Source: Rhizorhabdus phycosphaerae (lineage in GTDB: Bacteria > Pseudomonadota > Alphaproteobacteria > Sphingomonadales > Sphingomonadaceae). From it: DNA of 64,000 bases. Shown piece by piece: positions 1 through 64,000 of this stretch (the stretch's first letter is position 1; each line of letters starts with the position of its first letter). The translations under genes were made by a program, and so were the position numbers. The stretch spans positions 2,629,501 to 2,693,500 of the forward strand of contig NZ_CP049107.1 of NCBI RefSeq assembly GCF_011044255.1, written 5' to 3'. The notes beneath the pieces were generated by a model that saw only the letters and a program-made list of their open reading frames with translations, ran no database searches and was not told where the DNA came from.

Positions 1-1559
1 TCTTCGACCATAGCGCGACGACGCTGAGCCTCGGCGAGAGCGCGATCATCGCGGGACTGGTCAAGGCGCCCTCGCATTATTCGCCCACGGCCGACCGCGA
101 GGCCGCCATCGGCCGCGCCAAAGTCGTCCTCGAGGTGATGCAGGATGCGGGCGCGATCACCCCGTCGCAGGCCGAGCAGATCGACCTGTCCAAGGTCCGC
201 CTTGCCCCCGAGCGCGACCAGAATGCGGTACGCTACTTCACCGACTGGGCCCTCGCCCAGCTCGACGAGCTCGTCGACGAGCAGGTCGAACCGATCGACG
301 TCTGGACCACGATCGATCCCGAGATGCAGAAGGCGGCCGACGCCGCGATCCGGGCCAATGCACCGTCCGGGACGCAGGGCGCGCTCGTCTCGCTCGACCG
401 CGACGGTGCTGTGCGCGCGATGGTCGGCGGCCGCGACTATGTAAGCTCGATCTACAACCGGGCGACCCAGGCCGAACGCCAGCCGGGTTCCGCCTTCAAG
501 CTGTTCGTCTATCTCGCCGCGCTCGAGGCGGGGATGAAGCCCGACACCCCCGTGGTCGACGAACCGGTCGACATCGACGGCTGGAGCCCGCGCAACAGCA
601 ATCGCGAGTTCGCCGGCGCGATCGACATCCGCACCGCCTTCGCCTTCTCGGTCAACACCGTCGCTGCCAAGCTGGGCCAGGAGGTCGGCTTCGACACCGT
701 CGCCGACATGGCGCGCCGCTTCGGCATCGGCTCGAAGCTCAACACCCATCCCTCCATGGTGCTCGGCACCTCCGACGTCCGGCTGATCGACATGACCCGC
801 GCCTTCGCCGCCGTCGCGCGCAAGGGTGTGGCGGTGGTCCCCTACGGCATCGTCAAGGTCACGACCGCCAAGGGCAATGTCCTCTACGAGCATCGTGCCG
901 ACGACAATAGGGTGCTGGTCGCGCCCTGGGTTGCCGCCGAGATGACCGACCTGCTGCAGACCGCCGTCAACACCGGGACCGCCCGCGCCGCGCAGATCGG
1001 CCGCCCCGTCGCCGGCAAGACCGGCACGACCTCCTCGAACAAGGATGGCTGGTTCCTCGGCTTCTCCTCGGGCCTGACCACCGGCGTGTGGATGGGCCGC
1101 GACGACGCAAAAGCGGTTTCGGGCCTCCAGGGCGGTCGCGCTCCAGCCCGTGCCTTTGCCGATTTCATGCGCGTCGCCGTTTCCAAGCGCCCGGTCGAAC
1201 CGTTCGAGACCCAGGTCACCCTGCCCGAATTCCAGATCGAGCCCGACGACGAGGCCTTTTTCGGAACGCCTGATGAAAGCCTCTTCGCGCCCGATGGCGA
1301 GCCGGCAGAGCCCGGAGTCGAGCCGCAGGCCGATCCCGAGGACGGCTTCGAACCGCAGGCCGGGCCGACCTCGATCATCCCGCCGACCACCCGGCCGGCA
1401 CCCCAGCCAGCCGCCGCACCGGCGCGCACCGCACCGGCGGCGGCACCGCCGGCCCGTGGCGCGGCCGCCCCGCAGCAGCAGAGGACCACGCTCGGATCGG
1501 ATTTCCTCAACGGGCTCGACGCGCCCAAAGCGCGTCAGGGCGCCCGGCCCAGCCAGTAA
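1..1559 (+). CDS. Penicillin-binding protein 1A, class A (5' end outside window)
   Basis: Bifunctional peptidoglycan synthase with an N-terminal glycosyltransferase and a C-terminal transpeptidase, acting at the periplasmic face of the inner membrane. The open frame runs in from base 3 with no start in the window. Its first residues (GESAIIAGLVKAPSHYSP) match the end of a GT51 domain, so roughly the first third is missing. The transpeptidase motifs are all present: SAFK with the catalytic Ser at about 489, SVN at about 652, and KTG at 1017-1025 followed by TTSSNKDGWF. After the domain comes a low-complexity tail of about 100 residues rich in Pro, Ala, Glu and Gln, typical of alphaproteobacterial PBP1A. 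The 3' end overlaps the convergent peptidase gene by 25 bp. Confidence 0.93.
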   Translation, partial: FDHSATTLSLGESAIIAGLVKAPSHYSPTADREAAIGRAKVVLEVMQDAGAITPSQAEQIDLSKVRLAPERDQNAVRYFTDWALAQLDELVDEQVEPIDVWTTIDPEMQKAADAAIRANAPSGTQGALVSLDRDGAVRAMVGGRDYVSSIYNRATQAERQPGSAFKLFVYLAALEAGMKPDTPVVDEPVDIDGWSPRNSNREFAGAIDIRTAFAFSVNTVAAKLGQEVGFDTVADMARRFGIGSKLNTHPSMVLGTSDVRLIDMTRAFAAVARKGVAVVPYGIVKVTTAKGNVLYEHRADDNRVLVAPWVAAEMTDLLQTAVNTGTARAAQIGRPVAGKTGTTSSNKDGWFLGFSSGLTTGVWMGRDDAKAVSGLQGGRAPARAFADFMRVAVSKRPVEPFETQVTLPEFQIEPDDEAFFGTPDESLFAPDGEPAEPGVEPQADPEDGFEPQAGPTSIIPPTTRPAPQPAAAPARTAPAAAPPARGAAAPQQQRTTLGSDFLNGLDAPKARQGARPSQ

Positions 1560-2293
1560 AGGTCGCGGCCGTACCGACGGAGCCATTCGCGCTCCGCATC
1601 GGGCGACCGTCCCAGCAGGCGTTCCACGGCGGCGTGGAAGCGTGCGCTGTGATCCATGTGCAGGCGGTGCGCGACCTCATGCGCCACCGTCGCCTCGAGC
1701 ACAGCCGGCGGCGCGAGGATCAGCCGCCAGCTATAGCGTATGTCGCCGCTCGAAGAGCAGCTTCCCCAGCGCGCCCGCGGGTCGCCAACCGCCACCCGGT
1801 TCACGGTTACCCCGGCCCGCTCGGCGAAAAGGCGTGTCTCCGCCTCGAGCCGCTCCAGCGCCTGGGCGCGAAGCCAGCGCAGCACGCGCGGCCCGATCAT
1901 CTCCTCGGGTCCGGGCACCAGCAACAGCCCGCCTTCGCGCCGGATGATGCGGCCCTTCGCCGCGATGTCGATGCGCAGTTCCTCGCCCGCCACCGCGATG
2001 ACCATGCCGGGGTGGATCGGCCGGGCCTGTGGCAGGGCGTCGAGCGCGGCCTCGATCCAGCCGCGCTTGCTTTCCACCCAGGCCAGCGCAGCCTTCAGCG
2101 AGGCCCGCGGCGGCAGGATCAGGCGCACGCCGCCGTCGCGCGGGTCGACGCTCAGGCGCATCCGGCGGGCCTGGGCCATGCGGCGAACCTCAAGCGGACG
2201 CGATCGCCCACCCGCTTCGAACGAGAGCGGCGCGACGGCGCGGCGTCGGAACACGAGCGCAGCCTTGTCCCAGATCCTGTCGGCGGGCGGCAT
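1535..2293 (-). CDS. YgjP/SprT-like zinc metallopeptidase (M48/DUF45 type)
   Basis: 252-residue protein with a zinc-binding motif near the C-terminus: HEVAHRLHMDHSARFH, i.e. HExxH with a further His downstream, as in YgjP-like DUF45 proteins. The N-terminal half is a beta-rich region typical of the family. The substrate is unknown, and these proteins lack signal peptides, so it is probably cytoplasmic. It is the last gene of a leftward group with the SCO and Cys-cluster genes (9-bp gap) and runs 25 bp into the 3' end of the PBP1A gene from the opposite side. The family call is firm; proteolytic activity is inferred from the motif only. Confidence 0.85.
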   Translation of the reverse strand: MPPADRIWDKAALVFRRRAVAPLSFEAGGRSRPLEVRRMAQARRMRLSVDPRDGGVRLILPPRASLKAALAWVESKRGWIEAALDALPQARPIHPGMVIAVAGEELRIDIAAKGRIIRREGGLLLVPGPEEMIGPRVLRWLRAQALERLEAETRLFAERAGVTVNRVAVGDPRARWGSCSSSGDIRYSWRLILAPPAVLEATVAHEVAHRLHMDHSARFHAAVERLLGRSPDAEREWLRRYGRDLYWLGRAP

Positions 2294-2302
2294 CGCGACG
2301 CC

Positions 2303-2746
2303 CTATAGCTCGCGTTCGACCAGATGATGTTCGAGGTCGCCTGCCTCGTCCTCCGAAACCGTCCAGCCGCGCACCGATATGCCGGCCCGATGGACCGATT
2401 CGGGATCGCCGGTGACGAGCGGGTGCCAGTCGGGAAGGCCCTGCCCCTCGCCCAGCAGCCGATAGGCGCAGGTCGACGGGAGCCAGTCGACCTCGTCGAC
2501 CAAGCGCGGCGTCAGGCGGACGCATTCCGGCACATGAACCCGCCGGTTCTTATAATCCTTGCACAGACCGGTGCGGCGATCGAGCATCCGGCAGGCGACG
2601 TTGGTGGGCAGCAGCTCGCCCGTGTCCTCGTCCTCGAGCTTGTGCAGGCAGCATTTGCCGCAGCCGTCGCACAGCGATTCCCACTCCGCGCGGGTCATCT
2701 GGTCCAGCCGCTTGGTCTCCCAGAACGGCCTGGGGCCGGCCGTCAT
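2303..2746 (-). CDS. YcgN/YkgJ-family cysteine-cluster protein (UPF0260)
   Basis: 147 residues, the usual length for YcgN-type UPF0260 proteins. The defining feature is a cysteine array: CDGCGKCC at about residues 28-35, then single Cys residues near 52, 62 and 75 (motifs VACRMLD, GLCKDY and PECVRL). Such clusters are thought to bind Zn or an Fe-S centre; the biochemical role is not known. The start codon overlaps the stop of the upstream SCO gene by 4 bp (ATGA), so the two are translationally coupled. Downstream, the YgjP-like gene follows after 9 bp. Confidence 0.88.
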
Positions 2747-3354
2747 TTCGCCCAGCGCTCAAGGTCCGTCACGACCGCTGCGGCATCCTTGTCCTGGGTG
2801 ATCAGGGCAAGCGGCTCGCCCTTCGGCCCGAACAGCATCGCCTGCCGGCTGTGATCGACCAGATAGGCGTTCGATCCCGCCGCCGCAGGTTGCTTGCGAT
2901 AGTAGATCGCGAACTGCTTGGCGACCGCCGCAATCTCGGCTGGCGTGCCGGTCAGCCCGATCAGCTTCGGGTGGAAGGCGCCGACGAACTGCTTGAGCAC
3001 GGCGGGCGTGTCCCGCTCGGGATCGACGGTGATGAAGATCGGCTGGATTTTCGCGGCGAGCGCAGGATCGCTCTTTTCGAGTGCGCGATAGCCCTTCATC
3101 AGCACCTGGACGTCGACAGGGCACACGTCCGGGCAGAAAGTATATCCGAAATAGATCAGCCGGTATTTTCCGGCGAAGTCGCTGTCCGAGACCTTTCGGC
3201 CATCCTGATCGGTCAGGGTGAATGGACCGCCGATGCCGGCATCGGCCAGAGGCGGCTTTTCCGGCGCAGAGCCGCAGCCGGCCAGCGGCGCGAAAAGGGC
3301 CAGCGCCAGGGCGGCCGACGCGGTGCGCCAGATGGGGAAATTCGCATTGTTCAT
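2743..3354 (-). CDS. SCO1/SenC family copper-binding lipoprotein
   Basis: Thioredoxin-fold copper chaperone that in related bacteria helps assemble the CuA centre of cytochrome c oxidase on the periplasmic side. The copper/thiol motif is [12 protein letters not shown] (CxxxC), and the third ligand His is in [12 protein letters not shown]. The N-terminus has a hydrophobic segment ending in the lipobox LAGC, so the mature protein should be a membrane-anchored lipoprotein. I chose the Met at 3354 (MNNANFPIW); an in-frame ATG five codons upstream (3369) is possible. No cytochrome oxidase genes are nearby. It heads the SCO-YcgN-YgjP-like transcription unit. Confidence 0.92.
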
Positions 3355-3413
3355 GGTAAGGCCAGCCATGCTTTGCTATTGGCCCCCGTGCAAGCGGGTT
3401 TCATAACAGGGAC

Positions 3414-4031
3414 ATGCCACACAAGATGATCCATCGCCACATCCTGATCGGTTGTGCCGCCGCTGCGATGGCGCTGGCCTCGGCACCTGCCGTCGCGCAA
3501 TTTTCCGACAGCTACACCTTCCTCAATGCCGTCCGCCAATCCGACGGAGAGAAGGCGACGAAAGCGCTGCAAGGATCGGGCGCAACGCTGGTCAACACCA
3601 AGGACTATTCGACCGGCGAAACCGCGCTCGCGATCACGATCAAGCGGCGCGACCTGACCTGGTCGAGCTTCCTGCTCGGCAAGGGCGCCAATCCGAACAT
3701 CAAGGATGGCCAGGGTAATACCCCGCTTCACGCAGCCGCCCTGCTCGGTTTCCAGGAGGGCGCAGAACTGCTGTTGCGCCAGAAGGCGCAGATCAACGCG
3801 ACCAATGGCAGCGGTGAGACGCCGCTGGTGATCGCTGTGCAGCAGCGCAACATCCCGATGGTCCGCCTTCTGCTCACCAACGGCGCCGATCCCAAGATCG
3901 CCGACCGGATCGCCGGCAAGAATGCGATCGATTATGCGAGCGAGGATCCGCGCGGTGCGGCTGTCCTGAAGGTAATCGAGGAAACCAAGTCGACCGCACC
4001 CGCCAAGCCGAAGATGGGGCCGGGGCTGTAA
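3414..4031 (+). CDS. Ankyrin-repeat protein with signal peptide
   Basis: 205 residues with an N-terminal signal peptide (cleavage predicted near APAVA-QF), so probably periplasmic. The rest is a short ankyrin array of about four repeats, visible as TALAITIKRRD, TPLHAAALLGF and TPLVIAVQQRN at roughly 33-residue spacing, ending in a Lys/Pro-rich tail. Ankyrin arrays mediate protein-protein contact, and nothing here indicates the partner. It is transcribed divergently from the SCO gene, about 60 bp away, and no operon partner is visible. Confidence 0.88.
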   Translation: MPHKMIHRHILIGCAAAAMALASAPAVAQFSDSYTFLNAVRQSDGEKATKALQGSGATLVNTKDYSTGETALAITIKRRDLTWSSFLLGKGANPNIKDGQGNTPLHAAALLGFQEGAELLLRQKAQINATNGSGETPLVIAVQQRNIPMVRLLLTNGADPKIADRIAGKNAIDYASEDPRGAAVLKVIEETKSTAPAKPKMGPGL

Positions 4032-4056
4032 GGCCGTTCGCGCGGCCGGATTAAGG

Positions 4057-4545
4057 CTAGACGCAGCTTTCGGGAACGCCATCCAGATCGGTCCACAATC
4101 GCCCGGCCGCCCGGCGGGCGAAGCGCAGCGTCTCTGCCTTCCTCCGCGCGCCGGAGAGCGGCCGGTGCGGAGCCTCCCGCAGGATCGCGGCCTCGTAGCG
4201 ATCAGCGACGATCAGCCCGCAACAGTGCGGGCGAAAGCCTTCGCCATCGAAGGGCGAAAGATCGAATCCGCCGGGCACCGCCCAGAAGAAGCGGTCGCAA
4301 TAGTCCAGATAATCGGGCCATTTTCCATCGCCCAGCAGATCGGCCCGGGACACCTTGATCTCGACGATGGTGATACAGCCGCGCGCGTCGATCGCCATCA
4401 GGTCGGCGCGACGGCCATTGCCCAGCGGCACCTCGACCAGGGGAGCCATCCCGGCATTGAGGAACAACCGCGCGACGCCGCGGGCGACGTCCCCTGCGAC
4501 CATGGGCGGGAAGCTCGATTCACTGTGCAGGCAGGCGTCGGACAT
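4057..4545 (-). CDS. MmcB-family DNA repair protein
   Basis: 162 residues matching the MmcB family, first linked to mitomycin C resistance in Caulobacter. The core looks like a restriction-endonuclease-like fold: RRADLMAI with a conserved Asp, then VEIKVSRADLLGD supplying the E-x-K pair, then the family signature KWPDYLDYCDRFFWAVP. I chose the Met at 4545 (MSDACL) because the 11 codons upstream of it show no family similarity. It is convergent with the ankyrin gene (26-bp gap) and separated by about 100 bp from the upstream leftward operon. Nuclease activity is an inference from the motif. Confidence 0.85.
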   Translation of the reverse strand: MSDACLHSESSFPPMVAGDVARGVARLFLNAGMAPLVEVPLGNGRRADLMAIDARGCITIVEIKVSRADLLGDGKWPDYLDYCDRFFWAVPGGFDLSPFDGEGFRPHCCGLIVADRYEAAILREAPHRPLSGARRKAETLRFARRAAGRLWTDLDGVPESCV

Positions 4546-4646
4546 GCCACAGCCTAGAACAGGACGGGAACGAAGCAAAGCCGGTTCAGCGCAGGGCCGG
4601 CCACCGGCTGACCCGAATCAGGGTGCCACCGCTCCACCGACAATTT

Positions 4647-4985
4647 TCAGCACAGGCATTCCCGGGCAAGCCGCAAGGCCTCCCGATGATCGACTTCGAC
4701 CGCCCAGAGGTCGGGGTCCGATCGCCGGCGCCTGGCGATATAGTCCGACGCCGCGCCGGGCTGCTCCAGATCGGCCGGACCAACCGGGTCCAGTCCGAAC
4801 CCGCCCTCGAACCGCCAGACACGCTCGCACAAGCCGACGGGACGCCCGCGATCGGCGAGCAGGAGAAGGATCGCACCGGCCGTAGCATCGCCCTTGGCGA
4901 GCACCATCGCAGAGCCGCCCTCAGCCTCGGTCCGGCGGATCAGCGCCGACACCGACAGCCCGGTGGCGGGCCGGGCTTCGGTCAT
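4647..4985 (-). CDS. DUF1491 family protein
   Basis: 112-residue protein of unknown function found across alphaproteobacteria. Visible features are an N-terminal SALIRRTEAEGG segment, a beta-rich middle (GSAMVLAKGD, GAILLLLADRG) and a C-terminus rich in acidic and Arg residues (RRRRSDPDLWAVEVDH). There is no signal peptide or membrane segment. Its start overlaps the stop of the upstream thioesterase gene by 4 bp, so it is translationally coupled to the hpf-ptsN-thioesterase group. I assign no function. Confidence 0.8.
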   Translation of the reverse strand: MTEARPATGLSVSALIRRTEAEGGSAMVLAKGDATAGAILLLLADRGRPVGLCERVWRFEGGFGLDPVGPADLEQPGAASDYIARRRRSDPDLWAVEVDHREALRLARECLC

Positions 4986-5449
4986 CGGTCCGCAGTCGGG
5001 CGGGCGTAGCCAGGCAGGGTGGCGAGCGGGATGCGCGAGCGCATGAAGGTACCCGTACCCCGCGCCACCTCCTCACCCTCTCCGTCGACGAGGCGCGCGT
5101 CGGCGACCAGCACCCGCCGGCGGCCGTTTACCCACCGTCCCTCGGCGACGATCGGCCCCTTTTTCATGGGGCGCGTAAGGAGCAGGTTGAAGGCCGTGGT
5201 CAGCAGGAAGAAGTCATTGACCAGGCTGTTCGCCGCGTAGAAGGCGGCATCGTCGAGCATCTTGAAATAGGTGGTGCCGTGGGCTGCGCCCGCGGCGTGA
5301 TAATGGCGCGGATCCACTTCGAAATGGATACGGGCTACGCCTTCTTCGGGGATTTCGAGCCGCGAGGCGAAAAGCTGATTGATCGGTGCTGCCGCATAGA
5401 GCGATTCAAGCGCGCGATAATGCGCCTCGGCGCCGGTTTCGCCGCTCAT
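4982..5449 (-). CDS. PaaI-type hotdog-fold thioesterase
   Basis: 155-residue hotdog-fold protein, likely hydrolysing an acyl- or aroyl-CoA in the cytoplasm. The PaaI/4HBT signature is present: HYHAAGAAHGTTYFKMLDDAAFYAAN (read as HGT followed by D on the central helix) and a C-terminal VADARLVDGEGEEVARGTGTF-type strand pair. I chose the Met at 5449 (MSGETGAEAH); an ORF extending to 5530 would overlap ptsN and adds unrelated sequence. It lies 16 bp downstream of ptsN and is coupled to the DUF1491 gene. The exact substrate cannot be read from the sequence. Confidence 0.82.
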   Translation of the reverse strand: MSGETGAEAHYRALESLYAAAPINQLFASRLEIPEEGVARIHFEVDPRHYHAAGAAHGTTYFKMLDDAAFYAANSLVNDFFLLTTAFNLLLTRPMKKGPIVAEGRWVNGRRRVLVADARLVDGEGEEVARGTGTFMRSRIPLATLPGYARPTADR

Positions 5450-5465
5450 GCCGGCGCCCGGCGGT

Positions 5466-5951
5466 TCAGGCGGCGTGGCGGGTTTCGCCGGTCGCGAACA
5501 GCGCGTACAGCGCATCGTCCGAACCGGCACCCCGCAGCTTTGCCACGAACGCCTTGTCGCGCATCCGCCGGCTTACCCGTGCGAGCGCCTTGAGATGCTC
5601 GACTCCCGCATCGACCGGGGACAGCAGCAGGAAGACGAGATCGACCGGAAGGTCGTCGATCGCAGCGAAGTCGATCGGCGTGCCGAGTCGCGCGAACAGA
5701 CCGACGACCCGGTCGAGGCCGTCGATCTTGCCATGCGGTATCGCGATGCCCGCACCGAAGCCCGTCGAACCGAGCCGCTCGCGCTCGACGAGGCGGTCGA
5801 CGACGAGCTTGGCATCGACATCGACCAGCTTCGAAGCAACCCCAGCAAGCTGCTGGAACAGCGCTTTTTTATTGGGGACGACGAGAGCGGCCTGCACCGC
5901 CTGAAGCGACAGCAGGTCGCTCAGGTCGTCCATCGATTTGCTGTCACTCAT
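5466..5951 (-). CDS. ptsN: PtsN, nitrogen-regulatory PTS EIIA component
   Basis: 161-residue EIIA-Ntr protein, the output phosphoprotein of the nitrogen-related phosphotransferase system, which in proteobacteria regulates potassium, nitrogen and cell-envelope physiology. The phosphorylated His lies in GAGIAIPHGKIDGLDR at about residue 90. The length is normal. It sits 20 bp downstream of hpf, the usual pairing, but rpoN, which often precedes hpf-ptsN in other proteobacteria, is replaced here by dnaQ and coaE. The neighbouring thioesterase follows after 16 bp, so the cluster is probably cotranscribed. Confidence 0.93.
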   Translation of the reverse strand: MSDSKSMDDLSDLLSLQAVQAALVVPNKKALFQQLAGVASKLVDVDAKLVVDRLVERERLGSTGFGAGIAIPHGKIDGLDRVVGLFARLGTPIDFAAIDDLPVDLVFLLLSPVDAGVEHLKALARVSRRMRDKAFVAKLRGAGSDDALYALFATGETRHAA

Positions 5952-5971
5952 TCGACGGGATTCGCTATTCC

Positions 5972-6559
5972 TTATCCGGCTACCCGGCTCGGCTCGACCC
6001 AGCCGATCGTGCCGTCGTTGCGCCGATACACCATATTGAAGGCGCCGGTACCAGAATTTCGGAAAAGAAGCGCCGTCGTATTTCGCAGATCGAGCATCAT
6101 GACGGCGTCGGAAACGGAGGCGTCGGGAACGTCGACGCGGGTCTCGGCGATGATCACCGGGCTGTCGCCGATTTCATCCAGCTCCTCGTCGCGCGGGGCT
6201 TCGAACACCGTATAGCCGGCATTGTCGTCGATCGCGTCGATCGGTGCCGCCACGGGGGCCGTGCGCGACTTCAGGCGGCGCATATACCGGCGCAGCTGGG
6301 TTTCGATACGGTCGGCGGCCTGATCGAAGGCCGGATGCGCTTCCATCGCATGACCGGCGCCCTTGAGGATGACGCCCTGCATGACATGAGCGACGATATC
6401 GCAGGAGAATCCGTTGCCATGCTGCCCGCGGCCGAAGGTCACATGGGCGGACAGACTGCGTGAAAAATACTTGTCGGCAATCGCTTGGAGCCGGGTCTCG
6501 ACATGGGTCCGGAGCGCTTCGCCCGTGTCCACCTGATGTCCCGAAACACGAATTTCCAT
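5972..6559 (-). CDS. hpf: Ribosome hibernation promoting factor, long form
   Basis: 195-residue long-type HPF. The N-terminal S30AE domain (MEIRVSGHQVDTGEALRTHV through QLRRYMRRLK, about residues 1-105) binds the 30S decoding centre. The C-terminal domain (from about residue 135, with ALLFRNSGTGAFNMVYRR) dimerises and drives 100S ribosome formation in stationary or stressed cells. A linker with acidic residues joins them. It is followed by ptsN after 20 bp and preceded by a 76-bp gap from dnaQ that probably holds its own promoter, though I see no clear consensus there. Confidence 0.94.
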   Translation of the reverse strand: MEIRVSGHQVDTGEALRTHVETRLQAIADKYFSRSLSAHVTFGRGQHGNGFSCDIVAHVMQGVILKGAGHAMEAHPAFDQAADRIETQLRRYMRRLKSRTAPVAAPIDAIDDNAGYTVFEAPRDEELDEIGDSPVIIAETRVDVPDASVSDAVMMLDLRNTTALLFRNSGTGAFNMVYRRNDGTIGWVEPSRVAG

Positions 6560-6635
6560 GGCAATTCTCCAACTGTGTTACGCTGATGGTGCGGCGCTCT
6601 CCGGCCGGGCACCATCCGCACATTTCCGGATAGAA

Positions 6636-7334
6636 TCAGCCCGCTACGCCCTCCAGCCAGAGCGGCGCGTCGAGCTTCTGTATGAAGGCCTTGTGTCTTT
6701 CGTTTTCCTCCTCGCTGGCAAAATGTGGCCGCATGGGCCGGATGGGGCGGGCCGCAACGATCATGGGCGCGGCGACGACGATCGTCTCCTCGACCACGAC
6801 CTCGGTGATCGAGAGGCCGATCTGGCGTCCTCCGGTCAGCTCCACATAGACCTGGGCGAGCAGCTGGGCGTCGAGCAGCGCGCCATGCTTGACGCGGTGA
6901 CTGCGATCGATCCCGTAGCGGCTGCACAAGGCATCGAGCGTGTGCTTGGCACCCGGGTGAAGCTTGCGCGCCATCGGCACGGTATCGATCATCCGGCTCA
7001 TGGCGATCGGCGGCAGGCCGCACATCGCAAGCTCGGCATTGAGGAAGCCGAAGTCGAAACCGGCATTGTGCGCAACGAGCGGCGAATCGCCGAGGAATTC
7101 GAGAAGCTCGCCGGCGAGCGACGCAAACAGCGGCTTATCGCTCAGGAAGCGGTCGGAAAGGCCGTGGATCTGTTCCGCCTCGATCGGCATAGCCCGCTGC
7201 GGATTGAAATAGGCGTGGTAGGTGCGCCCGGTCTCGACCCGGTTGACCATCTCGACGCAGCCTATCTCGACCAGCCGGTCTCCTGTTGCAGGGTTCAGGC
7301 CGGTGGTTTCGGTGTCGAAGACGATCTCTCGCAT
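6636..7334 (-). CDS. dnaQ: DNA polymerase III epsilon subunit (proofreading exonuclease)
   Basis: 232-residue DEDDh 3'-5' exonuclease that proofreads replication. Exo I is FDTETTGLNP at about residues 6-15, Exo II is in VAHNAGFDFGFLNAEL, and Exo III is HRVKHGALLDAQLLA with the catalytic His and Asp. The Met at 7334 (MREIVFDTET) fits the family start; upstream in-frame codons add unrelated residues. The start lies 40 bp inside the 3' end of coaE, an unusually long same-strand overlap. Replication genes here sit a few kilobases from the probable origin. Confidence 0.93.
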   Translation of the reverse strand: MREIVFDTETTGLNPATGDRLVEIGCVEMVNRVETGRTYHAYFNPQRAMPIEAEQIHGLSDRFLSDKPLFASLAGELLEFLGDSPLVAHNAGFDFGFLNAELAMCGLPPIAMSRMIDTVPMARKLHPGAKHTLDALCSRYGIDRSHRVKHGALLDAQLLAQVYVELTGGRQIGLSITEVVVEETIVVAAPMIVAARPIRPMRPHFASEEENERHKAFIQKLDAPLWLEGVAG

Positions 7335-7936
7335 GAACGACAATATCGGACTCCGCTCGCCCGTAAGCAAGTGACGAGATGACGGACGGCCCTCCTGGTC
7401 CGATCGATCGTACCACCATTGTCTATGACGAAGTCCGCGCGGGCCCGCTTTTCATGATCGGGAAGCTGAAGCGAGCGGATATGCTCGAGTTTTCCGGCGG
7501 TCATGCCCGGTCGCGCCAGCACCCGCCTGGCCTGTTTCCACGCCGGTGCGGAAACCACCACGACGGTATCGACGGCGCGCCATCCCCGCTTTTCGAACAA
7601 CAAAGGTATGTCGAGGACCACCAGGGGGCGCGACCGGTGCCGGCGAAGGAAGAGTCGGCGCGACTCGACAAGCGCCGGATGGACGATCCTTTCGAGTCGG
7701 TGCAGCGCCGCCTTGTCGCCCAGCACCGCTTTCGAGAGCACCGCCCGGTCGATCCCATGCGGGCCTGCCGTGCCTGGGAAGGCCGCCTCGATCGCGGCGA
7801 CCAGACGGCCTCCGCGCCCCTGGAGCCGATGAACCTCCGCGTCGGCGTCATAGACGGGAACGCCCAGACGCGCGAACATGGCAGAGACGGTCGACTTGCC
7901 CATGCCGATGGAGCCGGTCAGCCCGATCACGATCAT
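7295..7936 (-). CDS. coaE: Dephospho-CoA kinase
   Basis: Final enzyme of coenzyme A synthesis, phosphorylating the 3'-hydroxyl of dephospho-CoA. The P-loop GLTGSIGMGKST is at residues 5-16, followed by YDADAEVHRL (substrate-binding Asp) and a central LDIPLLFEKRG motif. The coding frame runs about 13 residues past the usual family end, giving a Ser/Pro-rich tail (ERSSSTPKPPA) that is encoded in DNA shared with the first 40 bp of dnaQ. It follows aroE after 11 bp in the leftward operon. Confidence 0.93.
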   Translation of the reverse strand: MIVIGLTGSIGMGKSTVSAMFARLGVPVYDADAEVHRLQGRGGRLVAAIEAAFPGTAGPHGIDRAVLSKAVLGDKAALHRLERIVHPALVESRRLFLRRHRSRPLVVLDIPLLFEKRGWRAVDTVVVVSAPAWKQARRVLARPGMTAGKLEHIRSLQLPDHEKRARADFVIDNGGTIDRTRRAVRHLVTCLRASGVRYCRSCERSSSTPKPPA

Positions 7937-7947
7937 CGCACGCAGCC

Positions 7948-8814
7948 TCAGGCGAGCAATTGTCGGCGCAGATCCTCGTCAGCGCCGCGCGGCGCAGGAA
8001 CGCCGAAAAAATGTTCGAAAGCGACCGCCGCCTGCCCGACGAGCATGCGCAGGCCGTCGACCGTGCGCAGACCACGGGCCCGTGCTTCGGCGAGCAGCGG
8101 GGTCTCCAGCGGGGCATAGACGATGTCGTAGATGACCGCATTGGGGGGCACATGGCTGAAGTCTAGCTGCAGCGGCGGCTGCCCCTTCATGCCGAGCGAG
8201 GTGGTGTTGACGACGACGTCGAGAATGCCCTGCCTGTCGTCGAACGGAAAATCGGTCTCTTTGGCGAAGATGTCGATCGGCGCGATCAGGCGGTCGTCAG
8301 GCTCGAAGGACTCGCGCAGCTCGCGCGCCTTGTCGAGGTCGCGCGCGATGACGACGCTGGTGAAGCCCTGGTCGTGCAGCGCGATCGCCACTGCCTTGGC
8401 GGCGCCGCCCGTCCCGAAGATTCGCGCCATGCGAAACAGGTGCTGCTGCGCGAGCAGCGGGCGGAGCGGCTCGAGGAACCCTGCATAGTCGCTATTATGG
8501 CCGATCAGCCGACCATCGCGCGGGACGATGGTGTTCACCGCACCGATACGGCTGGCGGCCGGGTCTATCTCGTCCAGATAGGGCATCACCGCCTGCTTGT
8601 GCGGTATGGTGACGTTGCAGCCACGCCACAGCGGATCGCCGCGTCGCTGTTCGAAGAAAGTCTGAAGATCTTCGTGCCTTATGTGAGACGCGCGATAATC
8701 CGCAGAGATTCCCGCCTGTTGCAGCCAATGCCTGTGAATCATTGGCGATTTGGAATGCGCAATCGGATCGCCGATCACCTCGGCATAGGGCAGGTTCGAC
8801 ACATCCTCGGTCAT
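7948..8814 (-). CDS. aroE: Shikimate dehydrogenase
   Basis: 288-residue NADPH-dependent shikimate dehydrogenase of the aromatic amino-acid pathway. Substrate residues are in IAHSKSPMIHRHWL and NVTIPHKQAVMPYLDEID, with the catalytic Lys in PHK and Asp in the NSDYAG region; the NADP site is FGTGGAAKAVAIAL. The C-terminal MLVGQAAVAFEHFFG helix is typical. The true start is the ATG at 8814, which overlaps the stop of the Maf gene by 4 bp; a longer frame to 9066 only reads through the Maf gene antisense-free out of frame. Confidence 0.94.
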   Translation of the reverse strand: MTEDVSNLPYAEVIGDPIAHSKSPMIHRHWLQQAGISADYRASHIRHEDLQTFFEQRRGDPLWRGCNVTIPHKQAVMPYLDEIDPAASRIGAVNTIVPRDGRLIGHNSDYAGFLEPLRPLLAQQHLFRMARIFGTGGAAKAVAIALHDQGFTSVVIARDLDKARELRESFEPDDRLIAPIDIFAKETDFPFDDRQGILDVVVNTTSLGMKGQPPLQLDFSHVPPNAVIYDIVYAPLETPLLAEARARGLRTVDGLRMLVGQAAVAFEHFFGVPAPRGADEDLRRQLLA

Positions 8815-9419
8815 GACGGCAGGAGTCCCCGTGTCCGCAGATAGTCGAGCAGCGGCAGCAGAGGCAGACCCAATATGGTGAACTGGCTCCCATCGATCCG
8901 CGTAAAGAGCTGCACCCCGCGCCCCTCCAGCCGATAACCGCCGACGCAATGGCCGATCTCCGGCCATTCGGCGTCCAGATAGGCATCGACGAAGGCCTCG
9001 CTCAACGGCCGCATGTGCAGCGCGGCGACGTCGACATGGCGCCACACCGGCCGTCCGCCCTCGCACAGCACCGCCGCGCTCCAGAGGCGGTGCCGTCGGC
9101 CGGCCAGACGCAGCAGCAGGTCGCGCTGCTCCTCGCGGCTCGAGGCCTTGTCGATCATCCTGTCGTCGTCGAAGGCGACGGTCGAGTCACATCCGAGCAC
9201 GAGCGCGTCGGGAATACGCTGCGACAGGCGCGTCGCCTTGAACTCCGCCAGTGCGTCGGCAAGGTTGCGGGGCGAGATCGCTTCTGCACGCAATCCTTCC
9301 TTCATCGCCTCCTCGTCTACGCCGGCAGCCATCGGCTCGAAATCGACACCGGCCGCCGACAATATCGCGCGGCGCGAACTCGATTGCGAGGCGAGGATCA
9401 GGCGGGGTGCGCCTGTCAT
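8811..9419 (-). CDS. Maf-family nucleoside triphosphate pyrophosphatase
   Basis: 202-residue Maf/Ham1-like protein that hydrolyses noncanonical or excess nucleoside triphosphates; in bacteria the family is linked to septum control and nucleotide-pool cleaning. The N-terminal signature LILASQSSSRRAILSAAGV and the later VLGCDSTVAFDD (catalytic Asp) and a C-terminal HCVGGYRLEGRG loop are visible. It overlaps both neighbours by 4 bp (the PPDK-regulator gene upstream and aroE downstream), so the three genes are translationally coupled. Which Maf subfamily (dTTP/UTP or m7GTP) I cannot decide. Confidence 0.9.
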   Translation of the reverse strand: MTGAPRLILASQSSSRRAILSAAGVDFEPMAAGVDEEAMKEGLRAEAISPRNLADALAEFKATRLSQRIPDALVLGCDSTVAFDDDRMIDKASSREEQRDLLLRLAGRRHRLWSAAVLCEGGRPVWRHVDVAALHMRPLSEAFVDAYLDAEWPEIGHCVGGYRLEGRGVQLFTRIDGSQFTILGLPLLPLLDYLRTRGLLPS

Positions 9420-10249
9420 GCGTCGCTCCCCTGTTCGCGCTTTGCCGCGCGATCATTGGCAAGGTTGATGATCGCTGCGGCGGTTTCCTCGATCGAGCGG
9501 CGGGTCACATCGATCACCGGCCAGCTTCGGTCCGAGAAGATGCGGCGCGCGAAGGCGAGTTCAGCGACGACCTTCTCATGGTCGACATAGGCCGTTTCCG
9601 GCGACTGATTGAGCGAGAGCAGGCGGTTGCGTCTGATCTGGATCAGCCGCTCGGGACTTGTCGTGAGCCCGACGATCAGCGGATGGACCAGCGAATAGAG
9701 CGAGGGCGGCGGCGGTGACTCGACGACGAGCGGAACATTGGCGACCTTATATCCGCGATTGGCGAGATAGATCGAGGTCGGTGTCTTCGACGAGCGCGAC
9801 ACACCGGTCAGGATGATGTCGGCTTCCTCCCAATCTTCCGGGATCAGGCCATCATCATGGGCGATGGTGTACTGGATTGCCTCGACCCGCGCGAAATAGG
9901 CGGCATCGAGCATATGCTGCCGTCCCGGCCGCGCCAGAGCTTCCTGCCCGAGCAGCTGCGACAGGGCCTCGATGACCGGATCTAGCGCCGAGACGCTCGG
10001 CAATCCGAGCGCGTGGCAGCGCGATTCGAGCCGCTTGCGGATGTCGTTGTTGACCAGCGTGAAGATCACCAGCCCGGGCCGCTGCGCGATTTCGAGCAGG
10101 ATCCGGTCGAGATGCCCCTGGCTGCGCACCATCGGCCAGAAATGCTTGATCGTTTCCACCCCTTCGAACTGGGCGAGCCCGGCCTTGGCGATGTTCTCGA
10201 GCGTCTCGCCCGTGGAATCGGACAGGAGATGAAGGTGCAGACGGATCAT
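9416..10249 (-). CDS. Pyruvate,phosphate dikinase regulatory protein (DUF299 kinase/phosphorylase)
   Basis: 277-residue PPSR/DUF299 protein, a bifunctional ADP-dependent kinase and Pi-dependent phosphorylase that controls pyruvate,phosphate dikinase or PEP synthetase. Signatures are HLHLLSDSTGETLENI at the N-terminus and the P-loop-like GVSRSSKTPTSIYLANRGYKVANVP, split here as GVSRSSKTP and IYLANRGYK. The Met at 10249 (MIRLHLHL) fits the family start; 10267 is an alternative. In Caulobacter and Rickettsia this gene flanks the replication origin together with hemE, the same arrangement seen here. Confidence 0.92.
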   Translation of the reverse strand: MIRLHLHLLSDSTGETLENIAKAGLAQFEGVETIKHFWPMVRSQGHLDRILLEIAQRPGLVIFTLVNNDIRKRLESRCHALGLPSVSALDPVIEALSQLLGQEALARPGRQHMLDAAYFARVEAIQYTIAHDDGLIPEDWEEADIILTGVSRSSKTPTSIYLANRGYKVANVPLVVESPPPPSLYSLVHPLIVGLTTSPERLIQIRRNRLLSLNQSPETAYVDHEKVVAELAFARRIFSDRSWPVIDVTRRSIEETAAAIINLANDRAAKREQGSDA

Positions 10250-10295
10250 GATGTCATGCCCGTGCAACCGATGGCGATGTCGCCGGGGAAGAGTC

Positions 10296-10304
10296 TGTGG
10301 AAAA
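10296..10304 (-). promoter_or_regulatory. DnaA box (TTTTCCACA)
   Basis: Top strand reads TGTGGAAAA; the bottom strand TTTTCCACA fits the relaxed TTWTNCACA DnaA consensus with one change from TTATCCACA. It directly abuts a GANTC site (GAGTC, 10291-10295). Confidence 0.6.
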
Positions 10305-10387
10305 GCATGAGGATGGGGCTAGCGGAATGCTGGGGACGCTTTCAAGCGATGCTTTCGTCCCCGCTGAGCCGTCGTTCGTCCCGCGAT

Positions 10388-10396
10388 TCATCCACA
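10388..10396 (+). promoter_or_regulatory. DnaA box, one mismatch (TCATCCACA)
   Basis: TCATCCACA differs from TTATCCACA only at position 2. It overlaps a GATTC GANTC site at 10385-10389, so methylation state and DnaA binding could interact. Confidence 0.5.
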
Positions 10397-10419
10397 GCGG
10401 GTCATGATGGGAGCAGGTC

Positions 10420-10428
10420 TGTGGATAA
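10420..10428 (-). promoter_or_regulatory. DnaA box, perfect (TTATCCACA)
   Basis: Top strand TGTGGATAA is the exact complement of the consensus DnaA box TTATCCACA. It lies 16 bp upstream of the GANTC inverted repeat and is the strongest single DnaA site in the gap. Confidence 0.8.
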
Positions 10429-10443
10429 CGGGTATGACGCGAA

Positions 10444-10478
10444 TGACTCGCGGACTCCCCACGAGTCCCGCTGAGTCA
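10444..10478. repeat. Inverted repeat carrying four GANTC (CcrM) sites
   Basis: Arms TGACTC-GC-GGACTC and GAGTCC-CGCT-GAGTCA are near-perfect complements around a 5-nt centre. Each half holds two GANTC sites, starting at 10445, 10453, 10463 and 10473, i.e. at 8-, 10- and 10-bp steps, so the last three are on one face of the helix. CcrM methylates the A of GANTC in alphaproteobacteria. Confidence 0.8.
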
Positions 10479-10500
10479 AGTTGTTGGCAATTGCGCCGGT

Positions 10501-10509
10501 TGTGAATAA
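10501..10509 (-). promoter_or_regulatory. DnaA box (TTATTCACA)
   Basis: Top strand TGTGAATAA; the complement TTATTCACA matches the TTATNCACA consensus exactly. It is the box nearest the AT-rich stretch. Confidence 0.65.
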
Positions 10510-10540
10510 ACCCCGGCTCACACGCTCCTACAACAGCTTC

Positions 10541-10570
10541 AATTTCTCTTAAAAAGAATCAGAAAGTAAT
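10541..10570. other. AT-rich stretch, candidate DNA unwinding element
   Basis: 24 of 30 bases are A or T, directly before the hemE start codon and beside the DnaA boxes. The same segment must also hold the hemE ribosome-binding region (AGAAAG, 10561-10566) and one more GANTC site (GAATC, 10556-10560). Confidence 0.5.
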
Positions 10571-11608
10571 ATGATGGCCGCCTCGCCTGCCGAAACGCGC
10601 CCCCTGCTCGCCGTATTGCGCGGCGAACGCCGTGACCCGCCGCCGGTCTGGCTGATGCGGCAGGCCGGACGCTATCTGCCCGAATATCGCGAGCTTCGCG
10701 CGACCAAGGGCGGCTTCCTGGCGATGGCCTATGACAGCGACGCAGCCGCCGAGATCACGCTGCAGCCGATCCGTCGCTTCGGGTTCGACGGCGCGATCCT
10801 GTTCTCCGACATTCTCGTGATTCCCCACGCGCTGGGACAGGATCTGCGCTTCGAGGCCGGCGAAGGGCCCCGCCTGTCGCCGACGCTGCTCGACACGACG
10901 CTGGACGGACTCACCGCCGCCCCGGAGCGTCTGCTGCCGATCTATGGCACGATCGAGCGCGTGCGGAAGGCATTGCCCGCTGAAACCACCTTCCTCGGCT
11001 TCGCCGGCAGCCCCTGGACTGTCGCGACCTATATGGTGGCGGGCCAGGGCAGCAAGGAGCAGGCCGAGGCACGGCGTTTCGCCTATCGCGATCCGTCCGC
11101 CTTTGCCGCGATCATAGAGAGGCTCGTCGAGGCAACGACCGACTATCTGTCGCGCCAGATCGAAGCCGGCGTCGATGCCGTGCAGTTGTTCGACAGCTGG
11201 TCGGGCAGCCTTGCCCCCCGCGAGTTCGAACGCTGGGTGATTGCGCCCACCGCCGAGATCGTCCGCCGGCTTCACGAACGGCATCCGGGCACACCCATTA
11301 TCGGCTTTCCGAAGGGTGCGGGCGGCAAGCTGCCCGCTTATGCTCGGGAAACGGGAGTCGACGCGATCGGGCTGGATGAGACGGTCGACCCCATCTGGGC
11401 GAACCAGGTGCTGCCGCAGGGCCTGCCGGTTCAGGGCAATCTCGATCCGCTGGTGCTCATCGCAGGTGGCGAGGCACAGGATGCGGCAGTGGATGCCATT
11501 CGGGCATCTTTCCCCGATCGGCCGCATGTGTTCAATCTTGGCCATGGCATCCAGCTCGACACGCCGATCGCGCATGTCGAGCGGCTGCTCGCACGGATCA
11601 GAGGATGA
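10571..11608 (+). CDS. hemE: Uroporphyrinogen decarboxylase
   Basis: 345-residue haem-pathway enzyme removing four carboxyls from uroporphyrinogen III to give coproporphyrinogen III. The N-terminal signature PPVWLMRQAGRYLPEYRELR and the second signature GFAGSPWTVATYMVAG are intact, as is the C-terminal FNLGHGIQ with the catalytic-site His. Length is normal. It is the first gene on the right side of the probable origin, with the origin gap serving as its upstream region, and overlaps hemJ by 4 bp (ATGA). Confidence 0.97.
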   Translation: MMAASPAETRPLLAVLRGERRDPPPVWLMRQAGRYLPEYRELRATKGGFLAMAYDSDAAAEITLQPIRRFGFDGAILFSDILVIPHALGQDLRFEAGEGPRLSPTLLDTTLDGLTAAPERLLPIYGTIERVRKALPAETTFLGFAGSPWTVATYMVAGQGSKEQAEARRFAYRDPSAFAAIIERLVEATTDYLSRQIEAGVDAVQLFDSWSGSLAPREFERWVIAPTAEIVRRLHERHPGTPIIGFPKGAGGKLPAYARETGVDAIGLDETVDPIWANQVLPQGLPVQGNLDPLVLIAGGEAQDAAVDAIRASFPDRPHVFNLGHGIQLDTPIAHVERLLARIRG

Positions 11609-12066
11609 TGGACACGCCCATGCTGCTCGGCTTTCTCGGCAACGCCTATCTCTGGGTCAAATCCGCCCATCTGATCTTTGTGATCTTCTGGATGGCGGGA
11701 CTCTTCATGCTTCCGCGCTTCTTCATCTATCACCATGCCGCGGCCCCCGGTTCGGCTGAGGATCGCGCCTGGATCGAGCGCGAGCGGCGGCTGCGGTCGA
11801 TCATCCTCAACCCGGCGATGATCCTCGTCTGGCTGTTCGGCCTGATGCTCGCCTTCGACCAGGGTCTGTGGGGCACGGCCTGGTTTCACGCGAAGTTCGC
11901 GACGGTATTCCTGCTGTCGGGATTCCATGGCTGGGCGATCGGCTATGGCAAGAAGATGGCGGCCGGCTATCGTGCGCCGTCCGACAAGGCGCTGCGCCTC
12001 ATGAACGAGATTCCGGGAATCGCGACCGCGATCATCGTGATCCTGGTGATCGTCCGCCCCTTCTGA
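11605..12066 (+). CDS. hemJ: HemJ, protoporphyrinogen IX oxidase (membrane)
   Basis: 153-residue integral membrane protein of the HemJ/UPF0093 family that oxidises protoporphyrinogen IX to protoporphyrin IX. About four transmembrane helices are visible. The conserved haem-ligand His is in KSAHLIFVIFWMAGL, followed by LPRFFIYHH, and the conserved Lys is in WFHAKFATV. It is coupled to hemE by a 4-bp overlap, a common pair in alphaproteobacteria, and no hemG or hemY type enzyme is in the window. Confidence 0.93.
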   Translation: MMDTPMLLGFLGNAYLWVKSAHLIFVIFWMAGLFMLPRFFIYHHAAAPGSAEDRAWIERERRLRSIILNPAMILVWLFGLMLAFDQGLWGTAWFHAKFATVFLLSGFHGWAIGYGKKMAAGYRAPSDKALRLMNEIPGIATAIIVILVIVRPF

Positions 12067-12106
12067 GGCCGCTTCGACCCCGACAAATAGCGAGCGGCGC
12101 GAGCGC

Positions 12107-12135
12107 TTGACTTGCCGCGCCGCCGCGCTTACCTC
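12107..12135 (+). promoter_or_regulatory. Possible promoter for rho
   Basis: TTGACT at 12107-12112 is followed after 17 bp by TACCTC (weak -10), in the 192-bp gap between hemJ and rho. The -35 is good and the -10 poor, which is common in sphingomonads. Tentative. Confidence 0.35.
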
Positions 12136-12258
12136 CGCCGGTAGAACAGCGCCGCCGTCCGAGCGGAAAGCCTTTCTCCTGTCCAGAGCCGAAGCGGCCC
12201 TTTTCATCGCCGCCGCCGATTCTCCCGCCTTACGCCCAAAGACCCAGGATTTCCGTCG

Positions 12259-13515
<1,257 letters not shown>

Positions 13516-13647
13516 GGCGCTTCGCAGGAATAACCTGCCCTCCCGTCCTGGCCGTTGGAGATATATCGCGCTTGCTTCCGAGGTGGCTGCGCGTGAAGAT
13601 CGCGGTCGAAGTTCCGATGGAGCGGGACCGGGAGAGGAGAGCTGATC

Positions 13648-14586
13648 GTGGCGACCGAGGCTTGGGACAGGCTGGCCGAAAGGTTGCGCAACTGGGGGCG
13701 CTGGGGCCCAGAGGATGAGCGCGGAACGCTCAACTATATCGGCCCGGAAGCGCTTCGTCGCGGTGCCGGCGCAGTCCGACAGGGCAAATTGTTCGCGCTC
13801 GGTCTGAATTATGACTCGAATGGCCCGCAGATCGGAACGTTCCGGTCGAACCCCGTCAAATATGTCACCGACCTCTTCACGCCGATCGCCGAAGGCAGCG
13901 ACGTCCAATATTGCGACGATGTGATCCATATGTGCCTGCAGGCATCGACCCAATGGGATGCCTTCGCCCATATGCATTATGGCGGGCAGCTCTATAATGG
14001 CCTCGACGCACGCAGCCATGTCGACGCGCGGCACGGCGCGCATCGCTGCGGCATCGAGCATCTGGCGCTGCCTGGAATCAGCTCTCGTGGCATCCTGCTC
14101 GACATCGCCCGGCTCAAGCGCATGGACATGCTCCCGCGCAATTATGTCATCACACCCGATGACATGAACGCGGCCTGCGCTGCGGCCGGGGTCTCGGTTG
14201 AAAAGGGCGACATCATCCTCGTCCGCACGGGTATGATCCGGCTGTTCACCGACGCAGGCGACGCCCATGCCTTCCACGGAGCGCAGGCCGGTCTGGGTGC
14301 CGACGTCGTCGAATGGCTGCATGACCATAATGTCGCGGCCGTCGCGGCCGACAATATGGCGGTAGAGGCGCTGGGGATCGAACCCGATCCGCGCTACAAT
14401 GTCCCCCTGCCCGTCCATATGCTGGCTCTGCGCGACATGGGCATGCCGCTGGGCGAGATCTTCAACCTCGAGGCACTGGCGGCCGATTGTGCTGCAGATG
14501 GCCAATATGACTTCCTGCTATCGGCACCACCCCTGCCCGTCACCGGTGGTTTCGGCTCGCCGGTCAACCCGCAGGCGATCAAATAG
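13648..14586 (+). CDS. Cyclase-family (kynurenine formamidase-like) metal hydrolase
   Basis: 312-residue protein of the cyclase family (PF04199 type). The metal-binding region reads STQWDAFAHMHYGGQLYNG, where D and H residues replace the HxGTHxDxPxH motif of formamidase, as in the larger fungal/actinobacterial-type cyclases. Later His/Asp residues in DIILVRTGM and AVAADNMAVEAL match the family core. The start is GTG at 13648, preceded by GGAGAGGAGA. It stands alone between rho and a convergent phosphatase gene. The substrate cannot be inferred; no kyn or catabolic genes are adjacent. Confidence 0.82.
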   Translation: MATEAWDRLAERLRNWGRWGPEDERGTLNYIGPEALRRGAGAVRQGKLFALGLNYDSNGPQIGTFRSNPVKYVTDLFTPIAEGSDVQYCDDVIHMCLQASTQWDAFAHMHYGGQLYNGLDARSHVDARHGAHRCGIEHLALPGISSRGILLDIARLKRMDMLPRNYVITPDDMNAACAAAGVSVEKGDIILVRTGMIRLFTDAGDAHAFHGAQAGLGADVVEWLHDHNVAAVAADNMAVEALGIEPDPRYNVPLPVHMLALRDMGMPLGEIFNLEALAADCAADGQYDFLLSAPPLPVTGGFGSPVNPQAIK

Positions 14587-14605
14587 CCTCGCTCGCTGCT
14601 CCGGG

Positions 14606-15115
14606 TCAGCCAGGCCCAATATTGTAATCCTGCCCGGCGAAGCGATGCGGGAGGGCTTCGTCCTGGGGCTTGCCGATGAACACAGCCCAGACGCCGCCGG
14701 GGCGCCACAGGCTGTCCAGGCAAGCGTCTGCTTCTGTCAGGTTCAGGCCCTTCAGACGCGCTCTCCTGTAGAAGAAGGCCGAAACCCGGGCGTTCACTAT
14801 GCAGTGGACATGGACGGTGCTGCCGTCGATCGCATCGAGCAGCGCCGTGAAACGCTCGAAATCGGCCTCTGTCGGGGCGGAGAAATCGACCGGGATATGG
14901 GTATAGTGCATGCCGAGGGCCGCCACGCTTCCGGCCTCGTCCTCGAGGGCGTCCTCATGGCTGTGGAGGGCGAGATTGACGATATGCTGCACCCCGATGG
15001 CTGCGAGCAGCGCTAGCTGGTCTTCGGTCGGTTGGCCCGAGGTCGTGATCCGGTCGTCGAGGCGCCGCCATGCGCGGATCGAGACGGGATCGCCAGGGCG
15101 CGAGAAAGACGTCAT
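14606..15115 (-). CDS. Protein-tyrosine-phosphatase-like protein (DUF442-related)
   Basis: 169 residues with a phosphatase fold: TSGQPTEDQLALLAAIGVQHI at the N-terminus is the typical opening of DUF442/beta-lactamase-hydrolase-like phosphatases, and an Asp-containing VDFSAPTEADFERF loop precedes the P-loop VHCIVNARVSAF. The P-loop is CX4R rather than the usual CX5R. Similar HCxxNxR loops are my recollection for one subgroup of these proteins. It is convergent with the cyclase gene (19-bp gap). Cytoplasmic; substrate unknown. Confidence 0.75.
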   Translation of the reverse strand: MTSFSRPGDPVSIRAWRRLDDRITTSGQPTEDQLALLAAIGVQHIVNLALHSHEDALEDEAGSVAALGMHYTHIPVDFSAPTEADFERFTALLDAIDGSTVHVHCIVNARVSAFFYRRARLKGLNLTEADACLDSLWRPGGVWAVFIGKPQDEALPHRFAGQDYNIGPG

Positions 15116-15262
15116 GGGGCATCACTCCTTCGATCATGATGCCCAGGCGAGCGGCAGGCTCAGGCCGCACTTCCCGATGGTGATCCATCCTCGTCGCCAG
15201 TCGTGCGGCAAGATTAGGATATCACGCCTTTTGCATGGCAGGAAGACAAAGACAAAAACCCG

Positions 15263-15952
15263 CTATGCGCGCTCGCCGAACAGGGCTGTGCCGATGCGCA
15301 CATGGGTGGCGCCAAGCAGGATAGCGGTCTCGAAATCCGAGGACATGCCCATGCTCAGGCCCGCGAGTCCGTGGCGCGCTGCCAGCTTCGCCAGCAAGGC
15401 GAAATAGGGCGCGGGTTCGACCTCCAGCGGGGGCACCGCCATCAACCCGACGACCGGCAGGCCGGCATCGCGTGTCCGATCCAGCACCGCCGGCAGGTCG
15501 GCGATGGCGCATCCGCCCTTTTGCGGTTCTTCGCCGATATTGACCTGGACGAAGCAGTCCGGACGGCGGCCCTGCTCGTCCATTGCCCTTGCAAGCGCAT
15601 CGATCAGCGATGGCCGGTCGACCGAGTGGATCGCGTCGAACAGGGCGACCGCCTGGCCGGCCTTGTTGGACTGGAGCTGGCCGATAAGGTGGAGCTTGAG
15701 TTTATCGGCGCCCCGCAGGTCGGGCCATTTGTCCGCCGCTTCCTGAACGCGGTTCTCGCCAAAGGACCTGTGCCCGGCGGCGATCAACGGGCTGATTGCC
15801 TGCGCAGGCCTGGTCTTGGAGACCGCGATCAGCTCGATCGTTGCGGGATCCCGGTCGGCAAGAGTCGCTGCATGGGCAATTCTCTCCCGGATCGCTTCGA
15901 TCCGCTGGGCTGCCTGGTTTGCGTCGGAGGGGCTGGTGTCGATATCGGCCAT
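15263..15952 (-). CDS. YggS-family pyridoxal-phosphate homeostasis protein
   Basis: 229-residue single-domain PLP-binding barrel protein (PLPBP), which maintains vitamin B6 balance rather than catalysing racemisation. The PLP lysine is in IELIAVSKTRPAQAI at about residue 46, and SFGENRVQEAADKW, HLIGQLQSNKAGQAV and LSMGMSSDFETAI are family signatures. In many bacteria it sits next to proC or yggT; here yggT is 30 kb away. It is divergent from the ThiE-like gene with a 22-bp gap between start codons. Confidence 0.93.
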   Translation of the reverse strand: MADIDTSPSDANQAAQRIEAIRERIAHAATLADRDPATIELIAVSKTRPAQAISPLIAAGHRSFGENRVQEAADKWPDLRGADKLKLHLIGQLQSNKAGQAVALFDAIHSVDRPSLIDALARAMDEQGRRPDCFVQVNIGEEPQKGGCAIADLPAVLDRTRDAGLPVVGLMAVPPLEVEPAPYFALLAKLAARHGLAGLSMGMSSDFETAILLGATHVRIGTALFGERA

Positions 15953-15974
15953 AGACTTCGCTATAGAAGCGCGG

Positions 15975-16535
15975 ATGAAGCCCCGCCAGCCCGTGCTGCC
16001 GCAACTGTGGTTGATGACCGATGAACGCCTCGGGGCTAGCCTGTTTGCGGCGCTTCGACGGTTGCCGCGCGGATCGGGTGTGATCTTCCGCCATTACAGC
16101 CTGCCCGTGGGCGAGCGGCGGCGGCTGTTCGACATGCTGCTATGTCATGCAAAGCGGCGCGGTCTCATCCTCCTGCTCGCAGGGGATGAGACCATGGCCC
16201 GTCGCTGGCGCGCGGACGGCGCGCATCACCGGAATCCGCATGCGCCACGCTTCGGTACGTCACCGGTGCATGACCGGAAAGAAATTCGGGCGGCGGAACG
16301 GTCCGGGGCTGCGGCGCTCCTGCTCTCTCCGCTTCATCCGACGCGCTCGCATCCGGGTGCCCCGGGGCTTGGACGGATGCGCTTTGCCGCACTTTGCCGT
16401 GCGACGCGTCTTCCGGTCATCGCTCTGGGCGGGATGACGGCGCGTCGGGGCAAACAGGCAAGGCTGCTGGGTGCCCATGGCTGGGCCGCGATCGATGCAT
16501 GGAGCGGTGGGGGAGTCAGGCGCATTCCGGGCTGA
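15975..16535 (+). CDS. ThiE/TenI-like thiamine phosphate synthase family protein
   Basis: 186-residue TIM-barrel protein resembling the ThiE/TenI family. Support comes from WLMTDERLG at the N-terminus, the ALLLSPLHPTRSHPG phosphate-loop region (compare SPVFPTxSK in ThiE) and IALGGMTARRGK (the GGI/GGM phosphate-binding strand). The DGVHLGQxD motif of true ThiE is replaced by WRADGAHHRN, so catalytic function is doubtful and it could be a TenI-like protein. I chose the ATG at 15975; frames extending to 15816 overlap YggS antisense. No other thiamine genes are nearby. Confidence 0.75.
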   Translation: MKPRQPVLPQLWLMTDERLGASLFAALRRLPRGSGVIFRHYSLPVGERRRLFDMLLCHAKRRGLILLLAGDETMARRWRADGAHHRNPHAPRFGTSPVHDRKEIRAAERSGAAALLLSPLHPTRSHPGAPGLGRMRFAALCRATRLPVIALGGMTARRGKQARLLGAHGWAAIDAWSGGGVRRIPG

Positions 16536-16556
16536 GCCCCGGAGGAGCATTCGGGA

Positions 16557-17294
16557 TCAGAAGCGGAAGGCAGTTCCGACGTAGACCGACTGGCTGTCGC
16601 GGCGCTGATCGCTGGTCAGATCGCTATGATCGCGCTGGCTCTTGTAGCGGACGCCACCCGACAGCTCGAGATTCTTGGTGAGCGAGAAGGAGCCACCGAG
16701 ATCGACCGAAAGTGCCTCCTCCGGCCCGCCCAGATTGGTCGCGCCGGTCGCCTTTTCGGTGCCGAACAGCAGTCGGGTGCTCCATTTGGAGCGCGAATAG
16801 CTCACCCCGATATCCGTCAGCTGGCGGTTGTCGGGGATCGTGCCGCCGTCGATGCGCGCAAAGTCGCCCGACAGGGTGAAGTGCTTCCAGCCCACCGACG
16901 CGCCGAGACTGTAGGCGGTCGGTGCCAGGCCCATATTGAGCGCGGTCGTGTTCGGAATGGTGATCGTCGAACCCGCGAAGCTCGTGCTGGTCGACGAGCT
17001 GTTCCGGTTGGAGCGGGCGCGGATGGCGACCGTCACCGCACGCTTGCCATTACCGCCCGAAGGCGTGAAGCGGAAGCTGGGTTCGGCGAAGTTGCCGCCT
17101 ACGCGGTCGATCAGCGCGGCCTGGCGCGGATCGGAAGCTGCCGGCGTGAAGAACCCGATTCCGCGGGCTTTCTTCCGATCGACTTTGACCTTCGGCGTTG
17201 CGGTCGGCTTGGCGGATTCGACAGGCACAGACAGGGCCAGCGACGCGAGCAGCGCCGTTCCGACCATAGCTGTCTTGACCCCCTTGACCATCAT
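16557..17294 (-). CDS. Predicted outer-membrane beta-barrel protein, unknown function
   Basis: 245-residue exported protein. An N-terminal signal peptide is clear (hydrophobic core ALLASLALSV, cleavage near ESA-KP). After a Lys/Arg-rich linker the sequence alternates polar and hydrophobic residues in strands such as YSLGASVGWKHFTLSGDFA, LTDIGVSYSRS and LELSGGVRYKSQ, and ends in FRF, the aromatic C-terminus expected of a BAM substrate. This points to a small porin-like barrel of about 8-10 strands. I do not recognise the family. It is convergent with the ThiE-like gene. Confidence 0.7.
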   Translation of the reverse strand: MMVKGVKTAMVGTALLASLALSVPVESAKPTATPKVKVDRKKARGIGFFTPAASDPRQAALIDRVGGNFAEPSFRFTPSGGNGKRAVTVAIRARSNRNSSSTSTSFAGSTITIPNTTALNMGLAPTAYSLGASVGWKHFTLSGDFARIDGGTIPDNRQLTDIGVSYSRSKWSTRLLFGTEKATGATNLGGPEEALSVDLGGSFSLTKNLELSGGVRYKSQRDHSDLTSDQRRDSQSVYVGTAFRF

Positions 17295-17491
17295 TCTGCC
17301 AAACTCGGACTTTTTCTATGTCAACCGGTTAGCACTCGAACTGCGTCGATGCCAGCCGGCTGCGGCGAAAGTCCATCCCTGTTGCACAGACTCCACAACC
17401 GCCAAACGCCTCTATGCCGATATGTGTTTCATATCCATGAATCTGATCGTGCACGGCGAGCAACGAGCGGCTGCGCGCGGGCAAAGACATG

Positions 17492-17519
17492 TTGCCCGGG
17501 TGGGGCTTACGTCTATAAC
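17492..17519 (+). promoter_or_regulatory. Probable sigma-70-type promoter for the DUF3576-leuS-lptE-holA operon
   Basis: TTGCCC (17492-17497), 16-bp spacer, TATAAC (17514-17519), placed 41 bp before the ATG at 17561. It is the best promoter match in the 266-bp divergent gap and drives the rightward operon. Confidence 0.5.
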
Positions 17520-17560
17520 GGCGCGCAACGCCTTTTTCGAGCTTCAAGGACCTGCCTGAC

Positions 17561-18004
17561 ATGATCCGTCGTCCCTGCCGTACCGCGATCGCCCTTGCCC
17601 TCGTCGCCTCGCTGGCAGCCTGCGGAGGCGGGCGCAACAAGGCGCAGCTCGCGTCGGATGTCGCTGCGGCGAAGACGACGACGATCGGCATCAACACCTA
17701 TTTGTGGAAGGCGTCGCTCGAGGCGCTCAGCTTCATGCCGTTGCTGCAGGCGGATTCCAACGGCGGCGTGATCGTCACCGACTGGTATGTGAATCCGAAC
17801 CAGCCGGCCGAGCGCATGAAGGTCACCGTGACCATCCTCGACGCGGATCTTCGCGCCGATGCCGTCCGGGTCGCGCCGCAACGCCAGGTGCTGTCGAACG
17901 GCAATTGGGTCGACACGTCGGTCCAGGCGGCGACCGCACAGAAGCTCGAGGATATCATCCTGACCAAGGCCAGGGACCTGCGCCGCGCGACCGTCGCCGG
18001 CTGA
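17561..18004 (+). CDS. DUF3576 family lipoprotein
   Basis: 147-residue lipoprotein: hydrophobic segment then lipobox LAAC at about residues 18-21. The mature part matches DUF3576, with [22 protein letters not shown] and [16 protein letters not shown] as its conserved blocks. The function is unknown. It precedes leuS (19-bp gap) and lptE, the same order seen in many alphaproteobacteria, which suggests an envelope role tied to LPS transport, but that is inference from position only. Confidence 0.87.
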
Positions 18005-18023
18005 ACGAGAAGCGAATTATCAC

Positions 18024-20531
18024 GTGAACGCGCGTTTCAACCATTTGAAGGCCGACGCGCACTGGCAGCGCGTCTGGGAAGACAAGCAGACCTTTCAGGC
18101 CCGCGACGACAGCGAGCGGCCGAAGAGCTATGTTCTGGAGATGTTCCCCTATCCGTCGGGGCGCATCCACATGGGCCATGTCCGCAATTATACGATGGGC
18201 GACGTCCTTGCCCGCTTCCGGCGGATGAAGGGTTATGAAGTGCTTCATCCGATGGGGTGGGACGCCTTCGGCATGCCCGCGGAAAATGCCGCGATGGAGA
18301 AGAAGGTCCATCCGGGCGACTGGACCCGCGCCAACATCGCGGCGATGCGCGAACAGTTGAAGCGGATCGGTTTCGCACTCGACTGGAGCCGTGAGCTCGC
18401 GACCTGCGAGCCCGATTATTACGGGCAGGAACAGGCGCTGTTCCTCGACCTGTTCGCAGCAGGCCTCGTCTATCGCAAGGAGTCGGCGGTCAACTGGGAT
18501 CCGGTCGACATGACCGTGCTCGCCAACGAGCAGGTCATCGACGGTCGTGGGTGGCGTTCGGGCGCGCTCGTCGAGCGGCGCAAGCTGAGCCAGTGGTTCC
18601 TCAAGATCACCGACTTCGCCGACGAGCTGCTCGACGGTCTGAAGACGCTCGACCAGTGGCCCGAGAAAGTCCGGACGATGCAGGAGAACTGGATCGGAAA
18701 GTCGCAGGGCATGCGCTTCCGCTTCACGCTCGATCGTGCCGTCGGCGACATCGATGGCTTCGACGTCTTCACGACGCGGCCCGACACGCTGTTCGGGGCG
18801 AGCTTTGCAGCGGTGGCGCCCGATCATCCGATCGCCCAGGCGCTGGCTGCCGACGACGAGGCGCTGCAGGCGTTCATCGCCGACTGCAAGCGCACCGGCA
18901 CTGCGGCCGCCGAGATCGAGACTGCCGAGAAGAAGGGCTATGACACCGGCCTGACCGTGGCGCATCCGCTCGATCCGACGTGGAAGCTGCCGGTGTTCGT
19001 CGCGAATTTCGTGCTGATGGAATATGGCACGGGGGCAATTTACGCCTGTCCGGCGCACGACCAGCGCGACCTCGACTTCGCCCGCAAATACGCGTTGCCG
19101 GTCAAGCGCGTCGTGGCGCCGACGCCCGAGGAAGCTGATGCGCCGATCGGCAACGAGGCCTATGTGGGCCCCGGTCGCATCGTCAATTCCGACTTCCTCG
19201 ACGGCCTGTCGGTGGAAGAGGCCAAGGCTGCCGTGATCGCGCGGGGCGAGAGCGAAGGCTGGGGTCAGGGCACCACAGTGTGGCGCCTGCGCGACTGGGG
19301 CGTGTCCCGGCAACGTTACTGGGGCACGCCGATCCCGATCATCCATTGCGAGGATTGCGGGCCCGTCCCGGTCCCGCGCGAGCAGCTGCCCGTGGTTCTC
19401 CCCGAGGATGTCAGCTTCGACATTCCCGGCAATCCGCTCGACCGCCATCCGAGCTGGAAGCATGTCGACTGCCCGTCCTGCGGAAAGCCCGCGCGCCGCG
19501 AGACCGACACGCTCGACACCTTCGTCGATTCCAGCTGGTATTTCATCCGCTTCGCCAGCGCGCCGGCCGATCGGCCATTCGATCGTTCGGTTGCCGAGCA
19601 ATGGCTGCCGGTCGGTCAGTATATCGGCGGGGTCGAGCATGCGATCCTGCACCTGCTCTACGCCCGCTTCTGGACACGCGCGCTCGAGCGGATCGGCAGG
19701 CTTTCGGTCAAGGAGCCCTTCACGGGGTTGTTCACCCAGGGCATGGTCACCCATGAGACCTATAAGGGCCCCGATGGCCAATGGCTGAGCCCTGAGGAAG
19801 TCTCGAACGGTGTCGTGATCGCCACCGGCGAGCCGGCGACGGTGGGCCGCATCGAGAAGATGTCGAAGTCCAAGAAGAACGTCGTCGATCCGGGTCCCAT
19901 TGTCGAACAATATGGCGCGGACGCCGTCCGCTGGTTCATGCTGTCGGACAGCCCGCCGGAACGCGATCTCGAATGGACCGAGAGCGGCATCGAGGGCTGC
20001 TGGCGCTTCGTCAACCGGCTGTGGCGGATGACGGACGCGGCCGAACCCGCAGAAGGCGAAGACAAGGATCTCGATCGCAAGCTGCACCGCGCGATTGCGG
20101 GAATAGCGACCGACATCGAGGCGCTTGGCTTCAACCGGGCGGTTGCGAAGGTCCACGAGCTGGCCAATGCGATCGAGAAGGCGCCGCCATCGGCGAGCCG
20201 GACGGCTGCAGCGCGCACGCTGGTCCGCCTGATCGCGCCGATGGTGCCGCATCTCGCCGAGGAAGCCTGGGCGCGGCTCGGCGAACCGGGTCTCGTTGCC
20301 GATGCCGCATGGCCCGACCATGATCCGGCGCTGCTGGTCGATGACGAGGTGACCATTGCCGTCCAAGTCAACGGCAAGCTGCGCGACACGCTGACGGCCC
20401 CCAAGGGCTTGCCCAAGGACGATCTGCAGAGCCTGGCGCTCGGATCGGAGAAGATCGTGAAGCTTCTGGAAGGCGCATCGCCCAAGAAGGTGATCGTCGT
20501 TCCCGACCGGCTGGTGAACATCGTCGCATGA
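18024..20531 (+). CDS. leuS: Leucyl-tRNA synthetase
   Basis: 835-residue class I synthetase charging tRNA-Leu. The HIGH motif appears as HMGH in [15 protein letters not shown] at about residue 50, the KMSKS motif as [13 protein letters not shown] at about 612, with a CP1 editing domain between them ([13 protein letters not shown] and the [16 protein letters not shown] editing site). The anticodon-binding and C-terminal domains are complete. The start is GTG at 18024. Its stop overlaps the lptE start by 4 bp. Confidence 0.97.
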
Positions 20532-21034
20532 GCCGGGGTCTCCGCCTCGCCCTGCCGCTGGCCCTGATCGCCGGTCTTTCGGCGTGCAGCCTTCGCCCGC
20601 TTTATGTCGATGGTGGTGCGGGCGCTACCGCTGCAACCCTGTCCTCGGTCGAGGTGTCGGCCATTGGCGGGCAGAGCGGCTGGCTGGTGCGGAACGCGCT
20701 CGACGACCGCCTGCACAGGCAGGGCCAGGCCGCAGCGCGCTACAAGCTCGAAGTCGAGCTGGACGACGACATAACCGGTTTCGGTACACGTCTCGACAAC
20801 ACGATCAGCCGCGAGCGGCGGACCCTGCGGGCGCGCTATCGACTGGTGGACGCGGCGACCGGCTCTGTCCTCCTCGATCAGACCGCTGCGGCCGATGCCG
20901 GTATCGACGTGACCCAATCCGATTATGCGACGCTGGCGGCGGAGCAGACCGCGCTCGAACGCATGGCCGAGCGGCTCGCCGATCAGATCGTGGCGCGCGT
21001 CGCCACCTATGCTGGTCGCAGCACGGCCCGGTGA
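20528..21034 (+). CDS. lptE: LPS-assembly lipoprotein LptE
   Basis: 168-residue outer-membrane lipoprotein that plugs the LptD barrel and guides LPS insertion. The N-terminal signal ends in lipobox LSAC ([11 protein letters not shown] follows, the typical CGFRPLY-like opening). The remaining LptE features are a conserved strand-helix pattern ([30 protein letters not shown]) and the C-terminal [12 protein letters not shown] helix. It overlaps leuS by 4 bp and holA by 4 bp, as in most alphaproteobacteria. Confidence 0.92.
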
Positions 21035-22050
21035 AAGCCGACGCCGGCCAGATCGCGCGCGCCCTCGATAAGCCGGACGCGTCCGTCCGGCTCTACCTTC
21101 TCTACGGTCCCGATGAATCGGGCTCACGCGCTCTCGCCGCCCGGCTGGACAAGGCGATGGGGGCCGATGCCGAACGGATCGATCTGAGCGGGAGCCAGAT
21201 CAAGGAGGATCCGGCGCGGCTCGCCGACGAAGCCGCGTCGATCTCGCTGTTTGGCGGTGCCCGGCATATCCGGGTCGATCCGGCCGGTGACGAGATCATC
21301 GATGCGGTTGAGGCGCTGCTGGAGGCTCCGTCGGCGGGAAACCCGGTCGTCGTCGTCGCGGGAAACCTGCGCAAGGACGCCAAGCTGGTCAAGACCGCGC
21401 TGGCATCGCCGGCGGCGCTCGCCTTTGCCTCTTATCTTCCCGAAGGCCGTCAGGCCGATCAGGTGGCCATGGAGATGGCGCGCGAGCTGGGTCTTCGTCT
21501 CGATCCCCGGACGGCACAATTGCTGGTTGCGGCGACCAATGCCGATCGCGGCCTGATTTTGCGGGAGGTGGAGAAGATCGCGCTCTATCTCGATGCGAGC
21601 CCGGAAGCACCGAAGGAGCTCGATGCTGCAGCGCTGGCAGCGATCGGCGCGGAGAATGACGAAAGCGACGTGGCGGCGATCGTCGATGCGGTCATGGGCG
21701 GACGGCCGGACGTGGCGGCGGCCGAGCTGTCGCTGATCGGCGCGACCGAAGCGATCGGAGTGGTGCGTGCGGTCCTCAGGAAACTGGCTCTGATCGCGCC
21801 CTTGCGCGCCGAGGTGGCGCAGGGGCGGACGATCGACGCGGTCATGGCTGGCAGCGGCAAGGCGATCTTCTGGAAGGAACAGAAGATCGTGGCGGGGCTT
21901 TTGCAGCGCTGGTCGCCGGAGCGCATCGCGGCCGCGACGGAACGCCTCGCCGCGCTGGAGCGCGCCTATAAGCGATCCGGTTCTGCCGGCATGGTGCTCG
22001 TCACGGAGGAACTGTTGACGGTCGCGCGCGCTGCGGCGGTGCGTCGCTGA
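21031..22050 (+). CDS. holA: DNA polymerase III delta subunit
   Basis: 339-residue clamp-loader delta subunit that opens the beta clamp. Conserved parts are VRLYLLYGPDESGSRALAARL near the N-terminus, ADEAASISLFGGARHIRV, and LVAATNADRGLILREVEKIALY, matching the HolA AAA+-like fold. The start is GTG at 21031, overlapping the lptE stop by 4 bp (GTGA); the frame remains open upstream to 20584 but that part is lptE out of frame. It is the last gene of the operon. Confidence 0.93.
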   Translation: MKADAGQIARALDKPDASVRLYLLYGPDESGSRALAARLDKAMGADAERIDLSGSQIKEDPARLADEAASISLFGGARHIRVDPAGDEIIDAVEALLEAPSAGNPVVVVAGNLRKDAKLVKTALASPAALAFASYLPEGRQADQVAMEMARELGLRLDPRTAQLLVAATNADRGLILREVEKIALYLDASPEAPKELDAAALAAIGAENDESDVAAIVDAVMGGRPDVAAAELSLIGATEAIGVVRAVLRKLALIAPLRAEVAQGRTIDAVMAGSGKAIFWKEQKIVAGLLQRWSPERIAAATERLAALERAYKRSGSAGMVLVTEELLTVARAAAVRR

Positions 22051-22203
22051 ATTAAGTGCTGTGGTTCAGTGGTTTGTAGGCGCAGGCCGAGATTTTGCAA
22101 AAACTACTTCGCAACTTTTCTCTAACTGAGTTTCGCAGCTTTGCCGCAAATTTGGCAACTTCGCAAAATCTGTGAAGACCGGAATCCACGGGCGTCCACG
22201 ACT
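22051..22203. repeat. AT-richer convergent gap with inverted and direct repeats
   Basis: This 153-bp gap between the convergent holA and parB 3' ends has no gene. It holds a perfect 9-bp inverted repeat (AGATTTTGC at 22090-22098, GCAAAATCT at 22163-22171) and a direct repeat ACTTCGCAA (22106-22114, 22158-22166), with further TTCGCA/TTGCCGCAAA echoes between. A long-armed hairpin could act as a two-sided terminator, but no U-run follows. Confidence 0.6.
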
Positions 22204-23106
22204 TCAGATGGGTTCTCCGCTCAACCGCTGACAGATCAGATCAAGCTGATCGAGAGTCGAGTAGCTGATCGAAACTTTCCCGCCTTTTTCCGTATGTTCG
22301 ATCTGAACCTTCAGGCCCAATATGTCACCGATTTGCCGTTCGAGTGCCTGGATATCGGCATCGGCGACGGGGGGTGCGGCGGGTGTCGCACGGCTGGGCC
22401 CACTGCCCTTCCCCGCTGGCTTGGCCTTCTTGGTAAGTGCTTCGGTATCGCGCACCGAGAGATCCTGCGCGACGACCTGCTCGGCGAGTGTCTCGGCATC
22501 GGGCGATGTGATCAGCGCGCGGGCATGGCCCATGCTCAGCCGCCCTTCGGCCAGCAGCGAGCGGACGCTCTGGGGCAGGTCGAGCAGACGCAGCAGGTTG
22601 GCGACATGGCTCCGCGACTTGCCCACCAGCTTGCCCAGGGCTTCCTGGGTATGGCCGAAGTCGTTCACAAGCCTTTGATAGGCTTCCGCTTCCTCGATCG
22701 CATTGAGATCCTGGCGCTGCACATTCTCGACGATCGAAAGCTCGAGCGTCTCGCTGTCGTTCAGTTCGCGGACGATCGCGGGAATTTCATGGATCTGCGC
22801 GCGCTGGGCGGCGCGCCACCGGCGTTCGCCGGCGATGATCTGATATCCGCCGTGGCGCGGATGCGGCCGCACGACGATCGGTTGCAGCAGGCCACGCTCG
22901 CCCAGCGATCGGGCGAGGTCTGCGAGCGCCTCTTCGTCGAAATGCCGGCGCGGCTGATCGGGATTGGGCTCGATCGCCGCGACCTGGAGCATCTGGATGC
23001 CCGCCGGGCGCGGCGCGCCCGGCGCGAGCGGTTGCTCCGTGGCGACGTCGCCCAGCAGCGCGGACAGGCCGCGCCCAAGGCCCCTGCGTGGCGCGTCGGC
23101 GCTCAT
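22204..23106 (-). CDS. parB: Chromosome partitioning protein ParB
   Basis: 300-residue CTP-dependent parS-binding clamp that nucleates the centromere complex and loads SMC. The N-terminal RRGLGRGLSALLG contacts ParA; the CTPase signature GERRWRAAQRAQ (GERRxRA) and the helix-turn-helix LGKLVGKSRSHVANLLRLL follow; the C-terminal dimerisation domain ends the protein. The start is the ATG at 23106, overlapping parA's stop by 4 bp. Three parS-like sites lie 1.4-3.4 kb upstream. Confidence 0.96.
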   Translation of the reverse strand: MSADAPRRGLGRGLSALLGDVATEQPLAPGAPRPAGIQMLQVAAIEPNPDQPRRHFDEEALADLARSLGERGLLQPIVVRPHPRHGGYQIIAGERRWRAAQRAQIHEIPAIVRELNDSETLELSIVENVQRQDLNAIEEAEAYQRLVNDFGHTQEALGKLVGKSRSHVANLLRLLDLPQSVRSLLAEGRLSMGHARALITSPDAETLAEQVVAQDLSVRDTEALTKKAKPAGKGSGPSRATPAAPPVADADIQALERQIGDILGLKVQIEHTEKGGKVSISYSTLDQLDLICQRLSGEPI

Positions 23107-23882
23107 GCGGCCTGCGCCTTCTTGGTGAGACGGGCGATGCATTCACGGGCGAGCGAGATATAGGCCTCCGAACCGGGACAGCGATGGTCGTAGATGAGCG
23201 CCGGCACGCCGTGGCTCGGCGCTTCCGACAGCCGGACGTTGCGGGGAATCACCGTTTCGAACACGACGTCGCCGAGGACGCTGCGAACGTCGGCGGCGAC
23301 CTGCTCGGACAGGCGGTTGCGACGGTCGTACATCGTCAAAGCAACGCCGAGGATGGACAGCTGCGGATTGAACCGGGCACGCACCCGCTCGATCGTCTGC
23401 AGGAGCTGGCTGAGGCCCTCCAGGGCGAAGAACTCGCATTGGAGCGGTACGAGCATCATGTTCGCCGCGACCAGCGCGTTGACCGTGAGCAGGCCAAGCG
23501 AAGGCGGGCAGTCGATCAGGCAGACATCCCAGCGATTCTCGTCCTGGGCGAGCGCGTCGTGGAGCCGGTGCGTGCGCTTGTCGACTTCGATCAGTTCGAT
23601 TTCGGCGCCGCTCAGGTCGACCGTGGCCGGGACGATGTCGAGCCTGGGAACCTGCGTCGGGACGACGGCTTCGTCGAGCGTGCAGTCGCGACGCAGCAGC
23701 TCGTAGCTGCTCTGGCCGCGTGCACCCTGCTGCAGGCCGAGCCCGGTGGACGCATTGCCCTGCGGATCGAAGTCGACGAGAAGCACGCGCCAACCGGTCG
23801 CCGCGAGGGCGGTGGCGAGGTTTATCGCGGTCGTGGTCTTGCCCACCCCGCCCTTCTGGTTCGCTATGGCGATCCGGATCAT
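23103..23882 (-). CDS. parA: Chromosome partitioning ATPase ParA
   Basis: 259-residue Walker-type ATPase that binds DNA nonspecifically and moves ParB-parS complexes. The deviant Walker A is KGGVGKTTTAINLA at residues 9-22, the switch I region is DFDPQGNASTGLG and Walker B-like is CLIDCPPSLGLLT. Length and start (ATG 23882) fit chromosomal ParA. The start overlaps rsmG's stop by 4 bp, so mnmG-rsmG-parA-parB are all coupled by 4-bp overlaps. Confidence 0.96.
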   Translation of the reverse strand: MIRIAIANQKGGVGKTTTAINLATALAATGWRVLLVDFDPQGNASTGLGLQQGARGQSSYELLRRDCTLDEAVVPTQVPRLDIVPATVDLSGAEIELIEVDKRTHRLHDALAQDENRWDVCLIDCPPSLGLLTVNALVAANMMLVPLQCEFFALEGLSQLLQTIERVRARFNPQLSILGVALTMYDRRNRLSEQVAADVRSVLGDVVFETVIPRNVRLSEAPSHGVPALIYDHRCPGSEAYISLARECIARLTKKAQAA

Positions 23883-24544
23883 CGCTGTCCCTTTGACGGT
23901 GCCTTGGCCTTGATCGTCCTGCCGGGCATAGGCGCGACGGCCGATGCCACGATGATCGCCGCCTCGGTATCGGTCATGCTCGGAACGATGCTGAACACAC
24001 CCTGCCATGTTCCTGTGACGGCTTCCAGTTCGGATGCGGCGCTGCGTCCTTTGGGCAGAAGCCAGAGCGTTTTTTCGTCGGCAAACGGCCTGGCGAGGGG
24101 AAGCAGTCGGTCGAGGGGTGCGAAGGCGCGCGCGCTGATGACATCATAGCGGCTTGGCGCGAGCGTCTCGAGGCGCTGGCCCGCTACGCTCACCCGGTCA
24201 TGCAGTGCGAGACGCTCGATCATCGAACGGAGGAAGTCGATGCGCTTCCGGCGGGACTCGACCAGCGTCACGAACAATCCGGGGCGCATGATCGCCACGA
24301 CCATGCCGGGAAAACCGGCGCCCGAGCCCAGATCGAGCCAGCGGGTGGCTGTCTCTGGTGCGAGGTCGAGCAGCTGCGTCGAATCGAGAATATGACGGGT
24401 CCACATATGTTCGGCCGTCGACGCTGCGATCAGGTTCTGATGGGCCATCTCCGCCCGGACCATCGCGATGAGCTGCTCGAGTCGCTCGACTGTTTCACGT
24501 GGAACGGCGTGGATGACCTTCTCGCGTGCCTCGTCCTCGGTCAT
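23879..24544 (-). CDS. rsmG: 16S rRNA (guanine-527-N7)-methyltransferase
   Basis: 221-residue SAM methyltransferase (GidB) that methylates G527 of 16S rRNA; its loss in other bacteria gives low-level streptomycin resistance. The SAM-binding motif is [16 protein letters not shown] at about residues 70-85, and [11 protein letters not shown] and [16 protein letters not shown] are family signatures. Its 5' part contains a parS-like palindrome (24491-24506), read in frame as VPRET. It overlaps mnmG and parA by 4 bp each. Confidence 0.95.
24491..24506. promoter_or_regulatory. parS: parS-like ParB-binding site (1 mismatch)
   Basis: TGTTTCACGTGGAACG has 15 of 16 bases of the TGTTTCACGTGGAACA form of parS. 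It lies inside the rsmG coding region, about 14 kb from the probable origin. Confidence 0.75.
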
Positions 24545-26415
24545 GCCGCGAGCTTTCGTGCATGGACCATGATCGCCGCCAGGGCTGCGGGGGTTATCCC
24601 CCGGATTCGGCCTGCGGCCGCGAGGTCGTCGGGACGGGCCGCATTGAGCCGCTCGATCATCTCGTTCGACAGTCCCGCTATCGCGGCATAGTCATCGATA
24701 TCCGATAGCCCGAGGCGCTGGTCGGCGCGCAGCCGGGCAATCTCCTCATCCTGTCGCGCAAGATAGGGCGCGTACCGGCAGTCTTCGATCAGCTCCGCGC
24801 GCACCGGGTGCGATATCGTCGCCCATAGCGGAAGGACCGACGCGATATGCTCGTCACGCACATCGGGGTATCGAAGCCAATCGGCAACAGACCGGCGGCT
24901 ATGGTCGGCGGTCACATTTGCTCCGGCCTCGATCATCTGTTCGGCGGTCGCCAACGTCTGGGCAAGTAGCCCCCTCCCCTGGCCCTTCTCGGCTTCCCGT
25001 GCCGAGAACCAGCGACGCCTTTTAGCGCCGACGGCGCCCAATCCGATCGCCCAACCGGTCAAGCGCGTGGAGGCATTGTCGGCTCGCAGCCGTAGCCGAT
25101 ATTCGGCACGCGCGGTCAGCATGCGATAGGGTTCCGACACGCCCTGCAATGTGAGATCGTCGACCATCACACCGATATAGCTGGATGCGCGGTCGAACAG
25201 GACGGGCTCGCCCCCTGCAGCATGAGAGGCTGCATTGAGGCCCGCGACCAGCCCCTGGGCCGCAGCCTCCTCATAGCCCGTGGTGCCGTTGATCTGCCCG
25301 GCACAGAAGAGGCCCGGCAAAGCGCGCAGCGCAAGACCCGCTGTCAGGCTGCGTGGGTCGATATAGTCATATTCGACAGCATAGCCCGGCTGGACGATTT
25401 GGACCTTCTCGAGCCCGGGCACCGTTCTCAGCATGTCGAGCTGGACATCTTCGGGGAGCGATGTGGACACGCCATTGGGGTAGATGAGGTGATCCCCCAA
25501 CCCTTCTGGCTCGAGGAAGATCTGGTGGCCGTCACGGTCGCCGAACCGGTGGACCTTGTCTTCGATCGAAGGGCAATAGCGTGGACCGGTGCCTTCGATC
25601 ACGCCCGAAAACAGCGGTGAGCGGTCGAGACTCCGGCGGATGACGTCATGGGTCTGCGCATTGGTGCGGGTGATGGCGCAGGCGAGCTGCGGTACGAAAC
25701 GAGCTCCGTGGAGAGGCGAGAAGGTCCAATCGGCTTCGTCCGATGGCTGGCGGTCGAGACCCGCCCAGTCGATAGACCTGCCGTCCAGGCGCGGGGGCGT
25801 ACCGGTCTTCAGGCGGCCAAGAGGCAGGGCAAGCTCGCGGAGCTGGTCGGCCAGCCCCACCGCTGCAGCCTCGCCGACGCGCCCACCCGTGCATGACGCC
25901 ATACCGAAATGAAGCTTGGCGTTGAGAAAGGTGCCGGTTGCGAGGACAACCGCCTTTGCGCGCAGCTCACGTCCATCCTTGAGCCGGACGCCCCGTGTTT
26001 CACGTGGAACATCGCCGAGGAGCAGCCGCTCTACCGACCCCTCGACGATGGCCAGACCGTCCAATTCACCGAGGAGATCGTGGACAGCGGCGCGAAACAA
26101 CTGGCGATCGGCCTGGACACGAGGGCCCTGGACCGCCGAGCCTTTGCTGCTGTTGAGCATGCGATAATGGATCGCCGCGCGATCGGCAGCGCGCGCGATG
26201 ATACCGTCGCACGCATCAACCTCGCGAACGAGATGGCCTTTGCCAAGACCGCCAATGGCCGGATTGCACGACATCGCGCCGATCATGTCCCGGCGCATGC
26301 TGACCAACGCGACCGACGCGCCCATCCGCGCTGCAGCGGCTGCCGCTTCGCAACCGGCATGCCCACCGCCCACGACGATAACGTCGAACCGATCCCCGTC
26401 ACCACTATGTTGCAT
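24541..26415 (-). CDS. mnmG: tRNA uridine-5-carboxymethylaminomethyl enzyme MnmG
   Basis: 624-residue FAD protein that, with MnmE, installs the cmnm5 group on wobble uridine 34 of certain tRNAs. The FAD motif [19 protein letters not shown] is at residues 15-33, [19 protein letters not shown] is the folate/NADH-side signature, and [19 protein letters not shown] is the second GidA signature. The C-terminal helical domain that binds MnmE is complete. A perfect parS lies in the coding sequence (25996-26011). Another parS-like site sits in the 56-bp gap before the start. Confidence 0.96.
25996..26011. promoter_or_regulatory. parS: parS ParB-binding site (perfect palindromic core)
   Basis: TGTTTCACGTGGAACA is a full match to a common chromosomal parS form. 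It is inside mnmG, read on the coding strand as VPRET, about 15.5 kb from the probable origin. Confidence 0.85.
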
Positions 26416-26453
26416 GTCCGCGCGCTATCCCAGCGCTGCATCCAAGTCAAAAG

Positions 26454-26469
26454 CGTTCCACGTGGAACA
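26454..26469. promoter_or_regulatory. parS: parS-like site between mnmG and mnmE
   Basis: CGTTCCACGTGGAACA has 15 of 16 bases of TGTTCCACGTGGAACA. It is the only one of the three in a noncoding position, between the mnmG start and the mnmE stop. Confidence 0.75.
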
Positions 26470-26471
26470 GC

Positions 26472-27788
26472 CTATTTTCCAATGCAGAAGCGCCCGAACA
26501 GGCCGTCGAGCATGTCCTCGGTACCGGCCCTGCCTGTCAGCATGTCTATGGCGACCCGGCACAGCCGCAAGGCTTCCGCTACCAGCAGTGGATCCCGCTC
26601 GGCTGCAGCGAGGCCCAGGGCGCTGGACAGCCGACCGACCTGCTCGCGCTGTCGCATCGACAGCGCCACTTCGCCCTCCCGCGGCAGAAGTGCATGTGCG
26701 CGCTGCCGCAGCAGTTCAACCAGTTCGGGCATCCCCGCCCCCGTCTTGGCAGAGAGCCGCAGATCGACACCGTTCGGAACGCACTCGTCTTCCACGTCGC
26801 AGCGAGCCGCAATGCGGACAGCGCCGGCAGGTGCTTCGTCGGGCGCGCCCAGCCACAGCAGGATATCGGCGGTCGCCATGGCCTGTCGAGCCCGATCGAT
26901 CCCGATTGTCTCGACAGCGTCGGCGGGCCGCTCGTGCAGTCCGGCCGTGTCGACCAACAGAAACGCGATCCCCCCGATCGACACCGGCACTTCGACCAGG
27001 TCGCGCGTCGTTCCCGCGAGCGGGGTCACGATGGCGGCTTCGCGACCGGCCAGCGCGTTGAGGAGGGTCGATTTGCCTGCATTGGGCGGCCCGGCAAGGA
27101 CGACGCGGACGCCGTCGCGCAGACGTTCGACCGGGGGGCGGTCGACCCACTGGGCCACGTCCCGCGCCAAGGAGGCGAGGTCTTCGGCGAAGCGCATGCC
27201 CAGAGCGGGCACGTCATCCTCATCCTCGAAATCGAGCACCGCCTCCACTCGGGCAGACAGCGAAAGGAGCTGCTCCAGCCATGTCTGTAGTTTGCGGCTG
27301 AACGCCCCGTCCGCGAGCGCCAGCGCGTTGCGACGCTGGGTTTCCGTCTCCGCACTCAGAAGATCGCCAAGGGCTTCCGCTTCGGTGAGGTCGATCCGGC
27401 CATTGGCGAAGGCCCGCCGCGTAAACTCGCCGGCATCGGCAGCGCGTAAATCCGGCAAGCCCCCCAGCGCTTCCAGCACCGCACGGGTAACCGCCCTGCC
27501 CCCATGCAGGTGCAGCTCGACCATGTCTTCGCCCGTGGCCGTGGCGGGACCGGGCAGCCACAGCAGCAGCGCCTGATCGAGCGGTCTGCCATCGACCGGG
27601 TTGATCAGCCGTCTGAGCGATGCCCGTCTGGGAGCGGGTCGGGCGCGACCGGCGAGGAGCGCGTCCAGAGCCACTCCTGCTCCGGGACCACTGAGCCGGA
27701 CCACTGCAACGCCGGCCGGGGGGGCCCCGCTCGACAGTGCGAAGATGGTCGAGGCGTGGGTAGGCGGTAGCGGGTTATTTACCGCCAC
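26472..27788 (-). CDS. mnmE: tRNA modification GTPase MnmE
   Basis: 438-residue partner of MnmG. The N-terminal tetrahydrofolate-binding domain starts with STIFALSSGAPPAGVAVVRLSG, the inserted G domain has the P-loop GPPNAGKSTLLNAL at about residues 224-237 and DTAGLHE as G3, and the protein ends in FCIGK, the C-terminal CxGK motif whose Cys is needed for modification. The 5' end overlaps the DUF6489 gene by 14 bp. A 56-bp gap with a parS-like site separates it from mnmG. Confidence 0.96.
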   Translation of the reverse strand: MAVNNPLPPTHASTIFALSSGAPPAGVAVVRLSGPGAGVALDALLAGRARPAPRRASLRRLINPVDGRPLDQALLLWLPGPATATGEDMVELHLHGGRAVTRAVLEALGGLPDLRAADAGEFTRRAFANGRIDLTEAEALGDLLSAETETQRRNALALADGAFSRKLQTWLEQLLSLSARVEAVLDFEDEDDVPALGMRFAEDLASLARDVAQWVDRPPVERLRDGVRVVLAGPPNAGKSTLLNALAGREAAIVTPLAGTTRDLVEVPVSIGGIAFLLVDTAGLHERPADAVETIGIDRARQAMATADILLWLGAPDEAPAGAVRIAARCDVEDECVPNGVDLRLSAKTGAGMPELVELLRQRAHALLPREGEVALSMRQREQVGRLSSALGLAAAERDPLLVAEALRLCRVAIDMLTGRAGTEDMLDGLFGRFCIGK

Positions 27789-28017
27789 TGCCCGTACGAC
27801 CGATCTGATCGAACATGGAGCGCCACATGTTCATCCCGGCCTCGCCCATCGGCATCCAGTTTCGCACCATCTGGTCGAGCACGTCGGGGGTGATGCCCTC
27901 CTCGATCATCGTCTTCATCTTATCCACATAAGCGTCGTGGACGACCGAGAGATCGGGCAGGCCCATGAAGCGACGCGCTTCCTCGGGCGTGCAGTCGACA
28001 TCGACGGTGATCTTCAT
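27775..28017 (-). CDS. DUF6489 family protein
   Basis: 80-residue small protein starting MKITVDVDCTPEEARRFMGLPD, a conserved opening shared by sphingomonad and rhizobial homologues that I recognise as DUF6489. The rest is helical and acidic-to-neutral (VHDAYVDKMKTMIEEG, QMVRNWMPMGEAG) and ends in a Gly/Ser tail. There is no signal peptide. It precedes mnmE with a 14-bp overlap. An in-frame ATG four codons upstream (28029) is less likely. Function unknown. Confidence 0.78.
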   Translation of the reverse strand: MKITVDVDCTPEEARRFMGLPDLSVVHDAYVDKMKTMIEEGITPDVLDQMVRNWMPMGEAGMNMWRSMFDQIGRTGSGGK

Positions 28018-28075
28018 GCGCGGCTCCAAGGGTCATTGAAACGTCGGCCTCCATGGCTAGAGTCTCGGCAGGCCC

Positions 28076-28561
28076 ATGTCCATGACCATGATCTCCACGC
28101 TGCTGTCGTCTCCGCTCGGGATGATCCTGATCGAGTCGGACGCCCGCCAGATACATCGCATCTCGATCGCAGCGCCCGGTATGGCTGCGATCCCCGACCC
28201 CGGCACCGGGACGCCTCTTGCCGCCGAGACGGTGGCGCAGCTTCAGGCCTATTTCGACGGAAGGCGTGATCGCTTCGATCTCCCGCTGGCACCGGCGGCG
28301 ACGGTACGGGGGGAAGCGCTTCGTCGCGCGATCGTCGGCATCCCGGCCGGCGAAACCCGAAGCTATGGGGAGGTGGCGCGGCTCGCCGCGTCGAGCCCTC
28401 GTGCCGTCGGCCAGGCCTGTGCCCGCAACCCTTTTCCAATCGTCGTTCCCTGCCATCGGGTGCTAGGGACTGGCGGTGCGATCGGCCACTATTCTGCCGG
28501 CGATGGAGTCGCCACCAAGAGGTGGCTGCTCGAGCATGAGAGACGAGGAGGACTGCTGTGA
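28076..28561 (+). CDS. ogt: Methylated-DNA--protein-cysteine methyltransferase
   Basis: 161-residue suicide DNA-repair protein that removes alkyl groups from O6-alkylguanine. The active site PCHRVLG (Cys acceptor) is at about residue 126, preceded by the helix-turn-helix region GEVARLAASSPRAVGQACA with the Arg finger and Asn hinge (ARNPFPIVVP). The Ada-type N-terminal activator domain is absent, so it is Ogt-like. The stop overlaps the start of the hydrolase gene by 4 bp. Confidence 0.93.
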   Translation: MSMTMISTLLSSPLGMILIESDARQIHRISIAAPGMAAIPDPGTGTPLAAETVAQLQAYFDGRRDRFDLPLAPAATVRGEALRRAIVGIPAGETRSYGEVARLAASSPRAVGQACARNPFPIVVPCHRVLGTGGAIGHYSAGDGVATKRWLLEHERRGGLL

Positions 28562-29256
28562 AAAGCTATACCGAGATCAAGACCCTGACCGGGGACGAGG
28601 AGTTTCTCGCCTATACGTCACAGCCGACGTCGGAGCCCAAGGGTGCGATCATCGTGATCCAGGAGATTTTCGGGGTCAATGAGGGCATCCGCATCAAATG
28701 CGATGCCTGGGCCGAGCTTGGCTATCTCGCCGTTGCACCCGATCTTTTCTGGAGGATCCGCCCGGGCATCGAACTCGATCCCGACGTCGAACCCGAACTG
28801 CAGGAAGCCCTCGGCCTGTTCGGCAAATTCGACCAGGAAGCGGGCATCAGGGACATCGAAGCGACGATCCGGGAGGCCCGCCGCATGGTGGGCGGTAAGA
28901 AGGTCGGCGCGGTCGGCTACTGTCTCGGCGGACGGCTCGCCTTCATGACCGCTGCGCGGACCGATATCGACGCCAGCGTCGGCTATTATGGCGTCGGGAT
29001 AGACGGCCTGCTCGGCGAGGCACATGCGATCGCCCATCCCCATGCGCAGCATATCGCCGCCAATGACGGGTTCGTGCCGCCCGAAGCCCAGGCACGCATG
29101 CATGCCGGGCTCGACGATCATCCCAAGGTCACTTTGTGGGATTATGAAGGCGTCGATCACGGCTTCGCCGCGACGATGGGGCTACGGCGCGTCGAAGCTG
29201 CGGCCCGGCTGGCAGATGGCCGGACCGAGGCCTTCTTTGCCGAACATCTCGCCTGA
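28558..29256 (+). CDS. Dienelactone hydrolase family protein
   Basis: 232-residue alpha/beta-hydrolase of the DLH family, which uses a Cys nucleophile. The nucleophile elbow is GYCLGGRLAF at about residues 121-130, the acid is in AANDGFVPPEAQ, and the His is in EGVDHGFA near the C-terminus, giving the expected Cys-Asp-His triad. The start is GTG at 28558, coupled to ogt by a 4-bp overlap. No aromatic-degradation genes are close, so the natural substrate is open. Confidence 0.9.
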   Translation: MKSYTEIKTLTGDEEFLAYTSQPTSEPKGAIIVIQEIFGVNEGIRIKCDAWAELGYLAVAPDLFWRIRPGIELDPDVEPELQEALGLFGKFDQEAGIRDIEATIREARRMVGGKKVGAVGYCLGGRLAFMTAARTDIDASVGYYGVGIDGLLGEAHAIAHPHAQHIAANDGFVPPEAQARMHAGLDDHPKVTLWDYEGVDHGFAATMGLRRVEAAARLADGRTEAFFAEHLA

Positions 29257-29267
29257 AGGGAGAGCAA

Positions 29268-30245
29268 GTGAAGGATTACCGACTCGTCGCGCCCCAGTTC
29301 GGCGGGCCCGAGGTCATCGAAGCCGTCGCGCTGGAGCCTGCTCCGGTCGCGCCCGGCAAGGTGCGGGTCCGGCATCATGCGATCGGCGTCAACTTCATCG
29401 ATACCTATCACCGCACGGGGCTCTATCCCCAGCCGCTTCCCGCCCCCCTGGGTGTGGAAGCGTCCGGTGTGGTCGAGGCGGTCGGCGATGCCGTCAGTGG
29501 CTGGCGGCCCGGGGATCGGGTCGCCTATGCGATCGCCACGCCGGGCAGCTATGCCAGCTGGCAGGATGTCGATGCGGGGCGGCTCCTCGCCCTGCCCGAC
29601 TCCATCCCCGACGACAAAGCGGCGGCGATGCTGCTCAAGGGGCTCACGGTCGAGATCCTGATCAATGGATGCGCGCGGATTCAGCCAGGCCAGAGCGCGC
29701 TCGTCCTCGCCGCTGCTGGCGGAGTCGGGCGGCTTCTTGTCCAGTGGCTGAGCGCGATCGGCGTTCGCGTCATCGCGCATGCCGGCTCGGCGGAAAAGGC
29801 GGCGATCGCCGGGGCGCTCGGCGCCTCGACCGCCCTGCACTGCCCCTTTGCCGACCTCGCCGCCGCGGTTCGCGCGGCGACCGACGGTAAGGGAGTCGAT
29901 GTCGTGTTCGACGGGGTCGGCGCCGACAGCTGGGAAGCCTCGCTCGACTCGCTCGGACGCCGCGGCCTGATGGTCAGCTTCGGCAATGCGTCGGGGCCGG
30001 TACCCCCGTTCAGCCCGCTCGAACTGGCGAAGCGCGGCTCGCTCAGCGTCGTGCGACCGCGTCTGTACGATTATATCGTCGAGCGTTCCGAGCTCGAAGC
30101 TTCGGCTGCGGCGCTGTTCGGCATGATCGCGGACGGCCGGCTCGACGTGGAAATAGGCTTGCGCCTGCCGCTGTCCGAAGCCGCCGAAGCGCATCGCGCC
30201 CTGGAGGGTCGAGCGACGACCGGTTCGGTCATTCTCACGGTCTGA
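29268..30245 (+). CDS. NADPH:quinone oxidoreductase-like (zeta-crystallin type MDR)
   Basis: 325-residue zinc-free medium-chain dehydrogenase/reductase of the QOR family. The N-terminal GroES-like domain has GVNFIDTYHRTGLYP (the QOR signature) and GVEASGVVEAVGD, and the Rossmann domain has LAAAGGVGRLLVQW. No structural or catalytic Zn-Cys sites are present. Start GTG at 29268 with AGGGAGAG upstream, 11 bp after the hydrolase gene, so ogt, the hydrolase and this gene form one operon. Its 3' end is 9 bp from the convergent protease gene. Confidence 0.9.
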   Translation: MKDYRLVAPQFGGPEVIEAVALEPAPVAPGKVRVRHHAIGVNFIDTYHRTGLYPQPLPAPLGVEASGVVEAVGDAVSGWRPGDRVAYAIATPGSYASWQDVDAGRLLALPDSIPDDKAAAMLLKGLTVEILINGCARIQPGQSALVLAAAGGVGRLLVQWLSAIGVRVIAHAGSAEKAAIAGALGASTALHCPFADLAAAVRAATDGKGVDVVFDGVGADSWEASLDSLGRRGLMVSFGNASGPVPPFSPLELAKRGSLSVVRPRLYDYIVERSELEASAAALFGMIADGRLDVEIGLRLPLSEAAEAHRALEGRATTGSVILTV

Positions 30246-30254
30246 GAGGGGATC

Positions 30255-31217
30255 TCACCGTATCGGCCCCGTGCCTGTATGCGCGGGGCCGGCGTCGGCA
30301 TGGCGGCCCTGTTGGAGCTGCGGCAGCTGAGGCGTCACCAACAGGCTGATGTCCGGGCGTTCCTCGACCACGCCCTGGACCATCGCGATGACGTCGGGCG
30401 TGAAATAGCGCCCATAGTTGAAACATTCCGCGGGGCGGTATCTGGAGATCGGTCGGGGCTGATCGCACAGATAGCCAAGATGGAGCCCTATCGCGGCGCC
30501 CAGCCGCTCGTCGAAATACATGCCGCCGGATGATCCCGCCTCGGCATTGGCCGAGGTCGCGAACAAGGTCGAGTCGTCGCTTATCGAGGGCCCTTCCGCA
30601 TCGAGCAGCGAGACACGCAACTGCGCCCGGGGAAAGCGATCCATGAGACCATGACTGTCGTGGAGGATCTGGGATTCGCGTATATCGGCGCGGAACGCGA
30701 GCAAGCTTACCGTTTTGCGCGCCTGGAACCGCGTCAGCCGCACCTGGGGCAGAACCGCTCCCTCCGCCGGTCGATTGAGGCGGAGCACGGCAATGTCGAA
30801 GCTGCTGTCGAACCGGTGCCGGGGATCGGCCCAGGGCGACAGAACATAGTCCATCGTGAAGATGTCGCGGACGGTTTCATCCCGGTTGAACAGGACGAAG
30901 ATGCATTCCTTGATGGGCAACTGCATTGCCACCTGTCGAAAAGGTGGTCCCGGCATCTTGAAGAAGGCGTGAGCAACGGTGATCGCGGTCTGGTTGCTTC
31001 CGATCAGCCACGCCGAAGCAATATGCGTAATCCCCGGGAGGGCCGGGTCGACGCATTCGATCCGCCCTATGGAGTCGAAGGCGTCTCGGGGACCGGTCCG
31101 GGCGGCGATCGCATGTTCATCCTGATTGTCGCTGAAGATGATCGCTTTCCCCGCCGAGCCGGCAAGAAGCGTGAGCGCGATGGCCCAGCCGATCGCATAT
31201 GACCATGCCACCCGCAT
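30255..31217 (-). CDS. Trypsin-like serine protease with N-terminal membrane anchor
   Basis: 320-residue protein with an N-terminal hydrophobic segment (about residues 6-27, signal or anchor) and a chymotrypsin-fold S1 domain. The triad is readable: His in TAITVAHAFF (about residue 81), Asp in FDIAVLRLN and Ser in AEAGSSGGMYF (GSSGG in place of GDSGG). Cysteines (IECVDPALPG, KECIFVLF, YLCDQPRP, AECFNYG) could form disulfides, so a periplasmic location is likely. No PDZ domain follows. It lies 10 bp downstream of the DUF2383 gene. Confidence 0.82.
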   Translation of the reverse strand: MRVAWSYAIGWAIALTLLAGSAGKAIIFSDNQDEHAIAARTGPRDAFDSIGRIECVDPALPGITHIASAWLIGSNQTAITVAHAFFKMPGPPFRQVAMQLPIKECIFVLFNRDETVRDIFTMDYVLSPWADPRHRFDSSFDIAVLRLNRPAEGAVLPQVRLTRFQARKTVSLLAFRADIRESQILHDSHGLMDRFPRAQLRVSLLDAEGPSISDDSTLFATSANAEAGSSGGMYFDERLGAAIGLHLGYLCDQPRPISRYRPAECFNYGRYFTPDVIAMVQGVVEERPDISLLVTPQLPQLQQGRHADAGPAHTGTGPIR

Positions 31218-31227
31218 GGGGAATGCA

Positions 31228-31701
31228 TCAGAGGTGGCTTGGAGACGGCTGTTGGCCCCTTTCTATGCGCTTGTGCAGCGCTGTGAGCTCTCCGAGCGAG
31301 GACTGCACATTGCGGTGCAGCGTCACCAATATCTCTTCGATGTCGGACGGGAGCGGGCCGGCGTCCCTGTGGGCCTTGCGGATCTGGTCCGCAAGGAACC
31401 GCTCGCCCCGCAACAGCTCGTCCACCACGGATTGCTCGCTGTCGAGCAAGGCTGATTTCAGATCCAGGAAAAGCCTGTGCGCGGAGCCGAGAAGGGTGCC
31501 CTGCGCGTCCGCATAACTTCCATGGGCTTCGATCGCTCGCCGCAAGGTGGCGACCAGACGCTGCCGTTCCAGCGCATGCATCTCGCAATAGCTGTACCAG
31601 CCGAAACCATGGGTGTGCGATGCGATATGCTCATAGCCGGCGACGCTGTCGGCGACGGTTTCAACCAGAGCGATGACGGACGCATGAAGCCGCTGAGACA
31701 T
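31228..31701 (-). CDS. PA2169-family four-helix-bundle protein (DUF2383)
   Basis: 157-residue protein that appears all-helical: LHASVIALVETVADSVAGYEHIA, ERQRLVATLRRAIEAHGSYA, LFLDLKSALLDSEQSVVDELLRGE and EILVTLHRNVQSSLGELTALHKRIE are the four amphipathic helices. This matches the ferritin-like DUF2383/PA2169 family, whose function is not established. It lacks a signal peptide. It is cotranscribed with the downstream serine protease. A 142-bp gap with a strong terminator separates it from the PEP-CTERM gene upstream. Confidence 0.72.
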   Translation of the reverse strand: MSQRLHASVIALVETVADSVAGYEHIASHTHGFGWYSYCEMHALERQRLVATLRRAIEAHGSYADAQGTLLGSAHRLFLDLKSALLDSEQSVVDELLRGERFLADQIRKAHRDAGPLPSDIEEILVTLHRNVQSSLGELTALHKRIERGQQPSPSHL

Positions 31702-31790
31702 GACAGGAAGCCCTCCCTCATGCTTGGTCTAACAGCGGTCCGATCAAATCAATTCAGGATAATCCCTGTTTACCATGCGGATACCACGTA

Positions 31791-31825
31791 AAAAGGGGCC
31801 CGCCATGCCGGCGGACCCCTTTTTT
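31791..31825 (-). terminator. Rho-independent terminator after the PEP-CTERM gene
   Basis: Hairpin GGGGCCCGCC / GGCGGACCCC (one mismatch, loop ATG) flanked by an A-run on the left and a T-run (TTTTTT) on the right. On the minus strand it gives a stem followed by TTTTT, ending the leftward PEP-CTERM transcript; the T-run on the plus side makes it possibly bidirectional. Confidence 0.85.
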
Positions 31826-31843
31826 ATTCCGTCACCGCGAAGG

Positions 31844-32908
31844 TCAGGCCGCCTGGGGAAGCTGCGGGCGCGAACGCCGAGTCCGCATGACGGCGCCGAC
31901 CAGTCCGAAACCGAGGATCAGCATCGCCCAAGTCGACGGCTCGGGCGCCACGACGGGGTTGCTGCTGCTCGACAGGCTCGAAAGATCGCCCTGGAAATAA
32001 TTGTTGTGGATCTCGCCATTGGCATTCTGCCGGACGTTGTTGCCGATCACCGTGCCGTCGATATTGCCGCTGTTGCCGCCGGTGATGTCGGCGAAGACCC
32101 CGAGGATCGAGCCGCTAAACTGTCGGCCGATATCGACTGTCGTCGCCTCGTAGAAATTGAACAGGACGCGATTGTCCCCGCTGAAACGATTGAAATTGCG
32201 GTTGAAATCGATGTCGGTGCCGGCGACGTTGATCACCAGCGTGGCGTCGCTCGGCAAGGTGATCAGCAGCTGCTGGTTCGAATTGCCCTCGAACATCGCT
32301 TCCGACCAGTTGAGAACGTTGAGGCCGCTATTGGCCACCGTGATCGTCTGGTTGTTGCTGTCGCCGCCGACGGTCACGCCCGCCGTGTTGGCAAGGGTCG
32401 CAAGATTCTGGCTGAGGCTGGTCAGCGAAGCCTTGATGTCGTTGGTCTGGGCGTTGATCGTGTTCGCGAAATTGGCGCCGCCATATTGGAAGCTGGTGTT
32501 GTTCGCAAAGGCGCTGTTCGACCCGCCATAGGTCACGACATTGTTGCCGTTATTGTTGAAATTGCCGCTGACGGATCCGCCCACGGCGATGCCGCCGCCG
32601 GCGTTCACGCTGCCGGACAGCTGCGCGCTGCCGCCCACGGTCAGCGCCGGGGTACCATATTGGCTGGCCTGGATATTGTTGTTCTGGATCGTGAAGTTGC
32701 TGCCGGCGGTGAAGCTGCCGCCGACATAGACGCGGCCGTCGACATGGTTGTACGACTGGAAATTGTTGAACGAGACAACGTTCCATTCCTTCATCGCGGC
32801 GATACCGGTCGAGATCGACTGACCAACCAGTGCCGCCTGCGCCGGGATCGCGGCAACGGCAGCAAGAGCGCCGGCGACCAGGATCGGAAGGATTCGAAAG
32901 GGACGCAT
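31844..32908 (-). CDS. Choice-of-anchor A family exported protein with PEPxxWA-CTERM tail
   Basis: 354-residue secreted protein. Signal peptide to about residue 27 (PAQA-ALVGQ); the central part is a Gly/Asn-rich choice-of-anchor A domain (NVVSFNNFQSYNHVDGRVYVGG, QQLLITLPSDATLVINVAG). The C-terminal sorting signal is PEPSTWAMLILGFGLVGAV followed by an Arg-rich tail, i.e. a PEPxxWA exosortase signal. It is predicted to be processed at the membrane and exposed or released at the surface. No exosortase gene is in this window. I chose ATG 32908 (MRPFRILPI); a Met at 32953 would disrupt the signal peptide. Confidence 0.9.
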   Translation of the reverse strand: MRPFRILPILVAGALAAVAAIPAQAALVGQSISTGIAAMKEWNVVSFNNFQSYNHVDGRVYVGGSFTAGSNFTIQNNNIQASQYGTPALTVGGSAQLSGSVNAGGGIAVGGSVSGNFNNNGNNVVTYGGSNSAFANNTSFQYGGANFANTINAQTNDIKASLTSLSQNLATLANTAGVTVGGDSNNQTITVANSGLNVLNWSEAMFEGNSNQQLLITLPSDATLVINVAGTDIDFNRNFNRFSGDNRVLFNFYEATTVDIGRQFSGSILGVFADITGGNSGNIDGTVIGNNVRQNANGEIHNNYFQGDLSSLSSSSNPVVAPEPSTWAMLILGFGLVGAVMRTRRSRPQLPQAA

Positions 32909-33142
32909 CACGATACTCCAAAGCGTCTCGTCGGAGTCGGCCTCCGACATCATGGTGAGGCCTCTATACTAAAGATGCTCGATATTCCAGTAATAATACA
33001 CGCACATCGTACCGGGCGGGAGCGAAGGAGTTGTAAAAAAATCCGACACATTGAACATATTCAGATGAGACGAAGTATCGCTTAAGTGCAGAATAGGAAA
33101 ACACCTTAAACGAACGTAAAATATCGCAACATCGTCGACACG

Positions 33143-33176
33143 CAAAAAAATAGCCTCCGCGCAGGAGCGCGGAGGC
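33143..33176 (-). terminator. Rho-independent terminator of the TerC gene
   Basis: Perfect 9-bp stem GCCTCCGCG / CGCGGAGGC with a 6-nt loop. On the minus strand it is followed by TATTTTTTT; A-runs on the top strand at both sides allow use in either direction. It ends the leftward terC transcript 25 bp after the stop. Confidence 0.9.
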
Positions 33177-33200
33177 CTGTAAAAAACGGCGTAGCCCGAT

Positions 33201-33851
33201 TCAGCCGATCAGGGGAAGAACTTGATGCCCGCCTTCCCAGATCATCTTGAGCGCGACGTAGAGGATGACGAGCAGCCCGACATAGGCGATCCAACGATAG
33301 CGCTCGATATATTTGGCGATGACGTTGGCGGCGATACCCATGAGCGCCACCGAAAGGAGCAGGCCGATCACCAGGATGCCCGGATGATCGCGCGCCGCGC
33401 CGGCCACTGCCAGGACATTGTCGAGGCTCATCGATACATCGGCAAGCGCGACCGCCCATGCGGCGCCCAGGAAACTCTTGGTCTGGGGAATGCCGTCATG
33501 CTCCACGGGATCTTCGCCCGCAGTCATGCCGGAATGCCGGATTTCGCGGAACATCCGCCAGGCGACCCACAGCAGAAGCAGACCGCCCGCGAAGACGAGG
33601 CCGACGATGTTCATCAACATGCTGACCGACACCGCGAAGATGATGCGCAGCACGAGCGCGGCGATGATGCCGATGAGAATCACCTTCCGCCGCTGATCCG
33701 GCGGCAGACCGGCGGCCAGCGCTCCGACCACGATCGCATTGTCGCCGGCCAGCATGATGTCGATCATCAGCACCTGAAGAAAGGCCGACAGGGCCGCGGG
33801 GCTGGTGATGTTCGCGAAGTCCGCGACGATATGGTTCCAGAGTTCGAGCAT
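33201..33851 (-). CDS. TerC family integral membrane protein
   Basis: 216-residue protein with about seven transmembrane helices. The paired acidic motifs of the TerC family are present: MLAGDNAIVVGALAAGLP in the second helix and DVSMSLDNVLAVAGAA in the fifth, with charged residues inside the membrane. TerC proteins are linked to metal-ion (Mn) export or tellurite resistance. Its C-terminus is followed by a strong terminator, and it has no operon partner. The substrate is unproved. Confidence 0.92.
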   Translation of the reverse strand: MLELWNHIVADFANITSPAALSAFLQVLMIDIMLAGDNAIVVGALAAGLPPDQRRKVILIGIIAALVLRIIFAVSVSMLMNIVGLVFAGGLLLLWVAWRMFREIRHSGMTAGEDPVEHDGIPQTKSFLGAAWAVALADVSMSLDNVLAVAGAARDHPGILVIGLLLSVALMGIAANVIAKYIERYRWIAYVGLLVILYVALKMIWEGGHQVLPLIG

Positions 33852-34002
33852 GGCACTTTCCTAGCCGAAACGCCGATTCTGTCGAGCCTGTTCCGACGCA
33901 GCGATGCACGGGCCATCGGGCAGGGAATGCCGATGCCCGCGCCGCTTGCATCGCGCAGCGTTGCACGCCATGGGGCGCGCAGGCTTGGAGACAGGGACAT
34001 CG

Positions 34003-35172
34003 ATGCCGTCCAGCATGGCTGCAGAGCGGGACCGTCCGTACCGGATCTGCTTTCTCTTCAACGCGCAACGCCACCAGATGCTGCACGGCCTGTCGACGGC
34101 CGCTCTGCTGGCCCATCGGCGCGACGTCGAGGTGACGATTCTCTCCCCTTCGGCGAGCCATCTCGACTATGCGCGCTGGCTGGTGGACCGGCTCGGCGGC
34201 GGGCCCATCCGTTATGAGGGCCTCGAATCCCGCCTGCTCGAGCGCGCCAGGCAGCTGACGGGCGGTTCGGTTCCCCCGAAGATCCTGACCCTCCTGGTCC
34301 TGTCCCGGCGGCTCCGCTGCTACGACGCGATCGCCCTGCCCGAGCGGACCTCGATCATATTGCGCCGGATGGGTGTCCGGCGGCCCCGCTTCATTCATCT
34401 CGATCACGGCGCCGGCGACCGCGCGGCCGGCTTCGACCCTCGCATCCGCCTGTTCGACTTTGTGCTCATGGCCGGGCCCAAGCATCGGCGACGGATGCTG
34501 CGCGACGGCCTCATCCGCGAAGGCGCGCACGCGGTGGTGGGCTATCCGAAGTTCGAGGCCGCCGATGCCGCGCGCGACCCGGCCTGGACACCCTTCCCCG
34601 GCGATAGCCGGCCGGTCGTGCTTTACAATCCGCATTTCTCGGCGCTCGGCTCCTGGGAGGCGATGGGCGCGAAGCTGATCGCCGCCTTTGCCGGACAGGA
34701 CCGCTATAATCTGATCGTGGCTCCCCATGTCCGGCTACTCGATAGCCAGCGCGCGCGGGCGCGGTGGCAGCCGCTGCTCGACAGCTGTCGTGGCAATCCG
34801 CGCATTCATGTCGATCCTGGCAGCGATCGGTCGATCGACATGAGCTATACCAGCCTGGCCGACCTGTATGTCGGCGACGTCAGCAGCCAGGTCTACGAGT
34901 ATCTGCGCGAACGGGGCCCCTGCCTCTTCCTCGATGCGCACGGCGTCGACTGGCGCGACGACGAGAATTACGCCCATTGGCAATTCGGACCGGTGACCGG
35001 TGCGGGGGACAACCTGCTGGCCGCCGTCGACCATGCCTTCGAATCGCACGATGCCTATCGCGCAGTACAGGACAGGGCGTTCGAGGAAACCTTCGACGCG
35101 CGAGGGGAGAGCGGGTCGCGACGGGCGGCGGACGCCATAGAGGGGTATCTGCGCACGCTTCCCCGCCTTTGA
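34003..35172 (+). CDS. CDP-glycerol glycerophosphotransferase-like (GT-B fold) protein
   Basis: 389 residues resembling the C-terminal half of TagB/TagF-type CDP-glycerol glycerophosphotransferases. Supporting motifs are VVLYNPHFSALGSWEAMG, NLIVAPHVRLLDS, and the C-terminal DLYVGDVSSQVYEYLRERGPC followed by LFLD, equivalent to the GDxSS...YE(F/Y)L...PxxF signature. N-terminal residues (YRICFLFNAQRHQMLHGL) resemble the first Rossmann half. Start at 34003 or 34015; upstream codons in the same frame (from 33904) look noncoding. Teichoic acids are absent in this group, so a capsular or LPS phosphoglycerol role is inferred. Confidence 0.65.
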   Translation: MPSSMAAERDRPYRICFLFNAQRHQMLHGLSTAALLAHRRDVEVTILSPSASHLDYARWLVDRLGGGPIRYEGLESRLLERARQLTGGSVPPKILTLLVLSRRLRCYDAIALPERTSIILRRMGVRRPRFIHLDHGAGDRAAGFDPRIRLFDFVLMAGPKHRRRMLRDGLIREGAHAVVGYPKFEAADAARDPAWTPFPGDSRPVVLYNPHFSALGSWEAMGAKLIAAFAGQDRYNLIVAPHVRLLDSQRARARWQPLLDSCRGNPRIHVDPGSDRSIDMSYTSLADLYVGDVSSQVYEYLRERGPCLFLDAHGVDWRDDENYAHWQFGPVTGAGDNLLAAVDHAFESHDAYRAVQDRAFEETFDARGESGSRRAADAIEGYLRTLPRL

Positions 35173-35196
35173 TCGGCGGGGCACATCGCCCGCCCG

Positions 35197-36108
35197 CTAC
35201 ACCCTGAACCAGCGCGCCGCGACGAAGGCCAGGCCGACAGCCAGCCCGACGAACAGGCTGAACCCCGTCACCACCCAGAAGGAGGCGGGATGATGGGCAT
35301 AGGGGATGCCGTCGACGTTCATTCCGAAAAGCCCGGTCACGAAGGTCAGCGGCAGGAAGATCAGCGCCACAATCGCGACGATCAGCGAGCGGCGGTCGAT
35401 CTTCTCCGCGCGCAGGTCGGTAATCTGTTCGTGCAGCAGTGCCGATCGCTCGCGGACCGCTTCGAGTTCTTCGCTCATCCGGGCGAAACGGTCGGCGGCT
35501 TCGCGCAGATGGATGCGGTCCTCATCCTCCAGCCAATCCTGCGGCAGTTGTGCCATCGCCTCCAGCGCCTGCCGCTGGGGCACGATGAAGCGTCGATAAC
35601 CGATCGCGGCGGATCGGGCCCGGGCGATGTGCCGGCGAAGATGCGGCGTGTCGCCCGACAGCGACAGCTCGCATTCGTCGACCTGATCTCCGAGGTCTGC
35701 CACCACCGGATCGAGCCGGTGGCTGATCTGCAGCGCCAGGGCGGCGATCAGGTCGCCGGGATCGGAAAAGGCCCCCTGCTCCATCCGCGCGCGGAGCTCG
35801 TCCAGACCGGCCATCTGGCGAAAACACACGGATACAACCCGCCCGCGTTCGGCCCACATGCGGATCGAAACCAGCGCGTCGCCCTCGTCTTCCGGATCGA
35901 GCCGCAAGCCGCGCAGGTTGATGAGCACGCCCTCCCCCATCGACTGGCAGCGCGGCCGCGTTTCCATCGCCACCAGGTTGACGCGCGCGGTGGGCGGCAG
36001 GTCCAGAGCGGCCTCGTCGAGCGCCGCTGTCGCCTCGCTCTCGCGCCCGTCGATATGAATCCAGCGAAAGTGCGCGTCGCCGCCGCCGATCGACCAGCCC
36101 GGCGTCAT
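35197..36108 (-). CDS. CorA/ZntB-type divalent-cation transporter
   Basis: 303-residue CorA-superfamily pump/channel, closest in look to ZntB. A large cytoplasmic N-terminal domain (residues 1-240, with IRMWAERGRVVSVCF) is followed by two C-terminal helices carrying the GMN selectivity motif in TGLFGMNVDGIPY. Two TMs are SLIVAIVALIFLPLTFVTGLF and FWVVTGFSLFVGLAVGLAFVA, reported here as separate short motifs. It overlaps the siroheme-synthase gene start by 4 bp (36105-36108), so they are coupled. Zn versus Mg selectivity is undecided. Confidence 0.88.
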   Translation of the reverse strand: MTPGWSIGGGDAHFRWIHIDGRESEATAALDEAALDLPPTARVNLVAMETRPRCQSMGEGVLINLRGLRLDPEDEGDALVSIRMWAERGRVVSVCFRQMAGLDELRARMEQGAFSDPGDLIAALALQISHRLDPVVADLGDQVDECELSLSGDTPHLRRHIARARSAAIGYRRFIVPQRQALEAMAQLPQDWLEDEDRIHLREAADRFARMSEELEAVRERSALLHEQITDLRAEKIDRRSLIVAIVALIFLPLTFVTGLFGMNVDGIPYAHHPASFWVVTGFSLFVGLAVGLAFVAARWFRV

Positions 36109-36878
36109 CGCATCCTCTCCAGATCCAGCGACAGGCCGGGACCGGGCGCGGGTGGCGGTGCATCGCAGGCCAACCGCTCCGCATCGGCGCGGGCGCGGTG
36201 CAGAATGGCGGGCGCGATATCGGCGCGGTGGAAGATGCGGTCGGCCTGTCCGAGCAGCCGCGCCTCGCGAAGCGTCAGATCGTCGGGATGATCGGAACGG
36301 AGCCGGATCCGCACGAGCTGGTCACCGACCTCGTCGGCTTCGCCTGCCAGCCAATGTGGCACCGAGGCCGCGGCACCGTCGCGAAAGGGATCGATCGGCC
36401 CACCTTCCGCCAACCCGGCGTCGATGGCGCGCCGTCGGTCGTCGGGTGCGGGCCAGCGGCGGCGGATCGCCTCTCGGGCTTCGTACAGCGCGTCGGCCAG
36501 CCGCCCCACCCCGGCGGGCAACAGCGTTTCGAGCCGCTGGCGCAGCACCTTGCCCAACCCGGCCGAGCGGCCACCGGTGCCGATCGCGACGATCACCGGA
36601 TCGCGGTCGACGATGGCGGGCGTGGTGAAGTCGCATAGCGCCGGCCGGTCGACGACGTTGACGAGCAGGCCGCGCGCCTTGAGCCGGGCTGCGACGGCCT
36701 CGCCCTCCGCAGCCTCTTCGCAGGCGACGAAGGCAATCCGGGCAGCACTATCCTCTTCGCCGACCGGAATCGCCCCGGCACGCTCGATAAGCCGTCGCTT
36801 GGCATCGGCGGCCCCGCCCTCGCCGATCAGGATCACGGGACGTCCTTGCAATGACAGGAAAAGCGGCAAGCTGTGCAT
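36105..36878 (-). CDS. Siroheme-synthase N-terminal domain protein with a stub of the methyltransferase domain
   Basis: 257 residues. The first ~150 match precorrin-2 dehydrogenase/ferrochelatase (CysG N-terminal domain): LFLSLQGRPVILIGEGGAAD, NVVDRPALCDFTTPAIVDR and IVAIGTGGRSAGLGKVLR. After it comes LVRIRLRSDHPDDLTLREARLL and GQADRIFHRADIAPAILHRARADAERL, which align with the start of the CysG methyltransferase domain (GAGPGDPDLLTLKG...) but stop there. The SAM-binding Gly-rich motif is gone. It heads a unit with the ZntB-like gene. The start is ATG 36878 (MHSLPLFLSL). Confidence 0.82.
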   Translation of the reverse strand: MHSLPLFLSLQGRPVILIGEGGAADAKRRLIERAGAIPVGEEDSAARIAFVACEEAAEGEAVAARLKARGLLVNVVDRPALCDFTTPAIVDRDPVIVAIGTGGRSAGLGKVLRQRLETLLPAGVGRLADALYEAREAIRRRWPAPDDRRRAIDAGLAEGGPIDPFRDGAAASVPHWLAGEADEVGDQLVRIRLRSDHPDDLTLREARLLGQADRIFHRADIAPAILHRARADAERLACDAPPPAPGPGLSLDLERMR

Positions 36879-36957
36879 GATCCGCTTGTCGCCCGCACGG
36901 CCCCTTTTGCCAAGCCGCTTCCGCCGTGGCAGACCGGCGGCAGCACAAGAGGAGATC

Positions 36958-37956
36958 ATGATGCAGGCGAAGCGCGCAGTCGGCCCCTTTTTGGTAAACC
37001 CCATGGGCCTGGGCTGCATGAGCCTGAGCGCTTCCTATGGACCGCAGCCCGACGAGGCCGAATCCGAGCGCCTGCTGCACCGTGCGCTGGATCTGGGCGT
37101 CGACTTCCTCGATACGGCGGCAATCTATGGCAACGGCCATAATGAGACGCTCGTCGGACGGACGCTGAAGGCGCGCCGCAGCGAGTTCGTCCTCGCCTCC
37201 AAATGCGGCTTCCGCGCCACGCCCGACAATCCGCGCGCGATCGACGGATCGCCGGCCTCGATCGCCGAGACGCTCGACAAGAGTCTGCAGCGGCTGGGCC
37301 TCGATCATATCGACCTCTATTATCTCCACCGGCCCGATCCCAAGACCCCGATCGAGGAATCAGTGGGCGCGCTTGCGAAGGCGGTCGAGGCGGGCAAGAT
37401 CGGGTCGATCGGCCTGTCGGAATGTTCGGCCGACCAGCTGCGCCGAGCGCATGGCATCCACCCCATCGCTGCGCTGCAGACCGAATATTCGCTGTGGACG
37501 CGCAATCCGGAAATCGCGGTGCTCGACGCCTGCCATGAGCTCGGCACGACCTTCGTCGCCTTCTCGCCGGTCGGGCGCGGGTTCCTGGCGGGGGCGATGG
37601 CGCCGGGCTGGCAGCCGGCCGAAGGTGATCTGCGCGGCACGATGCCGCGCTTCCAGGAGCCGAATCTCGCCCATAATCTGGAGCTTCTGCGCCAGTTGGC
37701 GGAGATTGCGACGCAGCTGGGCTGCACCCCGGCGCAGCTGTCGATGGCGTGGCTGCTACACCGCGATTCGACGCTGGTGCTGATCCCCGGCACGAGCAGC
37801 GTCGCCCATCTCGAAGAGAATATGGGCACTGCCGACGTGCAACTCGACGCCGGGCGGATGGCCCAGCTCGACGCACTGATCAACGAACGGACTGTGGCGG
37901 GCAGCCGCTATGGCCCCGCGATGCAGGCCACGGTCACCACTGAAGAGTTCGCCTGA
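36958..37956 (+). CDS. Aldo/keto reductase
   Basis: 332-residue NADPH-dependent aldo/keto reductase. The tetrad is visible: Asp and Tyr in FLDTAAIYGNGHNETLVG, Lys in FVLASKCGF, and His in LYYLHRPDPKTPIEESVGAL. The C-terminal LIPGTSSVAHLEENM loop binds the nucleotide phosphate. The start is ATG 36958 (or the adjacent ATG 36961), with AAGAGGAGA as a good ribosome-binding site; the frame is open upstream but noncoding. Divergent from the siroheme gene across a 79-bp gap. Confidence 0.92.
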   Translation: MMQAKRAVGPFLVNPMGLGCMSLSASYGPQPDEAESERLLHRALDLGVDFLDTAAIYGNGHNETLVGRTLKARRSEFVLASKCGFRATPDNPRAIDGSPASIAETLDKSLQRLGLDHIDLYYLHRPDPKTPIEESVGALAKAVEAGKIGSIGLSECSADQLRRAHGIHPIAALQTEYSLWTRNPEIAVLDACHELGTTFVAFSPVGRGFLAGAMAPGWQPAEGDLRGTMPRFQEPNLAHNLELLRQLAEIATQLGCTPAQLSMAWLLHRDSTLVLIPGTSSVAHLEENMGTADVQLDAGRMAQLDALINERTVAGSRYGPAMQATVTTEEFA

Positions 37957-37980
37957 GGCGGCCTCTGCCGGGCGCTGCCG

Positions 37981-38850
37981 TCAGGCGAGCGTCTTGAGGA
38001 AGGCCTTGATCGAATCGCGCAGTTCAGGCCGTTCGAGCGCCAGCGCGATATTCGCCTGGATGAAGCCGGCATTGTCGCCGCAATCATGCCGCTCGCCATC
38101 GAAGGTCAGCGCGTGGAAGGCCTGGCTGCCGATCAGCTTCGCCATGGCATCGGTCAGCTGGATTTCGCCACCCGCGCCGCGCTCACCCTTGTCGAGCAGC
38201 GCGAAGATTTCGGGCTGGAGGATGTAGCGCCCGACGATCGCCAGGCGCGACGGAGCAGTCCCGGCGGCGGGCTTTTCGACCATGCGCCTGACCTCGGTCA
38301 CCGCGCCCTCGGTCGCACCGGGATCGACGATGCCATAGCGATGGGTATGCTCCTCGGGCACTTCGAGCACGGCAACGACATTGCCGCCCTTGGCCTCGTA
38401 GGTCTGGACCATCTGCTGCAGGCAGGGCGACGCCGGATTCCAGAGCAGTTCGTCGGGCAGCAGCACCGCGAAAGGTTCGTCGCCCACTAGGTCGCGTGCG
38501 CAGGCGACGGCATGGCCGAGGCCCAGCATCTGCTGCTGGCGGATGAAGGCGGCGTTGCCGGGCGCCAGACGGGTCGCTTCGAGGCGGTCGAGAAACTCGG
38601 TCTTGTTCTTGGCGGCAAGATCGCTTTCGATCTCATAAGCGGAATCGAAATAGTCCTCGATCGCATATTTGTTGCGGCCGGTGACGAAGATCATCTGCTC
38701 GATCCCGGCGGCGCGCGCTTCGTCGACCGCATATTGGATCAGCGGCCGGTCGACCACCGGCAGCATCTCCTTCGGCACGGCCTTGGTGGCCGGAAGGAAG
38801 CGGGTGCCGAAGCCCGCGACCGGGAAGATCGCCTTGCGAACGGGTTTCAT
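37981..38850 (-). CDS. galU: UTP--glucose-1-phosphate uridylyltransferase
   Basis: 289-residue GalU, making UDP-glucose for LPS, capsule and exopolysaccharide. The nucleotide-binding motif is GFGTRFLPATKAVPKEMLPV near the N-terminus, and FVTGRNKYAIEDYFD and LGLGHAVACARDLVGD are conserved. Length is standard. It lies 10 bp downstream of lysA on the same strand. UDP-glucose could feed the glycosyltransferase cluster at 49.5-58.8 kb, a link inferred only from chemistry. Confidence 0.95.
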   Translation of the reverse strand: MKPVRKAIFPVAGFGTRFLPATKAVPKEMLPVVDRPLIQYAVDEARAAGIEQMIFVTGRNKYAIEDYFDSAYEIESDLAAKNKTEFLDRLEATRLAPGNAAFIRQQQMLGLGHAVACARDLVGDEPFAVLLPDELLWNPASPCLQQMVQTYEAKGGNVVAVLEVPEEHTHRYGIVDPGATEGAVTEVRRMVEKPAAGTAPSRLAIVGRYILQPEIFALLDKGERGAGGEIQLTDAMAKLIGSQAFHALTFDGERHDCGDNAGFIQANIALALERPELRDSIKAFLKTLA

Positions 38851-38860
38851 CGTCTCTCCC

Positions 38861-40132
38861 TTACATCCACGGCGGAAGCTGGTCTGCTGCGATCAGCGCC
38901 TCGATCGGCTGGCGCTCGCGCACCACCGCCCAGTCGTCGCCCCGGACCAGAACCTCCGGGGTCAACGCGCGGCTGTTGTAGGTGTTGCCCATCGTGGCGC
39001 CATAGGCACCCGCCGTCATGAAGCTCACCAGATCGCCCGGCTCGACCGCATCCATGGCACGCTTCTTGGCGAATGTGTCGCCGCTTTCACAGATAGGGCC
39101 GACGATGTTCGCCGTCATGTCTGCACCATTGGGCGTGACACTGCGGATGTCGTGCCAGGCGTCGTAGAGGCTGGGCCGCATCAGGTCGTTCATCGCGGCG
39201 TCGACGATCACGAAGGGGTCCGTCACGCCTTGCTTCACCCGGATAACGCGGGTGACCAGCACGCCGGCATTGCCGACGATCACGCGGCCCGGCTCGAACA
39301 GCAGGCGCACGTCCCAGCCTGTGGTCACTTCGCGGACCATCGCGCCGTAGGCGGCGGGCAGCGGGGGGACGGGCTTGGCGGGGTCGTAGGGCACGCCCAG
39401 GCCGCCGCCGAGATCGGCGGTCACGATCGCATGGCCGGCGGCGCGCAGCTCCGCGATCAGGACCCCGATCTTCTCGAAGGCGGCGCGCGATGGCGCAAGA
39501 TCGGTCAGCTGGCTGCCGATGTGGACCGCAACGCCGCGGATCGAAAGGCCGGGCAGTTCGGCCGCCCGCGCATAGGCCGCCAGCGCGCGGTCATAGGCGA
39601 CGCCGAATTTGTCCTCGGACCCGCCGGTCGAAATCTTCGCATGGGTGCCGGCAATGACGTTCGGGTTGATGCGAAAGGCGATCGGCGCCTCGACGCCCAT
39701 GGCGGAGGCGACCTCCGACAGCATTTCCGCCTCGGGCTCGGACTCGACGTTAAACTGGAAGATGCCTTCCGACAGAGCGAGGCGCATCTCGTCGGCGGTC
39801 TTGCCGACACCGGAAAAGACAATCTTGTCGGCGGGGATCCCGGCGGCCCGGGCGCGCAGCAGCTCGCCGCCCGACACGACATCCGCCCCCAGGCCCAGCC
39901 CCGCGAGCGTCGCCAGCACGGCCTTGTTCGGGTTGGCCTTCACAGCAAAGGCGATCAGGGGCCCCTCGGGACCCGATTCGACCTGGGCAAGCGCCTCGCG
40001 GAACACCTCGACATGGCGGGCGATCGTTGCGGAGGAATAGACATAGACCGGCGTGCCCACGGCTTGCGCAATCTCCGGCAGCGGCACGCCCTCGGCATGC
40101 ATGACGCCGTTCTTCAGCTCGAAATGGTCCAT
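38861..40132 (-). CDS. lysA: Diaminopimelate decarboxylase
   Basis: 423-residue PLP enzyme converting meso-DAP to lysine. PLP Lys is in IAFAVKANPNKAVLA, and FSGVGKTADEMRLAL, HIGSQLTDLAP and the C-terminal ICESGDTFAKKR (PLP-phosphate/substrate Cys-Glu-Ser) are diagnostic. I chose the ATG at 40132 (MDHFELKNG); 40180 extends into a less conserved stretch. The gene is in the leftward run argH - small lipoprotein - lysA - galU, with 99 bp between lysA and the lipoprotein gene. Confidence 0.95.
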   Translation of the reverse strand: MDHFELKNGVMHAEGVPLPEIAQAVGTPVYVYSSATIARHVEVFREALAQVESGPEGPLIAFAVKANPNKAVLATLAGLGLGADVVSGGELLRARAAGIPADKIVFSGVGKTADEMRLALSEGIFQFNVESEPEAEMLSEVASAMGVEAPIAFRINPNVIAGTHAKISTGGSEDKFGVAYDRALAAYARAAELPGLSIRGVAVHIGSQLTDLAPSRAAFEKIGVLIAELRAAGHAIVTADLGGGLGVPYDPAKPVPPLPAAYGAMVREVTTGWDVRLLFEPGRVIVGNAGVLVTRVIRVKQGVTDPFVIVDAAMNDLMRPSLYDAWHDIRSVTPNGADMTANIVGPICESGDTFAKKRAMDAVEPGDLVSFMTAGAYGATMGNTYNSRALTPEVLVRGDDWAVVRERQPIEALIAADQLPPWM

Positions 40133-40231
40133 CTCGTCCCCATGGTCACGCGGGCAGGCCGAGCCCGCAATGTGCCGCACGCCCCGATCGGCCGGCGCGG
40201 GCTGTTTGGATATTGTCTGCCGGAGTTGCTA

Positions 40232-40486
40232 TCAGCCCGGCGGCGGCAGGTTGAAGCGGTCGTCGGGCCGCTCCTCGGAGCGGCGCAGCACGTCGTCGCT
40301 GCGCACGGGCCGCGATTCGACCGGCGGCGTCAGCAGATCCTGCACCGTCGGCTGGGTCGCCGCGGTTGCGGGCTTGGCCGGCAAGGCCTTGCCCTCGGGC
40401 GGGCGCAGCGCGTCACGCTTGCCGCAACCGCCTAGCAGCAGAAGGGCGGCGACCGCTGCACCGACGGCATAGCGGCGGGCGTTCAT
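40232..40486 (-). CDS. Small LptM-like lipoprotein
   Basis: 84-residue lipoprotein. Signal helix [11 protein letters not shown] with lipobox LGGC; the mature N-terminus reads [13 protein letters not shown], similar in pattern to LptM/YifL (CGLKGPLYxPP) proteins that act with LptD in E. coli, where yifL also lies next to the lysA/dapF region. The rest is Pro/Arg-rich and disordered ([23 protein letters not shown]). Coupled to argH by a 4-bp overlap (40483-40486). Family assignment is by motif and position only. Confidence 0.7.
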
Positions 40487-41859
40487 GCTTCGATCCCCAG
40501 GCGGTTTTTGGCCTCTGCGATGCGCTGGCGAACCTGCGACGGCGCGGTGCCGCCATGGCTGGCGCGGCTTTCGACCGACGCGTCGACCGACAGCGCCTGA
40601 TAGACGCGCTCGTCGATCCGCTCGTCGATCGACTTGAGCGCCTCGATCGGCAGCTTGTCGAGCGCCAGCCCCTCGCGCTCGGCGAGCTTCACGGCGGTCC
40701 CCGTGATGTGGTGCGCCTCGCGGAAGGGGATGTCGGCGACGCGGACCAGCCAGTCGGCCAGGTCGGTCGCGGTAGAGAAGCCCTGCTCGGCGGCCTGGCG
40801 CAGGCGCGGTGCGACGAAGGTCGCGGTCTCGATCATCCCGGTCATCGCCGCGATCGACAGAGCGAGCAGGTCGTGCGCCTCGAAAACCGGCGGCTTGTCG
40901 TCCTGCATGTCCTTCGAATAGGCGAGCGGCAGGCCCTTCATCGTCATCACCAGCGCGGTCATGCAGCCGGCGATGCGCCCCGAATGGCCGCGTACCAGCT
41001 CGGCCGCGTCGGGATTGCGCTTCTGCGGCATGATCGACGAGCCGGTCGAATAGCTGTCGGGCAGCTTGACGAAGGCATAGGGCTGGCTGGCCCAGATGAT
41101 GAACTCCTCGGCCAGCCGCGACAGATGCAGGCTCAACTGAGTGGCGGCCATCAGATAGTCGAGCGCGAAATCGCGGTCGCTGACGGAATCGAGGCTGTTG
41201 TCGGTCGGCGCGTCGAAGCCCAGCGCCTCGGCGGTCCTGTGCCGGTCGATCGGGAAGCCGGTACCCGCTAGCGCGGCCGCACCCAGCGGGCAGCGGTTCA
41301 GCCGCTTGCGCGCATCGGCGAAGCGGCTGCGGTCGCGGCCGATCATCTCATAATAGGCCATCAGATGGTGGCCGAGCGTCACCGGCTGGGCGACCTGCAG
41401 ATGGGTGAAGCCGGGCATCACGCTGGCGGCATGTTCGTCGGCGCGTGTGACCAGCGCGACCTGCAATGCGTGCAGGCCGGCATCGACCGCATCGATCGCG
41501 TCGCGGACCCACAGCTTGAAGTCGGTCGCGACCTGGTCGTTGCGGGAGCGGGCGGTGTGCAGCCGTCCGGCGGGCGCGCCGATCAGCTCGGCCAGCCGGC
41601 CCTCGGTCGCCATGTGGATGTCTTCGAGGGCGAGGTCGACCGGCACACCCTTCTCGGCATATTCGGCGGCGACCGCGTCCAGCCCGCGCGTGATCTCGGC
41701 GGCATCGGCCTCGGTCACGATCTTCTGCGCGGCCAACATCGCAACATGCGCCTTGGAGCCGGCGATGTCCTGCTGCCAAAGCCGCTTGTCGAACGGGATC
41801 GAGGCGTTAATCTCACGCATGACTGCGGCGGGCCCCTCTGCGAAGCGCCCTCCCCACAT
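40483..41859 (-). CDS. argH: Argininosuccinate lyase
   Basis: 458-residue fumarase/aspartase-superfamily enzyme, last step of arginine synthesis. Signatures: [20 protein letters not shown] at the start, [23 protein letters not shown] in the active site, and [19 protein letters not shown], the superfamily signature with the catalytic Ser. I start at 41859 because MWGGRF is the conserved ArgH opening; the long upstream frame is antisense to TlpA. Its start codon is only 16 bp from the divergent TlpA start. Confidence 0.95.
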
Positions 41860-41875
41860 CTTGTTGGAGTTGTTC

Positions 41876-42424
41876 GTGCGGCCGTTGATTGCCTGTCTCC
41901 TCGCTCTGGCGCTGGCCGCCTGCGATAGTAAACCCAAGGACGCCCCGCAAGGCGGCGTACCCGCCGAATCCGTGGGCCGCGTCGATATTTCGCAACGCGG
42001 CAAGGAAATGCCGGCCATACCCTTTGCCGACGAAAAGGGTGGCCCCGCGACGCTCACCCAGTTTCGCGGCAAGCCGCTGATGGTCAATCTGTGGGCGACC
42101 TGGTGCGCGCCCTGCGTCGCCGAGATGCCGGCGCTCGACCGCATGGCACAGGAGGAGGAGCGTTTCCGCCTGATTACGGTCAGCCAGGACCTGGAAGGTG
42201 CGAAGGTCATCGGCCCCTTTTTCGAGCAGAAGGGATTCAAGGCCCTCACCCGTCATTCGGACCAGCAGAATGTGCTGATGCAGGCATTGGGAACCGAAAC
42301 CCTGCCGACGACCGTTTTCTATGATGCGCAGGGCAAGGAACTGTGGCGCGTCTATGGCGCGATGGACTGGAACGGCGCCCCGGCGAAGAAGCTGATTGCG
42401 GACGCCATCTCGCCGGCCGGCTGA
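41876..42424 (+). CDS. TlpA-family thioredoxin-like lipoprotein
   Basis: 182-residue periplasmic thiol-disulfide protein. GTG start, hydrophobic leader and lipobox LAAC (about residues 14-17), then a thioredoxin fold with active site [17 protein letters not shown] (CxxC) and the cis-Pro in [10 protein letters not shown]. Members reduce apocytochrome c or copper-site cysteines. It is divergent from argH with starts 16 bp apart. No ccm genes are in the window. A longer ORF to 41405 covers argH in antisense and is rejected. Confidence 0.9.
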
Positions 42425-42591
42425 TTCTTGCCGGGCCGGCGGTCGTGGCACCGCCTCCCCACAAGGCGGGATTCACCCGCTCGATCCGCCCACAAATTCG
42501 GGTGGCGATGGAACCGTCACGAATCCCGTGGCATTTTGCACGCAGCGGGACGATGGCCGCCTGGTGGCGCCGTCAGTGTGGGAGTTGAAGA

Positions 42592-43662
42592 ATGGACGCG
42601 GGGGACCAGAAACCGATACGCTATGAGCAGGGCTCGTTCCTGGTGATCGTGCTGCTCGCGACGGTGGGGTTCGCGGTCGTCATCGCCCCATTGTTCGGCG
42701 CGATCCTGTGGGCCCTCGTCCTCACCATCCTCTTCTACCCGGTCAACAAGGCGCTGCAGGACCGTATGCCCGGCAAGCCGGGAAGTGCTGCCTTCCTGAC
42801 CCTGTTGCTGATCACTGTGATCGTCGTCTTGCCCGCGCTCTTCCTTGCTTCGGCACTGATCGACGAGCTGCTGAGCTTCTACGCGAAGCTGCAGTCCGGC
42901 CAGATCGACATCGCCCAGCTGTTCGGGCAGATGACCGCAGCGCTCCCCGACTGGGCCGAAACCATGCTTCGCCGGTCCGGCTGGACCGATTTCGACCAGG
43001 CGCGTCGCCAGTTGACCGACGCCCTCAGCGGAAGCTTCGGCGCGCTGGCCAGCCAGGCGCTGCTGGTGGGGCAACAGGCGCTGCACTTCACGCTGGTCAT
43101 CGGCGTCATGCTGTACCTGGCCTTCTTCCTGCTGCGCGACGGCGAAGGGCTGGGCAAGGCGGTGGTCGAGTCGGTCCCGCTGGAGCCGCATCAGCGCAAT
43201 GCGCTGGTCCGCAATTTCATCGTCGTCACCCGCGCCACGATCAAGGGCAGCATGGTGGTCGCGATCGTGCAGGGCGCTCTGGGGGGCGTGGCGATCTGGG
43301 CCCTGGGCGTTCAGGGCGCTCTGCTGCTCGGTACGATGATGGGCATCGCCTCGCTGATCCCCGCTGTCGGTGCAGGACTGGTCTGGGTTCCCGTCGCGCT
43401 CTACCTGCTCGCCACGGGCGCGGTCGTGAAGGCGATCATCCTCGTCGGCGTGGGCGTGCTGGTGATCGGCATGGTCGACAATATCCTGCGCCCGGTGCTG
43501 GTCGGTCGCGACACGCGCCTGCCCGATTATGTGGTTCTCATCACCACGCTCGGCGGCCTCGAGGTGTTCGGCATCCATGGCCTCGTCGTGGGGCCGGTGA
43601 TCGCCGCCATGTTCATCAGCGTCTGGACGATCTTCGCCGACGCGCGTGCCCGCGAAGCCTGA
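42592..43662 (+). CDS. AI-2E family transporter
   Basis: 356-residue polytopic membrane protein of the AI-2E/PurR-regulated permease family (8 predicted helices). Recognisable are the two leading helices (FLVIVLLATVGFAVVIAPLF, FYPVNKALQDRM), the central soluble segment and the C-terminal VDNILRPVLVGRDTRLPDYVVL with the GGLEVFGIHGLVVGPVIAA block. Substrates in the family vary (AI-2, Na+/H+), so transport of AI-2 is not implied. Well isolated, with a hairpin after the stop. Confidence 0.9.
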   Translation: MDAGDQKPIRYEQGSFLVIVLLATVGFAVVIAPLFGAILWALVLTILFYPVNKALQDRMPGKPGSAAFLTLLLITVIVVLPALFLASALIDELLSFYAKLQSGQIDIAQLFGQMTAALPDWAETMLRRSGWTDFDQARRQLTDALSGSFGALASQALLVGQQALHFTLVIGVMLYLAFFLLRDGEGLGKAVVESVPLEPHQRNALVRNFIVVTRATIKGSMVVAIVQGALGGVAIWALGVQGALLLGTMMGIASLIPAVGAGLVWVPVALYLLATGAVVKAIILVGVGVLVIGMVDNILRPVLVGRDTRLPDYVVLITTLGGLEVFGIHGLVVGPVIAAMFISVWTIFADARAREA

Positions 43663-43678
43663 AAACTTGGTGGGACAA

Positions 43679-43703
43679 GCCCCGGCGCGTGATGCGCCGG
43701 GGC
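43679..43703. terminator. GC-rich bidirectional hairpin between convergent genes
   Basis: Perfect 10-bp stem GCCCCGGCGC / GCGCCGGGGC with a GTGAT loop, 16 bp after the AI-2E stop and 8 bp before the convergent VOC stop. No U-run follows, so it may be a Rho-assisted or intrinsic-weak terminator. Confidence 0.6.
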
Positions 43704-43710
43704 CGATTCG

Positions 43711-44088
43711 TCATCCCATCCGGTGCAGGGCGCAGAGCTTGTTGCCGGCGGGATCGCGCAGATAGGCGAGATAGAGATCGCCCATGCTGCTCGGACGGAC
43801 GCCCGGAGGATCCTCGCAGGCGCTGCCGCCCGCGGCCAGGCCGGCGGCGTGCCAGGCATCGGCCTGCTCGGGCCCCGACACCGAAAAGCCGATCGTGCTG
43901 CCATTGCCGGGACCGGCCGGCTCGCCGTTGATCGGCTTGGTGATCGCGAAGATGCCGGTCGGCGTCATCCAGAACACCCGGTCGTCGCCGCCCGCGCCGG
44001 GAGCGACGCCGAGGACACCCAGAATCGCGTCGTAGAATTTCTTCGATGCCGCGATGTCGTTCGCACCGAGCATGATGTGGCTGAACAT
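43711..44088 (-). CDS. VOC-family (glyoxalase/bleomycin-resistance) protein
   Basis: 125-residue single VOC-fold protein with two beta-alpha-beta-beta-beta modules: MFSHIMLGANDIAASKKFYDAILGVLG, then GSTIGFSVSGPEQADAWHAA and DLYLAYLRDPAGNKLCALHRMG. Possible metal ligands are His4 and the C-terminal His/Glu-poor region, so metal binding is uncertain. I chose the ATG at 44088 because MFSHIMLG is a standard VOC opening. It converges on the AI-2E gene. The ligand cannot be read from the sequence. Confidence 0.85.
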   Translation of the reverse strand: MFSHIMLGANDIAASKKFYDAILGVLGVAPGAGGDDRVFWMTPTGIFAITKPINGEPAGPGNGSTIGFSVSGPEQADAWHAAGLAAGGSACEDPPGVRPSSMGDLYLAYLRDPAGNKLCALHRMG

Positions 44089-44232
44089 GGAACGTCTCTC
44101 CTTGTACCGACGACCCCCCGGCCGTCGCGCGGCAAGGATTGGCACGGACTTCGTGGCGTGTCGATGATGCCCCCCGGGGAATGTCCGGACCCCTCCCTTG
44201 CAATGATCCGCGCGTCGCCCGATCTTGTCCGC

Positions 44233-45018
<786 letters not shown>

Positions 45019-45168
45019 GCGGCGCGTCCCGGCGCCATCGAAGTTTCTCTTGCGGCCGGCGAAGAAGAACTGACCCGGCCATGTCTTGTCGATTAATTTG
45101 ATTGAGATAAGGACGGGACATCGCGAGGGTGGCATTCGGCCCATCGTCGACGGGGGAGAAAAGCTGCC

Positions 45169-45951
45169 ATGTTCGTGTTGCCCGAACTGACGATGGAGCA
45201 AGTCCAGTCGATCCTGCCCTTCATCGGGGTCGGCTTCGTCGCCCAGCTTGTCGATGGTGCCCTGGGCATGGCGTTCGGCGTCATCACCAACACGCTGCTG
45301 GTGAGCGTGATGGGCGTGGCCCCGGCCCGCGCCTCGGCCAGCGTCCATCTGGTGGAGACCTTCACCACCGCCGCCTCGGCGATCAGCCATGTCTATCATC
45401 GCAACATCGACTGGAAGCTTTTCTCCCGGCTCGTCGTTCCTGGCATGCTCGGTGGAATCACCGGGGCCTATATCCTGTCGAACATCGACGGATCGGTCGC
45501 TCGTCCCTTCGTCATGGCCTATCTGACGGGGATCGGCTTCTATCTGCTGTGGCGGGCGTGGCGGATGAATCACGGCGGCGAGTATAAGCCGGCGAAAGTC
45601 GTCGAACCGCTGGGTCTGGCGGGGGGCTTCCTCGATGCGGCGGGCGGCGGCGGCTGGGGGCCGGTCGTGACGTCCAACCTGCTCGTCCAGGGGACCGAGC
45701 CGCGTTACACGATCGGCACGGTCAACACCGCCGAGTTCTTCCTGACGACGACGATCTCGCTGACCTTCATCCTGACCCTGGGTCTGGAAGCCTTCTCGAT
45801 CGCTGCGGTCGGCCTGATCATCGGTGGGCTGATGGCCGCCCCGCTGGGTGCGATTCTCGCGAAGAGGATCGAGGCCAGGCGCCTCATGCTGCTCGTGGGT
45901 ATCGTCCTGAGCGTCACCAGCCTCTACAGCCTGTGGCGCGCGCTGCACTGA
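45169..45951 (+). CDS. TauE/SafE-family sulfite/anion exporter
   Basis: 260-residue protein with about seven to eight transmembrane helices. Family features are the first helix GVGFVAQLVDGALGMAFGV, HLVETFTTAASAISHVYH and the second-half repeat AAVGLIIGGLMAAPLGAILA, giving the two-repeat TauE architecture. Members export sulfite, sulfoacetate or similar anions. A 150-bp upstream gap has no clear promoter. No sulfur-metabolism genes adjoin it apart from the siroheme N-domain protein 8 kb away. Confidence 0.9.
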   Translation: MFVLPELTMEQVQSILPFIGVGFVAQLVDGALGMAFGVITNTLLVSVMGVAPARASASVHLVETFTTAASAISHVYHRNIDWKLFSRLVVPGMLGGITGAYILSNIDGSVARPFVMAYLTGIGFYLLWRAWRMNHGGEYKPAKVVEPLGLAGGFLDAAGGGGWGPVVTSNLLVQGTEPRYTIGTVNTAEFFLTTTISLTFILTLGLEAFSIAAVGLIIGGLMAAPLGAILAKRIEARRLMLLVGIVLSVTSLYSLWRALH

Positions 45952-46055
45952 GTGCGGCGGACGGTTACGCTATGCTACAAGTACCGGATCGCTGGCGGCG
46001 CCCCATTCGCGGTCGCGCGCCGGCCTGAGCGCCATTCGCGAAAGGGGCTCGGGAC

Positions 46056-46400
46056 TTAAGCCGCCAGGATCAAATGCAATTCCTGCGGGCCGAGCGGCTG
46101 CGCGAACTTGACGCCGATCGACCGGCCCTCCGCCCACATCACCCGGCCGAGCCGTTCCAGACGCGGCCAGTGCAGCCAGACGAGGTCGCGGATGTTCTGC
46201 GGCTCGGGCAACTCGATCCGGGCGCCGCCGCGCGACAGATCGAGTACGCGCACGGGCACCATCTGGCCGCCCGACATGACCGTTCCGAAGATCAGCGTCT
46301 CGTTGCGCTCGCTGCGCCGCCGATCGCCATCGTTCGCTTCCGACTGGCCGGTGATCCGGGCCAGGGCGTGGCGGGAAAAATCCTTCAACCGTTCGAGCAT
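46056..46400 (-). CDS. PilZ-domain c-di-GMP receptor-like protein
   Basis: 114-residue single PilZ domain. The c-di-GMP motifs are RRRSERNETLIFG (RxxxR) and LDLSRGGARIELPE (D/NxSxxG), followed by a third strand block RVMWAEGRSIGVKFAQP. Binding residues look intact. I chose the Met at 46400 (MLERLKDFSR); a longer frame to 46679 reads noncoding DNA. There is no output domain, so it would act through a partner. Confidence 0.88.
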   Translation of the reverse strand: MLERLKDFSRHALARITGQSEANDGDRRRSERNETLIFGTVMSGGQMVPVRVLDLSRGGARIELPEPQNIRDLVWLHWPRLERLGRVMWAEGRSIGVKFAQPLGPQELHLILAA

Positions 46401-46773
46401 CCGTCTCAATCCTCGCGGATATCGTAGATCCGCCGCTGTCGTTCCTGTTGATGCTCCAATCGCATGAGGCCGGCTCGAAGCGCTATTCGGGGTTACCCGC
46501 AATCCTTTGCGGATTGTACGGAGGCTGTGTCCTCGGCGCCGTCGCATCCATGGAAAGCGGATGAGGGCGCCGCGCTGCGGTCTTGCTGAGCGTGCCTCCG
46601 CGGCACCACGCTCCGACAGAAGAACCTGCCGGTTGGAATCGCCTCCTATAGTGAGAAACCGCCCAAAAACGGGGGGCAAGGCCTAAGCCGAGGTCTCACC
46701 GGTAGCGGCATTGCGCCTCGGCTATGGTCTGATATGTTCCCGTCTTGTTCCAGGTGCGACTCGGGGGAAGGCC
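46401..46773. other. 373-bp noncoding region with several hairpins
   Basis: No gene is supported here. It separates divergent starts of the PilZ gene and an unknown gene. Stems seen: CAATCC/GGATTG near 46500, a GGCGCC/CATCC-type stem near 46538-46575, and a perfect 8-bp stem AGCCGAGG (46686-46693) / CCTCGGCT (46716-46723) with a 22-nt loop in the leader of the rightward gene. No convincing promoter hexamer pair was found. Confidence 0.5.
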
Positions 46774-47265
46774 ATGGCCGAGGACGACAGCTACGATCCG
46801 CATCATGCCATCGTGGGCGGGCACCGGATTCCGCTGCCGGTGCTCGGCATCCTGCGCGACAATGCGCTCTGTTATTTCGACGACGCCTGGCTGCTGCGCG
46901 AATTTCCCGAATATGTCGCGGCAGACGACATCCTGACCGGGATGGAGATGTTCGACGACGATGGCGGCCATTGGCGGGTGCGCGCGGTCCGGCGGGCGTC
47001 GCCGGCGCCCGGCCCGCGCCGCTGGTGGCAATTCTGGCCGTTCTGGAAAGCGCCCAATGCGATCCTGGAGTTCGATCTCGACCGCCTCGACCAGATTGGT
47101 TTCCCGGCGGTGCGCGACCGGATCATCAAGCTTACCAAGGTCGCGATGGCGGACGACGATCCCGAGGATCGCAAGGAAGTGCTAGCCAATCTGCGCCGCG
47201 CGGAGGACCTCAAGGATCTCGCCGAGGAACTGGGCCTGCCAGATCACATGGGTTTCTTCGACTGA
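46774..47265 (+). CDS. Conserved-looking protein of unknown function
   Basis: 163 residues, no recognised family. It begins MAEDDSYDPHHAIVGGHRI, is rich in Asp/Glu and Trp/Arg in the middle (RRWWQFWPFWKAPNAILEF, which looks like an amphipathic or membrane-touching patch), and ends with an acidic helix (DDPEDRKEVLANLRRAEDL) and a short DHMGFFD tail. No signal peptide. Start chosen at ATG 46774 with GGGGAAGG upstream. Codon use looks like its neighbours. Could be a regulatory or sensory adaptor; I assign no function. Confidence 0.65.
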   Translation: MAEDDSYDPHHAIVGGHRIPLPVLGILRDNALCYFDDAWLLREFPEYVAADDILTGMEMFDDDGGHWRVRAVRRASPAPGPRRWWQFWPFWKAPNAILEFDLDRLDQIGFPAVRDRIIKLTKVAMADDDPEDRKEVLANLRRAEDLKDLAEELGLPDHMGFFD

Positions 47266-47360
47266 CGGGCGCCGTGGACCGCCTCTGGCGGTTGCCCGAT
47301 GGCCCGCACGCCCCTACATCGGGCCGTGACGCCATGTGGGTCATTCGCGAAGGGGCTTAG

Positions 47361-47663
47361 ATGCTGGTTCTCCTGCTGCAGATCGTGGACATGCTGCTGG
47401 GTGTGTTCACCTGGATCGTGATCATCCAGGGGATCATGTCCTGGCTCGTCGCGTTCAACGTGATCAACACCTATAACGACTTCGTCCGGCAGGTGCTGTT
47501 CGCGCTCCAGAAGATCACCGAGCCCGTCTACCGCCCCGTCCAGCGTATCATGCCCGATTTCGGCCAGATCGATCTGTCGCCGCTCGTCGTCCTGCTGCTG
47601 ATCTACATCGCGCGGATGGTAATAGGTTACGGCATCGTCCAGGCCGCTGCGGCGGGCGTCTGA
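47361..47663 (+). CDS. YggT family membrane protein
   Basis: 100-residue YggT protein: two transmembrane helices (IVDMLLGVFTWIVIIQGIM, LSPLVVLLLIYIARMVIG) around a loop with FNVINTYNDFVRQVLFALQK and EPVYRPVQRIMPDFGQIDLS, the family signature. YggT is linked to osmotic-stress handling and cytokinesis or protein-membrane organisation. Its stop is the A-TGA of the following DUF167 gene region, and it leads the yggT-DUF167-folD-marC unit. Confidence 0.92.
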   Translation: MLVLLLQIVDMLLGVFTWIVIIQGIMSWLVAFNVINTYNDFVRQVLFALQKITEPVYRPVQRIMPDFGQIDLSPLVVLLLIYIARMVIGYGIVQAAAAGV

Positions 47664-47977
47664 CGGCCTGGACACCGGCGCCGGACGGCCTGAAGCTCGC
47701 CGTCCGCGTCACCCCGCGCGCCGGTCGTGATGCGATCGAAGGCGTCGTGCGTGGAGATGACGGCCGCAACTGGCTCTCCGTCAAGCTCTGCGCGGCGCCG
47801 ACCGACGGTGCGGCCAACGACGCGCTCATAAGGTTGCTCACCAAGACGCTGGGCGTTGCGCGCCGGGACGTGACTCTGGCCAGCGGCGCCACATCGCGTC
47901 TAAAGAGGCTCGACATACAGGGTGAACCGGCGCGTCTCGCGGCCGCACTCGAAATCATCGTCAGGGACAAGGCATGA
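47660..47977 (+). CDS. DUF167 (YggU) family protein, probable CTG start
   Basis: About 105 residues. The conserved DUF167 core [15 protein letters not shown] is upstream of the first GTG (47747), so that GTG start would cut off the domain's first strand. Extending the frame upstream gives [20 protein letters not shown], which is the normal length and N-terminus of the family, beginning at CTG 47660 directly on the yggT stop (CTGA). No ATG, GTG or TTG is in frame closer than that. The C-terminus ([21 protein letters not shown]) matches YggU. It overlaps folD by 4 bp. Confidence 0.8.
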
Positions 47978-48867
47978 GCGCGGACATCATCGACGGCAAG
48001 GCATTCGCGGCAGGGCTCCGCGGGCGGGTGGCGGCGCTGGTCGGCCCGTTTCGCGAGACGACGGGCCGTGCGCCCGGCCTCGCGGTCGTGCTTGTCGGCG
48101 AGGATCCGGCCAGCCAGGTCTATGTCCGCTCGAAGCACAAGGCGACCGTCGAGGCGGGGATGGAGAGCTTCGAGCATCGCTTGCCCGCCGATGCGACGCA
48201 GGACCAGCTTCTGGCGCTCGTGCGCCAGCTCAACGAAGACGACCGCGTCGACGGTATCCTCGTCCAGCTGCCTTTGCCCGCACCGCTCGACGAGCAACAG
48301 GTGATCGCGACGATCGATCCCGACAAGGATGTCGACGGTTTCCACGTCGTCAATGCCGGCCGGCTGGCGGTCGGACAGCCGGGCTATGTCCCCTGCACCC
48401 CGCTTGGATGCCTGATGCTGCTCAAGGATCGGCTCGGCGACCTGTCGGGCCTGAATGCCGTCGTCATCGGGCGTTCGAACATCGTCGGCAAGCCGATGGC
48501 ACAGCTCCTGCTGGCCGAAAGCTGCACCGTCACCGTCGCCCACAGCCGTACCCGCGACCTGCCCGAGGTCGTCCGGCGCGCGGACATCGTCGTCGCGGCA
48601 GTCGGCCGTCCCGAAATGGTGCGCGGAGACTGGATCAAGCCGGGCGCGGTGGTGATCGACGTCGGCATCAACCGCGTCCCCGGTGCCGAGGCCGGCAAGA
48701 CCCGGCTGGTCGGCGACGTCGCCTATGACGAGGCCGCTGCCGTGGCCTCGGCCGTCACCCCGGTGCCCGGCGGGGTCGGCCCGATGACGATCGCCGTCCT
48801 GCTCCGCAACACGCTGGTCGCCGCGCATCGTCGCGCGGGGATCGCGCTCGCCCCGGACGCGATCTGA
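47974..48867 (+). CDS. folD: Bifunctional methylenetetrahydrofolate dehydrogenase/cyclohydrolase FolD
   Basis: 297-residue one-carbon enzyme interconverting 5,10-methylene- and 10-formyl-THF with NADP. The Lys/Tyr pair is in [17 protein letters not shown], and the second signature [11 protein letters not shown] and the NADP-binding [15 protein letters not shown] are intact. Length is standard. It overlaps the DUF167 gene by 4 bp and is directly followed by marC (stop and start adjacent), forming one transcription unit. Confidence 0.96.
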
Positions 48868-49530
48868 ATGTCCCTGTTCGAGCCCGATATGCTCGCGCTG
48901 TTCCTATCGGCCTTCGTGACCCTGTTCGTGGTCATCGATCCGCCGGGCTGCGCGCCGATCTTCGCCAGCCTCACGCGCGACGCGCCCCATGGGCAGCGGC
49001 GCTCGATGGCGATCCGTTCGACCGTGATCGCGACCATCCTGCTGCTGGTGTTCGCACTGGTCGGCGAGAAATTGCTGGCGACGCTGGGCATCAGCCTCGA
49101 CGCCTTCCGCATCGCCGGCGGCATCATGCTGTTCCTGATCGCGCTGGAAATGGTGTTCGAGAAGCGCACCGAACGGCGCGAGGGCCGTGCCGACGAGATC
49201 AGCCGCAAGGCGGCGGAAGAACGCCGCCCGATCGAGGATATCTCGGTCTTCCCGATGGCGATCCCGATGATAGCGGGGCCCGGATCGATCGCGACCGTGA
49301 TGCTGCTCGTCTCGCGCAGCCATGGTCTCCAGCAGACCTTCATCGTGCTGGCTGCGCTTGCGGCGGTCCTGACGCTCACTCTCGCCGCGCTGCTCGCCGC
49401 GGGCCCGCTGATGCGCGTGCTCGGGCCGAAGCTGGAGGCGATGATCACCCGCGTGCTCGGCGTGCTGCTGGCGGCGCTCGCCGCGCAGTTCGTGATCGAC
49501 GGGATCAGGACGTCGTTCGGCGTCGCCTGA
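48868..49530 (+). CDS. MarC family integral membrane protein
   Basis: 220-residue protein with about six transmembrane helices of the MarC/UPF0056 family. Typical blocks are LFVVIDPPGCAPIFASLT at the first loop, FRIAGGIMLFLIALEMVF and FPMAIPMIAGPGSIATVML. Despite the name, MarC is not shown to be a drug transporter. It starts immediately after the folD stop, so it is translationally coupled. It is convergent with the first GT-C-like gene, 9 bp from its stop. Confidence 0.92.
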   Translation: MSLFEPDMLALFLSAFVTLFVVIDPPGCAPIFASLTRDAPHGQRRSMAIRSTVIATILLLVFALVGEKLLATLGISLDAFRIAGGIMLFLIALEMVFEKRTERREGRADEISRKAAEERRPIEDISVFPMAIPMIAGPGSIATVMLLVSRSHGLQQTFIVLAALAAVLTLTLAALLAAGPLMRVLGPKLEAMITRVLGVLLAALAAQFVIDGIRTSFGVA

Positions 49531-49539
49531 GCGGCGCGA

Positions 49540-51354
49540 TCAGCCGACTCTCTTCCACAGGCGGAAGGGTGAATTGGCGGGAAGCTCCACCGGCTGCAGC
49601 CAGTCGGGAACCTGCCCATCGACCAGCTGGCTGTAGAAGCCCTGCGGCGCGCGGGCGCGGTAGATGGTCGATTCCGCCATGCCGGGACATAGCAGCAGCA
49701 TCGTCGCGCCACGCCGCCGCATGACTTCATGCGCCACCTCGGGCGAGGTCGCGCGGAAGGCGTGGTGGACGTCGAGGATCGCAGCACCATTGCGGTGATA
49801 GGGGCCGGCTACGGCGCTATGCTTCGTGATCGCGATCAGGCGCGGACCGAGGTCGACGAAGGTCAGCATGGTCGCGGGCGGAAGCCGGTCGAGCTGGGCC
49901 AGCGCCGGCAGCGTCACGCAGCGGCGCGGCTTGCCTTCGGCCCGGTTGACGACCTTTTCACGCCGCTGCTCCTTGTTCGACTTGGGCAGCATCGCTGCGA
50001 ACTGCGCAAGCTGTCCCGACAGCGCGAAGAAGACGAGCAAGGTCCCGCCGACGCGAACCAGCGAGGAGCCCGAATCGAGCAGCCGCGGCAAGAGCTGCCA
50101 GCCCAGCCAGGTCGCACCGAAGACCGCCAGCAGCTGGGCCTGCGGGCCGAAGCGCGATTGCCAGGCAAGGCCGGCGGTCGCCAGCAGGCTGAGCAGAGCC
50201 AGCGTCGCCCAGACCGGACCGGCGGCGGTTCCGCGCGCGCGCCACGCGGCGATCAGCGCGCCGACCGCGCCGATGAGGGGCAGCCAGCTGGTCTGCAACG
50301 CGTCACGCCAGGGCTTGGCATAGATCGGCTTGACCTCGCGGATGTGCGAGAACCACAGTCGCTCGAGCTCGGGCGAAATCGCCTCGGGGCGGCCCAGGCA
50401 TTGGGGGAAGCTGACCGCGTAGAAGCCGGCGATGGCCGCACCGGCGAGGAACAGCAGCGCGAGCCTGAGCATCCGGCGGTCGCCGCGCAGGAAGCTGAGG
50501 GCGGTCATCAGTGCCGATGTCAGCAGCAGCGTCGACAGATAGACGGGCGACAGCACGTCGCAGACCATCGCGCGATTGTCGTTGGAGGCGAAGGCTGCGA
50601 AGCCGATCGCACAGCCGCCGCCCAGCGAGACGGCGTAGCTTCGCAGCCGCTGCGCGTCGTCCGGCGCGCCCGCAATGGCCCAGCGCAGCGCAACCGATGC
50701 ACCTGCCACCGCCATCAGCGGAATGAGTTCGAGACCGATGCTCAGCGAGAAGGCGGTCGCGGCCCCGGCGAGAACCCCGCCGCGTCGCGCGCGCGGATCG
50801 GCGAGGCCGGCAACGACCACCATCAGCGATGCCAGCTGCCAGCCATGATGGTCGATGCGCAGCGGCATCCACATGAACAAGGTCGTCTGCGCGCACATCA
50901 GGATCGCGAAGGCGACCGGATAGGCGCGGGGATGGACGACCCGGCGAATGGTGAGGACGAGCGCCCAGAGCGCGGGTGCCAGCGCGAGCATCGGTGCGAC
51001 CGCGACCGCGATGCGGTCGGCCGTGAAATCCCCGAACAGCGGGCGGAACAGGAGGAGCAGCCCGGCGATCGGCAGGTCCACGATACGCGACCAGTGGACG
51101 TTCAGCCCCTCGGGCGGGGCCAGCCGATACTGGCGGAGATCGAACCATCCCTGCCCGCCCAGCCAGGCCTTGACCTCGGCCAGACGCAGATTGTCGTCGG
51201 TGTCGCTCAGCGCGAGCCAGCGTATCTGGCCCCATTTATAATAGACGAAATAAGCGCAGGTGCCGGCGAACAGCAGCCAGATGGCGATCCGCCACTGGCG
51301 TTCGATCCACGCCATCATGCGATCTTCGAAAGCGGTGTCTGGGGGCGCCTGCAT
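49540..51354 (-). CDS. GT-C-like polytopic membrane protein, paralogue A
   Basis: 604 residues with a single leading helix, about ten further helices and a C-terminal soluble domain from about residue 430. The first luminal-type loop carries an acidic cluster SDTDDNLRLAEVKAWLGGQ, then QYRLAPPEGLNVHWSRIVDLP; a second motif is PLRIDHHGWQ. Such first-loop acidic motifs recall GT-C glycosyltransferases that use polyprenyl-phosphate sugars. Its relatives are often called AcrB/AcrD/AcrF family, a label I reject here since RND features are absent. Its paralogue lies at 55379-57187. Sugar and acceptor unknown. Confidence 0.75.
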   Translation of the reverse strand: MQAPPDTAFEDRMMAWIERQWRIAIWLLFAGTCAYFVYYKWGQIRWLALSDTDDNLRLAEVKAWLGGQGWFDLRQYRLAPPEGLNVHWSRIVDLPIAGLLLLFRPLFGDFTADRIAVAVAPMLALAPALWALVLTIRRVVHPRAYPVAFAILMCAQTTLFMWMPLRIDHHGWQLASLMVVVAGLADPRARRGGVLAGAATAFSLSIGLELIPLMAVAGASVALRWAIAGAPDDAQRLRSYAVSLGGGCAIGFAAFASNDNRAMVCDVLSPVYLSTLLLTSALMTALSFLRGDRRMLRLALLFLAGAAIAGFYAVSFPQCLGRPEAISPELERLWFSHIREVKPIYAKPWRDALQTSWLPLIGAVGALIAAWRARGTAAGPVWATLALLSLLATAGLAWQSRFGPQAQLLAVFGATWLGWQLLPRLLDSGSSLVRVGGTLLVFFALSGQLAQFAAMLPKSNKEQRREKVVNRAEGKPRRCVTLPALAQLDRLPPATMLTFVDLGPRLIAITKHSAVAGPYHRNGAAILDVHHAFRATSPEVAHEVMRRRGATMLLLCPGMAESTIYRARAPQGFYSQLVDGQVPDWLQPVELPANSPFRLWKRVG

Positions 51355-51516
51355 CGCGTCCGCTTAGGGCGAGCTTGCACGGGCCGCAACGGCCTTGGCT
51401 GTCAGGCGCAAGGGTCGTTACGCAGTCGTTAGGCTGGCGTTCAGCTTCAAAATGCTGTGATCCCTCGCATCCGGAAACGGACACGCGGGGATCGGACTGG
51501 CAATTTCCACCCCACG

Positions 51517-51563
51517 GGAGGCGCTCCTTCGGGGTTCCCTTGCCCCGGGGAGCGTGTTCCTCC
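51517..51563 (+). promoter_or_regulatory. Three-tier hairpin in the gtrA leader
   Basis: Nested stems GGAGG/CCTCC (outer), GCTCC/GGAGC (middle, after a bulge) and GGGG/CCCC (inner). It lies 63-109 nt before the gtrA start in the 271-bp gap after the divergent GT-C-like gene. It may be an RNA control element; the leader transcript is not known. Confidence 0.55.
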
Positions 51564-51600
51564 GCGAGATGCCCCCACTTGCGGACCGCTTGTCGCTCCG

Positions 51601-51620
51601 GCGCTTTTGTGGAAAAGCGC
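51601..51620 (+). promoter_or_regulatory. Perfect 8-bp hairpin next to the gtrA start
   Basis: GCGCTTTT / AAAAGCGC with GTGG tetraloop, ending 5 nt before the ATG at 51626. It covers the place where the ribosome-binding site (GGAAAAG) should be, so the site may be masked in the RNA. Confidence 0.6.
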
Positions 51621-51625
51621 GGCCG

Positions 51626-52042
51626 ATGTCCGACTTCCCGATCCTGACCCGCGAGCGCATGGCCCTGCTCGGTCAATTGCTGCGCTACGGCGTCACCGGC
51701 GCGCTGGCCTCGGTCGTCAATATCGGCATCTATCATGCGCTCGTCCGGCTCGGCGGGATGGATCCCAATCTTGCCTGGACCTGCGGCTTCGTCGGTGCGG
51801 CCGCGACCGGCTATGTCATTCACGGCAAATGGAGCTTTCGCGGCCATGGCTCGCGCGACCGGCAGACGGTCCGCATCCTGCGCTTCGCGATCGTCTCGCT
51901 GATCAGCTTCGCGCTGAACAGCCTGTGGGTCTGGCTGCTGGTCCAGCATATGGACCTTCCGATCTGGGCCCCCTATCCCCTTGTCCTATGCGTGACCCCG
52001 CTTCTCGTCTTCTGGCTGAACCGCCAATGGGTGTTCGAATGA
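51626..52042 (+). CDS. GtrA-family flippase-like membrane protein
   Basis: 138 residues with four transmembrane helices (YGVTGALASVVNIGIYHALV, AWTCGFVGAAATGYVIHG and so on), matching GtrA, which is thought to flip undecaprenyl-phosphate-linked glucose across the membrane. The start ATG 51626 (MSDFPIL) follows a strong hairpin; an upstream Met at 51554 would put that hairpin in the coding sequence. Its stop overlaps the GT2 gene by 4 bp, the usual gtrA-gtrB order. Flipping a sugar is inferred from the family. Confidence 0.85.
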   Translation: MSDFPILTRERMALLGQLLRYGVTGALASVVNIGIYHALVRLGGMDPNLAWTCGFVGAAATGYVIHGKWSFRGHGSRDRQTVRILRFAIVSLISFALNSLWVWLLVQHMDLPIWAPYPLVLCVTPLLVFWLNRQWVFE

Positions 52043-53031
52043 GCGACCCGCACCTTTCGGTGCCGCTCTTGTCCGTAATCGTCCCGGTGAAGGACGAGGA
52101 GGACGCGATCGCGCCCTTCGTCACCCGCATGTCGCGCGTGCTCGATGCGCTCGCCGATCCGGAAGGGCGTCCGATCGCCTGGGAAATCCTATTCGTCGAC
52201 GACGGCAGCAGCGACCGGACGATGGCCGCGATCCTGCTCGCGCATGAGGCCGATGCCCGGATCTCGGCGCTGTCGCTGTCGCGCAACTTCGGCAAGGAAG
52301 CGGCGCTGTCGGCTGGCATCGACAATGCCCGCGGCCAGCTGGTGATCCCGATCGACGTCGACATGCAGGACCCGCCCGAGGTGATCGGCGAGATGATCGC
52401 CAAATGGCGCGAGGGCTATGACGTCGTTTACGGCGTGCGGCGCAACCGCATGACTGACAGCCTGCCCAAGCGCCTCACCGCCGATCTCTATTATCGGGCG
52501 CACAACTGGCTCTCGAAGGACAAGATCCCCGAACATGCGGGCGACTTCCGCCTGCTCGACCGGCGTGTGGTGGAGGTGATCAAGCGGATGCCCGAGCGCA
52601 ACCGCTTCATGAAGGGCCTGTTCGCCTGGTCGGGCTTCCGCCAAACGGCGGTCGAATATGACCGGGCCGAGCGCGCCGTCGGCACCACCAAGTTCAACTA
52701 TTGGAAGCTGTGGCAGCTGGCGATCGACGGCATCACCTCGGCCTCGACCGCACCGCTCCGGGTCTGGTCCTATGTCGGTGCGCTGATCGCGGTGATCGCC
52801 CTGGTCTATGCGGTCTTCATCGGCGTCCGCACGCTGATCTACGGCGCCGACGTCGCGGGCTATCCCTCGCTGATGGTCGCCACTCTCTTCCTCGGCGGCG
52901 TCCAGCTGCTGTCGCTCGGCATTCTCGGTGAATATGTCGGGCGGATCCTCGTCGAAACCAAGAAGCGGCCGATCTACATCGTTCGCGACCGGATCGGTTG
53001 CCCCGATCCCGAAGCCAGGGACCTTGCCTGA
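52039..53031 (+). CDS. GT2 family polyprenyl-phosphate glycosyltransferase (GtrB/DPM1-like)
   Basis: 330 residues: a GT2 catalytic domain (SVIVPVKDEEDAIAPFV, then the donor-binding VDDGSSDRTM and DVDMQDPPEVI, a DxD-type site) and two C-terminal transmembrane helices (VWSYVGALIAVIALVYAVFIG, ATLFLGGVQLLSLGILGEYVG). This is the architecture of GtrB/ArnC/DPM1 enzymes that load sugar onto polyprenyl phosphate on the cytoplasmic side. It overlaps gtrA by 4 bp and the methyltransferase gene by 1 bp. Donor sugar undecided. Confidence 0.9.
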   Translation: MSDPHLSVPLLSVIVPVKDEEDAIAPFVTRMSRVLDALADPEGRPIAWEILFVDDGSSDRTMAAILLAHEADARISALSLSRNFGKEAALSAGIDNARGQLVIPIDVDMQDPPEVIGEMIAKWREGYDVVYGVRRNRMTDSLPKRLTADLYYRAHNWLSKDKIPEHAGDFRLLDRRVVEVIKRMPERNRFMKGLFAWSGFRQTAVEYDRAERAVGTTKFNYWKLWQLAIDGITSASTAPLRVWSYVGALIAVIALVYAVFIGVRTLIYGADVAGYPSLMVATLFLGGVQLLSLGILGEYVGRILVETKKRPIYIVRDRIGCPDPEARDLA

Positions 53032-53762
53032 TGGACCGCGCCGCCTATGACCGGATGGCCGAGATCGACAAGGACCATTGGTGGTTCGTTGCGCGCCGCA
53101 AGATCATCGCCGCCCTGATCGAACACCATCGTCCCAAGGCGGGACCGCTGCGCATCCTCGAGGTCGGCGCCGGCACGGGCTCGAACCTCGCCTTGCTCCA
53201 GCGCTTCGGGACAGTGGACGCGATCGAGCCCGACGACGATGCGCGCGCCTTTGCCGAGCAGCGCAGCGGCCTCTCGATCAAGGGCGGCTATCTGCCCCAT
53301 GTGCCGCTCGACGACGGGGCCTATGACCTGATCGTCCTGCTCGACGTGCTCGAACATATTCCGCAGGACGTCGAGGCGCTGGCCTATCTGCGGACCAAGC
53401 TGGCGCCGGGCGGGCGCATTCTCGTCACCGTGCCGGGCGCGCCCTGGATGTGGAGCGCGCATGACGTGGCTCACCATCACCAGCGCCGCTACACCGGTCG
53501 GCAGCTGCGCGAGGTGTTCGAGCGCGCCGGCCTCGCGCCGCGCTTCCTGTCGCATTTCAACACGCTGCTCTTCCCGCTGATCGCGCTGGTGCGCCTCGTC
53601 GGCAAGATCACGGGCAAGGAAGGCGGCGACGATGCGATGCCGTCGCGTCCCGTCAATGCCGTGCTGACCGCCCTGTTCGGGGCGGAACGTCACTGGGTGG
53701 CGAGCTTGAGCATGCCCTTCGGGGTGTCCATCGCGATGGTTGCCGCACCGACGATGCGATAG
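53031..53762 (+). CDS. SAM-dependent class I methyltransferase
   Basis: 243-residue Rossmann-like methyltransferase. SAM motif I is RILEVGAGTGSNLALLQRF at about residues 37-55, and the later LIVLLDVLEHIPQDVEALAY and GGRILVTVPGAPWMWS blocks match the UbiE/Methyltransf_11 pattern. Its start overlaps the GT2 stop by 1 bp (TGATG). The last 24 residues (PFGVSIAMVAAPTMR end) are encoded across a 73-bp stretch shared with the convergent gene on the other strand. A polyprenyl or sugar target is inferred from the operon. Confidence 0.85.
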   Translation: MDRAAYDRMAEIDKDHWWFVARRKIIAALIEHHRPKAGPLRILEVGAGTGSNLALLQRFGTVDAIEPDDDARAFAEQRSGLSIKGGYLPHVPLDDGAYDLIVLLDVLEHIPQDVEALAYLRTKLAPGGRILVTVPGAPWMWSAHDVAHHHQRRYTGRQLREVFERAGLAPRFLSHFNTLLFPLIALVRLVGKITGKEGGDDAMPSRPVNAVLTALFGAERHWVASLSMPFGVSIAMVAAPTMR

Positions 53763-55306
53763 AGCGCGCCGCGCTCGCCGCCGTCCCAGACCAGCTTCAG
53801 GGTCGGGTCGTTGACCGGCCAATGCTCGCGCGAGGCGTTGATCAGCCAGAGATAATCGAACGCCTGACGCGGGAACAGCGCGAGCGAGCTCTCGATGCTG
53901 CGGGCCCAGCGCGCGCGGCAATGGCGCGGCCGCATCACCTGCGTCGGATCCTCGGCATAGCCCTTGGCCGGGGCATAGGCGATGCTCAGAAGCTGCGCGC
54001 CGGGCATCGTCCACTGCCCGTTGACGAAGGCCTCGCGCCGCACGATCGCCATTGCGCCGAGATGCTCGAGGCGCGGCGATTCCCAGCGCGAAAGGCAGGG
54101 CAGCTCGACGAGGGCGAACACGCGGCTGTGGCGTTCGACATGGTCGAGCGCCTTGAGCTGGCTCTCCTGAAAGTCGGAGAAGGCGGCGAAGCGGTCGGTC
54201 GACTGCCATACCCGCACGCCGAAGATCAGGAGGGCTAGGATCGCGATCGCGTTCAACGCCTTGCGGTTGGTGAAGCGCGGAACGAGGCCGATCACGCCGA
54301 CCGCGATCACATAGGGGGCGAGCCGCATATCGGCATAGGCCGACCCGATCACGATCCGCGGCATCAGCACATAGGCGATCACGAGGACCAGCGTCGCCAC
54401 GCCCAGCGTCCGGCGCATGTCGAAGCCGATCTGCCGCCAGCCGATCGTGGTCAGGCCGAACATCACCAGCAGGATCAGCGCGCTGACCAGCGTGATGTCG
54501 AAATGCATCCAGTGGTTGCGCAGCGACGAGATCAGATAGACGTATTTCGCCTTCCAGTTGAACCAGTCGGTCGTCTGTCCCTGCACATCGCCCGAGCGCC
54601 AGGCGATCATCAGCAGCATCGGCGGCGCGAGCGGCAGGCAGTGAAGGCTGCCCCGCCACAGCGATTCAAAGAAGCTTCGGCCCTCGACGTCGCGCATGCG
54701 CACGATTTCGGCGGCGAAGGCCAGCAGGCCCAGCACGCCCCAGGCAAAGCCGTGCGCCAGCCAGATCAGGCAGCCGAGCGGCAGGAAGATGATCGCGCGC
54801 AGCCGGATCCGGCTCATCCGCGCGAGATAGAGCCACAGCGCGAAGGCGTTGAGCGCCAGCGCCATGGCGAAGACATAGTTGATGAAGCCCCACTGGAAGG
54901 GCCAGCAATAAGCGAAGGGCAGGACGAGCCCGGCGGTCGCCGGCAGCCGGCCATGGACTTCGCGCGCGACCAGCAGCAGGCCGGTGATGGTCAGCGCGGG
55001 TACCGACATCACGATCAGCTTCACGCCCAGTTCGAGCCCGAACAGTTTCGACATCGGGATGATCAGCAGGTCGACGCCGAGATTGCCCATCAGCGCCCAG
55101 CGGAAGCGGTAATATTCGGTGAGAAGCGGAGAGGCGGGATCGGCGAGTTCGACCCGGTAACGGCCCATATGGCCCATCAGGTCCACCAGCGGCGGCACCG
55201 GCGGGTGGATGAGCGGCACCACCGACAGCAGCGCCACGAGGACGATGTACCAGCTGCTCGTCCACCAGCCGGACGGAGGCGTTACAGGTGGAGTGGACCG
55301 AAACAT
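53690..55306 (-). CDS. Polytopic membrane protein, probable GT-C-like, unknown function
   Basis: 538 residues with about ten to twelve transmembrane helices. The N-terminal HPPVPPLVDLMGHMGRYRVEL loop puts Asp and His residues on the first extracellular loop, like GT-C enzymes, and a long soluble C-terminal domain starts after about residue 395. It is not obviously homologous to the two paralogues next to it beyond topology. The start is ATG 55306 (MFRSTPPVTP). The gene end overlaps the methyltransferase by 73 bp, and paralogue B lies upstream on the same strand. Confidence 0.7.
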   Translation of the reverse strand: MFRSTPPVTPPSGWWTSSWYIVLVALLSVVPLIHPPVPPLVDLMGHMGRYRVELADPASPLLTEYYRFRWALMGNLGVDLLIIPMSKLFGLELGVKLIVMSVPALTITGLLLVAREVHGRLPATAGLVLPFAYCWPFQWGFINYVFAMALALNAFALWLYLARMSRIRLRAIIFLPLGCLIWLAHGFAWGVLGLLAFAAEIVRMRDVEGRSFFESLWRGSLHCLPLAPPMLLMIAWRSGDVQGQTTDWFNWKAKYVYLISSLRNHWMHFDITLVSALILLVMFGLTTIGWRQIGFDMRRTLGVATLVLVIAYVLMPRIVIGSAYADMRLAPYVIAVGVIGLVPRFTNRKALNAIAILALLIFGVRVWQSTDRFAAFSDFQESQLKALDHVERHSRVFALVELPCLSRWESPRLEHLGAMAIVRREAFVNGQWTMPGAQLLSIAYAPAKGYAEDPTQVMRPRHCRARWARSIESSLALFPRQAFDYLWLINASREHWPVNDPTLKLVWDGGERGALYRIVGAATIAMDTPKGMLKLATQ

Positions 55307-55378
55307 CGCGATCCGCGCCTTATGTCGCGCCGCGGGCGACGGCAAGGGGCAGCGTGGTGCGAGTGCCGGCAACGCGCC

Positions 55379-57187
55379 TCAGTCGGTGCGCCGCCAAAGC
55401 TTGAGCGTGCTGCCGGGAAGCGGCACGGGGCGGAGCCAGGAGGGCGCGCGCCCCGCCAGCAGCATTGCCATCAATCCATTGGGTGACGCTTTCGCATAGA
55501 TTCCGGCCTCGCTGCCCGCCGGGTCGATCAGCAACAAGGTCATCGACCGCTCGATCATCAGACGGTGTGCGGCTTCGGGCGGTTGCGTGAAGGCGTCGAT
55601 GACCCGGCGCATGGCGGGGGCCCCGCGGTGGTGGCCGCTCGCAGCATAGCTGTGCCGCGTCAGAAGGAGCAGGCGCGGGGTCAGGTCGAGGCCAGTCAGG
55701 ATTCGGCTGGGCGGCAGTTGCGCCAGGACCGACAGGCCGGAGCAGGGCGCGAAGCAGGTTCGGCTTGGCGTAGCATGCGCTACATCGGGTTTCTCGGTCG
55801 GCCGGCCCCGGAGCATCAGCAGGCTTTCCCCAGCGACCATGGCCCCGATCGGCGACAGCGCCATGATCGAGAGCGCGCTGCCGGCGATGCGGACAAAGGA
55901 CAGGCCGTGCCGCCCGACCCGATCGAGCGCCTGTCCCAGCAGCCATGCCGCACCGGGCAAGGCGCAGGCCTGTGCGAAGCCGCCCGTCCGCTGGACGAGC
56001 ATCGACAGCAGGAACGAGCCCACGGCCAGCGCCATCATCGTTGCCCAGTCCCGCGCGGGGGTATCCGCTTGCCGTGCAGCACGCCAGGCAAGCAGGCTGC
56101 CCGTCAGGCCCACCAGCGGGAACAGCAACAACAGCATCGCGTTGCCCGCCGCCTGCCGCCAGATGGGCAGGCCTTCGGGGACATTTTCGTACCAGAAGCG
56201 GTGCACCACCCGATCGAGCTGGCCGAAAGGGCCGGACAGGCAAATGGGGGCCGTCATCATCAGCAGGGCCGCGCCCACCGCTGCTGCTGCGGCGAGGAGT
56301 GAAAGCTTGGCCATGGGGCCTTTTTCATCCAGTCGCCGCGCACCGAGCCCTGCCAGGAGCGGGGTCGCCGCCAGTGGTCCAAGCCAGGCGGGGCTCATCG
56401 CGTCGCACCATGGACGCGACCAGGCGGCCGGATCATGTGTTGCAGCGAACAGTGCCAGCGTGCCGGCGCCCAGCGCGGTAGCGAAACCGCGAAAGCGGCT
56501 GCCATCCTCGCCCATTATCCAGCGCAGTGCGAGCAGCAGGCCCAGCAGCCCGGCCATGGGCAGCGCTTCGAGCGACACGGCAAGCCAGAGCGCGGCAGCG
56601 ATCCCCGACAGCGCTCCGCCGCGCGCCGGTCTCGGATCGAAGGCGGCAGCGATGGCAGTCATGCCCAGCATCGTCTGCCAGCCATGATGGTCGATCCGCA
56701 GTGGCAGCAGGTGGAACAGCATCAGCGGTGCCGTCGTGCCCAGCATGGCAGCGAGCAGGGCGGTGCGGCGGTCGGCCAGTCGGGCGGTGAGGAGGGCGAT
56801 CGCACCCAGCAGTCCGCCCAATGTGACGAGCGGTACGACGACCGAAGCGAGCCGTTCCGCAGCATCGATCCCGATCAGCGGCTGGGTCAGCAGGATGATC
56901 GCCGCCAGCGGCAGGTCGACGAGCCGCGACCAGTGCATCGGCACGCCCCCGGGCGGATCGATCCGATATTGGGTGACGTCGAAAAAGCTCTGCCCGCCGA
57001 GCCAGTCGCGGACCTGCTGGAGCCGCAGATAATCGTCGGGATCCCACATTTCGAGCGGACCGACGTGCGGCCAGGCCATGGCCGTGAGAATCGAACAGGC
57101 CAGCAGCCAAAGCGCGGTCACGCCAAGAATCAGCCTCGATCGCGTCAGGGCATCCTTCGCCCCGTCACCATCCGCGAGGGCCGACAT
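55379..57187 (-). CDS. GT-C-like polytopic membrane protein, paralogue B
   Basis: 602 residues, paralogue of the protein at 49540-51354 over its full length: DPDDYLRLQQVRDWLGGQ and QYRIDPPGGVPMHWSRLVDLP in the first loop, then PLRIDHHGWQ, and a C-terminal domain ending LRPVPLPGSTLKLWRR (A ends LQPVELP...LWKR). About ten to eleven transmembrane helices. Start chosen at ATG 57187 (MSALADGDGA). It lies 17 bp after the UGM-like gene on the same strand and is probably in one unit with it and the 538-residue protein. Confidence 0.75.
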   Translation of the reverse strand: MSALADGDGAKDALTRSRLILGVTALWLLACSILTAMAWPHVGPLEMWDPDDYLRLQQVRDWLGGQSFFDVTQYRIDPPGGVPMHWSRLVDLPLAAIILLTQPLIGIDAAERLASVVVPLVTLGGLLGAIALLTARLADRRTALLAAMLGTTAPLMLFHLLPLRIDHHGWQTMLGMTAIAAAFDPRPARGGALSGIAAALWLAVSLEALPMAGLLGLLLALRWIMGEDGSRFRGFATALGAGTLALFAATHDPAAWSRPWCDAMSPAWLGPLAATPLLAGLGARRLDEKGPMAKLSLLAAAAAVGAALLMMTAPICLSGPFGQLDRVVHRFWYENVPEGLPIWRQAAGNAMLLLLFPLVGLTGSLLAWRAARQADTPARDWATMMALAVGSFLLSMLVQRTGGFAQACALPGAAWLLGQALDRVGRHGLSFVRIAGSALSIMALSPIGAMVAGESLLMLRGRPTEKPDVAHATPSRTCFAPCSGLSVLAQLPPSRILTGLDLTPRLLLLTRHSYAASGHHRGAPAMRRVIDAFTQPPEAAHRLMIERSMTLLLIDPAGSEAGIYAKASPNGLMAMLLAGRAPSWLRPVPLPGSTLKLWRRTD

Positions 57188-57203
57188 GGCGGTGCGGCCG
57201 CGA

Positions 57204-58754
57204 TCAGGCGGCCTTGCGGCCGGCAAGACGTGTGGGCACCTGCCGTTCCGAACCGAGCGCGGCCTTCACGCCGGCCGCATCCGCCAGAGCCTCCTCGCCC
57301 TCGCGTCCGGCCTCGTGATATTCGGCATCCTCGTTGACCGACCACACGTCATGACGGCGTGTGCCGGCGGCGATGTTCCGCGCGGTCAGCATCGCCGTCA
57401 TCATCGCATGGTCCTGATTATTGTAGCGATGCATGCCGTTGCGGCCGACGAAGTGCAACGTCGGATAGCGGCTCTCCAGTTCGGTGCGAACGGCCGCGAC
57501 ATTGTCGGCATAGGCATCGTCATAGACTGGATAGGCCTTCTCCTGGCGTACCACTGCGCCCCCGACGACCTGCTGCGGTTCGCACAGGCCCAGTTCGGCC
57601 AGCTCGCGCTTCGCCAGTTCGACCAGTGCCTCGTCGGACGAGGACCAAAGGCCGTCGCCTTCGAAGCAGAAATATTCGAGGCCGACGCAGGCGAGCGCAG
57701 GGTCGGGCACCATCTCGGGCGACCAGCTGCGGAAATTCTGGATGCGGCCGACCTTCACCCGGTCGTCATGAATGTAGATCCAGTTGTCGGGGAACAGATC
57801 CTCGGACCGGATCATCAGAGCCACCGTCAGGAAGTCGCGATAGTTCAGCGACATTGCCTGCGGCAGGCTCTCGGGCAGCGGGTGGAGGCGCGTGGCGAGC
57901 TCGCGCATCGGGGCCGAGCTGATCACATGGTCGGCGGTCATCAGGCTCAGTCGTCCGGCTTCGTCCATGGCGGCGATGCGCCAGAGGCCGGCGGTCTCGT
58001 CCCAGGACAGCTGGTGCAGCCTGTGCCCCATCAACAGGCAATTGCCCTGCTCCAGGATGCGGTCGCGCGCGGCGTCCCACATCATGCCCGGGCCCTTGCG
58101 CGGATAGCGGAAGCTTTCGAGGAGCGTCTTCGCCTGCATCCCATCATTCGGTCTGCGGTTCAGGCCCAGCGAGCGGCGGATGCCGTCGAGCACGGCCTTG
58201 CCGAGGCTCAGGCCCTTGATGCGTTGCGCCGCCCAGTCGGCCGACATCTCGCTGCAGGGCATGCCCCAGACCTTCTCGGTGTAGGTCTTGAAGAAGATGC
58301 CGAACAGCCGCGAACCGAACTGGTTCACCACCCATTGCTCGAAGCTGCGCACCTCGCGGTGCGGAAACAGTTTCCAGCGGAAGAAGCTCGCCATGCACAA
58401 GGTCGACTGGATCAGGCCCAGATTGCGCAGCGCCTCGAATGCGCGCAGCGGATAGCTGTAGAATTTGCCGCGATAGAAGATGCGGCTCATCCGCGGCCGC
58501 TCGATGAAGTCGTCGGGCAGCAGTTCGTTCCAGAGGTCCACCACTTCGCGCGACTTGGAAAAGAAGCGGTGGCCGCCGATGTCGAAGCGAAAGCCGCGAT
58601 GCTCGACGGTGCGGCTGATCCCGCCCACCTGATGCGGATCCTTTTCGACGAGGGTAACGGTGAAGCCCTGCTTGCCGAGCAGATAGCCCGCCGTCAGGCC
58701 CGCCGGCCCCGCTCCTATGATCGCGACGTCGACATGATTGGTGGCGCGGGCCAT
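57204..58754 (-). CDS. UDP-galactopyranose-mutase-like FAD oxidoreductase
   Basis: 516-residue flavoprotein. The dinucleotide-binding motif is VAIIGAGPAGLTAGYLLGKQG at residues 10-30 (quoted in two pieces: VAIIGAGPAG, LTAGYLLGKQ), followed by VGGISRTVEHRGFRFDIGGH, the UGM/protoporphyrinogen-type substrate signature, and a C-terminal GRNGMHRYNNQDHAMMTA loop where the second FAD contact lies. It is probably a UDP-sugar mutase or amine-oxidase-family enzyme, feeding the adjacent glycosyltransferase genes. The start is ATG 58754. Confidence 0.82.
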   Translation of the reverse strand: MARATNHVDVAIIGAGPAGLTAGYLLGKQGFTVTLVEKDPHQVGGISRTVEHRGFRFDIGGHRFFSKSREVVDLWNELLPDDFIERPRMSRIFYRGKFYSYPLRAFEALRNLGLIQSTLCMASFFRWKLFPHREVRSFEQWVVNQFGSRLFGIFFKTYTEKVWGMPCSEMSADWAAQRIKGLSLGKAVLDGIRRSLGLNRRPNDGMQAKTLLESFRYPRKGPGMMWDAARDRILEQGNCLLMGHRLHQLSWDETAGLWRIAAMDEAGRLSLMTADHVISSAPMRELATRLHPLPESLPQAMSLNYRDFLTVALMIRSEDLFPDNWIYIHDDRVKVGRIQNFRSWSPEMVPDPALACVGLEYFCFEGDGLWSSSDEALVELAKRELAELGLCEPQQVVGGAVVRQEKAYPVYDDAYADNVAAVRTELESRYPTLHFVGRNGMHRYNNQDHAMMTAMLTARNIAAGTRRHDVWSVNEDAEYHEAGREGEEALADAAGVKAALGSERQVPTRLAGRKAA

Positions 58755-58950
58755 CGTCTATCCCCAGCTTCGGTTCGCCCGGTCATGCCCGCAACGGGTT
58801 AGAGGATGGTTAATGATCGGTTTTCGGGATGGTCGTTCCGCAAGTAGTATCCGCAAAGCGAATTCCCCGTGCACAGCCGCAACGCCAACCAGGGATTAAC
58901 GACCGTTAGGCATAAGGGGCCTGCTCTCGGACAGCGGATGGAACACCGCG

Positions 58951-60753
58951 ATGCTCAGCACACAAGTCTCGTCGGCACGTCGTCTCCTGGTCGCCCTGGT
59001 CATCGGCGCCCTGCTCCTGATCGGCGTCGTCATCGCGCAAATCCGACTCGGCGGGCCGATGTCGCGCGCCAATTCGCTGCAGGACGAGATGCTGGCGGAT
59101 ATCCTGCCGCCGCCCGCCTTCGTGGTGGAGCCCTATCTGGTCGCCACGCTCATGGCGGACGATCCCGTGGATACAAGGGAGCAGCTGTCTCGCCTCTCCA
59201 CGCTGCGCGCCGAGTTCCTGGCCCGGAAGGCCTATTGGCACGACGCGCCCGTGCCGGAGGAACTGCGTCCGGCGCTCGACGAAACGATTCGCAGGGCCGA
59301 CCTTTTCTGGATGGCGGTGGACCGCCAGTTCCTGCCTGCCTTGGCCCGCCGCGACAGCGCCGCCCTCATCGCCTTGCAGAAGGGGCCGCTCACCGAGGCC
59401 TATCGACGGCAGAATGCGGAGGTTCTGCGGCTGGTCGATCTGTCCAAGACATACCGGGCTGCCAGCGATCGGCGGCATGGCATCATTGTGGCCCTTGCGC
59501 TGCTTGTCGTCGCACTTCTCTCCGGAGCGGTCATCATCGCCATTCTGCGCGCTTCCGGCTTTGTCCAGAACCGGATCATCGACCCGATCAACGATGCCGC
59601 CCAGGCGATGCGGATGATGGCAGGCGGCGACTTCGGCGTGACGATGGATGCCTATCTCGATCGGGGCGACGAGATCGGTATCATGGCCGAGGCGACCGAG
59701 GGATTTCGCACGTCCGGCCTGGACCGGCGCCGGGCCGAGCAGGAACGCGCGGTCGTCGTCGATTCGCTGTCCGTGGGGCTCTCGCACCTCGCCCGACGCG
59801 ACCTCGAGCATAAGCTCTCCGAGCCTTTCCCCGTCGAATATGAGGAATTGCGGCACAATTATAACCGGGCGGTCGATGGGCTGGCCGAGGCGATGCGGGC
59901 GGTAAGGGCCGGCGCCTCGTCGGTGATGCGCAACCTGTCGGAACTCAGCACCGCCTCCAGCGATCTCGCCAACCGCAACGAGCGGCAGGCGACGAGCCTC
60001 GCGGAGACGGCCTCGACCATGGAGCAGTTGAGCGGCAATGTCCGCCAGACGGCGGTCAGCGCGGCGACAGCGCAGAGCAGCGTGACACTGGCGTGCGCAA
60101 AGGTCGACGAGGGGGAGGCCGTCGTCGGCAGTGCGATCGAGGCGATGAGCGCGATCGAATCGTCCTCCCGACAGATCGCCGCGATCGCCGAGATGATCGA
60201 CGGAATCGCCTTCCAGACCAATCTCCTAGCGCTGAATGCCGGGGTCGAAGCGGCGCGGGCGGGCAGTGCCGGTGCCGGCTTCGCCGTGGTCGCGAACGAG
60301 GTTCGTGCCCTGGCGCAACGCTCGGCCGATGCCGCCAGCAAGGTGAAGATATTGATCGATACCGGCTCGGAGCATGTTGGGCGTGGCGTCGAATTGGTCG
60401 GCGAGACCGGCGTACGCCTGAAGAATATCGAGGATCAGATGACCGCGATCCGGCGGCTCGTGTCCGAGATCGCCGACGCCGCGGACGAGCAGGCCAGCCA
60501 TCTCCAGCATCTGACCCAGGGCATGCAGCTGATGGACCAGATGACCCAGCAGAACGCCGCGATGGTGGAACAGTCCACGGCCGCCACGACCAGCCTTGCC
60601 GGCGACGCGACCGCGCTCAAGGAACTAGTCTCGACGTTCCGGACCCGCAATGTCGAGACCCGCCCGCTGACCGGGGCGCATCCCGCCGCAGCCCGGCAGG
60701 AGGCGATCCCAAGGTCCGATGATCCCGATCTGGCCTTCGCGCTCGCCAGCTAA
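58951..60753 (+). CDS. Methyl-accepting chemotaxis protein
   Basis: 600-residue chemoreceptor. Signal/TM1 at about residues 8-30, a periplasmic sensor of about 150 residues (LARKAYWHDAPVPEEL region), TM2 near 175-198, one or two HAMP-like modules (to about 330), and the signalling domain with the hairpin tip FQTNLLALNAGVEAARAG at about 422-439, followed by EVRALAQRSADAA. No C-terminal CheB/CheR pentapeptide is seen (ends FALAS). Alphaproteobacterial cognates usually signal to a CheA; none is in the window. Confidence 0.92.
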   Translation: MLSTQVSSARRLLVALVIGALLLIGVVIAQIRLGGPMSRANSLQDEMLADILPPPAFVVEPYLVATLMADDPVDTREQLSRLSTLRAEFLARKAYWHDAPVPEELRPALDETIRRADLFWMAVDRQFLPALARRDSAALIALQKGPLTEAYRRQNAEVLRLVDLSKTYRAASDRRHGIIVALALLVVALLSGAVIIAILRASGFVQNRIIDPINDAAQAMRMMAGGDFGVTMDAYLDRGDEIGIMAEATEGFRTSGLDRRRAEQERAVVVDSLSVGLSHLARRDLEHKLSEPFPVEYEELRHNYNRAVDGLAEAMRAVRAGASSVMRNLSELSTASSDLANRNERQATSLAETASTMEQLSGNVRQTAVSAATAQSSVTLACAKVDEGEAVVGSAIEAMSAIESSSRQIAAIAEMIDGIAFQTNLLALNAGVEAARAGSAGAGFAVVANEVRALAQRSADAASKVKILIDTGSEHVGRGVELVGETGVRLKNIEDQMTAIRRLVSEIADAADEQASHLQHLTQGMQLMDQMTQQNAAMVEQSTAATTSLAGDATALKELVSTFRTRNVETRPLTGAHPAAARQEAIPRSDDPDLAFALAS

Positions 60754-60767
60754 TCCGTGTTGCGGGG

Positions 60768-62411
60768 TCAGCCGACTCCGGTCGGCCCGTCCATGACGAT
60801 TCGCACCTTGGTCGCGAGCTCCGAGCGCCGATAGGGCTTGTTGAGGATATCGAACTCGTCGGCCCTGACGTCGATCCGCTCCATGGCAGTCTCGGCATAG
60901 CCGGTGGTCAGCAGGACCTTGATGTGTTGACGCCGGCGCCGCGCTTCGCGGGCCAGCTGAACCCCGTTGAGCCGTCCCGGCATGATCAGGTCGGTGAACA
61001 GCATGTCGATGTCCTCGGTGCCCTCGAGGATCTGAAGTGCCTCCACCCCGTTGGACGCGCGCAAAATCTGGTAGCCGAACTCCTCCAGTACGTCCTGAGC
61101 ATAGGCCGCCACGTCGGACTGGTCCTCGACCAGCAGGATCGTTTCGGCGCCGCGTGACCGCTCGCCGCGCCGCGCTGGCCGGGTACCCTCGGGCTCGACA
61201 GGCCCGTCCTCGCAGGGGAAGAGAAGCCGAACCTTGGTGCCGGAGCCTTCGTCCGACTCGACGAGCAGGGCGCCGCCCGACTGGCGCGCGAAACCGTAGA
61301 CCATCGACAGGCCGAGCCCGGTTCCCTTGCCCTGCTCCTTGGTGGTGAAGAACGGCTCGGTCACCCGCTCGAGGATATCGGGGCTCATGCCGGTGCCGGT
61401 GTCGCTGATCGTCACCTGCGCATAATGGCCCGGCGGCAGCTGGGCCAGCGTGACGCTGCCGTCGCGGATGGCCACTGTCGCCGTCTCGATGGAAATCTTA
61501 CCGCCAGCCGGCATGGCGTCGCGCGCATTGATCACGACGTTCAATAGCGCCAGCTCGGCCTGGGTGGTGTCGATGCGCGCGTTGCAAGCATGGTCGGACA
61601 GCCGGCGTTCGACCGAGATCTGGTCGGGCAGCGTGCGCTCGATGACGGGCATCAGCTGCTCGATCATCTCGTTGACGTTGATGATCCTGCCCTCGAGGCG
61701 CTGCTTGCGCGCGAAGGCGAGCATCTGCTGGGTGAGCGAACTACCGCGTTCGGCCGCCTGCGAAATGGCCTCCACCTGACGGCGCGCCCTGGAAAAGTCG
61801 AAGCCGTCGGGCTGTTCGAGCCGGTTCTTCAATATGTCGGAGAAGCCCTGGATGACCGTCAGCAGATTGTTGAAGTCATGCGCGATCCCGCCGCTGAGCT
61901 GGCCGATCGCCTCCATCTTCTGCGCCTGCCGCAGCGCATCCTCGGCGTCGCGACGACGGCTGACGTCGAGTTGCGAGCCGAAATAGTAGATGAGCTTGCC
62001 GTCGCGGTCGAACACGGGCGACACGAACAGCGCGTTCCAGAAGCTCGCGCCGCTCTTCTTGTAGTTGAGAATTTCGACGGCGGTTTCACGGCGTTCGGCG
62101 ATCGCGCGGCGTACTTCGGCGACGGTATCCCGATCGGTGTCCGGGCCCTGCATCAGCCGGCAATTTTTCCCAAGCAACTCCTCCGGCGTGTAGCCGGTCA
62201 TGTTGAGGAAGGCCGGGTTGGCGAAGACGATCGGATGGTCCGGCGCATGCGGGTCGGTGACGATCATCGGCATGCGCGTCGCCCGCACGGCGGCGAAGAA
62301 GATCGCGTTATGCTCGTCGCGCATGTCCGGATTGGCGCCCGCGCTCTGCAGCGGGGCAGGGCTGCCGGGGGGCATGTCCGAACGATCGTGCGTCACATAT
62401 CCTCGCTGCAT
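60768..62411 (-). CDS. LOV-domain hybrid histidine kinase
   Basis: 547-residue photosensory kinase. The N-terminal LOV/PAS domain carries [17 protein letters not shown] at about residues 82-98, the Cys-containing motif that forms the flavin adduct in blue light (GxNCRFLQ with Leu-Met here). A HisKA domain follows ([15 protein letters not shown]), a HATPase domain with [15 protein letters not shown], and a C-terminal receiver ([13 protein letters not shown], phosphoacceptor Asp in LFTDLIMPG). The start at 62411 has shorter alternatives at 62375 and 62324. It is convergent with the chemoreceptor gene, 14 bp away. Confidence 0.88.
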
Positions 62412-62615
62412 AACAAGGCCATAAGGGCTGGCGCGGTCTGAACGCGCGATCGCGGCGTTGGTTCAGCGCCTTGTCCTGCCCAAAGGAACAGTTAGTGTCT
62501 CGGCACGGCACGGCCGGAACCCGCCGGCGGCGCGGCCGGTTCAGCCGTCGTCCCCGACCGAGGGAGGGGCTCTCTCATGCGGCGGTCTGCCGCCCGACGA
62601 AGGACCAGGTTCGAC

Positions 62616-64000
62616 ATGGAGAAGGAAATCCGTCCCGGTGCGCTCAACCCCCTCGTCGCCGTGGAGTATCGGGGCGCCGTCGGCGGCTGGGGTTCGGTAC
62701 GGGGCATGATCGGGACGCTGAAGACGTCCGGTGCCGGGCTGGCGGCGCTCGACACGCTCGCCGGGCTCAACAAACCGGGGGGGACGATGTGCACCTCCTG
62801 CGCCTGGACCAAGGTGCCCAATCCCGGGCTCGTGGAATTTTGCGAGAATGGTGCGAAAGCCACCCTCTGGGACCTCACCACCGATCGCTGCACCCCCGCC
62901 TTCTTCGCGGCTCATCCGGTCGCGGAGCTGGCGCGCTGGTCGGACTATGATCTCGAGCGGGTGGGCCGGCTCACCCATCCGATGCGCTATGATGCGGCCA
63001 CCGACCGCTATGTCGAGACCGATTGGGACGAGGCCTTTTCCGCGATCGGGGCCGAGCTGCGGCGGCTGGAGCCCCGGTCCGCGACCTTTTACGCGTCGGG
63101 AAAGGCTGCGCTCGAAGCCTCCTACCTCTACGCATTGTTTGCCCGTCTCTATGGGCACAATAATCTGCCCGACAGCTCGAACATGTGCCACGAGACGACG
63201 TCGGTGGCGCTCAAGACGGTGCTGGGGACCCCGGTGGGCACCTGCACCTTCGACGACCTCGCCCATTGCGACGCGATCTTCTACGTGGGCCAGAACCCCG
63301 GCACCAATTCGCCGCGCATCCTGCATCCCCTGAAGGATGCGGTGGACCGCGGCTGTCGCATCGTCGCGTTCAATCCGCTCAAGGAAAAGGGCCTGATCGC
63401 CTTCGCCGATCCCCAGAGCCCGGTCGACATGGCGCTCGGCCGATCGACGCCGATCGCGAGTCATTATGTGCAGGTCCGCCCGGGCGGCGACATTGCCGCG
63501 TTGACCGGCGTCGCCAAGCATGTGCTCGCGCTCGACGCAGAGGATCGCGCGCGGGGCGGTCCCGGTGTGCTCGACCGGGCCTTTCTGGAAGAGCATTGCC
63601 ATGGTCTCGCCGACTGGCTCCGCTTCGTCGAACAGAGCGACTGGGCCGAGCTGGAAAGGCAGTCGGGGGTCGGTCGCGCCGAGCTGGAGACGGCCGGCGC
63701 GATCTATGCCGCGTCCGAGCGGGTTATCGGCATCTATGGCATGGGCCTTACCCAGCATGTCCATGGGTCGGATGCCATCGGCGCCCTCGTCAACCTGCTC
63801 CTGTTGCGTGGCAATATCGGCCGCAAGGGCGCAGGCTGTCAGCCGATCCGGGGGCATAGCAACGTCCAGGGGCAGCGCACGGTCGGAATTACCGAGAAGC
63901 CAGAACTGGCCCCCAACGACGCCTATCGGGAGCTGTTCGGGTTCGAAGCCCCGATGCAGAAGGGTCACAACACAGTCGAGTTTCTCGAAGCGCTGCTGGC
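62616..64000 (+). CDS. FdhF/YdeP-family molybdopterin oxidoreductase (3' end outside window)
   Basis: First 461 codons of a large molybdoenzyme-like protein. The start MEKEIRPGALNP is followed by MCTSCAWTK and VEFCENGAKA, then SNMCHETTS, a conserved Cys region of YdeP-type proteins, and a GYGMGL-like nucleotide-binding part (IYGMGLTQHVHGSDA, LLRGNIGRKGAGC). It matches the FdhF/YdeP (TIGR01701) family, whose physiological reaction is poorly defined. It is cut off by the right edge. No fdhD or formate-dehydrogenase partner is in view. Confidence 0.88.
   Translation, partial: MEKEIRPGALNPLVAVEYRGAVGGWGSVRGMIGTLKTSGAGLAALDTLAGLNKPGGTMCTSCAWTKVPNPGLVEFCENGAKATLWDLTTDRCTPAFFAAHPVAELARWSDYDLERVGRLTHPMRYDAATDRYVETDWDEAFSAIGAELRRLEPRSATFYASGKAALEASYLYALFARLYGHNNLPDSSNMCHETTSVALKTVLGTPVGTCTFDDLAHCDAIFYVGQNPGTNSPRILHPLKDAVDRGCRIVAFNPLKEKGLIAFADPQSPVDMALGRSTPIASHYVQVRPGGDIAALTGVAKHVLALDAEDRARGGPGVLDRAFLEEHCHGLADWLRFVEQSDWAELERQSGVGRAELETAGAIYAASERVIGIYGMGLTQHVHGSDAIGALVNLLLLRGNIGRKGAGCQPIRGHSNVQGQRTVGITEKPELAPNDAYRELFGFEAPMQKGHNTVEFLEALL

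Follow-up and report, generated by a model that had tools for sequence, protein, structure and literature searches.

Where does the chromosome of Rhizorhabdus phycosphaerae begin its replication? The question is raised by a short gap that separates a DUF299 gene from hemE and that a preliminary description had taken for a probable chromosomal origin. The gap lies within the window, by which we mean the whole 64,000-nucleotide stretch analysed (2,629,501-2,693,500 of a single closed contig of 4,327,794 bases, ~4.33 Mb), and corresponds to chromosomal coordinates 2,639,750-2,640,070; smaller coordinates below are positions of the window. The flanking genes, a cluster of DnaA boxes, an A/T-rich element, a switch in GC skew and the nearby parS sites and parAB genes are those of an origin on the hemE side, and together with an anatomy conserved among relatives they support the original proposal. 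We predict from these sequence features, with high confidence, that this sphingomonad chromosome has its DnaA-dependent oriC in the gap. A hemE-side oriC is already published for the Sphingomonadaceae (PMC4741004), and the locus is of a known kind; what the comparison of sequences appears to add is a clustered, positionally conserved set of GANTC sites, with exact CtrA and IHF sites rare or absent.

A cluster of DnaA boxes beside hemE

The gap and its main features are the following, where columns refer to an alignment of 123 sphingomonad gaps described below:

9416-10249, minus strand, left flank: DUF299/COG1806 Kinase-PPPase gene (PF03618, E 7.5e-93)
10250-10570, proposed oriC: DUF299/hemE intergenic gap of 321 bp, ends set by the open reading frames
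10296-10304, minus strand, DnaA box 1, TTTTCCACA, one mismatch; column filled in 79 of 123 gaps
10388-10396, plus strand, DnaA box 2, TCATCCACA, one mismatch; column filled in 14 of 123 gaps
10420-10428, minus strand, DnaA box 3, exact TTATCCACA; column filled in 48 of 123 gaps
10501-10509, minus strand, box 4, TTATTCACA, one mismatch; retained in the two nearest relatives, column with fewer than 6 boxes in 123 gaps
10541-10570, A/T-rich 30-mer (24 of 30 A/T) adjoining hemE, candidate unwinding element by composition only
10571-11608, plus strand, right flank: hemE, uroporphyrinogen decarboxylase (PF01208 URO-D, E 5.9e-110)

For the DUF299 gene the ATG start was taken, while the mechanical list of open reading frames has an upstream TTG at 10267; hemE may start at its second ATG, 10574, where the two nearest relatives align. 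The same pair is reported to flank the origins of Caulobacter and Rickettsia (PMC1914354), in agreement with the preliminary description.

The gap contains one exact and three one-mismatch 9-mers, among them those at 10420 and 10501 at the positions originally given, and the A/T-rich stretch is likewise present. Four boxes compare with 0.06 expected, and none of 5000 dinucleotide shuffles gave as many. The window as a whole, with 6 boxes against 3.2 expected, reaches a total that 10 of 100 shuffles attain, so that the total is unremarkable; it is the packing of four of the six into 214 bp that stands out. The genome holds at least 223 boxes at up to one mismatch, and a cluster scan over 1.191 Mb of it (60 boxes) found one other pair within 400 bases and no other triple. 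Box 4 need not be a DnaA site, since its column holds so few boxes among relatives.

The richest A/T 30-mer begins within the final 120 bases of the gap in all 52 gaps listed, with ties taken rightward. Scans of the gap for sigma-70 promoters and terminators found none, and an Rfam search of window positions 9000-12000 returned no match; DnaA-trio motifs were inspected by eye alone, and we claim none. Elsewhere in the window, a lone exact TTATCCACA lies at 27920-27928, near the parS sites and directly before a gene that we take to be mnmE-like.

Position of the predicted origin on the chromosome

GC skew was sampled first over 40 stretches of 20 kb plus the window, and later over 297 non-overlapping 4-kb tiles, which cover 27.5% of the genome and are by choice denser around origin and terminus. 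A two-switch fit on a 10-kb grid, with 60 tile bootstraps and 30 permutations, gave 2.64 Mb as the position of the origin (2.565-2.70 at the 2.5-97.5% limits of the bootstrap), matching the gap, and 0.36 Mb (0.35-0.36) as that of the terminus, with a score of 5.78 as against at most 1.92 across the permutations. The genome-wide skew, which the preliminary description had named as a check on its proposal, thus switches at the gap. It is negative from 0.364 Mb to the window and positive or about zero from the window round to 0.364 Mb. Against this count two stretches within the negative half, at 1,987,001 and 2,420,001, which break the pattern, and the cumulative G-C curve inside the window, which hardly departs from its minimum between 2 and 16 kb and has its lowest value at the 6-kb step instead of at 10.3 kb; the resolution of GC skew is tens of kilobases.

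Two further signals were tried and dropped. Strand counts of GGGNAGGG, which we take to be the FtsK site, do not change direction until about 2.66-2.96 Mb, which counts against the proposed position, and they are too low for a sharp switch and hence for an independent pointer to the origin. A scan for dif-like sites that allowed two mismatches yielded 66 rows, the sole one-mismatch site lying at 3,983,873; the palindrome at 364,282, which coincides with the skew maximum, departs from the motif at two positions, as do 64 other rows, and dif was therefore not used as evidence.

The partition system lies to the right of hemE:

22204-23142, minus strand, parB (ParB_N, HTH_ParB, ParB_C)
23103-23966, minus strand, parA, start approximate (AAA_31, E 3.7e-62)
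24492-24505, parS, GTTTCACGTGGAAC
25997-26010, parS, GTTTCACGTGGAAC
26455-26468, parS, GTTCCACGTGGAAC

The relaxed parS palindrome GTTNCACGTGNAAC has exactly three exact sites in the genome, all of them 13.9-15.9 kb from hemE and adjoined by parAB; three one-mismatch places lie elsewhere in the genome. The nearest parS is found 4.5-13.9 kb from hemE in 26 of 26 family genomes (G183 left out), a few of which have additional parS-like sites elsewhere. One genome, G108, has 32 exact parS-like palindromes dispersed around its chromosome, compared to 2-7 in the other 26.

In many bacteria oriC lies at dnaA, and promoters also carry DnaA boxes. The origin might accordingly be sought at the start of the record, which is at dnaA (the Bac_DnaA match begins at record position 421), leaving the hemE gap as a DnaA-regulated promoter region. 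We consider this extremely improbable. The skew has no switch at dnaA, both sides being positive or about zero (+0.022, +0.000 and +0.040 in stretches L233, L232 and L010); only two isolated one-mismatch boxes occur within 5 kb of it, so that the better cluster at another gene that would have spoken against the preliminary description was found neither there nor elsewhere in the 1.191 Mb; and about 1.67 Mb separate dnaA from the exact parS sites. An origin at dnaA is thus already strongly disfavoured. The gene itself lies 1.69 Mb from the gap, toward the terminus, or 0.39 of the genome from hemE. In each of 27 single-contig genomes of the family, ours included, the best dnaA match is separated from hemE by 0.10-0.45 of the genome length. 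The distances fall into two groups, 0.32-0.45 in 12 genomes and 0.10-0.20 in 15, which look like the result of an old rearrangement.

An origin in some other intergenic stretch a few tens of kilobases away, with purely regulatory boxes in the hemE gap, would agree with the skew fit, which alone resolves only 2.565-2.70 Mb, and could draw on the exact box at 27920. It is nonetheless very improbable: the window holds no second box cluster, the boxes remain at hemE in relatives where the other flank has been lost, and the origin of Caulobacter is reported to occupy the homologous gap (PMC1914354).

The genome also encodes a second hemE, 71% identical to the first (G000:C1:1747036-1748046; L110 9036-10055), which we rejected as the mark of a second origin at 1,747,036 given its surroundings, presumably of bacteriochlorophyll/carotenoid (bch/crt)-like, hemC- and hemF-like genes, with no DUF299 match in 19 kb. 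The strain may carry a cluster for aerobic anoxygenic phototrophy around this copy. Among 196 other genomes, only G008 has two hemE matches.

Conserved anatomy in sphingomonad gaps

We collected the homologous gaps from two sets of loci. From 59 relatives (L051-L109), 51 gaps were used, the others being dropped for a contig end (L061), a partial and distant DUF299 match (L075) or no DUF299 (L055, L060, L067, L073, L094 and L101); from 80 further loci in public genome records, 76 were used (L116, L120, L124 and L150 left out). With the window these make 128 gaps, or 123 after removal of five near-duplicates. Gap ends are approximate for the L051-L109 set and for the loci from other families, and all column counts rest on one MAFFT alignment.

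The window and the 51 relatives of the first set together have 93 boxes at up to one mismatch, compared to 2.4 in shuffled sequences, and 231 GANTC sites, compared to 66. The 123 non-redundant gaps have 256 boxes, compared to 6.8; counted against the oriC reading, 12 of them lack any box at this threshold. The boxes recur at fixed columns of the alignment, led by 10296, 10420 and 10408 and followed by 10516, 10376 (plus strand, 18 of 123) and 10388. Three places in this part of the alignment complete the anatomy:

10408-10416, plus strand, place of a box facing box 3; box in 37 of 123 gaps, degenerate here
10474-10498, plus strand, conserved block AGTCAAG-TGTTGGCAAT; its first 13 bases are a one-mismatch IHF-like match
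10516-10524, plus strand, place of another box; box in 22 of 123 gaps, degenerate here

Our genome has boxes at columns 10296, 10388 and 10420, and none at 10376, 10408 and 10516. Its nearest named relatives are Sphingomonas sp. Root720 (L111, hemE 86% identical) and Rhizorhabdus histidinilytica (L112, 85%), which both retain boxes 1, 3 and 4, the TTATTCACA at 10501 being common to all three genomes; at the place of box 2, CATCCACA is retained in both. Within the conserved block, TGTTGGCAA (10481-10489) occurs at up to one mismatch in 48 of 123 gaps, compared to 9 of 123 shuffles, and 39 of the 48 occurrences lie 80-110 bases ahead of the hemE end; it is not a DnaA box, and the promoter scan did not score it.

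All five members fetched of one genus (g13) have no DUF299 gene beside hemE, while 1-3 boxes, 5-7 GANTC sites and the nearby parS remain. A search for DUF299 in six genomes, run without a positive control, found none, and the neighbour is also missing from the fetched loci. Because boxes, GANTC sites and parS stay with hemE in this genus, hemE, and not DUF299, is the lasting landmark of the predicted origin. The A/T-rich region upstream of hemE at locus L094 (G166:C7:1379907-1381267), also with no DUF299, has 12 boxes at up to one mismatch in about 330 bp; one parS of that genome lies 12 kb off and two more about 0.55 Mb off.

The small number of boxes had suggested that sphingomonad origins use fewer DnaA contacts than the well-studied ones. 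This did not hold up: the 123 sphingomonad gaps average 2.1 boxes and 32 gaps from other alphaproteobacterial families, which are somewhat longer, 2.3 (73 boxes; 32 of 40 loci used, from 40 of the 112 genomes in which hemE was matched), while L094, with its 12, belongs to the same family. In any case, box counts in sequence cannot count DnaA contacts.

GANTC sites and a CcrM-like methyltransferase

Between the central boxes and the A/T-rich stretch lies the most crowded part of a set of seven GANTC sites, the other three being at 10291, 10385 and 10556:

10445-10477, four-site GANTC cluster (10445, 10453, 10463 and 10473)

The density of GANTC is 23 per kb in the gap, compared to 1.56 in all the DNA read and 1.7 in 232 intergenic-like stretches, a crude set based on open reading frames that includes the gap itself, and no other 321-bp place in 883 kb of the genome has seven or more sites. 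The sites are shared with relatives: the 123 gaps have 527, compared to 160 in shuffled sequences, and 81, 73, 43 and 31 of them have a site in the columns at 10445, 10463, 10533 and 10473, respectively. GANTC shows the largest excess in these gaps (3.3-fold) of the 24 pentamers of this type, followed by AGNCT (2.35-fold), whose excess perhaps comes from AGGCT between facing boxes. The commonest spacings are 28, 17, 10 and 18 bases (30, 26, 20 and 19 pairs), with 5 bases next (17 pairs), whereas shuffled sequences average 0.6 pairs per spacing and reach 1.5 at most. Judged from sequence counts, the clustering extends beyond sphingomonads in weaker form, with 111 sites compared to 60 in the 32 gaps of other families. 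Among the matches listed, we found no publication that describes clustered GANTC sites in the chromosomal origin of a sphingomonad; as the subscription literature lies mostly outside the search, we make no claim of novelty.

The genome has a single match to the RAMA domain, above the Pfam cut-off, in a CcrM-like frame of 393 amino acids, whose front presumably resembles an adenine methyltransferase of the CcrM kind; among 14 control genomes, only Caulobacter has a RAMA match. Methylation of GANTC is reported for Sphingomonas sp. AAP5 (PMC8067484), and GANTC-rich origins for repABC replicons (PMC6090056).

Sites for two other regulators are scarce. The CtrA motif TTAA-N7-TTAA has no exact match in the gap and one with a single mismatch at 10538, by eye not kept in the two nearest relatives. 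Of the 123 sphingomonad gaps, 1 has an exact site (0.4 expected), and exact sites are also rare in other families, with three sites in 3 of 32 gaps (a count of 6, compared to 0.4, when each site is taken on both strands). The IHF consensus has no exact match in the gap or in any of the 123 gaps; the one-mismatch IHF-like 13-mer at 10474 is by eye kept in both relatives.

Proposed mechanism

By the known class, DnaA-ATP would bind boxes 1, 2 and 3, the last two being the central ones, and oligomerise toward the A/T-rich stretch at 10541-10570 beside hemE, which would then melt and let the helicase in; at the parS sites, which lie 14-16 kb to the right, bound ParB would subsequently help to separate the new origins. 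In E. coli, initiation leaves the clustered methylation sites of oriC hemimethylated. By analogy, though less surely, each initiation here may leave the GANTC cluster at 10445-10477 hemimethylated, and its methylation by CcrM may help to time or limit re-initiation. A role of CcrM in initiation is a hypothesis, less sure than the DnaA steps, and control of hemE would be an equally plausible use of the sites.

This last alternative, in which the cluster controls the transcription of hemE or DUF299 through CcrM and GcrA and not replication, competes solely with the CcrM step of the oriC explanation, and we give it an even chance. It agrees with the average over-representation of GANTC in alphaproteobacterial intergenic DNA, reported as more than 1.5-fold (PMC3973325), with the methylation-dependent binding of GcrA (PMC3667746), and with reports that CcrM is dispensable for initiation (PMC6090056) and that its depletion or excess in Agrobacterium changes ori2 with no significant effect described for the DnaA-dependent ori1 (PMC11514494). 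Less easily explained by it are the density in the gap, far above the intergenic-like mean and unique in the 883 kb, and the persistence of the cluster where DUF299 is lost, although there it could still serve hemE; and Cori is reported to need full methylation to re-initiate (PMC2217572). On this point the sources, as far as their statements go, disagree, PMC2217572 holding that Cori must be fully methylated and PMC6090056 that CcrM is not required.

A bolder form of the CcrM step would have sphingomonad origins gated by CcrM methylation instead of CtrA: the conserved GANTC array, which lies to the hemE side of the central DnaA boxes and ahead of the unwinding element, would be fully methylated once per cycle and by its state license or block DnaA assembly, in the manner of GATC and SeqA in E. 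coli and in a lineage with hardly any exact CtrA sites at its origins. Both the seven GANTC sites and a CcrM-like methyltransferase with a RAMA domain, which such gating presupposes, are present. We nevertheless consider it unlikely, because the contrast in CtrA sites (3 of 32 gaps compared to 1 of 123) is only half as large as the raw count had indicated and because Agrobacterium ori1 is not significantly responsive. The conserved array still offers a concrete test, in sphingomonads, for CcrM acting on alphaproteobacterial initiation. Independently of this, a likely origin ~1.7 Mb from the record start at dnaA means that analyses of gene dosage, strand bias and coordinates should be re-based.

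Comparison with known origins

The predicted origin does not differ in kind from those of other Sphingomonadaceae, for most of which DoriC predicts a hemE-side oriC; conserved putative boxes and an unwinding element are reported as well (PMC4741004). As here, oriC lies beside hemE in Sphingopyxis granuli TFA, in the DoriC entries and in Novosphingobium PP1Y (PMC4741004, PMC4059872); the boxes at 10408 and 10516 that are common in relatives are missing here, and the TTATTCACA at 10501 is shared with the two nearest ones. Counted against the oriC reading, the origin of Novosphingobium PP1Y is reported to have a DnaA gene nearby in addition to hemE (PMC4059872), unlike the present one.

Cori of Caulobacter crescentus shares the hemE/COG1806 flanks, the DnaA boxes and the A/T-rich region, but is described with five CtrA sites and an IHF site (PMC1914354), where we find none exact and one one-mismatch match for each. 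With oriC of E. coli the resemblance is in the clustering of methylation sites, which there are GATC, served by Dam and SeqA (PMC2865523), and here GANTC, accompanied by a CcrM-like methyltransferase.
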